This document shows, piece by piece, positions 1 to 48,359 of a stretch of 48,359 nt of DNA (position 1 is its first letter; each line of letters opens with the position of its first letter). The translations under genes and the position numbers were made by a program. This DNA is from Verrucomicrobiia bacterium (GTDB lineage: Bacteria; Verrucomicrobiota; Verrucomicrobiia; Verrucomicrobiales; DEV007). Under the pieces are notes generated by a model. That model was not told where the DNA came from, did no database searches, and was given only the letters and a program-made list of their open reading frames with translations. The stretch spans positions 16,859-65,217 of the forward strand of contig JAGROX010000043.1 of NCBI GenBank assembly GCA_020440025.1, in the 5' to 3' direction.

Positions 1-455
1 GTCAGCATGGGCGGATTGTAGTAGGGGCCTTGTCCTTTCAGAATGTCGAAATAGTCATAGCCCTGCGGCGTTGAACCGAGGTGCCATTTGCCGATGATGG
101 CGGTCTGGTAGCCAGCGGCGTGGAGCATTTTCGGAAAGGTCGGCTGATCTCCATTGAAGGTGTCACCGTTGGTCATGAAACCGTTGATATGGCTATACTT
201 GCCTGTCTGGATCACTGCCCGACTTGGGCCGCAAATGCCGTTGGTGACGTAGCAACGGTCGAATCGCATCCCCTCGTTGGCGATACGATCCATGTTGGGC
301 GTCGTCATCCGCGAGTCATCGTAGGCGCTCAGCGCCTGCTGGCAGTGGTCGTCGGTAAAGATGAATACGATGTTGGGCCTCTCGTCTGCCCCGGAGGAAA
401 ACGAGGGCAGCAGCAACACGGTCACGGCGATTAACAAAGATCGGAAAACGGTCAT
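1..455 (-). CDS. Sulfatase (arylsulfatase family), 3' end cut by window edge
   Basis: This is the N-terminal 151 residues of a secreted sulfatase; the rest lies beyond the left edge. It opens with a signal peptide ([20 protein letters not shown]), followed by the alkaline-phosphatase-superfamily metal motif [10 protein letters not shown] near residues 28-37. The catalytic motif is CGPSR at residues 75-79. Its cysteine would be converted to formylglycine by the known sulfatase-maturation route. A GKWHLG motif follows near residue 128. Family members hydrolyse sulfate esters, often on polysaccharides, in the periplasm or outside the cell. The ATG at 453-455 is the only good in-frame start before the signal peptide. 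The substrate cannot be told from this fragment. Confidence 0.9.
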
Positions 456-524
456 CCGACGAGCATGACTGAATTTTTCGGCCAAGGCAACTTCCGTAAA
501 TCCGATTCAGAGCCGTCGGTGGCG

Positions 525-570
525 GACAAAAGAAAACCGGGTGTCGCCTTTGAAAAGACGAGCACCCGGT
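525..570 (-). terminator. Rho-independent terminator of the acidic membrane protein gene
   Basis: An 8-bp perfect stem (ACCGGGTG at 536-543 with CACCCGGT at 563-570, extendable past a one-base bulge) lies 32 bases past the stop of the minus-strand gene ending at 602. Read on the minus strand it is followed by TTTTCTTTTG, the expected U-rich tail. It separates that gene from the sulfatase that starts at 455. Confidence 0.8.
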
Positions 571-601
571 CTTCGGGAGACGGAAAAATGGTGAGGTGAA
601 C

Positions 602-1702
602 TCAGGCAGCTTGCGCTTGATCGCCGTTGTTGGCGACCTCGCTGGTGGTGGCGGCAGCGGCTCGTGCGGCTTCGGCATCGACGTCTTCGAGGAGGGGTTC
701 GAACTCGGCGAGTCCCATCTCGATGCTGACGACAAGAGCCTCGAGCGCATCGAGACGCTGGTCGAGTTCGGAAATCTGGGTGTCGATATTTTCGTCTACG
801 GCGCGAACGATGCGGCGTTGGCGACGTGGCGCGCGGCGCAGGGTAGCGCGGCGAACATCTTCGTCACTCGCGGCCAAGGCGGCGATTTCCGTGTCGATGG
901 CATCGGCGGTGGCACTGATGTCGGCCATGAGATTGGCTTCTTCCTCCTCCGCGGTGATTGCTGGAGCCTCCATCGGCTCTTCGCTGACGATGATTTCTTC
1001 GGAAACGATTTCCTCCTCAGGAAGAGACTCCACCACCTCTTCTTTTTCCTCTTCGAAGGTGGTTTCGGCTTCGATCGCTTCAACGGTCTCGGCGGGGACT
1101 TCGGTAATCAATTCCAGTTCTGCGACCATCTCTTCTTCATTGGCGACGGTGGCGGGATCGATTTCTTCGATTGCCTCGACGGTTTCAGTCGGGAGTTCCG
1201 CGACAAATATCTCTTCGGCGATCACTTCTTCCTCCACCGTCTCGGCCGGGAGTTCGGCAGCGGTCTCTTCCTCCATAGGCACCTCTTCCTCGGCGATCAT
1301 CTCGTCGGTTTCTTCCGATTCCAGCTCGATGACCAGTTCTTCCAGTTCATCGCAGATGTCGTCCCCGAAAGAATCAAAGACTTCCTCTTCCTCGGTGTCT
1401 TCCACCTCTTTGACAACCACCGGTGATTTCCGGACCACCGTGGGGAGAAAGCCCGTCATGGTCGCAGAGAGGAGGATGGGGTGTTGGTTCTCGCTGACCA
1501 GCTCAAGATTCTCCAAGGAACTCAGGGCAGAGTCAGACTCATAGTTGGAATGAATCTCCGAATCGTCATCCTGACGGTAGAAGGGAGTCGCTCCCGACTG
1601 AGCGCGGCGCGGGCGGCGGGGACGAGACTTGAGAATCAGGATCACCACCCCGGAAACAAGAAGAGAGGCGGTGATGAGGGAGATGACTTCGGGCGACAGC
1701 AT
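602..1702 (-). CDS. Membrane-anchored, extremely acidic protein with C-terminal coiled coil
   Basis: I do not recognise a family. The 366-aa protein starts with one membrane helix (about residues 5-25), then a basic stop-transfer patch (SRPRRPRR). Residues about 100-255 are dominated by Glu with Val, Ile, Ala and Thr, and contain imperfect repeats around PTETVEAIEE and PAETVEAIEA. A short basic stretch (RRATLRRAPRRQRR) precedes a predicted coiled coil (about 305-345, NIDTQISELDQRLDALEALV), and the end is Ala-rich. The positive-inside rule would put the acidic part in the cytoplasm. It is a single-gene unit with its own terminator. A scaffold or nucleoid/envelope tether is conceivable, but that is only a guess. 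Confidence 0.75.
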   Translation of the reverse strand: MLSPEVISLITASLLVSGVVILILKSRPRRPRRAQSGATPFYRQDDDSEIHSNYESDSALSSLENLELVSENQHPILLSATMTGFLPTVVRKSPVVVKEVEDTEEEEVFDSFGDDICDELEELVIELESEETDEMIAEEEVPMEEETAAELPAETVEEEVIAEEIFVAELPTETVEAIEEIDPATVANEEEMVAELELITEVPAETVEAIEAETTFEEEKEEVVESLPEEEIVSEEIIVSEEPMEAPAITAEEEEANLMADISATADAIDTEIAALAASDEDVRRATLRRAPRRQRRIVRAVDENIDTQISELDQRLDALEALVVSIEMGLAEFEPLLEDVDAEAARAAAATTSEVANNGDQAQAA

Positions 1703-1902
1703 GAGAAGGGAAAGAATAAATCTTAGGACATCTTTATAGTTTTCGATTTTTAATCAAATCTTTTTTCTATGAATGCCGACTGCGATTTTTTTCACGGATG
1801 AGCGGGAATTGTCGGGAATGACACCAGAATTGCCCTCACGCAGCACCGGAGCTTGAGTTTCGGCCGGGTGTCCTTAGACTTTGCCACTCGTTTTTGATCC
1901 CC

Positions 1903-2772
1903 ATGGTTCCCCCTCTGAGTGATATCCTGAAACGTTCCGCCTCGGCGGACGCCATCAACTGGTTGAACGGTGAAGTCGTCGCCCTGCGCAGCGATTTCAA
2001 CCAGCGCCGGTTCTACTATGCCTTCAGCGGTGTCTCTCGGCACTTCGATAAGACGGCGAGAGTCAATGTGGAGGCGGGCGATCTGGATTCGCTGGATGCT
2101 CCCTGTCCGGGCTTCACGCTGGCGGGATGGGACGAGTTTCGACTCGCGCGGGTCATTCTTCTCACGGTTCTCGCAGAGCAACCGACCGATATCTATCAAT
2201 CGACCTTGGAAAAAGTCCTTGGCTCGGCCGACCTCAGAGAGCAGGTGGCCATTTTTTCCGCGCTTCCCTTGCTGCCAGATCCCGACTTTCTCGTGACTCT
2301 GGCCCGCGACGGATCGCGGACCAATATTGTCGATGTCTTCGATGCCATTGCTCTCGACAACCCATTTCCGGCGGCGCATTTCCCGGAGGAAGCGTGGAAT
2401 CAGTTGGTCCTGAAGGCGCTTTTCATCAGCCGCCCGCTTTACCGAATGGAAGGCATCGATGATCGTGCGAATCCCACTCTGGCCGAGGCGCTGTCAAATC
2501 TCGCTCACGAACGCTGGGCCGCCGGTCGGGTCGTTTCGGCGGAACTCTGGCGGAGTTGTGCCAACTGTCTCACTGATTCCATTGCCAGCGACATCGAACG
2601 CGTCGCCGTCTCGGACGAACCCGGCGATCGGGAGGCCGCGGCGCTCATTGTCGCCGAAGACACCACGGGTCGGTTTGCGGCGATTCGGGAGCCTCTTGGC
2701 GATCTCATCGACGCGGCGCGATCCGGCGATCTGACCTGGGAATCTCTCGGTCGACAGCTGGCCAGTGCCTGA
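1903..2772 (+). CDS. eboA: EboA domain-containing protein
   Basis: This 289-aa cytoplasmic protein matches my knowledge of the EboA family: the segments NPFPAAHFPEEAWNQLVL (about 150-168) and the later NLAHERWAAGRVVS are the conserved family core. EboA belongs to the ebo gene set, which in cyanobacteria, algae plastids and other bacteria is linked to moving small-molecule precursors to the cell envelope (known for scytonemin monomer export). Its biochemical activity is unknown. It is helical and alpha-repeat-like, with no signal peptide. I chose ATG 1903 over an upstream in-frame TTG at 1894. The next gene, 47 bases downstream, is the TatD-like partner EboB, which supports the call. Confidence 0.82.
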   Translation: MVPPLSDILKRSASADAINWLNGEVVALRSDFNQRRFYYAFSGVSRHFDKTARVNVEAGDLDSLDAPCPGFTLAGWDEFRLARVILLTVLAEQPTDIYQSTLEKVLGSADLREQVAIFSALPLLPDPDFLVTLARDGSRTNIVDVFDAIALDNPFPAAHFPEEAWNQLVLKALFISRPLYRMEGIDDRANPTLAEALSNLAHERWAAGRVVSAELWRSCANCLTDSIASDIERVAVSDEPGDREAAALIVAEDTTGRFAAIREPLGDLIDAARSGDLTWESLGRQLASA

Positions 2773-2819
2773 TTCCCGAATTTCCATTTTCGAATCTCCC
2801 CCCCAACCTCTTTTTTCTC

Positions 2820-3728
2820 ATGCGCTTCTTCGACTCCCACGTTCACATGGTGTCTCGCACCACCGACGACTATCAGCGAATGGCTGCCGCCGGCGTGGCC
2901 GCGCTCATCGAACCCTCGTTCTGGCAAGGGCAGCCGCGGACGGAGCCGGGGAGTTTCAAAGACTACTTCAACTCGCTCATCGGTTTCGAGCGATTCCGCG
3001 CCAGTCAGTTTGGGATCAAGCACTACTGCACCATCGGTCTGAATCCGAAGGAGGCGAACAATGAGAAGCTGGCCGACGCCGTGATGGAGTTGTTGCCGCT
3101 CTATATCTGTAAAGAAGGGGTCGTCGGCATCGGCGAGATCGGGTTCGATGATCAGACCGCGATGGAGGAAAAATACCTTCGCATTCAGGCTTTGATGGCG
3201 TTGGAGGCCGATCTGCCGATTCAGATTCACACCCCGCATCGCGATAAGAAAACCGGAACCATTCGCACCATGGATGTGTTGGAGGATGTCGGCTGCGACC
3301 CGGCCAAGGTCATCATCGATCACAACAACGAGGAAACGGTGAAAGCGGTGCTGGATCGTGGCTACTGGGCTGCGTTCACCATCTACCCGCACACGAAACT
3401 CGGCAATGAGCGCATGGTTGAAATCATGCGCGAATACGGTTCCGAACGCATCGTGGTGGACAGTTCGGCCGACTGGGGAATCAGCGATCCGCTTGCGGTG
3501 CCCAAGACGGCAGCGCTGCTCAGAGAGCATGGCGTTTCTCTCGAAAAGATCGAGCAAGTCACCTACTACAATCCGCTCACCGCCTACGGTCAAAGCGGCC
3601 AGGTGCAGGAGAGCGATTGGGAGGACACCGAGGGGATCGATCCCACGGCCCTCTTTGCCGGAAACACCCTCCTGCGCGGCGGCCAGGACATCAAGGAAGC
3701 CATGGGCGGCGACCTGATCATTCGATAG
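2820..3728 (+). CDS. eboB: TatD family metal-dependent hydrolase (EboB-like)
   Basis: This is a 302-aa amidohydrolase-fold TIM barrel. Metal-binding positions are visible: HVH at residues 7-9, the Glu of GEIGFD (about 103), the His of IQIHTPHR (about 136), DHNNEE (about 168) and the Asp of VVDSSADWG (about 218). The sequence is closer to the TatD-like hydrolases of ebo clusters than to the TatD DNases, and it directly follows eboA. The reaction is unknown; a hydrolysis step in processing or export of an envelope-bound metabolite is inferred from ebo biology. The other ebo genes (UbiA-type prenyltransferase, dehydroquinate-synthase-like and others) are not in this window. Confidence 0.82.
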   Translation: MRFFDSHVHMVSRTTDDYQRMAAAGVAALIEPSFWQGQPRTEPGSFKDYFNSLIGFERFRASQFGIKHYCTIGLNPKEANNEKLADAVMELLPLYICKEGVVGIGEIGFDDQTAMEEKYLRIQALMALEADLPIQIHTPHRDKKTGTIRTMDVLEDVGCDPAKVIIDHNNEETVKAVLDRGYWAAFTIYPHTKLGNERMVEIMREYGSERIVVDSSADWGISDPLAVPKTAALLREHGVSLEKIEQVTYYNPLTAYGQSGQVQESDWEDTEGIDPTALFAGNTLLRGGQDIKEAMGGDLIIR

Positions 3729-3771
3729 GCTCTTCGGCACGGTTTCATCAAAAAAGCTTCGCCATTGCCCG

Positions 3772-3810
3772 ATTCAACAGGGTAAGGTCGGCGACATGAC
3801 CCTGTTGAAT
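3772..3810. repeat. Hairpin repeat, copy 1 (GGTCGGCGA loop family)
   Basis: A perfect 12-bp inverted repeat, ATTCAACAGGGT at 3772-3783 and ACCCTGTTGAAT at 3799-3810, encloses a 15-base loop containing GGTCGGCGA. It starts 43 bases after the eboB stop. The start codon of the next gene (3796) is the last triplet of the loop, so the right arm is also coding. Two related hairpins lie at 27687 and 44032. Confidence 0.85.
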
Positions 3811-4614
3811 AGGCGCTGGTTCATCGTCCTTTTTTTGCTCGCTTCGGCTGTCTCCACGGGAGCGGCCTTTGCGGAGACCATCGAGTTCCGAGGCGCGAAA
3901 TTTTACCTCTATCGCTTCGATCCCAAAGTCGAGAAACTGGAGCTGTTTTTACCCGGCCAGACGGCGCAACGTTCGCCGACCTTTGCCCAGTTGGAGAAAG
4001 ATCTCAATGCGGAGGGGCGTCGATTGAAAGTCGCGATGAACGCCGGGATTTATGAACCGGGATTTCGACCCAGCGGTCTGCACATTTCCGAGGGGAAAGT
4101 CGTGGTGCCACTCAACACCAACGGCCCTCCGCCCAAGCAATCGCCCAACGACTCGACACCGAATTTTTTTCTGTTACCCAACGGCGTGTTTTTCATTCGC
4201 GAAGACGGCACTGCTGCCGTGATGTCGACGTCTTTCTATGCTCAGGCAAACGAGACGCCGCGCCTGGCGACGCAGTCCGGACCACTACTACTGGCCAACG
4301 GACAGATTCACCCCGTCTTCAATGAACCCTCCAAGAATCGCCTGCTTCGAAATGGAGTCGGCGTGGATTCCCTGGGACGGGTGGTGCTGGTCAGTTCGGT
4401 GCGGGAGCCGCGCGAGTCGGGACTCATCAATTTCTGGGGCTTTGCCGCCCTCTTTCGAGATCAACTGGATTGCCAGTCGGCGCTCTATCTCGATGGCGAC
4501 ATATCGCGTCTCTACATTCGCGGCGAAACCGATGATGTCGTGCCCCAGTCGAATTTTTTCGCCGGCATTCTCGCGATCACCGAGCCGATTGTTGCACATG
4601 ATGCCGATCGATAG
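3796..4614 (+). CDS. Phosphodiester glycosidase family protein (NAGPA/DUF2233)
   Basis: This is a 272-aa secreted protein with a signal peptide (about residues 1-26, ending AAFA). The fold family is that of the mammalian uncovering enzyme (N-acetylglucosamine-1-phosphodiester alpha-N-acetylglucosaminidase). The visible signatures are the VAMNAGIYEPGFRPSGLHI segment (about residues 74-92), RLATQSGPLLLANG (about 154-167), NGVGVDSLGRVVLV, and the ALYLDGDISRLYI ending. Family members cleave sugar-phosphodiester bonds; bacterial ones are found in polysaccharide or cell-wall metabolism. The first codons overlap the right arm of a perfect hairpin, so initiation could be sensitive to that structure. 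No clear Shine-Dalgarno is seen. The substrate is unknown. Confidence 0.82.
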   Translation: MTLLNRRWFIVLFLLASAVSTGAAFAETIEFRGAKFYLYRFDPKVEKLELFLPGQTAQRSPTFAQLEKDLNAEGRRLKVAMNAGIYEPGFRPSGLHISEGKVVVPLNTNGPPPKQSPNDSTPNFFLLPNGVFFIREDGTAAVMSTSFYAQANETPRLATQSGPLLLANGQIHPVFNEPSKNRLLRNGVGVDSLGRVVLVSSVREPRESGLINFWGFAALFRDQLDCQSALYLDGDISRLYIRGETDDVVPQSNFFAGILAITEPIVAHDADR

Positions 4615-4653
4615 AATGAACGTTGTTGAATTTCGATCAACTTTAAGCAGAGA

Positions 4654-5703
4654 TCAAATTCCGTGGTCGCTCATCTGGTGTTTTCGCTTCTTTGTTGAAG
4701 AACTTCCTGGCAACTCCCCGAATAAGTCCCGGTATCGTCCCGCAAAACGTCCCAGATGGGTCACTCCGTGTTCCATGGCGATCTGAGTTACCATGCCGCG
4801 GTCGGGAGGGCAGCGTTGCAGGGCGCGATGGATGGCGTTGAGGCGCAATGCTTGCAAGAAATCGCGAGGGCTCAAGTCGAAGGCTTGCCGAAATGCGTAT
4901 TCCATTTCTCGACGGCTGACTCGCATGGCTAAGCAGACTTCTGAGATGGCAAGCGATTCGTGGAGGTGAGCACGCAGCCAGTCTTCAGCCCGGCGAGCGA
5001 GACGGGCCCGATTCCGGGGGCCATGCCGGTCTCGCGTTTGAGGGAAGCCATTCGGTAACTGGTACTCCCATGCAAGAGTCATGACATTGGTAATGAGTTG
5101 GCGGGCGATGGCAAATAGGTCTGACTCCCCGTCGCTCACAAATCCCGGCGAGAGGAGCTGCCGGAGTTCCAGTAGATCTCTCTCAATGCGATCGAAGCAG
5201 GGGTTGGGAATCAGATTAACCGTTCCTCGGCCTTCGGGAAAATGATTGGGCAGCTTCGATTCCGCCAGCGCTAGGCTCGCGCAAGATTCCCACACTGGAG
5301 GCGGAACATGGATCGCAATTCCGAGAAAGCCGGGGACGATGCAGCCGTCGATAGCCTCGCCGGGAGGGGTGAAGACGAGAAGCCCCCGTTGCGATGGCTG
5401 CCCATACCAGTGGGACGATACCTCATTGCGGATTAGCGCGATAGCTCCCCAGCCAGGTGGAGGGGCGCCTGCGATACGGGCTTTGACCCGAGCATCGTAG
5501 AAGTCCATCGCCCATCCCATGGACTGGAATTGCTCAACGCGGGTCACGCCCTCAGGTGCTTGTAGAAACTCTGCTCGCAATTCGGCCCCGGATACCGCGG
5601 CGCTAAATTGGTCCGGATCGCAAAGGTCGTGCGAAACGTGACGTAGCCAGGGTGGCGATTGGGATTTTTGAATGCGGGGACACACGGTTCCAAATGTGCG
5701 CAA
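4654..5703 (-). CDS. AraC family transcriptional regulator
   Basis: This is a 349-aa regulator. Residues 1-230 form a sensor domain of unclear ligand. The C-terminus holds the two helix-turn-helix motifs of the AraC/XylS fold: LAISEVCLAMRVSRREME at about 251-268, and VTQIAMEHGVTHLGRFAGRY at about 305-324, followed by the usual F-x-E-x-P ending (LFGELP). The layout resembles EutR-like AraC proteins that have an arginine-rich helix (RNRARLARRAEDWL) before the first HTH. It is divergent from the sulfatase at 5765, with 61 bases between the start codons. This suggests control of that sulfatase and perhaps of the outer-membrane gene behind it. Confidence 0.88.
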   Translation of the reverse strand: MRTFGTVCPRIQKSQSPPWLRHVSHDLCDPDQFSAAVSGAELRAEFLQAPEGVTRVEQFQSMGWAMDFYDARVKARIAGAPPPGWGAIALIRNEVSSHWYGQPSQRGLLVFTPPGEAIDGCIVPGFLGIAIHVPPPVWESCASLALAESKLPNHFPEGRGTVNLIPNPCFDRIERDLLELRQLLSPGFVSDGESDLFAIARQLITNVMTLAWEYQLPNGFPQTRDRHGPRNRARLARRAEDWLRAHLHESLAISEVCLAMRVSRREMEYAFRQAFDLSPRDFLQALRLNAIHRALQRCPPDRGMVTQIAMEHGVTHLGRFAGRYRDLFGELPGSSSTKKRKHQMSDHGI

Positions 5704-5764
5704 ACTGGATAGCGGTATAGCCTTTCGAGATGGTAGTTGTCAACTCGAACCGCTAATACCAACA

Positions 5765-7228
5765 ATGAATCATCCGATCTCTGGTCTTGCTCTCCTTTGT
5801 TTCATAGGCAGCCTCACGTTTGAGCCCGTCTTTTCCAGCGAAATTTCGCGTCCGAATATCGTTCACATCGTGGCCGATGACCTCGGATGGATGGATGTGG
5901 GCTTCAACGGGTGTGCTGACATCAGGACACCCAATCTCGACAAATTGGCGGCCGAGGGAGTGAGATTTTCGCAGTTTTACGTGCAGTCTATGTGCACTCA
6001 GACACGTGCAGCGTTAATGACAGGTAGGTATCCGTTTCGCTACGGGCTGCAAACGGCGGTGATACCTTCGGTTTCTGCCTACGGTTTGGACATGGAAGAG
6101 AAGCTGATGCCGCAGTTGTTGAAGGAGGCTGGCTATCAAACCGCCTTGGTCGGCAAGTGGCATCTCGGTCATGCTGACAAAAAATGGTGGCCTCGCCAGC
6201 GGGGCTTTGACTACCACTACGGTGCCATGATCGGTGAGCTCGATTATTTCACTCACGAGGAACATGGGGTCCTCGACTGGTATCGCGACAATGAACCAGT
6301 CCGCGAAGAGGGTTATACGACCCAGCTGCTTGGACACGATGCGGCGAAGCTGATCCAATCGCACGATTCTAGTAAGCCGTTGTACCTCTACCTCGCCTTC
6401 AATGCGCCGCACACCCCTTATCAGGCGCCACAGGAATACATTGATCGATATCCGGAGATCAAAGAGCCTACGCGTCGGATTTATGCGGGCATGGTCAGTT
6501 GTCTCGACGACGAAATCGGTCGCGTCGTGGCTGCGCTTGAAGAGAGGGGGATGCGAGATAGCACGCTAATCCTGTTTCATAGCGACAATGGGGGCACAAA
6601 GAACGCCATGTTCGCCGGAGTTATGGCGGACATGTCCAAGGTGGTGATCCCCTGCGACAATGGGCCCTATCGCGATGGTAAAGCTTCTCTCTTTGAAGGT
6701 GGAACAAGGGTTTGCGCTCTTGCAAACTGGCCTGGAAAAATCATGCCAGGTGATGTGGACGAGCTCATTCACGGGGTCGATCTCTTCACGACCTTTGCGT
6801 CGCTGGCCGGGGCCTCGACGGAGGGGTGTAGGCCGCTCGATGGTTTTGATATGAGGAAGGTCATAACCAGCGGCGCTCCTTCTCCGCGCCAGGAAATTGT
6901 CTATAATATCGAACCCTTTCGCGGCGCGGTTCGTCAGGGAGATTGGAAACTCATCTGGCGCACTATGCTGCCATCGAGCGTCGATCTGTATCATCTTGCC
7001 AGCGATCCATCCGAGAAAAACAACGTTGCATCTGAACATCCAGAGCGAGTCACCGAGATGCAGGAGCGCCTCAATGGGTTGGCGATGGAGGCAGTGAAAC
7101 CGATCTTCCTTCTTGATCAGTTCAAGGTGATTCAGACGAACATGGCGGGTCAACCCATCCTACCTTTTGACGAGGGATACGGTGACCCTGAGGAGGTGGG
7201 GATCTCCAAAAAATTGCCGAAAAAATGA
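5765..7228 (+). CDS. Sulfatase (arylsulfatase B-like) with CTQTR active-site motif
   Basis: This is a 487-aa secreted sulfatase. The start at 5765 gives a signal peptide (MNHPISGLALLCFIGSLTF); the in-frame ATG at 5672 would run through the divergent AraC gene and has no signal. Metal and catalytic motifs are present: NIVHIVADDLGWMDVG (31-46), GKWHLGH (about 129) and HSDNGGTKN (about 272). The formylglycine motif is C77-T-Q-T-R81, with Gln where the consensus C-x-P/A-x-R has Pro or Ala. An oxidised cysteine is still plausible because the rest of the loop (RAALMTGRYP) is canonical. It probably acts on sulfated glycans. The next gene follows after 47 bases, so the two may be cotranscribed. Confidence 0.9.
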   Translation: MNHPISGLALLCFIGSLTFEPVFSSEISRPNIVHIVADDLGWMDVGFNGCADIRTPNLDKLAAEGVRFSQFYVQSMCTQTRAALMTGRYPFRYGLQTAVIPSVSAYGLDMEEKLMPQLLKEAGYQTALVGKWHLGHADKKWWPRQRGFDYHYGAMIGELDYFTHEEHGVLDWYRDNEPVREEGYTTQLLGHDAAKLIQSHDSSKPLYLYLAFNAPHTPYQAPQEYIDRYPEIKEPTRRIYAGMVSCLDDEIGRVVAALEERGMRDSTLILFHSDNGGTKNAMFAGVMADMSKVVIPCDNGPYRDGKASLFEGGTRVCALANWPGKIMPGDVDELIHGVDLFTTFASLAGASTEGCRPLDGFDMRKVITSGAPSPRQEIVYNIEPFRGAVRQGDWKLIWRTMLPSSVDLYHLASDPSEKNNVASEHPERVTEMQERLNGLAMEAVKPIFLLDQFKVIQTNMAGQPILPFDEGYGDPEEVGISKKLPKK

Positions 7229-7275
7229 TTTGGGTGATCTGCACCTGAGACGTTTAAACACCAATTTCTCCTCAG

Positions 7276-8493
7276 ATGAAGGCGATTCTTATTATTGTGA
7301 TGTCCGTGATCCTGGCTTTTCTCTCGTGCGGACTTGCCGGGGAGGTTTCAGAATTCACTGCCCCTCCAGTTTCCATGACTCCATCGATTCCCGTGGAAGT
7401 GACCTTTTCGCTGCCGGGGTGGTTGGCTGGCGTCAACGGAACGGTTGGGGTGAAGGACTTCAATACGGATGTCGAAGCGGGATTTGACGATATCATCAGC
7501 AATCTTGATATGATCGCGGCAGGGACGCTGGAGGTTCGCAAGGGGAAGCTGGGATTCGTTTTTGATGGCATGTATCTGAAGGCTTCGGTTTCTGGGGATT
7601 CTCCCGGGCCGCTCTTGTCGAACGTCGATGTTTCCATTGAGCAAGTCCTCGCAGAGGGCGCGTTTCTCTACCGGATATACGAGGGCGACCGGCTCTGGAT
7701 CGATTTCCTCGCAGGGGCACGCTACTTTTATCTATCAAATTCGTTGAATCTCACTGTCGACAGCGCCGGAGTTCGCAGTGCCAGCGAGGAATTGAGCGCC
7801 CGGATCGTTGAGCGGGCAGTGGAGGCAGCCCGAGATGAAGTGGAACACCAATTGCCGACTATTCTGGCCGACTTGAGAGATCAGGTGACCGCGTCGGTCC
7901 AGAATCAAGTTTCTGAGCGAGTTGATGAGATTCGCGGCGCGATCGGAGACCGGATCGATCAGGGACTTGGAGGAAGTGGACCAGCAATCGGAGGCGAAAT
8001 CGTCGGAAATGGAAGAATTCGAGATGCAATACGCGAGTATGCTCACGCTGCTGCCGTTGCTCGTGTGGAGTCGGCGAGAGCGCAAGCCTCTGCTGCGATG
8101 GCATCTGCTCGGGCCAGAATAAGAAAGGAAGCCGAGAAACGTCTGACGAAAGCCGAGGCAAATCTCTCCAAAACGCTGGAGAGGGAAATCACCCGAAGAA
8201 TTCCGACTCAGGAATTGGCGGCTTCGAGAGATTGGGTTGATCCTTTCGTGGGGGTTCGTGCGCGTTGTCAGATCGGCGAAGACTGGTATGCGATTTTTCG
8301 TGGAGACATTGGGGGCTTTGGATTGAACTCAGACCAGACAATCAATCTGTTTGGCGCTTTGGGCCTCAAACTCACGGAGCGATCTTCGGTGGAGGTCGGC
8401 TATCGCTACTTGAGCGTCGACTATCAAAGTGGTGGATTCACTTATGACATGGTGACGCAGGGGCCCTATATCGGCTTGGGTGTTACCTTTTGA
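7276..8493 (+). CDS. Probable outer-membrane beta-barrel protein with helical insert
   Basis: This is a 405-aa exported protein with a signal peptide (about 1-22). Residues 40-155 and 320-405 show alternating amphipathic strands, including aromatic girdle motifs (YRIYEGDRLWIDFLAGARYFYL; VEVGYRYLSVDYQSGGF) and a barrel-like final strand, GPYIGLGVTF, ending in Phe. Between them, about residues 165-315 are almost entirely charged helix, rich in Ala, Arg and Glu (ARVESARAQASAAMASARAR), like a coiled coil. That insert is unusual for a small barrel and would extend into periplasm or outside the cell. The family is not recognised. Its position behind the sulfatase suggests a surface role. Confidence 0.65.
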   Translation: MKAILIIVMSVILAFLSCGLAGEVSEFTAPPVSMTPSIPVEVTFSLPGWLAGVNGTVGVKDFNTDVEAGFDDIISNLDMIAAGTLEVRKGKLGFVFDGMYLKASVSGDSPGPLLSNVDVSIEQVLAEGAFLYRIYEGDRLWIDFLAGARYFYLSNSLNLTVDSAGVRSASEELSARIVERAVEAARDEVEHQLPTILADLRDQVTASVQNQVSERVDEIRGAIGDRIDQGLGGSGPAIGGEIVGNGRIRDAIREYAHAAAVARVESARAQASAAMASARARIRKEAEKRLTKAEANLSKTLEREITRRIPTQELAASRDWVDPFVGVRARCQIGEDWYAIFRGDIGGFGLNSDQTINLFGALGLKLTERSSVEVGYRYLSVDYQSGGFTYDMVTQGPYIGLGVTF

Positions 8494-8594
8494 ATATCCA
8501 TTTTGAAAAATCATCAGCCGGAAACTCATCCGTTCCCCTTTGAAATCCAATGCGAGTCATGCTCGTTCGAGAAAGTTGCCTCGTCGTTGACAGG

Positions 8595-10340
8595 ATGACG
8601 GCGTTTTTACTGGCGATAGCCTGTCTGTTGATGATGGGGGTTTGTTCGACCGTGAAGGTTAAGACTGACTCAGACCGTGTGATTGTGAACGGGATGCGGT
8701 CGGCGGAGCGACTGGGCAGCTTGGCGGCGACTCCCGTCTCCGTTCTAGGCAACGTCGCCACCAGAAGCTTGGAAGCTCTAAATCATGCCACCCGCCTGGA
8801 ATCGAATGGTCGCTCGGTGGATGCTGCAGGATGCTACCTGAAAGTGGCAGTTGATACCTTTCAACTGCTGGCTTCGAGTCGAGAGGAGCCCGGGTCTGAA
8901 TCCGAGCAAGCCCTGATTGAATTGCACAACAACTCGCTCTCGCGTTTTGCTGAGCTTTGGATGGATGATCCGCGCCGTGATGGGTCACCGGGACCATTCG
9001 AGTTCACCTGTGAGGGAAAGACACTGGAAGCGAGACTGTCGAATGATTCAGCTTACCTTCCGGCTACTTCGACCGTGCCATTCCAGCCCAAGCGGTGTCG
9101 GAGAAAGGGGTCGAAAAAGAGACAAGAGAGGGTATCGGCGCGCCTTTCGTCGGCATCCGCGACTATCGGCCTGAGCGAGCGGAGGAGTTGAAATTCTTCC
9201 CCTCTCGGGGATTGCACGTACCTGTGACCCTGACGGTTGATTCCTGTGAGAACGTTTCCGACTCGAAGGTGAGATTGACGTTTTCCCAGCGGAACCCGAT
9301 GCTGGAACAGGTCATGAGGGTGAAGGGACAAGATTTCCTCGTCGCGGCAGACTTTACCGCGCCCATTGCCTTCCTCCTAGCTGGGCGGAATGAGGCTTTG
9401 CAGGGGGTAAAGGGATTCTTTAATGCCGAGGCGAAGATCAAACAATCAGGCATCTACTTGACGGAGCCCTACGACCCGAATCGCATCCCGGTTCTCCTGA
9501 TGCACGGCCTCGTTTCCGTCCCGATCATTTGGCGTGACATCGTGCCTTCTCTCACCTCCGACTCAAGACTTTCCACCCGCTACCAGTTCATGGTGTTTAC
9601 CTATCCGAGTAGCTATCCGATCGCTGAATCGGCTCTGCTGCTGCGCAATCAGCTCGCAGCGGCAAGGGTTCAACTATGATCCCGAAGGAAATGATCCGTT
9701 GTCACGGAACGTGGTCGTGGTGGGGCACAGTATGGGCGGCATTCTCGCCCACACTCTGGTTGCGGAAATCGGCGACAATCTGTGGAATGTATTCAGCAAT
9801 GATCCGTTCGATAGGATGGACATTGACACTTCCCAAAAGGAGACCATCCGCAGATTGCTCTTTTTCGATCCTGATCCGGCGGTGAACCGGGCCATTTTCG
9901 TCGGAACCCCGCATCGCGGTGCTTCGATGGCCGAAGGTGGTCTCGCCGGTATGATATCTAGAACGGCCAGCATGCCCGCTGAGATTCTCGCTGCAACCAC
10001 CAGTCTGATTGATCCCGCTGCGGCTATAAAGCTGGGCATCAAGGTCGACCTCGATCGAAAGGTTACTGCGGTGCAATCTTTGGAACCCGGCGCTCCCATG
10101 GTCAAGGCGCTCGAAATTTCCCCATACAGAAAAGGGGTAATTTATCATAGTATCATCGGTGATCGCGGAAAGGGCGATACTTCAAGCAGTTCGGACGGAG
10201 TGGTGGCTTACTGGAGTTCGCATCAAGAGGGTGCCGCTTCCGAATTGATCGTTCCAACGGGGCACGATGCGTACAAGAGCCCACTCGCTATCGAAGAGAT
10301 CAATCGAATCCTTCTAGATCATGCTGTGTGTGTACATTGA
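8595..10340 (+). pseudogene. Alpha/beta hydrolase (lipase-like) split by two frameshifts
   Basis: One protein is spread over three successive reading segments. Segment 1 (8595 to about 9065) has a lipoprotein or signal-like start (MTAFLLAIACLLMMGVCS). Segment 2 (about 9065 to 9665) contains LTEPYDPNRIPVLLMHGLVSVPIIW, a typical lipase oxyanion region. Segment 3 (about 9665 to 10340) contains the nucleophile elbow VVVVGHSMGGILAHTL and later FVGTPHRGA. The frame goes 0, 2, 0, as if one base is missing near 9060-9070 and one is extra near 9660-9670, so the two events compensate. With both repaired the protein would be about 580 aa. It could be a young pseudogene or two indel errors. An upstream in-frame ATG exists at 8550. 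Confidence 0.75.
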
Positions 10341-10461
10341 TTACGAAAAGCGGACCCAATGGTGGCGTGGAATCTGTGGATGCTTTCTCTCTTCACATTG
10401 ACTTTTCAGCCGATTTGATTCTCCCATCCCTCCGCACTTGGGTTGTCCGGAATCTTACTAA

Positions 10462-10495
10462 AAAAGCGCGCCCGGGCAAACCCGGACGCGCTTTT
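10462..10495. terminator. Bidirectional rho-independent terminator
   Basis: A strong hairpin with a CAAA loop has left arm 10462-10476 (AAAAGCGCGCCCGGG) and right arm 10481-10495, with one mismatch. The A-run on the left and T-run on the right give both strands a U-tail. It lies between the plus-strand hydrolase (stop 10340) and the minus-strand PPIase (stop 10525) and can serve both. Confidence 0.9.
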
Positions 10496-10524
10496 GTTAA
10501 GCTTCGATTTGAAGTCTATCGACC

Positions 10525-11625
10525 TCACTCGGCCTTGGGCGCATCTGCGGCCGGGGCGGCGGGAGCAGCCGGTGCCGGAGCGGCGTCACCAGGAGCCGGA
10601 GCGGCGGGCGCGCCCGCTTGCTCGATCTTGGCTTTGCCGCGAAGCTCTTCGAGGTAGGCCTGCATTTTCTCGGACTTGCGCTCTTCGAAGAGACCTTCAC
10701 CGAGTTCTTCCTTCACATCGGCGAAAGCCATCTGCTTGGCTTCCTTTTTATCGGTCACTTTGATGATGTGATAGCCGAACTGGGTCTGCACCATGTCGCC
10801 GACTGCGCCGACTTCCTGGCTGAAGGCTGCTTTCTCGAACTCGGGAACCATCTGACCGCGGCTGAAGGTGCCGAGATCACCACCCTGAGCCTTGCTTGGG
10901 CAATCGGAGTGAGCGGTGGCCAGTTCGGCGAAGTTCTCGCCTTTCTTTTCCTTGGCTTGAGCCAGGAGCGCTTCGGCGTCGGCTTTCTTCTTGGCGAGTT
11001 CGGCCTCATCGGTGATGCCCTGTGTGGACACCAGAATGTGCGAGGCCTGGATGCTTTCTTCCTGTTTGAACTCGTCCTGATGCTCGTCGAAGTATTTCTG
11101 GAGTTCCGCGTCATCCGGTTTGGTGACTTCGGCGGTCACCTTTTCGATCAACTGACGAATCTTCATGTCGTCCGTGAGTTGGTTCCGGATGCGCTCGACG
11201 GTGAGTCCGGCTTGAGCGGCGAACTGCTCGAGGGTGGCGCCTTCCGGGAGGGAATCGGTGATTTCCTTGAGGTTCTTGTCCACTTCTTCGGCGCTAACCT
11301 TGTAGTCGGCTTTGTTGGCCGCGTTGAGCAGGAGCGTTTTCGAGATCAGTTCGCTCATGATCATTTGCTCGATCTGGGGCTGAAGCATCTGCTGCTGTTC
11401 GGGCGGCATCTGCTGAAACTGGCGGGCAAAACGCGCCATGAAACGCTCGCGGATTTCGCTCTCGGTGATGGGGGTGCCATCAACGGTCATGACGGTGGCA
11501 TTGCCGGGAGGTTCCGGAGACGGCAGGCCGCGCGGGGCGTCGTTCTGAGCCTGGGAAAGACTCGGCAACACGGCGAGACCGATCGCAACGGCGAGTACGG
11601 AGTGGGTGAGGGATGGAGTTTTCAT
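10525..11625 (-). CDS. Secreted parvulin-type peptidylprolyl isomerase (SurA/PrsA-like)
   Basis: This is a 366-aa foldase with a signal peptide cleaved after about residue 26 (LSQAQ). A SurA_N-like helical chaperone part runs from about 45 to 185 (TVDGTPITESEIRERF). A rotamase/parvulin domain covers about 191-292, with IQASHILVST, FAELATAHSDCPSKAQGGDLGTF and QFGYHIIKV as landmarks. The tail from about 338 is a low-complexity Ala-Pro stretch. It would catalyse cis-trans isomerisation of prolyl bonds and help fold exported proteins in the periplasm. It is a single-gene unit, ended by the bidirectional terminator at 10462-10495. Confidence 0.92.
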   Translation of the reverse strand: MKTPSLTHSVLAVAIGLAVLPSLSQAQNDAPRGLPSPEPPGNATVMTVDGTPITESEIRERFMARFARQFQQMPPEQQQMLQPQIEQMIMSELISKTLLLNAANKADYKVSAEEVDKNLKEITDSLPEGATLEQFAAQAGLTVERIRNQLTDDMKIRQLIEKVTAEVTKPDDAELQKYFDEHQDEFKQEESIQASHILVSTQGITDEAELAKKKADAEALLAQAKEKKGENFAELATAHSDCPSKAQGGDLGTFSRGQMVPEFEKAAFSQEVGAVGDMVQTQFGYHIIKVTDKKEAKQMAFADVKEELGEGLFEERKSEKMQAYLEELRGKAKIEQAGAPAAPAPGDAAPAPAAPAAPAADAPKAE

Positions 11626-11967
11626 TACCTAACGGGAGTGGTGATATTGCTTTACGTTGTCTGTCGTGGATGAGGTGTCGCGGGGGGCGGGTCGACGGAG
11701 AGTCGGTCACCACTAGGGCAGATTCTCAACAACGCGCGGCGGATCGTAGCGATTGTTTGGCGGGTGCCGCGAAATTCGGCGGGGCCAGACGGAAAGGCAG
11801 GGGACCAACTGAGAGTAGATGAAAACGCCGCAGCATACTGCCGGGACGCGCAGATTGTCGCCGGGATTGCCCCTTGAAACAACCGGAATCTCTCCACGTG
11901 AACGCGGGAAGCTCAAGTGGCGGATGAGGCTTCCTATTCAGCCATTCGCTTTGGTAGGGTGAGAAAC
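11626..11967. other. Divergent intergenic region, no gene seen
   Basis: These 342 bases separate the divergent PPIase and DMFase-like genes and should hold both promoters. Short open frames on either strand lack protein-like composition. I see no clear -35/-10 pair, operator or repeat. Confidence 0.5.
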
Positions 11968-13509
11968 ATGGACACCGACCGTCGCCGCTTCCTGAAATCT
12001 TCTGTAGGCTTGCCCCTGATCTCCGCCCTCGCGGCTGCAGACCGGGAAGTCATGGCTGCCGAGGCGGCCCCAGCTCGGCCGGGGTTAATCCGGGAAGAGA
12101 ATGCCAAGGCTGGGGCGACTGATTGGCAACTGACCCGGGTGAGGCTGGACAAACAGGCTGGTTTTCGCGCTTCGGACATCGAGGGATACTGCTCAAAGCA
12201 ATCGGTTTCGGCCGGGGAGGCTCTGGACATTTTTGTGAGCACCAAGGTGGCCGGCGCGTTTACCTTGGAGATTTTTCGAACGGGCTACTACGGTGGTAGC
12301 GGTGCCCGACTGATGAAAACGATGGGGCCGCTCCCGGCAAAACCTCAGCCGACTCCCGAGTCGACGCGCGGAGATCGCCATTTGCACGAATGTCTCTGGG
12401 AACCGTCGGCGACTTTGACCATTCCCGACGACTGGCCGAGTGGTGTCTATCTCGGGAGGTTGACGACGCTGGATCAGACCGGCCATGGCTATTGGCAGAG
12501 TTTCGTGGTCTTTGTCGTCAAAGACGACCGGCCTGCTGACATTTGTCTCCAAGTGTCGGACAACACCTGGCAGGCCTACAATCGATGGCCCAGCGATTTT
12601 TCTGTCTACACCCATCCGAAGGGCAATCAGGGTCCGTGGGCTGATGTGAGCTTTGATCGGCCCTATGCCAAGTATGCCCAGATATACGAGAACCCGAATT
12701 CCATCGGCTCGGGCGAGTGGCTGTGTTTCGAGTTCCCTTTTGCCTATTGGCTGGAGGAGCAGGGCTATGATGTGACCTACTGCTCAAACTCGGACATGAT
12801 CGATCCGAACTATGCGCGCCCGGAACGTTTCAAAGCCTTCCTCAGCAATGGACACGATGAATACTGGGACATTCGGCAATATGAGAACGCGGTGAAGCTT
12901 CGGGATACCGGGACGAATCTGATGTTCTTCTCCGGGAATTCTGTCTGTTGGGTCACGCCGATGACGCCGAGCACCGATGGACGCGAAAATCGCATCATGT
13001 TTCGCGGCGGCCCCTACGGTGGCGAGTATCAATATGCTGTGGCCCGCGAGCGGGACGAGGGACCCTTTCCGCATCGGGGGCCAGACGAAGGCTATCTGAT
13101 GGGCGCGCGAAATGTCGATCCCGTCAACGGTGGCGGCGACTGGGTTTGTGAGAAACCGGATCACTGGATCTTCGAGGGCACCGGGATGAAGAAAGGCGAC
13201 GCCATTCCCGGGCTCATCGGTTGGGAATACCACGGTGACCCGCCCAAGGACATTCCCGGCCTCGAAGTCGTGGGCGCCGGAACCGCCCTGCAAGGAGGGG
13301 TGAATCCCCAGCAATGGGCCGCAACGATTTATCCCGGACCGAAGGGGAATTTCGTGTTTAACGCCTCCACTATCTTCTGGTGTCAGGGGCTCAGTTCGCC
13401 TCCCGGTCACATGCTGCCGTGGTCACACTGGTCACGCCCCCATGGTCCCGACGCGCGAGTGCAGCGCATCACCAAGAATCTCCTGGATCGGGCGGTCACG
13501 AGAATTTGA
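11968..13509 (+). CDS. Tat-exported N,N-dimethylformamidase beta-subunit-like protein
   Basis: This 513-aa protein starts with a twin-arginine signal (DRRRFLKSSVGLPLISALAA). I start it at ATG 11968, which has the purine-rich GGTAGGGTGAG just upstream, rather than at the in-frame GTG 11917. The body matches the large-subunit family of N,N-dimethylformamidase: VSAGEALDIFVST, IFRTGYYGGSGARLM, the VSDNTWQAYNRW segment (about 190-201) and FLSNGHDEYWD (about 290-300). Many family members are annotated only by this domain, so dimethylformamide hydrolysis should not be assumed. Tat export suggests a folded metalloenzyme acting in the periplasm. No partner small subunit is seen nearby. Confidence 0.8.
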   Translation: MDTDRRRFLKSSVGLPLISALAAADREVMAAEAAPARPGLIREENAKAGATDWQLTRVRLDKQAGFRASDIEGYCSKQSVSAGEALDIFVSTKVAGAFTLEIFRTGYYGGSGARLMKTMGPLPAKPQPTPESTRGDRHLHECLWEPSATLTIPDDWPSGVYLGRLTTLDQTGHGYWQSFVVFVVKDDRPADICLQVSDNTWQAYNRWPSDFSVYTHPKGNQGPWADVSFDRPYAKYAQIYENPNSIGSGEWLCFEFPFAYWLEEQGYDVTYCSNSDMIDPNYARPERFKAFLSNGHDEYWDIRQYENAVKLRDTGTNLMFFSGNSVCWVTPMTPSTDGRENRIMFRGGPYGGEYQYAVARERDEGPFPHRGPDEGYLMGARNVDPVNGGGDWVCEKPDHWIFEGTGMKKGDAIPGLIGWEYHGDPPKDIPGLEVVGAGTALQGGVNPQQWAATIYPGPKGNFVFNASTIFWCQGLSSPPGHMLPWSHWSRPHGPDARVQRITKNLLDRAVTRI

Positions 13510-13662
13510 GGCGCCGGAAATTTGGGTAGCGCTTTCCGTAGGCGAAAAGGGGTAGAATCGAGCGATGCTTCGGGCGGGGCTCAGAAACTTTTTTGGATTT
13601 CTTCCAAGAAAAGTCTGGCTGGCGTGTCTGGAAGGAGAAGCAGATGAGTTTTTGCCCCCACC

Positions 13663-14250
13663 GTGAGCCAACCCCATCCACAGTCCAGCGAGTCATCGTC
13701 GGCCATTCCCGTGATGCCCACCTCCAGCCAGTCTGACGCGGCCGGGGCGGCGGAGAAGCCGACCCTGAGAGCGCTGTTCGAGACGGAGGAAAGTCCGCTG
13801 CTTCGCTACGCCTTTTCCCTGATCGGCCGACGAGCCATCGCGGAGGAGGTGGTCCAGGAGGTCTTTCTCCAACTCCACACCAACTGGGACAAGGTGCAGA
13901 ATCCCCAGGCCTGGCTCTACCGCAGTGTGCGGAACCGGGCCTTCAATCATCATCGGGATCACAAGCGAGAGGTGTTGGTCGACGGGGAACAGGAAGTGGA
14001 ATCGGAAGCCGCGACAACTGAGGCCCTGCTCCACCGGATGGAGGCGGCGGGCTTTTTGCGATTGCTCCTCGCGGAACTGGAGGAGGCGGATCGCCAACTC
14101 GTTCAATTGAAATATTTCGAAGACCTCCGCTATCGCGAAATCAGCGAGCGGACCGGTCTCAGCATCGGCAATGTGGGCTACCGCCTGCATCACATCCTCA
14201 AGCAGCTGGCCGGAAAGCTGCGCCACCTCGGAATCGACGGCATGTCATGA
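13663..14250 (+). CDS. ECF-family RNA polymerase sigma factor
   Basis: This is a 195-aa sigma-70-family protein with only regions 2 and 4. Region 2 spans about residues 36-100 (LLRYAFSLIGRRAIAEEVVQEVF, then NPQAWLYRSVRNRAFNHHRD). Region 4 spans about 134-190 (LEEADRQLVQLKYFEDLRYREISERTGLS). The N-terminal 30 residues are Ser/Pro-rich and may not be translated if the real start is ATG 13711; GTG 13663 is the longest option. The stop overlaps the start of the next gene by four bases (ATGA), so the sigma factor is translationally coupled to its likely anti-sigma protein. Confidence 0.92.
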   Translation: MSQPHPQSSESSSAIPVMPTSSQSDAAGAAEKPTLRALFETEESPLLRYAFSLIGRRAIAEEVVQEVFLQLHTNWDKVQNPQAWLYRSVRNRAFNHHRDHKREVLVDGEQEVESEAATTEALLHRMEAAGFLRLLLAELEEADRQLVQLKYFEDLRYREISERTGLSIGNVGYRLHHILKQLAGKLRHLGIDGMS

Positions 14251-17200
14251 ACTCACACGACGACAACGAACCCTTGCACCCCTACATCGAGCCGGAAATC
14301 GAGGCTCGACTTACCGCGCTCGTCCTCGGCGAGGCCTCGGATTTTGAACGAGAAGAGCTGGATCGCCTCATCGGCGAGCGCCCCGAACTGGGAATGTTGC
14401 GGAGCCGCCTCGGAGCGATTCACGGTCTGCTCCGCGAAGTGGCCAGCGGTGAACCGGACGAGGGGAAAGGGGAGTGGAAGCTTTCGGACGAGAGGCGCAG
14501 CGCCTTGCTGGCGGTGATCGATGGCGAGGCGGAGCCGGATGAGGACGTCGAGCCGGTCGTGGTGATGGCGGAGCCGAAGCGGGGGAAGAAAAGCCGGGTC
14601 GCGGTGCTGTGGCAGATTGCTGCCTGCCTGGCGATTGCTGCGGTGTTGTTTGGCATAACGATGCCAGCTAGCACAAGAATTCTGAAGAGAGCGAAGCGGG
14701 TGGAAGCCGACCAGAGTTGGGCCTTTCAAGAAGCGGAAGTGCGTCAGTCTGAGAGTGCTCGCTATGGAGATTTCGACAATGGGATGGGGGATTCGCTGCA
14801 GGGTGCGTTTGAATATCTACCTGACGAGGGAAACTCGCAGTCCCTGGTCAGCCGTGAGGTCGCCGTTCCTGAATCAACCACCGAGATCAATCTCCCTGAA
14901 GTTGCCGACAAAGCGGAAACGGAAGTGGGCTTTGGGATGGCCGGCGTCGATTCCCTTTCGGTTGCCTCCGTTGCCAAGCCGATGGCGATCCGGCCCATTC
15001 TGCCGGCGGAGGTGACGGAGTCTCTGAAGAGCCCAAGCCAAAATCGGGAGTATGGTATCGCGACCGATCAGAAGGGGGTGAGCCTTTTGTCTTCTTTGGA
15101 TGTTGATGGGGATGATTTCATGACGGTCGGGGACTCTAGACGCAAGGCTGGTCGGGTGGGCGCATTGGATGGCACTGTCGCTGCTGCAGCGGGCGGTGAG
15201 ATCCTTTTGGGATCGGCCAATGAGGGGAGAGTAGCGGTCTCGAACCGAGAGTCACAAGTTGATGCTGGTGCGAAAGATTTTAGCAGGGATGTCAGTACTG
15301 AAGGGGCGGCGGTGGAGCTGAAGATGCCGGGCAATCTCTATGGCTCGGCGATTTCCAGTTCCGGTACCATCAGGGCCAGCGGTGGAGCCAGCTCTGGGGG
15401 AGAGATCCAGCTCGACGAAGATCTTGCCGCAGTGAAACTTCGTGAGAGCGAGCCGACGCAGGGGACGGAAAGAGTCACGACAACGAAGGATGCGCTGGAT
15501 CGGAGACGGTCAGGTAGCCTTTCCGCAAGTGCGGGAGAGAATGGCGGCACCGTTTCCGTGGGTGGAGGTTTTACGGGTTCACTCGCTGCCATTTCGGATG
15601 GCGGTTATCGTGAAGTGGGTCAAAAGAGTGGGACGATCGCCGTAGGTCGTGACCTCTTTGAGATTGACTTGAACGCGCATGCCCCCGAAGTCGCGGAACT
15701 CGATGGATTCATCAATTACGGAAGTGAAATCACCCCGAGCGGCGAGCCAATGGGCGGTAAGTCGCCGGAAGGTGCTAGTCGCTACGTCTCTCGTCTTAGC
15801 GAACAAGTAGTGAAGGCCGATGAAGCAGCGGTTCGAGGCCAGCAGTTACTGTCCGACGGTGACCTCGAGGGGGCCGTTGAGGAACTGAGAACGGCGAGTG
15901 AGTTGATCCCGGATGCCCCCATCACAGCGGACCGAAAAGGTGCGTACATCGAGAAGCTTGCAGAAGCGTCGACGAAACTGGCCCGGATGCGGGCGGAAGA
16001 AGCCCAGTATGGTGAAGCGCAGGCGCTACTGGAAGACGTTCTAGCTCCGGGTATGGATCCCAACCATTTCGAGGCGAAGAAGCTGCTGGAACAGATCAAT
16101 GACCCCGAATACTACTCGCCCGCATTGACTCCGGAACATTTGAATCGGTCTAAGCAGGTTGAAATAGCGCTGAGAACCGCCCAGGGATATGTTGACCTCG
16201 GAGACTTGGATCGCGCCAAGGAAGAGTATGACAAGGTCCTGAATGCAGATCGCTATAACTCCGCTGCCCGTCGCGGAATCGAGGAAGTGGATCAGGAGCG
16301 CTTGAACTACTACGAAACGGCGCGCAATCAAATGCGCTCAGAGTTCATGCGCCGCGTGACCGAGGGATGGGAATTGTCAGTTCCAGCAACCTCGGTTGAT
16401 ATCAAATCGGGGACAGATGTCACGGCGGAGTCTCGCCCCGCGTTGGGCACCGAGGTGAGGGAACTCGCTCGACAGAATCAGGAGGAGGCTTTGATCGAAT
16501 CGGAGCCAGGCGTGTCAGGAGAAGCAGAATTGGGTGGAACGAAGTGGGGGATTCCGATGGCCGGTGGTGACCTTGATCGCGATTTCGAACGTTTCCAACC
16601 CGCTCAACAGGAATGGAACGAGTATCCAAATGGTGTAGCTGAGGACGATTCGCTTCCGGCGCTGAAACAAATCATGGATCTGGTGCCACATGTCGTGGGG
16701 GGAGGAAATGCGAGGGGATCGTCTGACACGAATCCGTCAAGTGTCTGGTTTGATGTGGCCACCGTCTCCGGCCCCCAGTCGGAAAGCCAACCGACGACAC
16801 CTCCCACGAGCCCGGTTTTTCCCGTCAACCCGGCGACGTCCGCTTCATTTGAGACTCGGAATGTGGGACGAACAGCTGAGATGGAAATGTTGGGGGAGCC
16901 CTTGGGAGCCGAAGCGTTGACGGTCGGACTACGCAGCGGGTCGTCTGCATTGGATGGCGACTTGATCGATGAGTTGATCACCGATTCAAAGACGCAGGTC
17001 GAAGTTGGAAGTCGTTTCGGCAATACTACCATCAATGCGGAGGTGTCTCACTTTGGCCTAGCAGGTGTCTTCACCGATCCACAGTTCGTGGCGGTCTCAC
17101 GGGCACTGGGAAAAGACTTCCGCACCGCTCTCCCGGCCGGCCTCGACGAAACGGCCGCCGCTGACGAGTCGTTCTCGACTTTCTCTCTTCACGTCAGCGA

Positions 17201-18476
17201 CGTGGCCTTCAAACTCGCCCAGGCGTCCCTGGCCAAAGGTGAGTGGCCCGACGCCGAGCGGATCCGGATCGAGGAATTCGTCAACGCCTTTGACTACGGC
17301 GATCCGATGCCGACCCAAGCGGACCGGGTGGCCTGTCAGGTGGAGCAGGCGATTCATCCCTTTCTCCAGCAGCGCAATCTGCTTCGCGTTTCCATGCGGA
17401 CGGCGGCAGAGGGACGGGCGGTGAGCACGCCGTTACGCCTGACCTTGCTGCTCGACAATTCGGGCTCGATGGAGCGACTTGATCGGCAGGAAATCGTGCG
17501 CCGCGCCTTCGCCACCCTGGCGGGACAACTGCAGGCAACCGATCAGGTGACGCTGATCAGTTTCGCCCGTCAGCCTCGGCTCCTCGCCGATGCGGTGAGC
17601 GGTGCCGAGGCAAACCGGCTGGTTGAGTCGGTCGCCCAGCTCCCCAGCGAAGGGGGCACCAACCTGGAAGCGGCCTTGAAACTGGCCTTTGAAAAAGCCA
17701 AGGAACATCAGACTGGCAACGCCCAGAACCGCATCGTGCTGCTGACCGATGGGGCTGCCAATCTCGGCAATGCCGAGCCGGAAAACCTGTCGCGGATGAT
17801 CGAGTCGATGCGTCAGGCCGGGATCGCCTTCGACGCGGCCGGGATCGGAGCCGAGGGGCTCAACGACGAGATCCTCGAAGCGCTGATCCGGAAGGGCGAC
17901 GGTCGCTATTACCTGCTCGATCGTCCGGAGGATGTCGATGACGGCTTTGCCAAACAGATCGCCGGGGCGCTGCGTCCGGCAGCGAAGAATGTGAAGGTTC
18001 AGGTCGAGTTTAATCCAGACCGGGTCGGCACCTACAAGTTGCTCGGGTTCGAAAAACACCTCCTCAACAAGGAAGACTTCCGCGACGACACCGTCGATGC
18101 CGCCGAGATGGCCGCCGCCGAAGCCGGAGTGGCCGTTTACCAGGTCGAGCCGAAGGCGGATGGCCAGGGCGACATCGGTTCGGTGTCGGTACGATTTCTC
18201 GACCTGGCCTCCGGTCAGATGGTGGAAAAACGCTGGCCCATTCCCTACGTGCCGAACCCGGCTAGACCGGAGCAAGCGGCGACTTCGCTTCGTCTCGCCA
18301 CCGTGGCCGCCCAGTTCGCGGCGAAACTCAAGGGTGGTCCGCTCGGCGACGTCGTTGATTTGGAGGAACTCGATCGATTGACCGCATCCCTGCCCGAGTC
18401 GGATCAGAAATCCGAACGCGTCCAGCAACTCCGCGAAATGATCCAGCAAGCGCGGCAGTTGGAGGGCAGCCGTTGA
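14247..18476 (+). CDS. Anti-sigma/VWA (YfbK-like) membrane protein with secretin-like segments
   Basis: This is a 1409-aa mosaic. Residues 1-70 resemble the N-terminal anti-sigma region common in PVC bacteria (LTALVLGEASDFEREELDRL). A single membrane helix follows at about 118-138. Residues about 150-510 are low-complexity, rich in Gly, Ser and Glu. Residues about 517-694 form a TPR-like helical region (GQQLLSDGDLEGAVEELRTA; LDRAKEEYDKVLNADRYNSA). About residue 935 there is FGLAGVFTDPQFVAVSRAL, which I associate with verrucomicrobial secretins. The YfbK-type domain follows (WPDAERIRIEEFVNAF, about 992), then a VWA domain with the metal site D1070-x-S-x-S (LLDNSGSM), and a DUF3520-like C-terminus. 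VWA domains mediate metal-dependent protein binding. It likely holds the upstream sigma factor at the membrane until a periplasmic signal arrives; this is inferred from coupling and domains. Confidence 0.85.
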   Translation: MNSHDDNEPLHPYIEPEIEARLTALVLGEASDFEREELDRLIGERPELGMLRSRLGAIHGLLREVASGEPDEGKGEWKLSDERRSALLAVIDGEAEPDEDVEPVVVMAEPKRGKKSRVAVLWQIAACLAIAAVLFGITMPASTRILKRAKRVEADQSWAFQEAEVRQSESARYGDFDNGMGDSLQGAFEYLPDEGNSQSLVSREVAVPESTTEINLPEVADKAETEVGFGMAGVDSLSVASVAKPMAIRPILPAEVTESLKSPSQNREYGIATDQKGVSLLSSLDVDGDDFMTVGDSRRKAGRVGALDGTVAAAAGGEILLGSANEGRVAVSNRESQVDAGAKDFSRDVSTEGAAVELKMPGNLYGSAISSSGTIRASGGASSGGEIQLDEDLAAVKLRESEPTQGTERVTTTKDALDRRRSGSLSASAGENGGTVSVGGGFTGSLAAISDGGYREVGQKSGTIAVGRDLFEIDLNAHAPEVAELDGFINYGSEITPSGEPMGGKSPEGASRYVSRLSEQVVKADEAAVRGQQLLSDGDLEGAVEELRTASELIPDAPITADRKGAYIEKLAEASTKLARMRAEEAQYGEAQALLEDVLAPGMDPNHFEAKKLLEQINDPEYYSPALTPEHLNRSKQVEIALRTAQGYVDLGDLDRAKEEYDKVLNADRYNSAARRGIEEVDQERLNYYETARNQMRSEFMRRVTEGWELSVPATSVDIKSGTDVTAESRPALGTEVRELARQNQEEALIESEPGVSGEAELGGTKWGIPMAGGDLDRDFERFQPAQQEWNEYPNGVAEDDSLPALKQIMDLVPHVVGGGNARGSSDTNPSSVWFDVATVSGPQSESQPTTPPTSPVFPVNPATSASFETRNVGRTAEMEMLGEPLGAEALTVGLRSGSSALDGDLIDELITDSKTQVEVGSRFGNTTINAEVSHFGLAGVFTDPQFVAVSRALGKDFRTALPAGLDETAAADESFSTFSLHVSDVAFKLAQASLAKGEWPDAERIRIEEFVNAFDYGDPMPTQADRVACQVEQAIHPFLQQRNLLRVSMRTAAEGRAVSTPLRLTLLLDNSGSMERLDRQEIVRRAFATLAGQLQATDQVTLISFARQPRLLADAVSGAEANRLVESVAQLPSEGGTNLEAALKLAFEKAKEHQTGNAQNRIVLLTDGAANLGNAEPENLSRMIESMRQAGIAFDAAGIGAEGLNDEILEALIRKGDGRYYLLDRPEDVDDGFAKQIAGALRPAAKNVKVQVEFNPDRVGTYKLLGFEKHLLNKEDFRDDTVDAAEMAAAEAGVAVYQVEPKADGQGDIGSVSVRFLDLASGQMVEKRWPIPYVPNPARPEQAATSLRLATVAAQFAAKLKGGPLGDVVDLEELDRLTASLPESDQKSERVQQLREMIQQARQLEGSR

Positions 18477-18528
18477 GGCGAGTGAGGTTTTCTCAAAGTT
18501 CAAATCCAGTCATTCATACAAACGACAA

Positions 18529-21500
18529 ATGAATATCCATTTTTGCCTGTTCGGGCGCGCAGCTCTGCCCCACCTTGCGATCGCCATGATGGCCGTGTCG
18601 GCAATGGCCCAGGAGCCACCCGCCGCGCCCCAACCGAAACCCCAAGCTTCCGTAGGCGCCTCCATTGGGGAGAGTGGAGCGGGCCGTATCGTAGTCGAAG
18701 CCCGAGGCGAACTACCGAAACCGGCAGTGTTTTACGCCACCAAGATCGACAACCAGGCGACGGTCTCGGCTGACCAATTGACCTACGAAGCGAAGTTCGA
18801 CGTCGAAATCCTCCAAGGCGGCGCGAAAACTCTGAGTTACTGGTTGAAGGGGTGGGATGAAATCACGGCGGTCGAGGGGCCCTCGGTGAAAGCGTGGTCG
18901 GTGCGGCAGGATGATGAAAAACGTCGCTACCTTGATGTGGAGATCAAGACTCCGGCGCTTGCTCACGAGTTCACCGTTCGCATGAAGACCCGGAAACTGA
19001 AACTGCCGGCCTCGCTCCAGGTGATGAATTTCGCTCCCGCCGGAAAAGAATCGGCCAGCCTTCATCAGGTGGTAGCGCTGAATTATCAAAGCGGTGTGAC
19101 CGGCCGGGTTTCTGAGATCGTTGGGTTCCTCCCGGTCGAAAAGGCGACGGGCCAGCCGGATCGTTTCCAATCCGACATCGGCGGCAAATTCATCCTGAAC
19201 CTCAACCGGGCTGGAGCAGCGTCGGAAGCCGTCGAGCTATCGGGCTTCTCCCTCAATGGCCAGATCGACGACAAACAGGGCACAGGCGTTTTTCAGGTCC
19301 AGGGTACCGCCATCGTTCGCGCGGCTGGGGCGTCCATTGCCATCCTCAAGGGCCGCGCCGCCCTGAGCCGCGTTCCCGCCAGCGCGAACTACCGGATGGA
19401 ACTCGCGGAGGAAGGCGGGGCGCCGGTCTTTCGTCTCGTCTTTCCCGAGCCGGGCGAGTTTCCCGTGTCGATCGACTTCGTGGCGAGCGTGGTGGATTCT
19501 GGCGAAGCCTGGCGACAGATGGATTTCACGGTCGCGGCCAGCGCGGTGGTTCCGATGACCTTGCGTGGACTGAAACCCGAGATCGAGTTTTCCGGCGAAC
19601 CGGCGGCAGTCGTTCCGATTCGCCAAGGAGCCGATTGGCTGGGATTTCTGCCCGCCACGGGCCGGGCCAACTTCACTTGGAAAGCCGCCCGCCAAACGGG
19701 CGAGGGGCGACTCTTTTTCACCACCACCGCCAAGATCGAGGCCCAGATCGGGGCCGGCTTGCTGCGCCAGGATCACCAGATCGACTACCGGATTCTCCAG
19801 GGACAACTTGATGCCCTGTCGATCGATCTGGCCGGCGACGACGGCGAAGTGCTCGAAGTTCAGGGCGCCAACATCACCGCGTGGAAGGTGATCGAAAAAG
19901 AGGGGGGGCGCGTTCTGGAGGTGACGCTGAGCCAGCCGATCACAGACGTCGCTCAGTTGCGGATCCGCACGCAGACGGCGCTCGACGCCTTCCCGGTTCG
20001 GTTGAAGGGGATGCGGCTCACGCCTGAGGGAGCGATCCGGCATTCCGGTTATTTGCGGCTTTCCAATATGGGCTCGGTGCGGCTGGAACCGGCGGGCCTG
20101 ACCGGACTCACCCAACTGGCTCCGGAGCAGTTCCCGGGCGAGGCCTTGTCGGCGAGGCAGGTCTTCGTCTATCGATTCCCCTCGGCGGCCTACGATTTCG
20201 AGATCGCGGCCGATCGGGTGCAGCCGGAAGTGGGCGTGTCCGAATTGGTGCGTTATCAGATCACCGAGACGGATCGCATCATCAGCGCCGACATCGAGCT
20301 CGACATCCGCGAGGCGCCGATTCGGGAGTGGGCCATCGGCATTCCCGAGGATTACTCGGTCGTGGCGGTGACCGGTTCCGGCGTGGCAGACTACATTGTC
20401 GGATCCGACGCTGAAAACGGCCAGCGCAGCTTGAACGTGATCTTTTCCGAGGAGATCGGCGGACGGCAACTGGTGTCAGTGACCATGGAGAAAAACGAAG
20501 TCGCCGCCGCGGGCGACTGGGTGCTGCCACGCTTGGGATTTCCCGACGCCAAATCGATCCGGGGCGACATCGGCGTGGTGGGTGCGCCGGGTTTCCGCAT
20601 CGCCGTCGGAGCGACCGATTTGCTGGTGGAAAAACCGCTCTCCTATTTCCCGAATCCCGTTCCCCATCTCCAACAAGCGTTCCGGATTCGCGAACCCGCC
20701 TGGACGGCGACGATGCGGATCGAACCCCTCGAGAAAAGCGTTCAGGCCGATGTGTTTCACCTCTACTCGCTCAGCGAAGGTACGGCCTACGCCAGCGTGG
20801 TGGTGAACTATTTCGTGACCGGCGCGCCGGTTTCCGAGTGGGAACTCACCGTCCCTGAAGTCATGGGCAACGTGATGGTTGACGGCCAAGACGTGCGGAC
20901 CTGGCGCCAGGATGGCGATACCCTCAAGGTTTCGCTCCATCAACCCGTTATCGGAGCCTACACCCTGCTTGTCACGGCGGAAGAAAAGCTCGGCAGCACG
21001 GGAGGCCAACTGGTGGCGGGGAAGGTGACTCCGCTGGGGGTACAGGGAGAGCGGGGCTACGTTCAAGTGGTCAGCCCGATGCAGGTGAAAGTGACGCCGG
21101 CGACCCGGTCGGACGGCTTGCTCGAACTCGATTCCCTCGAGCTGCCAGCCGAATTCCGCCTGCTCAGCGCAGCGCCTTCGTTGGGCACTTGGCAATACAC
21201 CGAGCGCCCCTTCGAACTGGCGGTCGACGTCGGCTGGTTCGAACCGGGATCGACCTTTTCCCAGGTGGTTGAGTTTTCCGAAGTCTCCAGCCAGGTTTCG
21301 TCCGATGGCGATCTGGTCACCGAGATTCTTTACTATGTGAAAACACGCGGTCTCCCCGCGCTGTCGGTGGAGCTTCCCGATTCGGTCCGGCTCTGGGCGG
21401 TGTCGGTGGCGGGAAATGCGGTGAATGCCAGGCAGTCGGAAAAGGCGACCCTGATTCCTCTGCCCGGGGCGGTCGATCCGAATACTCCGGTCGAAGTCCG

Positions 21501-24500
21501 TTTGCGCTTGGGACGTCCGGCGGTGGATGGAAAGAGTCCGCTGCTGGCGCTGCCCAAGGTGGCGGCTCCGGTGTTGAAAACCGAGTGGCGAATTACCGGC
21601 GATGAATCGCAAGTGCTCGTTCCGGTGGGTGGCAACGTCGATCCGCCCGAGCCTGTGCTGGCGCCATCGGGATTCACCCGACTGGCCCGTCACGGCCTTG
21701 CGGCCCTGAGTGCTATCGTGCTGATGACCTTGACGGGCGGATGGCTCGCGAACTCAATTGTCCGTCGCCATCAGACAATCGGCTTGGTCGCCGTGATTCT
21801 GGCCGTGGGAGTGGCCATCTGGGCGGCCATATTCTCGGCGAATCAAACGGACGCGGTGGCACCCTTGCAACTCAGTCTACCCGTCCTGACCCCGGGAGAG
21901 GGGATCGAGTTGGAGGTCCACACCATGGCGAGTTGGCAAGTCGGTTTGTCGTGGTGGGGTGTCGTCATCGGTCTGGCGGGTATCGCCGCCATCGTCGCGC
22001 CTTTGCTCCGCTTTGATCTTCAGAAACCGCGCCTCATTCAGGTGGCCGGGTTGGTTATGGTCACGGTGGGTTTGCTGCTTCAGAGGGGCAGCGATCCGTG
22101 GTTCTTCGCGGGGGTGGCGGCGATCCTAACGCTGCTCTTGCTTTTGCCCCGGGGACGGGATTGGGTCAAGAACGCCCCGTGTCCCTCGACGGAAACGGCG
22201 TCGGCTGCCGCAATGCTGGCGATCTGCGTTTTGACTCCCGGCATCGCCAATGCCGCCGACTTCGTCCCGTCCGGTTTCTCGGCTGCTCAGGAGATTCGTC
22301 AGACTTGGGAGATTCGCCACGATGAAAAGCGGCTCTTCGCGACCGGAACCATTCAGATCACCGGCACCAGTGGCGACAGCTTCATTTTGCTGAAAGCTCC
22401 CGCCGTCCTGACCCGGTTCGAAGGAGCGGGCCTGAAGGTTTCCAAACAGGAACTTCCCGGCAAGGAGGGGACGGCTTATGTCGTCAGTATTCCGGTCGAC
22501 CCGGCCGTGCCGCCGGCGGATTATCGGGCGACCTTCGAATACCAGCTTCCCATTGGCGAACTGTCCGCCGGGATCGGGCTGCCGACCGGGCTGGCGGCGG
22601 TGCAGGAGGTGGAGGCGAGCTATGATCAGCCCGGTTGGGAATTCGGTAGCGCCTCGGCGGTGCGGGTCGAACCGGGTAGGGACGCCAATCAAAGCGCCGC
22701 CAAGCTCCTGCTGGGACCGATGGCCAAGGCGGTCATCATGCTGAAACCGAAGGCGCGCGATATCACCTCCGAGGTGACGCAATTCTTTGTGGAGGCCTCA
22801 AATCTCTACCTGCCCGGTCCCGGCGTGCTCGATGGTCGTCACCGGATTCAGGTGCGGCCTTCCCAGGGCGTGGTCGACAAGATTTCGATTAGGGTGCCGG
22901 TCGGATTGACCGTCAGCGAAGTGACGGGGCCGGTCGGCTCCTGGCAGTTTGATGCCGAGACCGGCGCTTTGGCGCTCAACATCGAGCCCGCTCAATCGAA
23001 GGCCTTTGTCCTACAGGTCGACACCCAGCGAGGACTCGATCCGTTGCCCGTCGATATCGATCTGGCACCCATCCGGGTCGGCGACGCCTCTGGCGAGGTC
23101 GGACTGGTTGGGCTGGCCTTCGGACCTGATGCTCAGCCGGAGAAAGTCGAAGCCACCGAGATGTCGGCGGTGAATCTCGGTGATTTCGATGCCTCGATGC
23201 TTCCCGACGATCAGACCGTGCTGCATCGGGTGTTTCGCTATGGAGCGGAAGGCGGAAAGCTCAATGTCCGCGTCGCCCCGGTGGCGCCCGAGGTTCGGGT
23301 GACCAGTCGGCAGGTTCTTTCCCTCGGCGATGAACGAGTCGTGCTGGGAATCAATTGCACGGCGGAGATCACCCGGGCCGGCTTGTTCCAGCTCAGTTTT
23401 CCGCTGCCCGATGGGATGGAGGTCGAGTCGCTCACCGGCGCCGCGCTGCATCACTGGTCCGAGCTGAGCGAAAACGGTCAGCGGCAGATCGTGCTTCATC
23501 TCAACGGAAAGACGATTGGATCCCAGTCCTTCGCCATTTCACTGGCCGGTCTCGCTCCGCCCGAGGCGGGCGATTGGGAGATTCCCCGGTTTGCCTTGAA
23601 CGAGGCGACCCGCCAGACCGGCGACTTGGTGGTTCGGCCGACCACCGGGATTCGGCTGCAATCCGTGACGCGCCAGAATCTCTCCGAGATGGATCCCCGC
23701 CAGCTCGGTGGCGAGGCCCAGGGCGCCTTGGCGTTCCGCCTGTTGCAGCGCGACTGGAGCCTGACGCTCGGAGTTGAGAAACTGGAACCGTGGATCACCG
23801 GTCAGGCGCTTCACAATGTGACCCTCCGCGAGGGCCAGACCCGCGGTTCGATCACCGCCATTCTCAACGTGCAGAACGCCTCGATTCGCAGCCTGCCGAT
23901 CTGGCTGCCCATCACCGATCCGGACGAGATCAAAACCCTGCGGGCCGGTGGAAAGGCCGTCAGCGATCTAGTCCGGACCGCTCCGGATTCGGATGTCTGG
24001 GAAATTCAGTTCAAACGCCGCGTCGTCGGCGACGTCGAGGTTCACATCGACTACGAGCGACGGGGCGATCGGGAAAACGACATCGAGACACTGCTGCCGG
24101 CGGAGTTTCCCTCCGTCCGCCAGTTGACCTATCACTTCGGGGTTCGGACCAGCGGACGGCTGGAGTTGGAGACGGGCACCTTGCCCGCCGGTTGGCAGCG
24201 GGCCGAGTGGAACGCCGTTCCTTCCAGTTTGCGCGACGCCGGCGGATTTGCGGCGGCCCCGGCCCTGACCCTGCGGGCCACGACGCCCGAAGAGGGAGCC
24301 GAGGTCATCGCCCGGCGTCATTCCCTGGCGGAATCGCTCAAGCTGCGGGTCGCCAATGGAAACCTGACGACTGTCCTGTCACCAATGGGCGACGAACTGA
24401 CCGCGGTTGATCTCACCATGCAGGTGGTGCAGCGAAGCGGCCTCATCGTGGGTTTGCCGGCCGGTGGAGAGTTGTTCAGCATTTTCGTCAACGGCGAAAG

Positions 24501-25416
24501 CGTTCATTCGGTTCGCCAGGGGGATGCCTGGCAGTTTTACATTCTGCCCGGAGTTGATGAGCGAACCGCAAGCGTGCGTCTGGTTTACCTGGTGCCTCGC
24601 GATCAACTGAGTCGACTGTCGCTGGTCAGTCCGCAGCTCAACATTCCCTTGGAAAACATCACTTGGCGGGTCATCGCGCCGAAGGGATTCGAATTGATCG
24701 ACGAAGAGGGCGATCTCGAGCGGAAGTCCGGTGAGTTTTTGCAACCCTTCGATCGGGCGAGTTACCTGAACAAGGCCCGAGGCAAGCGCCAGGAGCAGGC
24801 CCAGCAGGCAGTCCAACTGCTGGAGCAGGCCAATCAGATGCTCCAGGACGGCGACAACACCCGGGCCGGATGGGCCTTGAACAGCGTGGCCAATCAATAC
24901 GCCCTCGACGCGGCCTCCAACGAGGATGCCCGGGTTCAGTTGGAAAACTTGCAGACCCAGCAGGCCATCGTCGGTCTCAACACTAGGCGGCAGCGTCTTC
25001 TGCTCGATCACGCGGTCGAGGACTCCGATTTTGCTGAAAACGATCAGGTCCGCCAAGGAGCTGCCGCCAACCCGGTGCTGCAACGCGGTGCCATGAACTA
25101 CCGCCCGGAGGAGCTCGTTCAGTTGCTCCAGGGCAACACCAACGAGGACAACCTTGTGCTCCAGCAGATCGCCGGACGCATCGTTCGCCAGTTGCGCGCC
25201 ACGGAGGCGGCGCCCCAGGCCATGACCATCACCCTGCCGGAAGAGGGAATCGTGTACACCTTCCAACGCGCCGTCCAAGTGGCGGAGAACGCGCCGCTGT
25301 CCCTCGCGCTTCGTTTTGCGCCGACCCACGGCATTCCGATGGGCCGGGTGATTCTCTTGCTGATTCTCATCGCGGCTTTGGCGGGAGGCATTGTCTTCAA
25401 GTTTCGGCGGGCGTGA
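18529..25416 (+). CDS. Giant (2295-aa) exported multi-pass membrane protein of unknown function
   Basis: No known family is recognised. A signal peptide (about 1-27, ending AMA) leads into about 1,025 residues of beta-rich, Ig-like or adhesin-like sequence. Five hydrophobic segments follow at about 1056-1075, 1083-1104, 1137-1160, 1170-1184 and 1190-1206. A stretch at about 1224-1245 (AAAMLAICVLTPGIANA) looks like a second signal peptide. A second beta-rich half of about 800 residues comes next, then a helical, Gln-rich coiled-coil part (about 2080-2170). A final membrane helix (about 2272-2292) and a short basic tail close the protein. The gene follows the VWA gene by 52 bases on the same strand. 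It looks like two exported proteins joined end to end, with both beta-rich halves outside the cytoplasm. A role as the sensor or structural partner of the sigma/VWA module is a guess. Confidence 0.8.
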   Translation: MNIHFCLFGRAALPHLAIAMMAVSAMAQEPPAAPQPKPQASVGASIGESGAGRIVVEARGELPKPAVFYATKIDNQATVSADQLTYEAKFDVEILQGGAKTLSYWLKGWDEITAVEGPSVKAWSVRQDDEKRRYLDVEIKTPALAHEFTVRMKTRKLKLPASLQVMNFAPAGKESASLHQVVALNYQSGVTGRVSEIVGFLPVEKATGQPDRFQSDIGGKFILNLNRAGAASEAVELSGFSLNGQIDDKQGTGVFQVQGTAIVRAAGASIAILKGRAALSRVPASANYRMELAEEGGAPVFRLVFPEPGEFPVSIDFVASVVDSGEAWRQMDFTVAASAVVPMTLRGLKPEIEFSGEPAAVVPIRQGADWLGFLPATGRANFTWKAARQTGEGRLFFTTTAKIEAQIGAGLLRQDHQIDYRILQGQLDALSIDLAGDDGEVLEVQGANITAWKVIEKEGGRVLEVTLSQPITDVAQLRIRTQTALDAFPVRLKGMRLTPEGAIRHSGYLRLSNMGSVRLEPAGLTGLTQLAPEQFPGEALSARQVFVYRFPSAAYDFEIAADRVQPEVGVSELVRYQITETDRIISADIELDIREAPIREWAIGIPEDYSVVAVTGSGVADYIVGSDAENGQRSLNVIFSEEIGGRQLVSVTMEKNEVAAAGDWVLPRLGFPDAKSIRGDIGVVGAPGFRIAVGATDLLVEKPLSYFPNPVPHLQQAFRIREPAWTATMRIEPLEKSVQADVFHLYSLSEGTAYASVVVNYFVTGAPVSEWELTVPEVMGNVMVDGQDVRTWRQDGDTLKVSLHQPVIGAYTLLVTAEEKLGSTGGQLVAGKVTPLGVQGERGYVQVVSPMQVKVTPATRSDGLLELDSLELPAEFRLLSAAPSLGTWQYTERPFELAVDVGWFEPGSTFSQVVEFSEVSSQVSSDGDLVTEILYYVKTRGLPALSVELPDSVRLWAVSVAGNAVNARQSEKATLIPLPGAVDPNTPVEVRLRLGRPAVDGKSPLLALPKVAAPVLKTEWRITGDESQVLVPVGGNVDPPEPVLAPSGFTRLARHGLAALSAIVLMTLTGGWLANSIVRRHQTIGLVAVILAVGVAIWAAIFSANQTDAVAPLQLSLPVLTPGEGIELEVHTMASWQVGLSWWGVVIGLAGIAAIVAPLLRFDLQKPRLIQVAGLVMVTVGLLLQRGSDPWFFAGVAAILTLLLLLPRGRDWVKNAPCPSTETASAAAMLAICVLTPGIANAADFVPSGFSAAQEIRQTWEIRHDEKRLFATGTIQITGTSGDSFILLKAPAVLTRFEGAGLKVSKQELPGKEGTAYVVSIPVDPAVPPADYRATFEYQLPIGELSAGIGLPTGLAAVQEVEASYDQPGWEFGSASAVRVEPGRDANQSAAKLLLGPMAKAVIMLKPKARDITSEVTQFFVEASNLYLPGPGVLDGRHRIQVRPSQGVVDKISIRVPVGLTVSEVTGPVGSWQFDAETGALALNIEPAQSKAFVLQVDTQRGLDPLPVDIDLAPIRVGDASGEVGLVGLAFGPDAQPEKVEATEMSAVNLGDFDASMLPDDQTVLHRVFRYGAEGGKLNVRVAPVAPEVRVTSRQVLSLGDERVVLGINCTAEITRAGLFQLSFPLPDGMEVESLTGAALHHWSELSENGQRQIVLHLNGKTIGSQSFAISLAGLAPPEAGDWEIPRFALNEATRQTGDLVVRPTTGIRLQSVTRQNLSEMDPRQLGGEAQGALAFRLLQRDWSLTLGVEKLEPWITGQALHNVTLREGQTRGSITAILNVQNASIRSLPIWLPITDPDEIKTLRAGGKAVSDLVRTAPDSDVWEIQFKRRVVGDVEVHIDYERRGDRENDIETLLPAEFPSVRQLTYHFGVRTSGRLELETGTLPAGWQRAEWNAVPSSLRDAGGFAAAPALTLRATTPEEGAEVIARRHSLAESLKLRVANGNLTTVLSPMGDELTAVDLTMQVVQRSGLIVGLPAGGELFSIFVNGESVHSVRQGDAWQFYILPGVDERTASVRLVYLVPRDQLSRLSLVSPQLNIPLENITWRVIAPKGFELIDEEGDLERKSGEFLQPFDRASYLNKARGKRQEQAQQAVQLLEQANQMLQDGDNTRAGWALNSVANQYALDAASNEDARVQLENLQTQQAIVGLNTRRQRLLLDHAVEDSDFAENDQVRQGAAANPVLQRGAMNYRPEELVQLLQGNTNEDNLVLQQIAGRIVRQLRATEAAPQAMTITLPEEGIVYTFQRAVQVAENAPLSLALRFAPTHGIPMGRVILLLILIAALAGGIVFKFRRA

Positions 25417-25464
25417 TGGACTGTTTGAAGATGCGGAACCCTGAATCCGCGTTTACACAAACGG

Positions 25465-26220
25465 ATGCATCCCAAACCCCGATTCGAGGAACTCGACTTC
25501 CGGAAGACGCCGCTGGGCGACCTGAGTCTTCGTCGGCGCACGATCTTGGCGCTCGACAATCTTGAGGTCCACGAGATCATCCTCGGCGACGCCTACCTCA
25601 TGTCGAGTCTCTTCACGGTGGTGGAGATCGCTCTGGCGAATTTGGGGCTGGCCGCGACGATGGCCGCCTTTCCCGAGGAATCGCACCTCGATGTCGTGGT
25701 CGGAGGTCTTGGCCTGGGCTACACCGCGCGGGCCGCGTTGGAGAATCCCAAAGTGGGTTCGCTGAAGGTGGTGGATTATCTCGAAGCGGTTATCGAATGG
25801 CATGAGCAGGGACTTGTTCCACTCGGCCCGGGGCTCACGGGCGACCCGCGATGCCAGTTCGTGCATGGCGACTTTTTTGAGCGTGCTCTCGCGGGAATCA
25901 CCGAGTCGGGATTCGATCCCGCGGATTCGGAGAAAAAGTTTCATGCTGTGCTTCTCGACATCGATCATTCCCCGTCGAATCTCCTGCACGAAAGGCATGC
26001 CACTTTTTACCAAGCCGAGGGGCTCCAAAAACTGGCGGCAAAGATTCATCCCGGCGGCGTCTTCGCTCTGTGGTCGGACGACCCACCGGAGGCGGGATTC
26101 ATGACCGCGCTCGAGCAGGTTTTTGACTCCTGCGAATCCCACGTGGTCACTTTTCACAATCCACTTCAAGACTGCGAATCGGCCAGCACGGTCTATGTGG
26201 CCAGAACCAAGACTGGTTGA
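25465..26220 (+). CDS. Spermidine-synthase-like protein (methyltransferase fold)
   Basis: This is a 251-aa cytoplasmic Rossmann-fold protein. The nucleotide-binding glycine loop is VVVGGLGLGYTARAAL (about residues 77-92), followed by an acidic strand end (VVDYLEAVIEW, about 102). The segment HAVLLDIDHSPSNLL (about 160) holds the acidic catalytic-loop position of spermidine synthases. Later, KIHPGGVFALWSDDPPE is typical of this group. Related proteins transfer aminopropyl or methyl groups from decarboxylated or ordinary S-adenosylmethionine. Stand-alone homologues are often of unknown substrate. It sits 48 bases after the giant protein gene and could be cotranscribed, but nothing ties it functionally. 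Confidence 0.7.
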   Translation: MHPKPRFEELDFRKTPLGDLSLRRRTILALDNLEVHEIILGDAYLMSSLFTVVEIALANLGLAATMAAFPEESHLDVVVGGLGLGYTARAALENPKVGSLKVVDYLEAVIEWHEQGLVPLGPGLTGDPRCQFVHGDFFERALAGITESGFDPADSEKKFHAVLLDIDHSPSNLLHERHATFYQAEGLQKLAAKIHPGGVFALWSDDPPEAGFMTALEQVFDSCESHVVTFHNPLQDCESASTVYVARTKTG

Positions 26221-26289
26221 TTCGTCCTAACGCGAATCCGGCAGGTTGCGAATTGCCAAGGGATTCGGGCTTTGGCATTTTTTCTCGAA

Positions 26290-27678
26290 ATGCTCAGGAT
26301 CTTTGGCCCTCGTGAATCCGGAAGTCGTTCGTCGTCATTTTGCGACGGTATCAGTCGGCGCAACTTCCTCAAGGTGGGCGGACTCGCCGGGACCGCGACC
26401 GGATTGGGGCTCTCGCTTCCGGAGTTGCTGTCGCTCGAAGCCCAGGCGGGAATTCGAAACTCCCACAAGTCGGTCATTTTGATCTACCTGGTCGGCGGTC
26501 CGCCGCATCAGGACATGTTCGATCTGAAACCGGATGCGCCGTCCGAGTTTTCCGGCCCGCATAGGCCCATCGGAACCAATGTGGATGGGATAGAGATTTG
26601 TGAGCTCTTTCCCCAGATGGCGAAGCGGATGGACAAGTTTGCCATCATTCGTTCCCTTGTCGGGGCCCAGGGTGGGCACGATGCCTTTCAATGTTACACC
26701 GGACGCAAGCCGCAGGATACGCCGGCTCCGGCGGGAGGGTTCGCGCCTTTCGGCAGTGTGGTGAGTGCCGTGCAGGGACCGGTTCATCAGGACGCGCCGC
26801 CCTTTGTGAGCCTGTGCTATGAATGCACGCATGGTCCCTACAACGAGCCTCGACCCGGGATGCTCGGGGTGAAACAGTCATCCTTTCGTCCGATGGGGCC
26901 GACTCGAGCCGACATGGCGCTGCAGGGGATCACGCTGGATCGATTGCAGGATCGATCCAAACTGCTGCAGAGCGTGGATCGCTTTCGACGCGAGGCCGAT
27001 GGCAGCGGGATGATGGAGGGGCTCGACAATTTCAATCAGCAGGCGATGGGCATTCTGACCTCGTCAAAGCTGGGGGAAGCTCTGGATCTCTCCAAAGAGG
27101 ATCCCAAGATCGTGGCTCGCTATGGGACCGGTGATGACGTCAAACGCATCGACGGAAATGGTGCCCCGCGCGTCCCTCAGAGTTTTCTCGTTGCTCGCCG
27201 CCTCGTCGAGGCTGGTGCCCGCGTGGTCACGGTCAACTATAGCAAGTGGGATTGGCACGGCGGAAAAGGGAACGAGATCTTCAAACGCGAACACGAGGAT
27301 TTCCCCATCTTTGATCAAGCCATCACCGCTCTGGTCGACGACCTTCATGATCGCGGTCTCGACAAGGACACCACGGTACTGGTCTGGGGAGAATTTGGCC
27401 GCACTCCGAAAATCAGTGCCCAGGTTGGACGCGATCACTGGCCTCGTGTGGCCATGGCCCTGATGGCTGGTGGTGGGATGAAAACCGGGCAAGTCATCGG
27501 CGCGACGGATCGACTCGGAGGGGAGGCCATCGATCGACCCGTGACCTTCGCCGAGGTCTTTGCGACGCTTTATCACAATCTCGGGATCGACGTGGCCAGC
27601 ACCACGGTCAACGACCTGGCCGGTCGTCCCCAGTATCTCGTGGAAGGAAACGCCAAGCCAATCGCCGAGCTGATTTGA
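26290..27678 (+). CDS. DUF1501 domain-containing Tat-exported protein
   Basis: This 462-aa protein has a twin-arginine signal (SRRNFLKVGGLAGTATGLGL). The body is typical of DUF1501: SVILIYLVGGPPHQDMFDLKPDAP (about 60-85), FAIIRSLVGAQGGHDAFQ, NYSKWDWHG, VLVWGEFGRTPKIS, and the RDHWPRVAMALMAGGGM loop. The fold is related to the alkaline phosphatase/sulfatase superfamily. In Planctomycetes and Verrucomicrobia these proteins are usually paired with PSD1 cytochrome proteins, but no PSD1 gene is adjacent here. Their function is unknown. ATG 26290 is preferred over TTG 26272. A hairpin of the GGTCGGCGA-loop family follows the stop by 8 bases. Confidence 0.9.
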   Translation: MLRIFGPRESGSRSSSFCDGISRRNFLKVGGLAGTATGLGLSLPELLSLEAQAGIRNSHKSVILIYLVGGPPHQDMFDLKPDAPSEFSGPHRPIGTNVDGIEICELFPQMAKRMDKFAIIRSLVGAQGGHDAFQCYTGRKPQDTPAPAGGFAPFGSVVSAVQGPVHQDAPPFVSLCYECTHGPYNEPRPGMLGVKQSSFRPMGPTRADMALQGITLDRLQDRSKLLQSVDRFRREADGSGMMEGLDNFNQQAMGILTSSKLGEALDLSKEDPKIVARYGTGDDVKRIDGNGAPRVPQSFLVARRLVEAGARVVTVNYSKWDWHGGKGNEIFKREHEDFPIFDQAITALVDDLHDRGLDKDTTVLVWGEFGRTPKISAQVGRDHWPRVAMALMAGGGMKTGQVIGATDRLGGEAIDRPVTFAEVFATLYHNLGIDVASTTVNDLAGRPQYLVEGNAKPIAELI

Positions 27679-27686
27679 ATGAATTC

Positions 27687-27717
27687 AACAGGGTTGGGTC
27701 GGCGATGGTACCCTGTT
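27687..27717. repeat. Hairpin repeat, copy 2 (GGTCGGCGA loop family)
   Basis: Arms AACAGGGT (27687-27694) and ACCCTGTT (27710-27717) enclose a 15-base loop that contains GGTCGGCGA. The left arm is preceded by ATTC as in copy 1. It sits between two convergent genes, 8 bases after the DUF1501 stop and 8 bases before the stop of the minus-strand gene. There is no T-run, so it is not an ordinary intrinsic terminator. Confidence 0.85.
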
Positions 27718-27725
27718 AGGTCGCG

Positions 27726-29078
27726 TCACAAGACACTCGTGTTCACCAATTCCGTCGCTTTGCGGTAGTCGACTTGGAGGCGCTTCACGGTGTCGCCAGT
27801 GATGTGGAAGATATCGCAGTGGCGTCCTTGAAGTTCGAGGGTGTGTTGGCGTTCGCCGCAGGTGATGACGAGTTCGCTGCTGTCGTCTTCGGATTGCCAG
27901 GGATGCATCGCCAGCACGATCCATTCCTCGGCCGAAACCTTCAACCGCCTCAGCAGGGGCCGCTTTTCTTTCCAAAGGACATGGGCAGGCTCGTCATCGG
28001 GAGCTGGCACGGCTTGGACGATCTTTTCTGAGAGGTCGGCCACGCGTCCCAGACTATCCATGTAGATGGGTAGATTGCCGTAGAGTTTCGTTTCTTTGGA
28101 TTGCGGTTCCCAGCCCCAGAGCACGTTTCCCCGAGCCCCATAGAAATAGGGAATCACGGCTGTCGCGTCCACCAACCACGGGGCGAGTTCCTGACCTCCC
28201 AGTGTCTTGTTGCCGTTGTGATAGCGCAGCCAGGAATAGGCGTAGACGGGTTTGTCGCCGTACTGGCGAGTTCGATTGAAGTTTTCCTCGACGTTGGACG
28301 CGACATAGAAAACGGAGCCGGGGTCGTCGTAGAAGATATAGACACTGGCAACGTAGAAATCGACATGGGGTTCGATGAACTTCCAAAAGGCTTCGTCGAG
28401 CGCGTGGGTCCCGTCGATCTGGGCGGCGTCTTTGCCGGCGATGCCCCAATAGTCGCGACGGAAGGGTTGCGGACCATAGAGACCGGTCGGTAGATCGGGC
28501 AGGGCTTCCTTGCCCCAGACGCAGGGCAGCCAGAACCACTTTGCCCATTCGGCGAGGTAGGCCTCCTGAAAGGCTTCGATGGTGGTGGCACCGCTCGCCT
28601 TCTTCGCCTCGGGATCGGCCCACGCCTTGGCGATGTCCTGCTCGAATTCGAACTCGATGTCGTGAACGAAAATGCTGCGGTCATCGGCAATGAGGTTGGG
28701 TCTCTCGGCAATGAGACCGACGTTCTGCCGGATGATTTCCTCGAAAAACTCGGGTCGGTCCCAGGGATTGGTCGCGGGACGTTTGCGATGGACATAGGTG
28801 TTGATGTTCCGCGCCTGCTTGCCGGGATAGTCGCTGTAGTCGCCGAGCAGATTGACCGGATCGAAACCGAGTTTCACGGCTTCGATCTGATGCCGGGGCG
28901 CGCCGCCCACATCCCAGAAAGCTCGGAGTCCGCCCGACATCTTCACGTTTCGAAGATTCTCCCAGCCGGGAAGCGGAGCCGAGTCCTGGCCGCTGGCTTT
29001 TTCCGGGAGAGACACGGCGATGAGAGCGAGGAGCAAGCCGCGTGAAAGGATTTTGAGGAGGCGGAGGGTGTCGGACAT
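27726..29078 (-). CDS. Secreted protein, possible TIM-barrel glycosidase (unassigned)
   Basis: This 450-aa protein has a signal peptide (MSDTLRLLKILSRGLLLALIAVSL). I start it at 29078 because the longer frame from 29138 would run through the operator palindrome and bury the signal. The body has features of a TIM-barrel glycoside hydrolase, with acid-rich strand ends (IFVHDIEFEFEQD; HVDFYVASVYIFYDDPG; KPVYAYSWLRYHN; GNVLWGWEPQSKE). These loosely resemble hyaluronidase-type or GH-like barrels, but I cannot name the family. The C-terminal 100 residues look like a small beta domain. It is divergent from the GntR regulator, with a FadR-like palindrome between them, so it is probably one of that regulator's targets. 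Confidence 0.6.
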   Translation of the reverse strand: MSDTLRLLKILSRGLLLALIAVSLPEKASGQDSAPLPGWENLRNVKMSGGLRAFWDVGGAPRHQIEAVKLGFDPVNLLGDYSDYPGKQARNINTYVHRKRPATNPWDRPEFFEEIIRQNVGLIAERPNLIADDRSIFVHDIEFEFEQDIAKAWADPEAKKASGATTIEAFQEAYLAEWAKWFWLPCVWGKEALPDLPTGLYGPQPFRRDYWGIAGKDAAQIDGTHALDEAFWKFIEPHVDFYVASVYIFYDDPGSVFYVASNVEENFNRTRQYGDKPVYAYSWLRYHNGNKTLGGQELAPWLVDATAVIPYFYGARGNVLWGWEPQSKETKLYGNLPIYMDSLGRVADLSEKIVQAVPAPDDEPAHVLWKEKRPLLRRLKVSAEEWIVLAMHPWQSEDDSSELVITCGERQHTLELQGRHCDIFHITGDTVKRLQVDYRKATELVNTSVL

Positions 29079-29136
29079 GATCTTGATGGTGAAATGAATT
29101 ATCGGCCCGGATTTCGAAATGCCGAGACTGTTTTTC

Positions 29137-29152
29137 AACTGGTATGCCAGTT
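29137..29152. promoter_or_regulatory. FadR/GntR-type operator palindrome
   Basis: AACTGGTATGCCAGTT is a near-perfect 16-bp palindrome (one mismatched pair next to the centre). It resembles the operators bound by FCD-type GntR regulators (FadR site: AACTGG...CCAGTT). It lies in the 128-base gap between the divergent starts at 29078 and 29207, 55 bases upstream of the GntR gene. It could therefore serve for autoregulation and for control of the secreted protein gene. Confidence 0.6.
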
Positions 29153-29206
29153 GGATTCCAGGCCTTGACGCGGGAAATTTTCTCGCGTTCTATTCCGCCC
29201 TTCCCC

Positions 29207-29869
29207 ATGCCAGCGCTGTCACCCCCTTCACGTCTCCAATCCCGCGCCTATGAGGAATTGCGGCGACTAATTGTCTCAGGAGAATTCACGCCCGGAACCT
29301 TTCTCTCCGAGCGGCAGTTGGCGCAGCAACTCGCCATGAGCAAGACTCCGGTGCATGTCGCCTTGGAGCGATTGGAGTCCGAGGGATTTGTCACCATCTC
29401 GGCGCAGCAAGGGGTGGTGGTTCGCTCCTTGAGTGTGGAGGATATCGTGGATCACTACGAACTCCGCGATGCGATCGAAGGCTGGGTGGTTCGCCGTTTG
29501 TCGGGCCGACTCAACGAAGGGCAGCAGACTCAGCTTCACGAAAATCTGAATCAACAGGAGGAAGCGCTGCTGGAAAATGACTTCGCAAGGCTCACGCATC
29601 TGGACAGCGAAATGCACTATCTGATGTGCTCATTTTTGAACAATCGGGAGATCATACGAACGATGGAGCGTCTCCGTGACAAGATTCACCTCGTCATTCA
29701 TCGGGTTCTCGCCACGGATCCAGGTCGCCCGCGTCAGAGCGTGAAGGAGCATCGGGAGATCGTCGACGCGATCTTCTCGGGTGACGGAGATCTCGCCGCC
29801 AGACTCATGACGAGTCATCTGGAAGCGGGCAAGCGCCGCGTTCTGAATCCCTCTCGTTTCTCCGACTGA
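29207..29869 (+). CDS. GntR family regulator, FCD subfamily
   Basis: This is a 220-aa regulator. The N-terminal winged helix (about 8-75) shows AYEELRRLIVSGEFTPGTFL, SERQLAQQLAMSKTPVHVAL and LESEGFVTISAQQGVVV. The helical FCD ligand domain (about 80-215) carries the usual metal or ligand positions: the Asp of YELRDAIEGW, His and Glu in HLDSEMHYLM, VKEHREIVDAI, and MTSHLEAGKRR. FCD regulators typically sense sugar acids or other organic acids. ATG 29207 fits the domain start; the in-frame ATG at 29144 lies inside the operator palindrome. The stop overlaps the next start by one base (TGATG), so it is coupled to the PSD1 gene. Confidence 0.9.
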   Translation: MPALSPPSRLQSRAYEELRRLIVSGEFTPGTFLSERQLAQQLAMSKTPVHVALERLESEGFVTISAQQGVVVRSLSVEDIVDHYELRDAIEGWVVRRLSGRLNEGQQTQLHENLNQQEEALLENDFARLTHLDSEMHYLMCSFLNNREIIRTMERLRDKIHLVIHRVLATDPGRPRQSVKEHREIVDAIFSGDGDLAARLMTSHLEAGKRRVLNPSRFSD

Positions 29870-32784
29870 TGAAGCCTTTCGTTTTCAGCGTCGCCGGTTG
29901 CCTCCTCTTTGCTGCGAATGTTCGCGCTGACGAAGCGGCGACGTTTTATCGGGCGGTAAACTTGAATGGCTCGGCTTTGACGATCGAGGAGCACGCCTGG
30001 GAGGCGGGAGCGACCGCTCCGTCGTTTCGCGCGACGGGAAAGACTTTTGAGAATCGGTCGGTCGCTCTCAAGCCTCCTCTGGATACGGCCCGCACCGAGA
30101 TGATTCGGAGCAGTGTCTGGGGAAACAGCGTGGACCTGGAGTTCAGCGAGGTGCCGGAGGGCGCCTACCAGATTTTTCTCTATGTCTGGGAGGACAACAA
30201 CAACGAGCGATTCAGCCTGTTGGTGAATGGAAAAACGGTGATCGAGGCCTTTGAGAGCGGCACCACCGGGATGTGGAAAAAACTGGGCCCGTGGGCGGCC
30301 CGACCGGAAAAGGGAAAGCTCACCATTTCAGCGCGGGGCGCGAGTCATGGCGCGGCCAATTTGTCGGGAGTGGAGATCTGGCGGGGAGAATCCGCGCCTC
30401 CGGATGCGGATCGACCGTCGTTTGTCTCGGAGCTGAATCCGGAGCAGACCGCGTTTTTCGAAAAAAAGATTCGTCCCATCCTGGTGGAGCATTGCTACGA
30501 ATGCCACAGTGCCAAGTCGGAGAAACTCAAGGGAGGCTTCCTCGTGGATTCGCGGGCGGGGGTGATGAAAGGCGGTGACACTGGTCCGGTCGTAACTCCG
30601 GGCGATCCGGAGGCGAGTCTTCTCATCGCGGCGGTCCGCCACCTTAACGAGGACACGGCGATGCCGCCGAAGGAGAAACTCCCGGCCCATGTCATTGCCG
30701 ATCTCGAGACTTGGGTTCGAATGGGCGCGCCTGACCCCCGCACCGAAAACACCGTCGCTACCGTGGCGGCGAAATCGGCGATCGATTGGGACAAGGCGCG
30801 GGAGTGGTGGTCGTTTCGACCGCTGGTCATGCCACCGCTGCCCGAGGTTCGAGCAAAGGAATGGCCGATCAATGCCATCGATCATTTCATTCTTGCCGGG
30901 ATCGAAGCGGCCCAACTGAAGCCTTCCCCCGATGCCGAGGCGCGGGCATTCATTCGTCGAGCCACCTACGATCTGACAGGGCTGCCTCCGACACCGGAGG
31001 AAGTCGGCGATTTTTTGGCGGAAATTCAGACCACTGAAGGTGCCGAATCGGCCTACGAAAAACTGATCGATCGTTTGCTGGATTCGCCGCGCTACGGGGA
31101 ACGCTGGGGGCGGCATTGGTTGGATGTGGTGCGCTACGCGGACACGGCGGGCGACAATTCCGACTATCCGATCCCGCAGATGCAGCGCTATCGCGACTGG
31201 GTGATCGATGCCTTCAATCGGGATCTGCCCTACGATCAGTTCGTCCGGGAGCAACTGGCGGGGGATCTGCTGCCGGATGCGACGCCCGATCAGATCATCG
31301 CCACGGGCTACGTGGCCAACGCCCGGAGATTCGGGTCGCGGGTGGATGACTATCCGCAGCATCTCACCATCGAAGACACGTTGGATAATCTGGGACGGAC
31401 TTTTCTCGGCCTGACGCTGAGCTGTTCGCGTTGCCACGATCACAAATTTGATCCGATCACGAATCAGGACTACTACGCGCTCTACGGCATCTTCCAAAGC
31501 ACCCGTTACCCGTGGCCGGGGATCGAGCTGGACAAACGGCAGCGTGATCTCGCCCCGCTGGTCCCGGTCGCTCAGCGCGCCGACGCCGAGAAGAAGACCC
31601 GGGATCGCGAAGCGGAGCAGGGAATTCTGAAAAAGGAGTTCGAGAAATTGGCGGGCGAAGTGAAGAAGGCGTCTGGTGGAAAGAAGCAGGCGCTGGAGAA
31701 GCAACTCGCCCAGACCAGGAAACGGATCGAGGAACTGGAGAAGAACCCGCTATCCTTTGAACTCGCCTACGCCTTGTCCGACTCGGATTCGATCGGAGAT
31801 GCGGTCCTTCAACAGAAGGGAGATCCGGCTCGTCCCGGGCCGGTGGTGCCGCGGCGCTTTCTCACGCTCTTTGGCGGCCAGGAACTACCCGAGTCCTCAT
31901 CCGGAAGTGGTCGTGCCGAACTCGCGGACTGGATTCTGAGCGCGGACAATCCGCTGCCCGCCCGCGTGATGGCCAATCGAATCTGGCTGCATCATTTTGG
32001 AAAGGGACTCGTGCCCACGCCGAATGATTTTGGGAAACAGGGTAAGCCGGTCACGCATCCCGAGTTGCTGGATTATCTCGCCAGTCAGTTTCGTGATTCC
32101 GGCTGGTCGATGAAACAGATGCATCGTCACATCATGCTTTCGCGGACCTATCGACAGGGTTCTCTGCGCGACGACGCGGCCCGGGAGATTGATCCCGCCA
32201 ATGAAAAACTGGCCAGCTTTCCGCGACTCCGGCTGGATGCGGAGAGCATTCGCGACACCCTTCTGCAACTCGGTGGGAATCTGGACCTGTCCAAAGCCGG
32301 GCCGCATCCTTTTCCTCCGCAAAGCCAGTGGAATTTCACCCAACACAAGCCCTTCAAGGAGGTCTATGACTCGAATCATCGCAGCGTCTACCTGATGACC
32401 CAGAGGATTCAACGGCATCCCTATCTGGCGATCTTTGACGGGGCCGATCCCAGCACCAGCACTCCTTCCCGGACGACGAGCACCACGCCCCTGCAGGCGC
32501 TGTATCTGCTCAACGACGTGTTCGTCCACGGGCAATCCGGGCGGGTCGCGGAGCGACTGCTGTCTCTGGAGGGCGATGAACTTTCTCGGATGCAGTTCGC
32601 TCATGAATTGCTATACGCCCGCCCTGCCGCCGACGAGGAACTGACTGCGGCCGAAACCTTCCTCGCCAATGTCCGGGTCCAACTCCGCGAAGATGGCGTC
32701 GCCGAAAGTGACCTCGAGACCGAAGCCTGGCGCGCCTACGTTCGTGTCCTTTTCCGGCTCAATGAGTTTGTCTACCTCGACTGA
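29869..32784 (+). CDS. PSD1 and planctomycete cytochrome c domain protein (DUF1549/DUF1553)
   Basis: This is a 971-aa exported protein with a signal peptide (about 1-20). Residues about 25-170 resemble a malectin-like carbohydrate-binding domain (YRAVNLNGSALTIEEHAWE; FSLLVNGKTVIEAF). A PSCyt1 cytochrome c domain follows with the heme motif CYECH at about 209-213. DUF1549 (about 330-540) contains a second CxxCH (CSRCHDHKFDPI, about 518). A charged helical linker follows at about 580-625, and DUF1553 fills the C-terminus (RVMANRIWLHHFGKGLV). PVC bacteria carry many such genes, usually beside DUF1501. The malectin-like module and heme suggest an oxidative step on a sugar substrate at the cell surface, which is unproven. 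Confidence 0.92.
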   Translation: MKPFVFSVAGCLLFAANVRADEAATFYRAVNLNGSALTIEEHAWEAGATAPSFRATGKTFENRSVALKPPLDTARTEMIRSSVWGNSVDLEFSEVPEGAYQIFLYVWEDNNNERFSLLVNGKTVIEAFESGTTGMWKKLGPWAARPEKGKLTISARGASHGAANLSGVEIWRGESAPPDADRPSFVSELNPEQTAFFEKKIRPILVEHCYECHSAKSEKLKGGFLVDSRAGVMKGGDTGPVVTPGDPEASLLIAAVRHLNEDTAMPPKEKLPAHVIADLETWVRMGAPDPRTENTVATVAAKSAIDWDKAREWWSFRPLVMPPLPEVRAKEWPINAIDHFILAGIEAAQLKPSPDAEARAFIRRATYDLTGLPPTPEEVGDFLAEIQTTEGAESAYEKLIDRLLDSPRYGERWGRHWLDVVRYADTAGDNSDYPIPQMQRYRDWVIDAFNRDLPYDQFVREQLAGDLLPDATPDQIIATGYVANARRFGSRVDDYPQHLTIEDTLDNLGRTFLGLTLSCSRCHDHKFDPITNQDYYALYGIFQSTRYPWPGIELDKRQRDLAPLVPVAQRADAEKKTRDREAEQGILKKEFEKLAGEVKKASGGKKQALEKQLAQTRKRIEELEKNPLSFELAYALSDSDSIGDAVLQQKGDPARPGPVVPRRFLTLFGGQELPESSSGSGRAELADWILSADNPLPARVMANRIWLHHFGKGLVPTPNDFGKQGKPVTHPELLDYLASQFRDSGWSMKQMHRHIMLSRTYRQGSLRDDAAREIDPANEKLASFPRLRLDAESIRDTLLQLGGNLDLSKAGPHPFPPQSQWNFTQHKPFKEVYDSNHRSVYLMTQRIQRHPYLAIFDGADPSTSTPSRTTSTTPLQALYLLNDVFVHGQSGRVAERLLSLEGDELSRMQFAHELLYARPAADEELTAAETFLANVRVQLREDGVAESDLETEAWRAYVRVLFRLNEFVYLD

Positions 32785-32809
32785 ACGGCCTGACATCCCT
32801 GCATCATCT

Positions 32810-34192
32810 ATGAACTCTGTGCCCACTTTTCGCCGTCGCGAGATGCTCCGCTCTCTCATGGGCGGTTCCCTGCTGATGCCGGGGCTGCTCTCGGAGTTGC
32901 TGGCCGGGGATCAGCCAGATGATCCGCTCGCGCCGAAGTCCGGACATTTTCCCTCCAAGGCCAAGCGAGTCATTTTTATTTTCTCCAATGGAGGGGTTTC
33001 CCACATGGATACCTTCGATCCCAAGCCGGAGCTGTTCGCCGCCGATGGGAAGATGACCGGTGTCGGTGGTGGGCTTTCCAATCAGCAGAAGGTTTTGCTC
33101 AAGCCCGGTTGGCAGTTTCGCCCGGGTGGCGAATGCGGCACCATGGTCAGCGATCTCTTTCCTCATCTGCGCGAGATGATGGATGACATTTGCCTGATCC
33201 GATCAATGAAAGGCGATGACAACGAGCATTACAACGCCACGCTCGGCATGCACACGGGATCGTTCTTTTTCTCACGTCCCAGCATCGGCTCCTGGGTGAG
33301 CTATGGCCTCGGTACCGAAAACCGCGACCTGCCTTCGTTCGTCGCCCTGGCACCTCAGATGCCCTACGCCGGCACCCAGATTTTTAACAACGATTTTCTC
33401 CCGGCTTATCATCAGGGGGTGCGAGTGGTTGGCGGCGCTGAACCGATTGCGAATCTGGATCGGCGCTCCCAACAGAAGGGCTTGCAGGAACTCGAACTGG
33501 GACTGGCCGATGTGCTCAACAACAGGCACCTCAGCACGCGCTTGGGCGATACCGATCTGGCCGCCCGAGTGAGAACGTTTGAGACGGCCTTCCACATGCA
33601 GACGGAGGCTTCGGAGGCCTTTGATCTCAAAAAGGAGAGCGATGCGACCCTTGCCCAATACGCACTGAAGCGCGGCGATTCGGAAGGCTTCGGCTGGCAA
33701 TGTCTGGTGGCACGTCGTCTCGCCGAGCGTGGGGTGAGATTCATCGAGATTGTCGACGGGAGCAGCAGTGACAACTGGGATGACCACTCAAACATGGCCG
33801 ATCATGCAGCCAGTGCGAAGCGGATCGATCAGCCCATCGCCGGGCTCCTGCGCGATCTCAAAAATCGTGGAATGCTGGATGAGACCCTGGTGGTGTGGAC
33901 TACCGAATTCGGTCGCACGCCCGGAGTCGATGGAACCAAAGGGCGCGGTCATCACAGTGCCTGTTTTTCCTCGTGGATGGCCGGCGGCGGGGTGAAGGGT
34001 GGACTGGCATACGGCGCCACCGACGAAATCGCCTCGACCGTGGTCGACAAGAAGGTACACGTTCACGATTTCCACGCGACGATCCTGCACCTGTTGGGAT
34101 TCGATCACGAAAAACTCACCTATCGTCACGGTGGTCGCGACTACCGGCTGACCGACGTGTTTGGAAACGTGGTCACCGACATTCTGGCGTAG
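32810..34192 (+). CDS. DUF1501 domain-containing protein, PSD1 partner
   Basis: This is a 460-aa protein, the usual neighbour of PSD1. The start at 32810 follows the PSD1 stop by 25 bases; the longer frame from 32669 overlaps PSD1 and has no signal. The N-terminus (TFRRREMLRSLMGGSLLMPGL) is a Tat-like signal without the strict consensus. DUF1501 landmarks are RVIFIFSNGGVSHMDTFDPKPE, ICLIRSMKGDDNEHYNATLGMHTG, FIEIVDGSSSDNWDDHSNM, VVWTTEFGRTPGVD and GRGHHSACFSSWMAGGGVKG. It forms a three-gene operon with GntR and PSD1. The shared operon suggests both proteins act on one substrate induced through the GntR regulator. Confidence 0.9.
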   Translation: MNSVPTFRRREMLRSLMGGSLLMPGLLSELLAGDQPDDPLAPKSGHFPSKAKRVIFIFSNGGVSHMDTFDPKPELFAADGKMTGVGGGLSNQQKVLLKPGWQFRPGGECGTMVSDLFPHLREMMDDICLIRSMKGDDNEHYNATLGMHTGSFFFSRPSIGSWVSYGLGTENRDLPSFVALAPQMPYAGTQIFNNDFLPAYHQGVRVVGGAEPIANLDRRSQQKGLQELELGLADVLNNRHLSTRLGDTDLAARVRTFETAFHMQTEASEAFDLKKESDATLAQYALKRGDSEGFGWQCLVARRLAERGVRFIEIVDGSSSDNWDDHSNMADHAASAKRIDQPIAGLLRDLKNRGMLDETLVVWTTEFGRTPGVDGTKGRGHHSACFSSWMAGGGVKGGLAYGATDEIASTVVDKKVHVHDFHATILHLLGFDHEKLTYRHGGRDYRLTDVFGNVVTDILA

Positions 34193-34236
34193 TTGGCGAG
34201 GCTTGCTCCGACCGCGGAGCGTGGAACTTCCTGACG

Positions 34237-35943
34237 TCAGCGCACGAATTTCTGAACGCGTTTGCCGCCGACTTCGGCCACGTAGATGGCTCCATCGGGA
34301 GCTACCACGATGCCGTGGGGAAGATTGAAGTTTCCCGGTTCCGGGCCTTTCTCGCCCCACTCTTCGAGGACGGTTCCTTCGAGGGTCATGTGAATGATTT
34401 TGTTGGCCCGGCCATCCGCGACATAAAGGGTGTCGTCGGTGTCGATGTGCAGACCAAATGGAGCGAAGCCACCGAACTGACGAAGATACTTTCCCTGCTG
34501 ATCGAAGACCTGAATGCGATCATTTTCGCGATCTCCGACGTAGACCAATCCCTTGGAATCGATGCGGATGGCGTGGGGAAGATCGAATTCGCCGTCGCCT
34601 GTGCCTTTCTCGCCCCACTCAAGAAGCAACTCGCCTGAGGGATCGAATTTCGCGACCCGCGAGTTGCCGTAGCCGTCGGCGACAAAGAGGGTTCCCCCGG
34701 TGCCGAAGGCGATGTCGGCAGGACGATCAAAGTGGCGCGCATCCTTTCCGGGGACGTTTCTTTCGCCGTAGGTTCGGAGGACTTTCCCCGAGGCATCCAA
34801 GGCCAGAACGGTGTGGTTCTTGTTGTCAGTCGTCCAGAGCAGGCCATCGGGATCGCGACGGAGGAAGTGGGTGGAATCGTAGAAGCCATCGCCGAAGGAA
34901 CGGAGGAATTCTCCTTCGGGCGAAAACACGAGGATGGAATGTCTGCCCCGATGAAAGACCAACACGTTGCCGTCTCTATCGATCTCGACTCCGGAGACCG
35001 CACCGAGGACCATGCCCTCAGGCAGGGTGGGGAAATCTTTGACCACCTTGGGAGGAGCGGGGGATTTCCCTGCCTTCAGATGTCGGTCGAAGAAGCCGAT
35101 GACGAGCGGACGGAGATCGCGTTGTTTGGGCTGAAGGTGAAAACTGTGCGGGGCACCCTCGATGACGAGCAGCTGGGATTTGAGTCCGGCTTTCTGCCAC
35201 TCGCGATGGAGAATCTCCGACTGTTCCACGGGAACCAGTTTGTCCTCGGTGCCATGAAGAATCAGCGCGGGCGGATCGTCCTTGGTGAGGTGAGAAACGG
35301 GAGAGGCGACCCGACACAGTTGTGTTTCCTCTTTCGTCATGCCATCCAGCAATTCGCGCGAGCGGGCCATCTGCAGGAGATCGTGGGCTCCGTACATCGG
35401 GACGACTGCCTGGATGCGGCAGGAAAATTCGGCGTAGGGACCGTTGGGGTCGAGACCATCACCATCGCTGACCGTGGCCAATGTCGCGACCAGATGACCT
35501 CCCGCGGATCCTCCGATGGCTCCGATCTTTTGGGGATCGATCTGATACTCATCGGCATGCTGCCGCAGAAAACGAACCGCAGTCATGCAGTCCTGCAAGT
35601 TTCGGGGCCAAACTTGCCGGAGGTTGTCGATGAACTTTTCCTTCTTTTCCGCGAGCACGTAGTTCACGCTGGCGCAAACATAGCCGGCACCGGCGAGAGT
35701 GGTCCCGATGTTCTTTTCCCGGGCCGCTGCCTTGTCGCCGCCGTGCCAGCCGCCGCCATGAACGATCAGGATCGCGGGACGTCGTAAACTCCCCAAGGAA
35801 GTGGCGGGCAGATAGAGATCGAGGGTTTCGGTTCGACCTTCGCCGAGGTAGGGGAGGTCGCTGATGACTTGAACGTGCTCCTCGGCCTGAAGCAGGCCGG
35901 TCGTGAAAAGGGTTGCGGAAACTCCGAGAATGAAGGCTTTCAT
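34237..35943 (-). CDS. Secreted esterase (BD-FAE-like) fused to NHL-repeat propeller
   Basis: This is a 568-aa two-domain protein with a signal peptide (MKAFILGVSATLFTTGLLQA). Residues about 23-310 are an alpha/beta hydrolase of the BD-FAE/acetyl-esterase group. The oxyanion motif is HGGGWHGG (62-69), the nucleophile Ser146 sits in GGSAGGHL, the Asp is in LHGTEDKLVP and the His in GAPHSFHL. Residues about 325-568 are NHL beta-propeller repeats, seen as repeated LPHAIRIDSKGLVYVGDRENDRIQVF-like blades. The esterase would remove acyl groups from polysaccharides; the propeller may bind substrate or the enzyme partner. It is the last gene of a four-gene minus-strand operon. ATG 35943 is preferred to the longer frame from 35988. 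Confidence 0.85.
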   Translation of the reverse strand: MKAFILGVSATLFTTGLLQAEEHVQVISDLPYLGEGRTETLDLYLPATSLGSLRRPAILIVHGGGWHGGDKAAAREKNIGTTLAGAGYVCASVNYVLAEKKEKFIDNLRQVWPRNLQDCMTAVRFLRQHADEYQIDPQKIGAIGGSAGGHLVATLATVSDGDGLDPNGPYAEFSCRIQAVVPMYGAHDLLQMARSRELLDGMTKEETQLCRVASPVSHLTKDDPPALILHGTEDKLVPVEQSEILHREWQKAGLKSQLLVIEGAPHSFHLQPKQRDLRPLVIGFFDRHLKAGKSPAPPKVVKDFPTLPEGMVLGAVSGVEIDRDGNVLVFHRGRHSILVFSPEGEFLRSFGDGFYDSTHFLRRDPDGLLWTTDNKNHTVLALDASGKVLRTYGERNVPGKDARHFDRPADIAFGTGGTLFVADGYGNSRVAKFDPSGELLLEWGEKGTGDGEFDLPHAIRIDSKGLVYVGDRENDRIQVFDQQGKYLRQFGGFAPFGLHIDTDDTLYVADGRANKIIHMTLEGTVLEEWGEKGPEPGNFNLPHGIVVAPDGAIYVAEVGGKRVQKFVR

Positions 35944-35950
35944 ATTGATG

Positions 35951-36784
35951 CTATGGCGCTGCGTCAGGGTTTGCGATCTGCCGATCAATCCACTCGGCGG
36001 CGAGGGTGCTTGATCCTTTCGGCGTGGTGTGTCCTCGCGGTTCGGGCTTCACCAGAAGCTGGAGGTGATTGGTGAGTTTTTTCTGCTTGGAGGCTTCGGT
36101 GATTCGGTTGGCGAGATCGACCGCCTTCTGGGTACCGACCCGTTCGTCCTGGTCCCCGATGACGATCCAAATCGGGCGACCGGCGAGTTTGTCAGCCTGG
36201 TTTTCCAAACTGAGTCTCTCAGTCATCGGGTGTTCCCCTGCGCCGCGAAACTCACTCAAGGCAGCGAGATCAGTCACCGGGGCGAAGGCGGCGGCGCATT
36301 TCACTCGAGGGTCATGCGCCGCGAAATGAATGGCGAGAAATCCTCCCCGCGACGTGCCGCAAATGGCGACCCTGTCCGGATCGGTGACGCCGGTGGCAAT
36401 GAGATGATCGAGCACGGCCGAGAGTCTCTGATTGTTCTGGGCAACAAAGTCCTCGTCCCGAGTCACCAGGAGCCGCCACCCGCCGAGACCGCTGGGTTTT
36501 CCGGCACCGGTGAGGGCACCGTGGCAGGGGATGTCGATGGAGACACAGCGATACCCTTTCTTTTCGAGTTCGTTGCCGCTCTGCCGAAAGTAAGGGCTGC
36601 TGAGGGTGCCATCGATCGTCCCGGAAAGCACGAAAAGGGTGGGGGATGGCGAGGTCGCATCGCCATGACCCCACAGGCCGTATTCGATCCCGTCGGGAGT
36701 CTTGCCCAGCGTGATGGGCGATTCGTCTGCCCATGCACCGAGGGACAGGGAAAGCATCAGGCCGACCAATAGAGTTCGTTTCAT
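35951..36784 (-). CDS. Secreted alpha/beta hydrolase
   Basis: This is a 277-aa hydrolase with a short signal peptide (MKRTLLVGLMLSLSLGAWA). The nucleophile is Ser145 in CGTSRGG. An acid residue lies in IVIGDQDERVG, and the histidine is in PEPRGHTTP near the C-terminus. The architecture is that of prolyl-oligopeptidase or dienelactone-hydrolase-type esterases. It is separated from the next gene in the operon by 7 bases and from the previous one by 14. The tight spacing with a second esterase and a DUF4838 protein suggests a glycan-processing task. The specific substrate cannot be read from the sequence. Confidence 0.85.
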   Translation of the reverse strand: MKRTLLVGLMLSLSLGAWADESPITLGKTPDGIEYGLWGHGDATSPSPTLFVLSGTIDGTLSSPYFRQSGNELEKKGYRCVSIDIPCHGALTGAGKPSGLGGWRLLVTRDEDFVAQNNQRLSAVLDHLIATGVTDPDRVAICGTSRGGFLAIHFAAHDPRVKCAAAFAPVTDLAALSEFRGAGEHPMTERLSLENQADKLAGRPIWIVIGDQDERVGTQKAVDLANRITEASKQKKLTNHLQLLVKPEPRGHTTPKGSSTLAAEWIDRQIANPDAAP

Positions 36785-36798
36785 CGGTAAGGGTGTGA

Positions 36799-37893
36799 TC
36801 ACTTTGGCTCGTCGAAAGGCCAGCCCGGCAATTCACCGCATGCCTGGAGCGCGAGAACGGCGTAGGCGCTTCCGACGTTGGAGATGAGATTGCGGGCCTC
36901 GTTCACGGGAGATCGGGTGAACCATTTTCCGCTTTCCCGCTGGTGGGTTAACAGCCATTTCACCCCACTCTGCAAGCGCGGGTCGTCGGCGGGAATGCCG
37001 AGTTCCCGGGCAACGACGATGACGAATCCGGTGGCGTAGCCGTCGCTGGTTCTGGTGTCGAGGGGGTGTCCATCTTTCCGCGCCAAGCCTTTCCAATCGG
37101 TGAGGAATCCCGCCGTCGACCAGCCGCCGTCGGGAAGCTGCAGGGTCAATAACTCGGACAGGGATTGGGTTCGTTCTTCGTCGGTGGCGATGCCGTCGAT
37201 CCGTTTCGAAGCCCAGGCAATCATCGCCCGATGATGAAGGGATTTGGGCGGATCGTTCTTCAGATAGGTGCGGAGTTTCGCGAGGCCCGCCTGTGCCGCC
37301 GGGGTATCGGCATAACCGTTGGGAGCGATTCCTACCGTGACTGCGGCGAGGGTCACCCCGTAGTGATCGTCGATTTCCATCGGGGCATAGTCGCAGTCCG
37401 GCCATCGCCAGCCGCCGTCCTCGCGCTGGACCGTCCACATGAGGTCCAACACCTCACGGGCGACGTCACTGAGTTTGCCGGTGGTTTGCACATCATGAAA
37501 AGTCAGGCCGGTGCCGACCACAATGGTCCAGAATCCCTGGGATTCGTTCGGCGGCTTCTTCTCCCAGCGAACCTTGCGGTAGTCCTCGAAAAATGTCCGC
37601 ACTTCGCCCGAGTCCGCGAGCACCGAACCCAGAGCGGGACGCGCCATCAGGTAGGGCATGTTGGTGTGGCAGGTGGCGCACTTTTTGGTCTTCTGCCAAT
37701 TGAGCGCGGCCCCATCGAGATAGCGGGCGGCGAGTTCTGCGGAAAACTCGGGAGCCATGGCTTCGTCGCCCGAGATAGGCACCAGTCCCTCGGGAACCTG
37801 ATCCAGAGTCACCGGTTGCTCGGCTGCGCCGAGCGTGCCGAGGCACCATCCAAGAGTCAACGAAGTGCGGAGAACGAGGCGAAACCGTTTCAT
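36799..37893 (-). CDS. Cytochrome-like protein with terpene-cyclase/alpha-alpha-barrel fold
   Basis: This is a 364-aa exported protein with a signal peptide (about 1-23). A single heme-binding motif, CATCH, is at residues 72-76 with nearby Met as a possible axial ligand. The rest shows repeats of the squalene-hopene-cyclase/prenyltransferase type (QREDGGWRWPDCDYAP, LQLPDGGWSTAGF, HQRESGKWFTRSP). Such proteins, with heme and barrel repeats together, occur in PVC genomes with unknown function. It begins with a four-base overlap with the DUF4838 stop, so translation is coupled. An electron-transfer role in the same secreted pathway is possible but unproven. Confidence 0.75.
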   Translation of the reverse strand: MKRFRLVLRTSLTLGWCLGTLGAAEQPVTLDQVPEGLVPISGDEAMAPEFSAELAARYLDGAALNWQKTKKCATCHTNMPYLMARPALGSVLADSGEVRTFFEDYRKVRWEKKPPNESQGFWTIVVGTGLTFHDVQTTGKLSDVAREVLDLMWTVQREDGGWRWPDCDYAPMEIDDHYGVTLAAVTVGIAPNGYADTPAAQAGLAKLRTYLKNDPPKSLHHRAMIAWASKRIDGIATDEERTQSLSELLTLQLPDGGWSTAGFLTDWKGLARKDGHPLDTRTSDGYATGFVIVVARELGIPADDPRLQSGVKWLLTHQRESGKWFTRSPVNEARNLISNVGSAYAVLALQACGELPGWPFDEPK

Positions 37894-39845
37894 GGTTGAA
37901 TCAAGGCTTCTTTGGTCAGGCGGGAAGGGTGGTCAATCTTGAGGGCTTCTTTTACCCGGTGATGCCACTGGCGCAGGTTTCTGTCATTGGTGAAGGCATA
38001 GAGGCCTTCGTCCGGACCGGCCCAGTCGCGATGCACGAGGAGCAGATCTTCCCGTTGTTCGCCCAAGGTGTAGGCCTTTTTCAGATGAAGTTCGAGCGCG
38101 GTGGGATCCTCACGCCGCTCTTTCAGGATGGTCGAAAAATAGTCCATCTTCAGTCCGAGAATGGCGATCTCGCGATAGGCTTCGAGCAGTTCCAGCATCA
38201 CTCGGGTGTAGTCCTGACCCAGTCGGTGAAACCGAACCCGGTCCGCATAGATCCCCGCCGGTGCCTGGGCTTCGGCGGCTTTCAAGTGGGCCTCCGCCCG
38301 TTCGACCGCCTCGAGGGGAATGAGCTTCCGCCAGGCGGCGATGACATTGGCATAGGCGATGCCGGAAGTGTCGACGTTGCGATCGCGAGAGGCCCAGTTG
38401 GCATCCAGTGACTGGCTGTAGGTTTCGAAAAACGCCGCCATCTCCGAGGCGACGGGGCCGTAGGCTGACTCGTAGTAGTCGCTCATCACCTTGCTTGGAT
38501 CGCGAGTCGGATCCCACATCATCCGGGTCAGCGCCCAGTAGTTTGGCGCCATGGCGGAGAAATTCTTGCTTCCCTCTCCATAGGCTGCGACGAACCCGAG
38601 GCGATGGGCTTCGGCGAGATTGTCGATGATCTGCTGATGATGCAGAAAGTGCATGTCGTGATAATAGTGGTTTCCCCAGCCCTCGCGGACGACCATCTTT
38701 GCCCCAAGCTTATGCCAGCCCGCCACGGATTCCCGCCACTGGCGCAGGTTCTCGGGATCGCGATGGCCGGCACTCTGATAGACGAAGGAAAGGTAGAGAT
38801 TCGGTTCCAGTTTTTCGATCTTCACCGGCGGCTTGTTGTAGAAGGTGTAGGCAAACATGCCGCAGCCCTTGTCGGGATTTTTCTCCCGAACCCGACGGGC
38901 AATCTCATTGGCGTAGGTGAAGATCCGATCACTCAATTGCACCGTTTTACCGTCGTAGCTGAGAATGTCAGGCACGTCGAGCGCGCGACAATTTTCGCAT
39001 TCGCAGAATCCACCGCCGTCACTCGGGGAGATGTGCATGATGTCCTGTTTGCCGTTCAGCACGTGTTCGACCATGCGATCAATCACCTCAGGGTTCGTCG
39101 TGCACATTTGGGGCGGACGTCGTTTGCCATTCACCAGCGCGAACCACTCGGGATGCGCTTTGAACGATTCGTCGGTCCGCAGATTGAAGGCATCGAACCA
39201 ACTGTGACCAAACACTGCCGACCGCACCCAGCCGAGGCGATTGCGACGCGCCCATTTGCGACTCTCCTCGGTGAAGGTCTGGGTGTGGTAAATGCTGGAA
39301 TAGCCAAGACTCACGGAACGGATCTCGAAGGCGGTCGTTTTTCGAAAATCCAACTCGGGCAGGACGGCGTCGGGCCGGTGAGGAACTTCCTCGCCAAATT
39401 CCCCGGGCCAGAACCAATGCACGCCGAGGTGGTCATCCAGCAGGGTGTAAACGGCGAGCATGGATCCCGCTGCGGTGGTGGTCGACCAAGGGCTTCCCTC
39501 CTCGTCGTGACCCGCCATGGCGATCCCGTTGGGAAGGGTTTTCAGCAGCCACTCTTCGGTCTTCCAAGGGGTGAGTGTCTCCCCCATGGCCTTTCCCGCC
39601 GCTGACTCGCCGACGAAAAAGCTCAGGCCAGCGGGAGCCTCTTTTGCATACTCGGACCAGGGAATGATGGGCAGTTCCTTCCCGGTGATTTCCCCGACGT
39701 AGTGGGACAATTCCTTAGCCGCTTCCGTCTGAACCGCGAGGGCATCTTCCGAGATGACCACCCGATGAAAGTCCGCCAACCGTTGAGGCTCGGCTGCAGA
39801 AGATGCGGCGGAAAAAAGCAACAGAACGAAAAAGTAGCGGATCAT
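37890..39845 (-). CDS. DUF4838 domain-containing secreted protein
   Basis: This is a 651-aa exported protein with signal peptide MIRYFFVLLLFSAASSAAE. I start it at 39845 (or 39851), because GGAAG lies 6 bases upstream and the longer frame to 40019 has no protein-like sequence. An alpha-glucuronidase-like N-terminal domain (EAAKELSHYVGEITGKELPI, near residue 40) precedes DUF4838, whose core contains the cysteine-rich HISPSDGGGFCECENCRALD and FAYTFYNKPPVKIEKLEPNLYLSFV. DUF4838 proteins are glycoside-hydrolase-like TIM barrels from PVC and Bacteroidetes genomes. This is the first gene of a four-gene operon running to 34237 and would define its substrate, probably an acidic glycan. Confidence 0.85.
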   Translation of the reverse strand: MIRYFFVLLLFSAASSAAEPQRLADFHRVVISEDALAVQTEAAKELSHYVGEITGKELPIIPWSEYAKEAPAGLSFFVGESAAGKAMGETLTPWKTEEWLLKTLPNGIAMAGHDEEGSPWSTTTAAGSMLAVYTLLDDHLGVHWFWPGEFGEEVPHRPDAVLPELDFRKTTAFEIRSVSLGYSSIYHTQTFTEESRKWARRNRLGWVRSAVFGHSWFDAFNLRTDESFKAHPEWFALVNGKRRPPQMCTTNPEVIDRMVEHVLNGKQDIMHISPSDGGGFCECENCRALDVPDILSYDGKTVQLSDRIFTYANEIARRVREKNPDKGCGMFAYTFYNKPPVKIEKLEPNLYLSFVYQSAGHRDPENLRQWRESVAGWHKLGAKMVVREGWGNHYYHDMHFLHHQQIIDNLAEAHRLGFVAAYGEGSKNFSAMAPNYWALTRMMWDPTRDPSKVMSDYYESAYGPVASEMAAFFETYSQSLDANWASRDRNVDTSGIAYANVIAAWRKLIPLEAVERAEAHLKAAEAQAPAGIYADRVRFHRLGQDYTRVMLELLEAYREIAILGLKMDYFSTILKERREDPTALELHLKKAYTLGEQREDLLLVHRDWAGPDEGLYAFTNDRNLRQWHHRVKEALKIDHPSRLTKEALIQP

Positions 39846-40380
39846 TGGCATCTTCCAGAGTCGGAACCGGGCAAGGGAGAGATTCTTGCAGGTCCCTTTG
39901 GAATGTCGCTCACGTAATTGCGGAGTGAATGATCTCCGCATCGCCGCGTGAGGAGTTCTTTCTCGCGAGAGCGGATTGCCATTCCGTCGGCTCCGTGGGA
40001 AAAGCCCTGTGGCGAACACCGACCGCGGATACCCCTATCCGCGGTCAGTGCTCCTATGCCAACAACAAGCTTCCGCCCCCTTCACTGGAACACCGCAGCA
40101 AGGGCCGTGTCGGGAGCGGGATCGACCGATGTGGGGTCGTGATCTCGACGATCGATTCAAGGCATTCCGTAGACCAGGGTGTCCCGTGCCTGGTAGGGGG
40201 GCAAATATCGGGGGAAACTGGGGATGGAATACTCATGTCTCGACATCGGGCACTCGCCCAAACGATGTTTCGAGAATATCGTGGAAACATTAAGCGGGGA
40301 TTAATTTGCGGACAAAAAGTGAATTCAACCGAAAAACGAGGGTTCTCACGGAGGGGCAACTGCCATTAGCATAGAGAGTC
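39846..40380. other. Divergent intergenic region with perfect hairpin
   Basis: These 535 bases separate the DUF4838 operon from the response regulator gene. Open frames here are short and not protein-like. The only strong structure is the inverted repeat at 40021-40046. A direct repeat ATTAA at 40289-40293 and 40300-40304 (11-base period) lies about 80 bases upstream of the regulator start. This is the spacing used by OmpR-family regulators, but the evidence is weak. Confidence 0.5.
40021..40046. repeat. Perfect 11-bp inverted repeat with tetraloop
   Basis: GACCGCGGATA (40021-40031) and TATCCGCGGTC (40036-40046) flank the loop CCCC. There is no T-run on either side, so it is not a standard intrinsic terminator. 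It lies between divergent genes and may be an operator or an RNA stem in one of the 5' leaders. Confidence 0.75.
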
Positions 40381-41058
40381 ATGAAAATTCTGGTCGCAGA
40401 AGATTACGGCCCCTTGCGCCTCTCGATTTCGGCGGCGTTGCGGGAAGCGGGCTACGTCGTGGCCCACACGGCGGATGGGGCCGAGGCGGGCTGGATGCTG
40501 AAGGAGCAGGAGTTCGCGGTCGCGGTGCTGGACATCATGCTGCCGAATCGCTCTGGACTGAGTCTTCTCGAGGAGATCCGAAAGCGAGATCTCGACATGG
40601 CAGTCCTCCTGATCACCGCTCGCGATGCCCTCGAAGACCGGGTCGCGGGACTGGACATGGGAGCCGACGACTACCTGGTGAAGCCCTTTGCTTTGGAGGA
40701 AGCCATGGCCCGAGTGCGCGCGCTGAGTCGCCGTCGATTTGGGAAGGGCAGCACCACGATCCGGGCAGGTGGTCTCGAGATCGATACGGTCGCCAAACAG
40801 GTGTCTCGATCCGGAGAGGTGATCGAGTTGACGGCCAAGGAGTACTCGCTACTCGAACTTCTTGCGATGAAAGGTGGGGAAGTGGTCAGTCGTGGAGATG
40901 TCTGGGAGCAACTCTATGACTTCAACTTTGAGCGGGGGAACAGCAACGTGGTAGAGGTGTTCATTTCGAATCTGCGCAAGAAAATAGAGATTCCCGGCGA
41001 GCCCTCACCCATTCAGACGCGCCGCGGTCTGGGTTATGTGCTTCGCGAGGTGAACTGA
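40381..41058 (+). CDS. Response regulator, OmpR/PhoB family
   Basis: This is a 225-aa two-component regulator. The receiver domain (1-115) has the acidic pocket at E7-D8, the phosphoacceptor D51 (AVLDIMLPNRSG), T79 and K101 (DYLVKPFA). The winged-helix DNA-binding domain (about 125-223) shows VIELTAKEYSLLELL, VVSRGDVWEQLYDFNF and RRGLGYVLREV. It would bind DNA as a phosphorylated dimer. The partner kinase begins 64 bases downstream (41123). The upstream ATTAA direct repeat is a possible autoregulatory site. The target regulon is unknown. Confidence 0.95.
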   Translation: MKILVAEDYGPLRLSISAALREAGYVVAHTADGAEAGWMLKEQEFAVAVLDIMLPNRSGLSLLEEIRKRDLDMAVLLITARDALEDRVAGLDMGADDYLVKPFALEEAMARVRALSRRRFGKGSTTIRAGGLEIDTVAKQVSRSGEVIELTAKEYSLLELLAMKGGEVVSRGDVWEQLYDFNFERGNSNVVEVFISNLRKKIEIPGEPSPIQTRRGLGYVLREVN

Positions 41059-41122
41059 GCAGGGGAGACTTCTCTGTGCTGGTTTGGCCGACGATATTCC
41101 TACTACGTCAACTGCTCCTCAC

Positions 41123-42616
41123 ATGGCGATACGAACCCTCAAGAATCGATTGATCGTTGGCTATCTGGTCGGCGGTGTGTTGGTTTCCTTGGTGGCCGTC
41201 CTCTTCATGACGGTCAGGATCAGACATTTGCTGATCGATCAGTTGGATCATTCCCTGACCGACAAGATGAGATTCGTTCGCTCCGCTTGTGTGCAGCACG
41301 ACAACTCGGTCGAAGTGGAGTTGGGCGAGGAACTCTTCCAGCGCATTCATGATCCGGACGACCCGGAATTTATCCAATTGAGTCTCGCCGACTCGGGAGA
41401 GATTCTTCTCCAGTCTCCGAGTTTTGAGGGGGAGAAACGGACGCTTCCCAAAATTGCTGTGGACTCCGAGGAGCCGCACATGCAGAACATCCAGTTGGCG
41501 GATGGACGAAAAGTCAGGGTGGGAGGCCAGTCCTTCTATCCCGTTCGTTTTACCGGATCGGGAGAGCCAGTGAAATTGCATCTTATCGCGGCCCACGATG
41601 TCGGAAGAATCGAGGAAGCCTCCAAGCGCATTCTCGTTCTCTTTGCCAAGGCGTGCGCCGTGGCGCTGGTGACTCTTTCGGTGTTGATCCATTGGATCGT
41701 TCGGCGAAATCTGAGTTTCTTTCAGGATCTGAGCAGCCGTATCAGCAGTGTCAGCATGGAGGAGTCAGGGGCGTCCGGAATTCAACTCGAAGGGGCTCCG
41801 CGGGAAGTCGTGCCGGTATTGAATCGACTCAACGAATTGATGGAGAGAATGGAGCGAGCGCTGAAAAACGAGCGTCGATTCACCTCCGATGCCGCTCACG
41901 AATTGCGCACGCCCCTCGCCGGCCTCCGAAACCGGATTGAACTGGCGCTTTCCCGACCACGTTCCAACGAAGAATATGAAGAGGCTCTCGTCCAGGTGCT
42001 CGAGATCGAAGATTGGATCGAAAGATTGGTGCAGAGCCTGCTGCTTTTGGCGCGTCTTGAGGCGGGAACTCAACGAATTGACTACGAACCTCTCCCAGTT
42101 CCCGACCTGATTCGGCGTTCTTGGAAGTTGTTTTTTGAACGTGCCGAGGAAGGGGACTACGAAGTGGATTTGGTCTGCGATCCCGTCTTTGAACCGCCGC
42201 GTCCTCTGCCGATTGAACTGCTGGAGATCGTTTGCCGGAATCTTTTCGACAATGCCCTGTCCTATACTGAACCGGGAGGTGAAATTCGAGTCATGGCCAG
42301 CGAGACCCAGTTTGATCTCACCATCGAGATCAGCAACTCGGCGATTACGGCTGATTCAAAAATGCCGATCGAGGAAGTTTTCCTCCCGTTTACCCGCGGG
42401 GCACAGGCTCGCACTGCCGGCGAGCGGCATTCCGGGATCGGGTTGGCGCTTTGTCGGAGGGTGGTCAGGTCGTTGAATGGTCAGATCGAGGCGATGCGTC
42501 CCGACGAGAATTCCTTTCTGGTTCGAGTCAAGATTCCCATCGCCTACTTGCGGGAGATCCACGAAGAAACCGAGACCGAGCAAGGTTCGGAGCCCAAGGA
42601 AGAGCTTTTGATCTGA
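41123..42616 (+). CDS. Sensor histidine kinase
   Basis: This is a 497-aa inner-membrane kinase. TM1 is at about 10-31, a periplasmic sensor of about 140 residues follows, and TM2 is RILVLFAKACAVALVTLSVLI. The dimerisation and phosphoacceptor motif SDAAHELRTPL carries H259. The HATPase domain has the N box RNLFDNALSYTEPGGEI and the G2 box HSGIGLALCRRVV; the G1 box (DxGxG) is not recognisable. ATG 41123 starts at the natural membrane-entry point (MAIRTLKNRLIVGYLVGG), while the in-frame TTG at 41084 is less likely. It pairs with the response regulator upstream. The signal sensed is unknown. Confidence 0.93.
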   Translation: MAIRTLKNRLIVGYLVGGVLVSLVAVLFMTVRIRHLLIDQLDHSLTDKMRFVRSACVQHDNSVEVELGEELFQRIHDPDDPEFIQLSLADSGEILLQSPSFEGEKRTLPKIAVDSEEPHMQNIQLADGRKVRVGGQSFYPVRFTGSGEPVKLHLIAAHDVGRIEEASKRILVLFAKACAVALVTLSVLIHWIVRRNLSFFQDLSSRISSVSMEESGASGIQLEGAPREVVPVLNRLNELMERMERALKNERRFTSDAAHELRTPLAGLRNRIELALSRPRSNEEYEEALVQVLEIEDWIERLVQSLLLLARLEAGTQRIDYEPLPVPDLIRRSWKLFFERAEEGDYEVDLVCDPVFEPPRPLPIELLEIVCRNLFDNALSYTEPGGEIRVMASETQFDLTIEISNSAITADSKMPIEEVFLPFTRGAQARTAGERHSGIGLALCRRVVRSLNGQIEAMRPDENSFLVRVKIPIAYLREIHEETETEQGSEPKEELLI

Positions 42617-42680
42617 GCTTCCGATCAAGATAGAAGGGTTTTCAGATACCCTGATGTCTCAGTCTTCGTCGTCTTCTCTT

Positions 42681-43427
42681 TCACCTGCTCACCAGAAAGG
42701 CATATCCCATCCAGCCGACCGCGAGGATGCCAGCAGATGAAATCCACATGGTCTTTGCCGAAACGTTTTCGAAGCTCCGGCGTTTCCAGAGCGGCTTGAA
42801 CACCAGGCGAATGGCGGCTTCGCTGATCAGGAGACCTCCGGGAATATCGAGGAGGAAGTGAATGCGAATCAGCACCGTGGAAGCGCAGATGGCGAGGACG
42901 ATGACCAGGAAAACCTTCGGTAGGCCTGGAGCAATAATTTTGGTGGTACGATAGAGAAACCAGGGACCGGCGACATGAAAGGAAGGGCAGGCGTTCCAGT
43001 CGGAGGCGATGTCGTAGTTGAAAGCGACCCATTGCCCCAGCCAGCCTTTCGCGGCGAGACCGGCATCATCGACGGTGAGGGTGAAGTTGACGGGGAAGGT
43101 GACCCAGAGCGCATAGCAGGTCACCATCAGGGCTAGTTGGGCCACGAAGGTGATTCGAAAAACCTTTGGGTTCGTGTCGGTGGCGAACAGAAGATAGCCG
43201 ATCAGCATGGCCGGGAATCCCCAGGCAAAAAGATAGGCGAGCACAAAGATCGGCAGGAAGGGGACTGACGTGTCCCACGGCGTTTGAACCAGCGGCCCAA
43301 AATCCTCTCCCCGAGCGGCGGAGAGTTCACCGATTTCGTTGTAGATGAACCCATGCAGGAGCAGGAGCAGAAGCAAAGGAATCGGCTCAAGGAATTTCCT
43401 GAGTTTCGGTGAGGTGCTATCAATCAT
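42681..43427 (-). CDS. PAP2-family membrane phosphatase
   Basis: This is a 248-aa polytopic protein with about six hydrophobic helices. The PAP2/Aur1-type signatures CPSFHVAGPWF (about 149) and RIHFLLDIPGG (about 192) hold the catalytic histidines. The first phosphatase motif (KxxxxxxRP) is not clear, which is also seen in inositolphosphotransferase-like members. Substrates of the family are lipid phosphates or lipid-linked sugar phosphates at the outer face of the inner membrane. ATG 43427 is chosen over the longer frame from 43496, whose extra residues are basic and non-hydrophobic. It is convergent with the sensor kinase. Confidence 0.8.
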   Translation of the reverse strand: MIDSTSPKLRKFLEPIPLLLLLLLHGFIYNEIGELSAARGEDFGPLVQTPWDTSVPFLPIFVLAYLFAWGFPAMLIGYLLFATDTNPKVFRITFVAQLALMVTCYALWVTFPVNFTLTVDDAGLAAKGWLGQWVAFNYDIASDWNACPSFHVAGPWFLYRTTKIIAPGLPKVFLVIVLAICASTVLIRIHFLLDIPGGLLISEAAIRLVFKPLWKRRSFENVSAKTMWISSAGILAVGWMGYAFLVSR

Positions 43428-43593
43428 GGGGTGGCAAAACAACTGAGACCGGACCCGGAGGTCGGAAGCGAAAAAAAAGCGGGACTCTCGCCTCAATTCC
43501 GGCTTTGGCCTAGTCGAATGATTGAGGGAAATCGTCCGCGCTCATCTCTCGAAAATCCGTGGCATCTACCGTATCCGTGGTTGAATGATTTCC

Positions 43594-44025
43594 ATGAGTC
43601 GTAAAAAGGGACGCAAATCCACACATGGCAGCGAAAGCCTGACCCAGAATCCCTTTGGCATGCTGTCCGGGCTGGGATCCTTGCCGGCGGGACCGAAGGC
43701 AAGCTCTGAATCAACTGCACGGGCTGAAGTCACTCCTGCTCCGACAGAGAAGACTTCGCGACGGGGGACAAAGAACACCAAGCGTGGCCGGGTAGATATT
43801 GTCCGTCAGACCGCGCATCGCGGCGGCAAGGCGGTCACGGTGGTGAGAAATTTCACTGGGATCGGTTTGCCGGAAAAACAGGAGCTTGCCAAAAAGATGC
43901 AGAAAGCCTGTGGCGTCGGTGGCACGGTCAAGGACGGCTGCATTGAGATTCAGGGCGACAAGCGCGAAGAAGTGAAGCAGATCCTGATCGAGGCAGGCTT
44001 TCAGCCGGTGTTTGCCGGAGGATGA
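43594..44025 (+). CDS. SUI1/eIF1-like translation factor (YciH family)
   Basis: This is a 143-aa basic protein. The N-terminal 60 residues are polar and Lys/Arg-rich (MSRKKGRKSTHG) with Ser/Pro. The C-terminal SUI1 domain spans about 62-143: VDIVRQTAHRGGKAVTVVRNFTGIG, then CGVGGTVKDGCIEIQGDKREEVKQIL. Bacterial homologues are YciH-type proteins, related to eukaryotic eIF1, that bind the 30S subunit and influence start-codon choice. An in-frame ATG at 43585 is an alternative start. A hairpin of the GGTCGGCGA-loop family follows the stop by 6 bases. Confidence 0.92.
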   Translation: MSRKKGRKSTHGSESLTQNPFGMLSGLGSLPAGPKASSESTARAEVTPAPTEKTSRRGTKNTKRGRVDIVRQTAHRGGKAVTVVRNFTGIGLPEKQELAKKMQKACGVGGTVKDGCIEIQGDKREEVKQILIEAGFQPVFAGG

Positions 44026-44031
44026 AGATTG

Positions 44032-44062
44032 AACCCTGTTTGGTCGGCGATCCAACAGGGTT
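44032..44062. repeat. Hairpin repeat, copy 3 (GGTCGGCGA loop family)
   Basis: Arms AACCCTGTT (44032-44040) and AACAGGGTT (44054-44062) form a 9-bp perfect stem with a 13-base loop containing GGTCGGCGA. The arm order is swapped relative to copies 1 and 2 while the loop keeps its orientation. It lies 6 bases after the SUI1 gene stop and about 100 bases before the ABC transporter gene. Confidence 0.85.
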
Positions 44063-44159
44063 GGATCCACGAAAAAGGAATGTCGGGCGGTTTGCCAAGC
44101 GGCTCGGACTGGGGAAGTTTTCGCCATCTTATTGAGCCACTATGACGTATCTCTAAGCG

Positions 44160-45947
44160 GTGTCTGATACCCTACCCCAGCCCCGTGCGATCCCGGCCCG
44201 ACGACTGTCGGTCGACGTCTGGTCGCGGCTGCGTCCCTGGAGGCGGCAACTGGGATTATCGCTGGGGTTGCTGGTGTTCTCGGTGCCCTTCATGAACTTT
44301 CACCCCCTGGTGTGGGGCATCGTGGCGGACCACCTCATCGAGGGAACCCTCAGCGCGAAGGCTCTGGGCATGTGGCTGGCGATCATGCTGGTCACCTACC
44401 TGATCGGCCTGGGGGCGAATGCCTAGCACACCTACCTGATTGAGAAGACCGGGCAAGCCTTCGTTCGCGATGTCCGATCCGATCTGTTTCGGAAATTCGA
44501 AAATCAATCGCTGAGTTATCATCGCGACCATAGCACCGGTGAACTCGTCACCCGCGTCACCAGCGATGTCGACGCCATGGAGCAGAGCGTGCTTCAAGGA
44601 TTGACGGGACTGATCGAGGAAGTGGTCACCTTCATCATCGTCGCCGGGATGGTCCTGTGGATCAGCCCGTTGGTCGGCGCACTGTCGATTCTTCCGCTGG
44701 CCTTCGCCTTCCTCTTCATCCGAATCTACAATCGCCGGGTCAAAGCCATCTACGACGGCGTCCGCAAACGGCTGGGGAAAATCGGATCATTCGTTCAGGA
44801 TCGGCTCGCCGGCGTGCAGGTGACGCAGTCCTTTGGTCGGGAACCCGCCGAGCAATCCGACTTCGATGCCCGGGCCGATCAGTTTTATGAAGCCAGCGTG
44901 GGGGCGAGCCGCTTGCGGAACACCTATTTTCCCGTGGTGTCGGCCTTTGGCTTTATCAATAACCTGGTCATGCTCGGTGTTGGCGGATGGCTGATTATGA
45001 GTGGTAGCGGAGCCTTTACCATCGGGGCATTGCTGGCCTATCGCGGGTTCTGGTGGCGACTGCAGAGTCCGATCCGCACCATCGCCCAGACCAGCGACAT
45101 TCTCCAGCGGGCCCGGGCGGCGGCGGAGCGGGTCATGGAATTATTGCACGCACCGGTTGTCGTGACCGACAAAGCAGACGCCCGAGTCTGGGAGGCGTCA
45201 AAAGGGGAGATCGTCTTTGATTCGGTCGACTTCTCCTACCAGCCATCGACACCGGTGCTTCGCGACGTTTCTTTTCGGATTGCTCCAGGCGAATTCGTTG
45301 CCATCGCTGGAGGCAGTGGTTCGGGCAAAAGCACGCTCCTGAATCTGGTGCCGCGATTTTATGATGTCACCGGAGGCGCGATTCGGATTGACGGCATCGA
45401 CGTCCGTAATTTCACCTTGGCCAGCCTGCGTGCGCCGATGGGGCTGGTGGGGCAGGACAACTACCTCTTTGATGGCACCGTCCGCGACAACCTGCGCTAT
45501 GGACGACCGGAGGCTTCCCTCTCGGAAATCGAAGCCGCCGCGAGCGCTGCCAACGCGCATCGAATCATTCTCGATCTGCCGGAAGGCTACGACACTCGCG
45601 TCGGGCAAAACGGAGTCAAACTCTCTGGCGGCCAGCGGCAGCGCCTCAGTCTGGCGCGCGCCTTTCTCACCAACCCGGTCGTGCTCCTGCTCGACGAACC
45701 CACCGCCTCCGTCGAGCCGGAAAGCGAAAGCCTCATCCATGATTCGATCTTGAGGAGAACTCGCTCCGGCGAAGGCACCACCATCCTGGTGACTCATCGG
45801 ATCGATCTGCTTCGCCAGGCGTTGAGAATTCTTTTCTTCGCGGACGGTCGGCTTTCCGGAGATGCCTCTCACGATTCCTTGATCGCGACCTGCCCGGAGT
45901 ACGCTGAAGCGTATCATCGCTGGGAGGTGGAGGAAGAGGTGAAGTGA
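44160..45947 (+). pseudogene. ABC exporter (MsbA/MdlB-like) interrupted by in-frame TAG
   Basis: One reading frame of 596 codons encodes a complete half-transporter except for a TAG at 44424-44426 (codon 89). Before it are two hydrophobic helices and the start GTG 44160. After it the frame continues without loss: HTYLIEKTGQAFVRDVRSDL, STGELVTRVTSDVDAMEQ (typical exporter loop), further helices, then the nucleotide-binding domain. That domain has Walker A GGSGSGKST (about codon 385), signature LSGGQ (about 487), and Walker B VVLLLDEP. The switch histidine is in LVTHRIDLL. Family members export lipids, peptides or drugs. The stop could be a real nonsense mutation, a sequencing error, or suppressed. 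ATG 44577 could restart a fragment lacking the first helices. Confidence 0.85.
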
Positions 45948-45958
45948 TTCCGCTGGCG

Positions 45959-46038
45959 CGGCATCTGTGCGGGAGAGACTCGCTGTCGCTCGTAGGATTT
46001 TGACTCCCGCTGGGCGGGACAGGGCGCATTCGAACTGC
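45959..46038. repeat. Direct repeat copy A near tRNA-Ser
   Basis: This 80-base segment (CGGCATCTGTGCGGGAG... to ...TCGAACTGC) is about 90% identical to copy B at 46147-46225. It includes a small stem TCCCGC-TGG-GCGGGA. It is not coding. Confidence 0.8.
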
Positions 46039-46122
46039 CGGGTGCGGGATTGTCGCCTTCGAAAAAGCGAAGCCTCTTTGCAGAGCCAATCCGAAGGTTG
46101 GCAAACTGCGTTCTCAACCCGG

Positions 46123-46136
46123 GAAGGGGTGGGATT
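46123..46136. repeat. Fragment matching the tRNA-Ser 3' end
   Basis: GAAGGGGTGGGATT is identical to 14 bases at the 3' acceptor/T-arm end of the tRNA gene (46301-46314) in the same orientation. It looks like a remnant of a duplicated or displaced tRNA end. Confidence 0.55.
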
Positions 46137-46146
46137 GATGCCTGAT

Positions 46147-46225
46147 CGGCATCTGTGCGGGAGTGACTCACTTCGCTCGTAGGATCTTGACTCCCGCTGG
46201 GCGGGACAGGGCGCACTCGAACTGC
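46147..46225. repeat. Direct repeat copy B near tRNA-Ser
   Basis: This is the second copy of the 80-base element at 45959-46038, 188 bases away, with a few substitutions and an indel. Both copies lie on the 3' side of the minus-strand tRNA gene. Confidence 0.8.
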
Positions 46226-46245
46226 GTTCTCATCCTTTCCGAAAA

Positions 46246-46295
46246 TTCAAAGGGCCACCCCCATCCGCTGCGCTGGATGAGGGTGGCCCTTTGAA
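46246..46295 (-). terminator. Very strong terminator of tRNA-Ser
   Basis: The 21-bp arms (46246-46266 and 46275-46295) pair with a single mismatch around an 8-base loop. Read on the minus strand the hairpin begins at the base after the encoded CCA and is followed by TTTTC. It should end tRNA transcription directly behind the mature 3' end. Confidence 0.85.
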
Positions 46296-46387
46296 TGGCG
46301 GAAGGGGTGGGATTCGAACCCACGGTGACATTACTGCCACGCTCGATTTCGAGTCGAGTGCCTTCGACCGGACTCAGCCACCCTTCC
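46296..46387 (-). tRNA. tRNA-Ser (anticodon CGA), CCA encoded
   Basis: On the minus strand the gene reads GGAAGGGTGGCTGAG at the 5' end, pairing with CCCTTCC at the 3' end (7-bp acceptor stem). This is followed by discriminator G and an encoded CCA. The D-arm region has the tRNA-Ser-type GTGGCTGAGTCCGGTCGAAGGC. The anticodon stem CTCGA/TCGAG encloses CT-CGA-AA, giving anticodon CGA (reads UCG). A long variable arm (GCGTGGCAGTAATGTCACC) and the T arm GGGTTCGAATCCC complete a class II tRNA. Length is 92 bases with CCA. Confidence 0.95.
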
Positions 46388-46487
46388 TTAATTCTAATGG
46401 CTGTCTTCGTCTTACCGGATTGACCGCCTCGCGGCAGTCTACGCAGTTTCGCTTCGCAATCAAATGATCGCTCGCGCGACAGGGCGT

Positions 46488-46503
46488 TCAGCCACCCTTC
46501 CTT
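46488..46503. repeat. Fragment matching the tRNA-Ser 5' end
   Basis: TCAGCCACCCTTCCTT is identical to 16 bases spanning the 5' acceptor end of the tRNA gene (46374-46389), in the same orientation. It is preceded by GACAGGGCG, which also occurs in the two 80-base direct repeats. Confidence 0.6.
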
Positions 46504-46724
46504 CTTGAATCGTAACCCGGCTCAAGACGCGAAAAGTAGCCGGTTCGGAAGCGTTTTCAAGGTCAGCTTTCGCGAATTTCTGAATCAATGAAGCTGGAAA
46601 CCGCCACTGACGGGGAAGCACATGAAAACTGGTTAATCGGATGCCATCCGCTTGCCTCAAAAACGCGATTATTGCCGCGATTTCCTTGCCAAAGGGCGGG
46701 GGAATTTGGTTGAAGATAGATAAG

Positions 46725-46740
46725 TCCTTAATTTTAAGGA
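46725..46740. promoter_or_regulatory. AT-rich palindrome, possible operator
   Basis: TCCTTAA-TT-TTAAGGA has 7-bp perfect arms around a 2-base spacer. It lies about 95 bases upstream of the first NrdR-like box. No regulator can be assigned from the sequence. Confidence 0.35.
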
Positions 46741-46819
46741 AACCGAATCAAATTGGCCCGAAAATTGCCTTCAATTTTGGCAGATCTTGTGAAAAAAACC
46801 CTGAAAAATGCTTGCTGGA

Positions 46820-46866
46820 CCACTACATGTTGCGTTACTGTCGTCGCCGCGCAACAAGATGTGGGA
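46820..46866 (+). promoter_or_regulatory. Tandem NrdR-like boxes upstream of nrdB
   Basis: Box 1 CCACTACATGTTGCGT (46820-46835) matches most positions of the known NrdR box (ACACWATATATWGTGT type). Box 2 GCAACAAGATGTGGGA (46851-46866) matches less well, but shares the core ACATCTTGT on the other strand. The centres are 32 bases apart, three helical turns, as expected for paired NrdR sites. They lie about 210 bases before the nrdB start. The ATP/dATP-sensing repressor NrdR would control the RNR genes here. Confidence 0.6.
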
Positions 46867-47078
46867 TTCTGGGGCGCGGGGGGCGGATTCAGCTTTTGAG
46901 TCCGTAGTCAAGGGAAAACAACAGGAAAAATTCGGGTTTTTCGTCGGAAATACCTTCTTAAAAATAGAGAGAATCTAGTATTTGAGAAATTGCCACCAGC
47001 AAGCTGCCGTCCTTTGACAAATGACCCTGAGCTTGGCACAGAAAGGCGGCGCACCACCCATTCAACGCATCACTATTC

Positions 47079-48161
47079 ATGGATAAAGTATTCGAAATCG
47101 GAAATCGCACGTTCGTTCTCGATCAGGACAAGGCGGAAGAGGCATTCGCCGCCAAAAGTGTCATCAATGGGCGCAAGACGGAGGCCTTCAATCTGCTGCC
47201 GCTGAAGTACACCTGGGCCTACGATCTGTATCGGAACATGAAGGCCAACCACTGGGAGCCGGAGGATGTTCCCATGCAGCGCGATGTGGAGCAGTGGCAG
47301 GGATCGGATCTGTCGGATGTCGAGCGCTGGATCATTCGCATGGGCATCGGCTACTTCTCTGCCGCCGAAGGCATCGTCGGTGACAACATCATTCACGTGG
47401 TCCGCGAACTGGTGACCGCTCCGGAGTTGAAACTCGTGCTCGGCCGTCATGCTCACGAAGAAAACATCCACGCGGACAGCTTGCTCTATATGATCAGCAG
47501 TCTGGGCATCAATCCGCATGAGTGTGAAGCGATGTTCGAGCAGATCCCCACGATCAAACGCAAGAACGAGTTCGTCACCCGCACTTCTCACGCTCTCCGT
47601 CGCGATATCGATCTGACGGACCCGGAGAACAAGCGGCAGTTTGCCAAGAATATCTTCGTGTTCGGTCAGTGCATGGAAGGCACCCAGTTCTATGGCCTGT
47701 TCGGCATGATCCTGAGCCTCTGGCGTCAGAACAAGTTCCCCGGCATCGGACAGATGTTCCGCTACACCCTGCGGGACGAGTCGAATCACATCAAACTGTG
47801 CCGTCTCCTCTTCAACGATCTCGTTCGCGAAAACCGCGAGATCTGGACCGAGGAGTTCCGTCAGGATCTCACCAACACCATGATTGAGGCGGTCACCTTG
47901 GAGAAAGAGTTCATCCATGACTGTCTCCCGGTTAGTTCCGTGGGACTGAGCGTCGACGAGTTCTGCCAATACATCGACTACATCGCCGATCGCCGGTTGG
48001 AGGGGGTCGAACTGAACCCCCTCAATCCTGGCGTGACGAATCCCTTCCCGTGGCTCTCGGCAGCCATGGACATGAAGGTCGAGGCCAACTTCTTCGAACA
48101 GACCGTCACGGAATACCAGAAGTCATCCTCTCTCGCCGCCGTCAGTGACGACGAACTTTGA
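47079..48161 (+). CDS. nrdB: Class I ribonucleotide reductase beta subunit (class Ic-like, Leu at radical site)
   Basis: This 360-aa ferritin-like protein supplies the radical initiator for ribonucleotide reduction, working with NrdA in the cytoplasm. The predicted metal ligands are E97 (FSAAEG), E128 and H131 (HEENIH), E200 (CMEGTQF), and E234 and H237 (RDESNH). The residue four after H131, where class Ia has the radical tyrosine and Chlamydia has Phe127, is L135. The first ligand is Glu, as in Chlamydia, not Asp. The overall sequence also follows chlamydial R2, including LLPLKYTWAYDLYRN and RRLEGVELNPLNPGVTNPFPW. It therefore probably uses a manganese/iron cofactor instead of a tyrosyl radical. 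It is followed after 81 bases by a probable nrdA and preceded by NrdR-like boxes. Confidence 0.95.
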   Translation: MDKVFEIGNRTFVLDQDKAEEAFAAKSVINGRKTEAFNLLPLKYTWAYDLYRNMKANHWEPEDVPMQRDVEQWQGSDLSDVERWIIRMGIGYFSAAEGIVGDNIIHVVRELVTAPELKLVLGRHAHEENIHADSLLYMISSLGINPHECEAMFEQIPTIKRKNEFVTRTSHALRRDIDLTDPENKRQFAKNIFVFGQCMEGTQFYGLFGMILSLWRQNKFPGIGQMFRYTLRDESNHIKLCRLLFNDLVRENREIWTEEFRQDLTNTMIEAVTLEKEFIHDCLPVSSVGLSVDEFCQYIDYIADRRLEGVELNPLNPGVTNPFPWLSAAMDMKVEANFFEQTVTEYQKSSSLAAVSDDEL

Positions 48162-48242
48162 GTCGGTACTAGCCACACCGACCACTCGCAACACCCCGTA
48201 TCCAGCAACAACACCACCAAGCCAATACCCCGCAACAACGCC

Positions 48243-48359
48243 ATGATTACCAGAGATTTCGTCGAGCAGGACCGCCTGCTCCAGCGTTACGCTGCCACCC
48301 CGCAGGATAAAAAGCCCCGCTACAATTGGTCCGAGCTTCTCGAAGTTTCGGACGATACC
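48243..48359 (+). CDS. nrdA: Probable ribonucleotide reductase alpha subunit, N-terminus only
   Basis: This is an open frame of 39 codons running off the right edge, beginning MITRDFVEQDRLLQRYAA and continuing with Lys/Pro-rich sequence to NWSELLEVSDDT. The N-terminal region of RNR alpha is poorly conserved, so the assignment rests mainly on its place directly after nrdB on the same strand. The 81-base gap is rich in C and A (repeats of CAACA/CACC) and shows no terminator with a T-run. Confidence 0.5.
   Translation, partial: MITRDFVEQDRLLQRYAATPQDKKPRYNWSELLEVSDDT

Follow-up and report, generated by a model that had tools for sequence, protein, structure and literature searches.

A conserved sigma factor, VWA protein, and giant membrane protein operon of Verrucomicrobiota and Planctomycetota with a collage of resident envelope protein pieces in its putative anti-sigma factor

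In the RpoE/RseA system, an inner-membrane anti-sigma factor holds the sigma factor and reports on outer-membrane protein assembly, and DegS is activated in trans by a client peptide. As a rule, a sensor is one evolved domain. In anti-sigma factors of the PupR/FoxR type, a secretin-like STN domain binds another STN domain, that of a partner in the outer membrane (PMC11637429). This type, which combines an ECF sigma factor with an anti-sigma factor that has one transmembrane (TM) helix and a secretin-like periplasmic domain, is the closest precedent for the operon described here. In the literature searched, we found no description of the three-gene set or of a counterpart envelope-assembly regulator in Planctomycetota and Verrucomicrobiota, nor of the capture process reported below.

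The operon lies in a stretch of 48,359 nt (here, the window) from a Verrucomicrobiia bacterium of the lineage DEV007 (assembly GCA_020440025.1, contig JAGROX010000043.1, positions 16,859 to 65,217 of the forward strand). All positions given below are those of the window, and all features are on its plus strand. The list of open reading frames (ORFs) and Pfam place an ECF sigma factor gene at 13663 to 14250 (195 aa, GTG start) and a VWA protein gene at 14247 to 18476 (1,409 aa); the ORF list adds the gene of a giant exported membrane protein at 18529 to 25416 (2,295 aa). These coordinates agree with an earlier note on this DNA, which had described three genes on one strand with a 4-base overlap between the first two ORFs and a 52-base gap before the third. 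The sigma factor, identified as such in that note, contains Sigma70_r2 (PF04542; 8.8e-13, 48 bits) and r4_2 (PF08281; 5.3e-13, 49 bits), both over the cut-offs, scores 77.9 against TIGR02937 (cut-off, 42.9), and is 38 to 77% identical to the sigma factors of relatives. With regions 2 and 4 and without region 3, it is a member of the ECF sigma-70 group.

The VWA protein was expected to be a single-pass protein, and hydropathy yielded one TM helix (aa 119 to 137; 14601 to 14657). Its C-terminal half (17124 to 18473) is of the YfbK type: vWF_A (PF12450, 48 bits), VWA (PF00092, 60 bits), and YfbK_C (PF12034, 96 bits) all exceed the Pfam cut-offs and make it a member of the YfbK family. The VWA domain spans 17439 to 17930, with the MIDAS motif DNSGS read in the sequence, and YfbK_C spans 17967 to 18458. 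The cytoplasmic N terminus (aa 1 to 110; 14247 to 14576) is predicted to be an anti-sigma domain. A conserved block, ...EARLTALVLGEASDFEREELxRL..., precedes the TM helix and is kept in homologues with a complete N terminus, nearly all homologues have one TM helix, and the VWA gene adjoins or overlaps the sigma gene. Position, conservation, and topology therefore speak for the anti-sigma-like N terminus claimed earlier, but none of the anti-sigma family models reached its cut-off there; we infer that residues 1 to 110 bind the sigma factor. Some planctomycete homologues carry a pseudopilin-like TM segment and flank at the position of the TM helix.

The third product is, as had been noted, a huge exported membrane protein with a signal-like N terminus, and it is conserved over its whole length. 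It consists of two homologous halves that flank a hydrophobic cluster. Repeat unit 1 (aa 297 to 979; 19417 to 21465) is built of tandem beta-sandwich domains (AlphaFold pLDDT, 84), and cross-matches of the halves identify repeat unit 2 (aa 1343 to 2023; 22555 to 24597; pLDDT, 86.5) as its homologue. By hydropathy, the cluster between them comprises about six segments (aa 1056 to 1246; 21694 to 22266), also present in seven relatives, and a C-terminal TM segment lies at aa 2274 to 2292 (25348 to 25404). The C-terminal domain holds a conserved helical insert (aa 2076 to 2223; 24754 to 25197) with a near-invariant EDARVQ stretch. The Pfam scan assigned the giant to no family and found no enzyme or peptidase family in it, and a PDB sequence search with its profile gave no match. 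Comparison of AlphaFold models related single domains to the N-terminal domain of M1 aminopeptidases (Z, 12 to 13; 3 to 4 Å over approximately 157 residues; for single domains of unit 1, Z was approximately 12 at 3.3 to 4 Å) and domain pairs to Ost1/ribophorin I (Z, approximately 15, with a poor overall rmsd), so that the M1 N-terminal type of beta-sandwich is recognized at the level of fold only. As for a zinc peptidase catalytic domain, Pfam gave no peptidase match, and the structure search spanned parts of the model.

The three genes had been proposed to form a coupled module, a view that would suffer if homologues of the giant mostly occurred away from the sigma/VWA pair. Close homologues stay with it. 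Of the 81 giants retrieved with over 400 bp of upstream sequence, 79 have the VWA gene directly upstream, and the sigma gene adjoins the VWA gene in 58 of the 60 loci that extend far enough to show it. All relatives with sufficiently long contigs carry the three genes in identical order, and the order sigma, VWA, giant is found in Verrucomicrobiota and Planctomycetota across genera and families. A scan of named genomes located the operon also in Haloferula, Roseibacillus, and Opitutaceae and, within Planctomycetota, in Rhodopirellula, Stieleria, Neorhodopirellula, Fuerstiella, and others. Because the order recurs in other genera, in other families, and in Planctomycetota, the arrangement is not due to chance; the module is deeply conserved and better supported than the earlier note could know. 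As for the exceptions, L170, which departs from the VWA-giant linkage, is a contig of genome G035, whose VWA gene and sigma gene are on another contig; in L197 the sigma gene overlaps an overlong VWA ORF, and L206 has a broken VWA frame. A midpoint-rooted tree of the VWA domain places the planctomycete sequences in one clade (SH-aLRT, 98) that neighbors the genus of the window, which fits a single interphylum transfer in either direction. Distant giants, of 25 to 30% identity, occur elsewhere in the phylum. A different gene arrangement, system B, combines giant-like proteins of 1,200 aa and of 1,560 to 2,430 aa; its second protein has fused secretin N-domains that are closest to the resident secretin.

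A shared promoter motif, suggested earlier as something to look for upstream of position 13663, is present and strong. The ECF-type motif CCAAGAA-N13-GTGTCT lies 5' of the sigma gene at 13604 to 13629 and scores 31.3 with a position weight matrix of 25.8 bits, versus 14.5 for the next best site within the window. Its 26-nt consensus, CYAAGAA-N13-GKGTCT, precedes the sigma genes of most homologues in both phyla, with identical spacing in 44 of the 46 matching upstream regions. The upstream block, CYAAG, differs from the textbook ECF block GGAAC. Judged by sequence only, this is a two-block promoter with fixed spacing, from which the operon is predicted to be autoregulated. Exact sites are rare: the genome of the window, G000 (6.4-Mb assembly), and its sister species G001 have two each, G003 has one, and G002 has none. 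In both G000 and G001, the nonoperon site is 14 nt upstream of the start codon of a secreted protein; the two proteins (145 and 146 aa, respectively) are orthologous and 61% identical. In other genomes, several strong sites also lie close before small secreted proteins (L303, L311, L315, and L324), and one in L304 is 90 nt before the gene of a 313-aa exported protein; the lower-scoring sites are mixed. The predicted regulon consists of the operon and a few small exported proteins. In the stretches scanned before pilus, Verru_Chthon, and system B loci, no site scored above 9.3, and direct regulation of these loci by the sigma factor was rejected on this ground; the sigma factor is therefore not obviously the driver of the machines that are supposedly watched.

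The middle of the VWA protein, approximately aa 140 to 960, had been taken as a plain linker. It is instead a collage of shuffled fragments of envelope proteins encoded in the same genome, namely, its type IV pilus secretin, the pseudopilin-like Verru_Chthon A, and a hemagglutinin. The first piece is a Verru_Chthon A fragment (aa 166 to 206; 14742 to 14864; donor aa 1171 to 1211; 44% identity to the protein of its own genome, 4e-5), followed by a fragment of a filamentous-hemagglutinin-type exported protein (aa 286 to 389; 15102 to 15413; 40 to 42% identity, 8e-14), the donor of which is a 479-aa member of TIGR01901 on C13 of the same genome. Next come a piece from the C-terminal half of the secretin (aa 466 to 506; 15642 to 15764; donor aa approximately 735 to 775) and the N-terminal TPR region of a PilQ/Amuc_1098-type secretin (aa 498 to 735; 15738 to 16451; donor aa 44 to 289). 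The latter is 63 to 69% identical to the genome's own C138 secretin and matches NF042912 at 8e-73, and its origin is also supported by the tree and dN/dS given below. A second Verru_Chthon A fragment (aa 763 to 832; 16533 to 16742; donor aa 285 to 368; E, 5e-15) comes from a donor region that is reused in G003, G001, G024, and G012. Two further secretin fragments complete the collage, one at approximately aa 854 to 880 (16806 to 16886; HMM positions 667 to 693) and one at aa 885 to 956 (16899 to 17114; donor aa 587 to 651; 50% identity, 6e-12), for which the own secretin was the best of 40. Going by sequence, the genes beside the donor secretin look like the Amuc_1098-1102 pilus cluster.

These matches are fragmentary. 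The VWA protein scores 246 bits against NF042912 (cut-off, 750), in fragments that are out of order, and the middle regions of relatives score at most 33 bits against TIGR02600 (cut-off, 332), in fragments only, which places them outside the Amuc_1098 secretin and Verru_Chthon A families. The collage would be located in the periplasm. An assembly chimera was considered and rejected; collages that are diverged and in frame occur in genomes that are not metagenome assembled (Haloferula sp. BvORR071 and H. luteola). As the middle is a collage of resident envelope proteins, the likeliest object of sensing is therefore different from that first supposed.

Secretin pieces (i-E < 0.001) were detected in 32 of 42 verrucomicrobial middles, a set in which G042 is present twice (also as L213), and in none of the reversed or shuffled controls; in 10 of the 42, no secretin piece was found. 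Many pieces are 25 to 40 aa long, most collages of several pieces (17 of 20) are out of order, and the identity, order, and number of pieces differ between sister species. Whole TPR and N-domain pieces are retained in G042, L220, and L181. A POTRA-like motif, TRDQVxRREL, was recognized by pattern only in several verrucomicrobial middles. The Verru_Chthon A piece of G003 is 75% identical to the protein of its own genome and 69% identical to that of G000. A ranking of 40 secretins, drawn from 20 genomes, against each secretin patch put the resident secretin first for 14 of 19 patches (L181, at rank 1, reached 80% identity), and the donor was nearly always one particular secretin paralogue of two.

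A tree of the TPR region agrees with local origins. Among the five patches for which a resident secretin was sampled, four (G042, L220, L181, and L165) have it as their sister, and the G000 patch is sister to the two secretins of its own genus; all five testable captures fall with the secretin of the genome or genus that carries them. The six patches require six origins, and their grouping as one clade was rejected (p-AU, 3.4e-6). A single old capture of the secretin piece is thereby rejected. Between patch and resident secretin, pS was 0.60 to 0.87, pN was 0.19 to 0.26, and dN/dS was 0.26 or less, a pairwise ratio that also contains the constraint on the secretin itself. Since the nonsynonymous distance is small in total and silent sites have come close to saturation, the patch has itself been conserved, and neutral drift of a junk linker is disfavored by dN/dS. 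These data show that pieces were captured from resident genes and that the secretin pieces are under purifying selection at the protein level.

Planctomycete collages draw on other donors. The Amuc_1098-type secretin HMM did not match any of 29 planctomycete middles, and a full-length secretin of this type was absent from the three planctomycete genomes searched. Compared with its own genome, L144 contains the TM segment and N terminus of a pseudopilin (DUF1559) common to dozens of genes and a C-terminal part of GspD (69%). Its other pieces come from a BamA-like barrel (26 aa at 77%), a POTRA domain (38 aa at 66%), and a VWA/secretin-like protein. L143 and L168 exceed the Pfam cut-off for DUF1559, and L208 combines an N-domain piece of its own secretin with a small-lipoprotein piece, the motif of which is found in six planctomycete middles. 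Wzz and autotransporter-repeat pieces were found in other homologues. An unrelated ECF sigma/VWA pair, L098 in G021, also has a secretin piece, closer to that of its own genome (56% versus 48%). By eye, stretches of L098 resemble Verru_Chthon A and BamA.

We propose, with confidence that comes near to even, that the operon encodes an autoregulated ECF sigma/anti-sigma switch that serves the assembly of envelope machines, with a sensor that displays decoys. Through its N-terminal domain, the VWA protein would tether the sigma factor to the inner membrane, and its periplasmic part would display fragments copied from the secretin, pseudopilins, BamA, and further envelope proteins of the same cell. 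These fragments most probably serve as decoys for proteins with which the real machines interact, such as alignment proteins, chaperones, BAM, or a quality-control protease. Disturbed assembly would alter decoy occupancy, the VWA/YfbK domain and the giant would relay this change, and the anti-sigma factor would be cleaved or the sigma factor released. The earlier note had suggested a VWA domain that would bind a periplasmic partner and so free the sigma factor. The freed sigma factor would turn on its own operon, and hence the production of more giant, together with a few small secreted proteins. Decoy sensing, the roles of the VWA protein and the giant, and sigma release are what we infer. 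The N-terminal TPR part of Akkermansia PilQ is reported to resemble a BAM component (PMC4960237), and the copied TPR piece could therefore plausibly bind pilus or BAM partners.

The decoy reading is favored because the pieces were captured repeatedly from resident genes, were kept, and recur in two phyla. The gene order conserved in both phyla, the strong motif with its further site before orthologous secreted proteins in G000 and G001, the secretin pieces of L098 and system B, and the STN precedent of PupR and FoxR also count in its favor. It is weakened because the donors include nonassembly proteins (hemagglutinin, autotransporter repeats, and Wzz), because 10 of the 42 verrucomicrobial middles are without a secretin piece, because the scanned pilus, Verru_Chthon, and system B loci are without the motif, and because the anti-sigma domain is without a family match over cut-off. 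A sensing principle that consists in mimicking components of the cell itself, with a sensor repeatedly rebuilt from resident secretin, pseudopilin, and BamA pieces, appears possible, its probability being somewhat short of even. Equally tentative is the corollary that planctomycete and verrucomicrobial members carry parts of different resident machines.

The variation among sister species would also be expected of a long extracytoplasmic stalk enlarged through ectopic recombination with abundant multicopy exported genes, in which any soluble exported piece fits and nothing is mimicked. The abundance of the donors likewise supports it, as PilQ is reported to be more abundant than any other outer-membrane protein in Akkermansia (PMC4960237) and planctomycetes have many pseudopilin genes, and so do the hemagglutinin and autotransporter repeats among the donors. 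We nevertheless consider a stalk unlikely: nearly all patches derive from one of two secretin paralogues, the amino acid sequence was retained though synonymous sites are near saturation, and the secretin, pseudopilin, and BamA classes recur in two phyla and in the unrelated ECF/VWA pair. The whole TPR and N-domain pieces of three members, the pseudopilin-like TM flanks of some planctomycete members, the fusion of secretin N-domains to giant-like proteins in system B, and the self-association of secretin periplasmic domains (PMC11637429) would instead suit a VWA protein that is a structural or adaptor component of a type IV pilus/type II secretion machine. Pieces of 25 to 40 aa are too short for domain folding, however, most multipiece collages are out of order, and BamA and Wzz pieces are foreign to such a machine; this role, in which the secretin-derived domains would coassemble with the secretin ring or pseudopilus and sigma control would be feedback on the amount of machine, is rather improbable. 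The whole-length conservation of the giant, the nearly sole exact genomic motif site at the operon, and the giant-like proteins in the arrangement of system B would fit a giant that is the main product, its dose set by the sigma factor and the VWA protein and its M1N-like beta-sandwich domains sensing. This reading is very improbable, since it does not account for the pieces that the VWA protein has captured repeatedly and kept under selection.

If the decoy reading is true, a sensor has repeatedly been assembled from pieces of what it presumably watches, its sequence kept by selection, which would be a new route for signaling proteins to gain specificity. Planctomycetota and Verrucomicrobiota would have a dedicated envelope-assembly regulator, the collage would list candidate machines, and a giant membrane protein of beta-sandwiches that belongs to no Pfam family would be tied to envelope assembly.

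Compared with known proteins, the units of the giant have the tandem beta-sandwich fold in common with Ost1/ribophorin I and the N-terminal domains of M1 aminopeptidases but share at most 18% identity with them, are without a peptidase family match, and differ in size and membrane layout. The PilQ/Amuc_1098 secretin (NF042912) and Verru_Chthon A (TIGR02600) are donors of the collage, at up to 80% identity, whereas the fragments are far below the family cut-offs and without the secretin channel. RseA and RseB gave no match in the family scans; in RpoE/RseA the client acts in trans, whereas here the client-like sequence is inside the putative anti-sigma factor itself. PupR/FoxR systems have one stable STN domain and a TonB-dependent transducer, whereas the present protein has shuffled, recaptured fragments of several machines and a VWA/YfbK half, with a giant partner and no transducer gene in the operon. 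With this C terminus and this partner gene, it is not a cell-surface-signaling (CSS) anti-sigma factor of the PupR/FoxR type, which is defined by a beta-solenoid plus a C-terminal STN domain, and weak STN matches were confined to captured secretin pieces of relatives. All three domains of YfbK-type VWA proteins (PF12450, PF00092, and PF12034) are present, to which the window's protein adds a cytoplasmic domain, a TM helix, a collage of approximately 800 aa, and the coencoded sigma factor and giant. We class the module as a variant of the ECF sigma/anti-sigma systems, and the collage is its remarkable part.

Between the captured secretin patch of the window's VWA gene (14247-18476) and the secretin gene of locus L072, pS was 0.84, exceeding 0.75; codon choice is therefore unlike in the two genes. 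An ECF sigma/VWA pair different from that of the operon lies at 4546-8293 of locus L098 (genome G021, contig C129). Its VWA protein also carries a TPR piece of its own genome's secretin, and no match to the giant was found within this locus. Further stretches of the same VWA protein read as Verru_Chthon A and BamA sequence.

In planctomycetes, the VWA middles at loci L184, L215, L158, L144, L169, and L208 share the motif YLxDDVQYF, which matches a 79-aa lipoprotein-like ORF of the L208 genome. The operon's promoter motif, for its part, stands immediately upstream of two orthologous secreted proteins of 145 to 146 aa, at L294:1049-1486 (the window's genome, G000, contig C415) and L293 (G001, contig C146).

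Secretin pieces were also present beyond VWA proteins. System B (L048:9093-17359, G000 contig C156; also L099, L102, L103, L104, and L105) encodes a 1,200-aa giant-like protein followed by another of 1,560 to 2,430 aa, onto which secretin N-domains are fused. The nearest relative of these domains was the resident secretin in all three cases tested. Many more short Amuc_1098-type matches were detected genome-wide in other proteins of 200 to 700 aa from G000 and its relatives, so the reuse of modules that come from secretins may be widespread among these bacteria.
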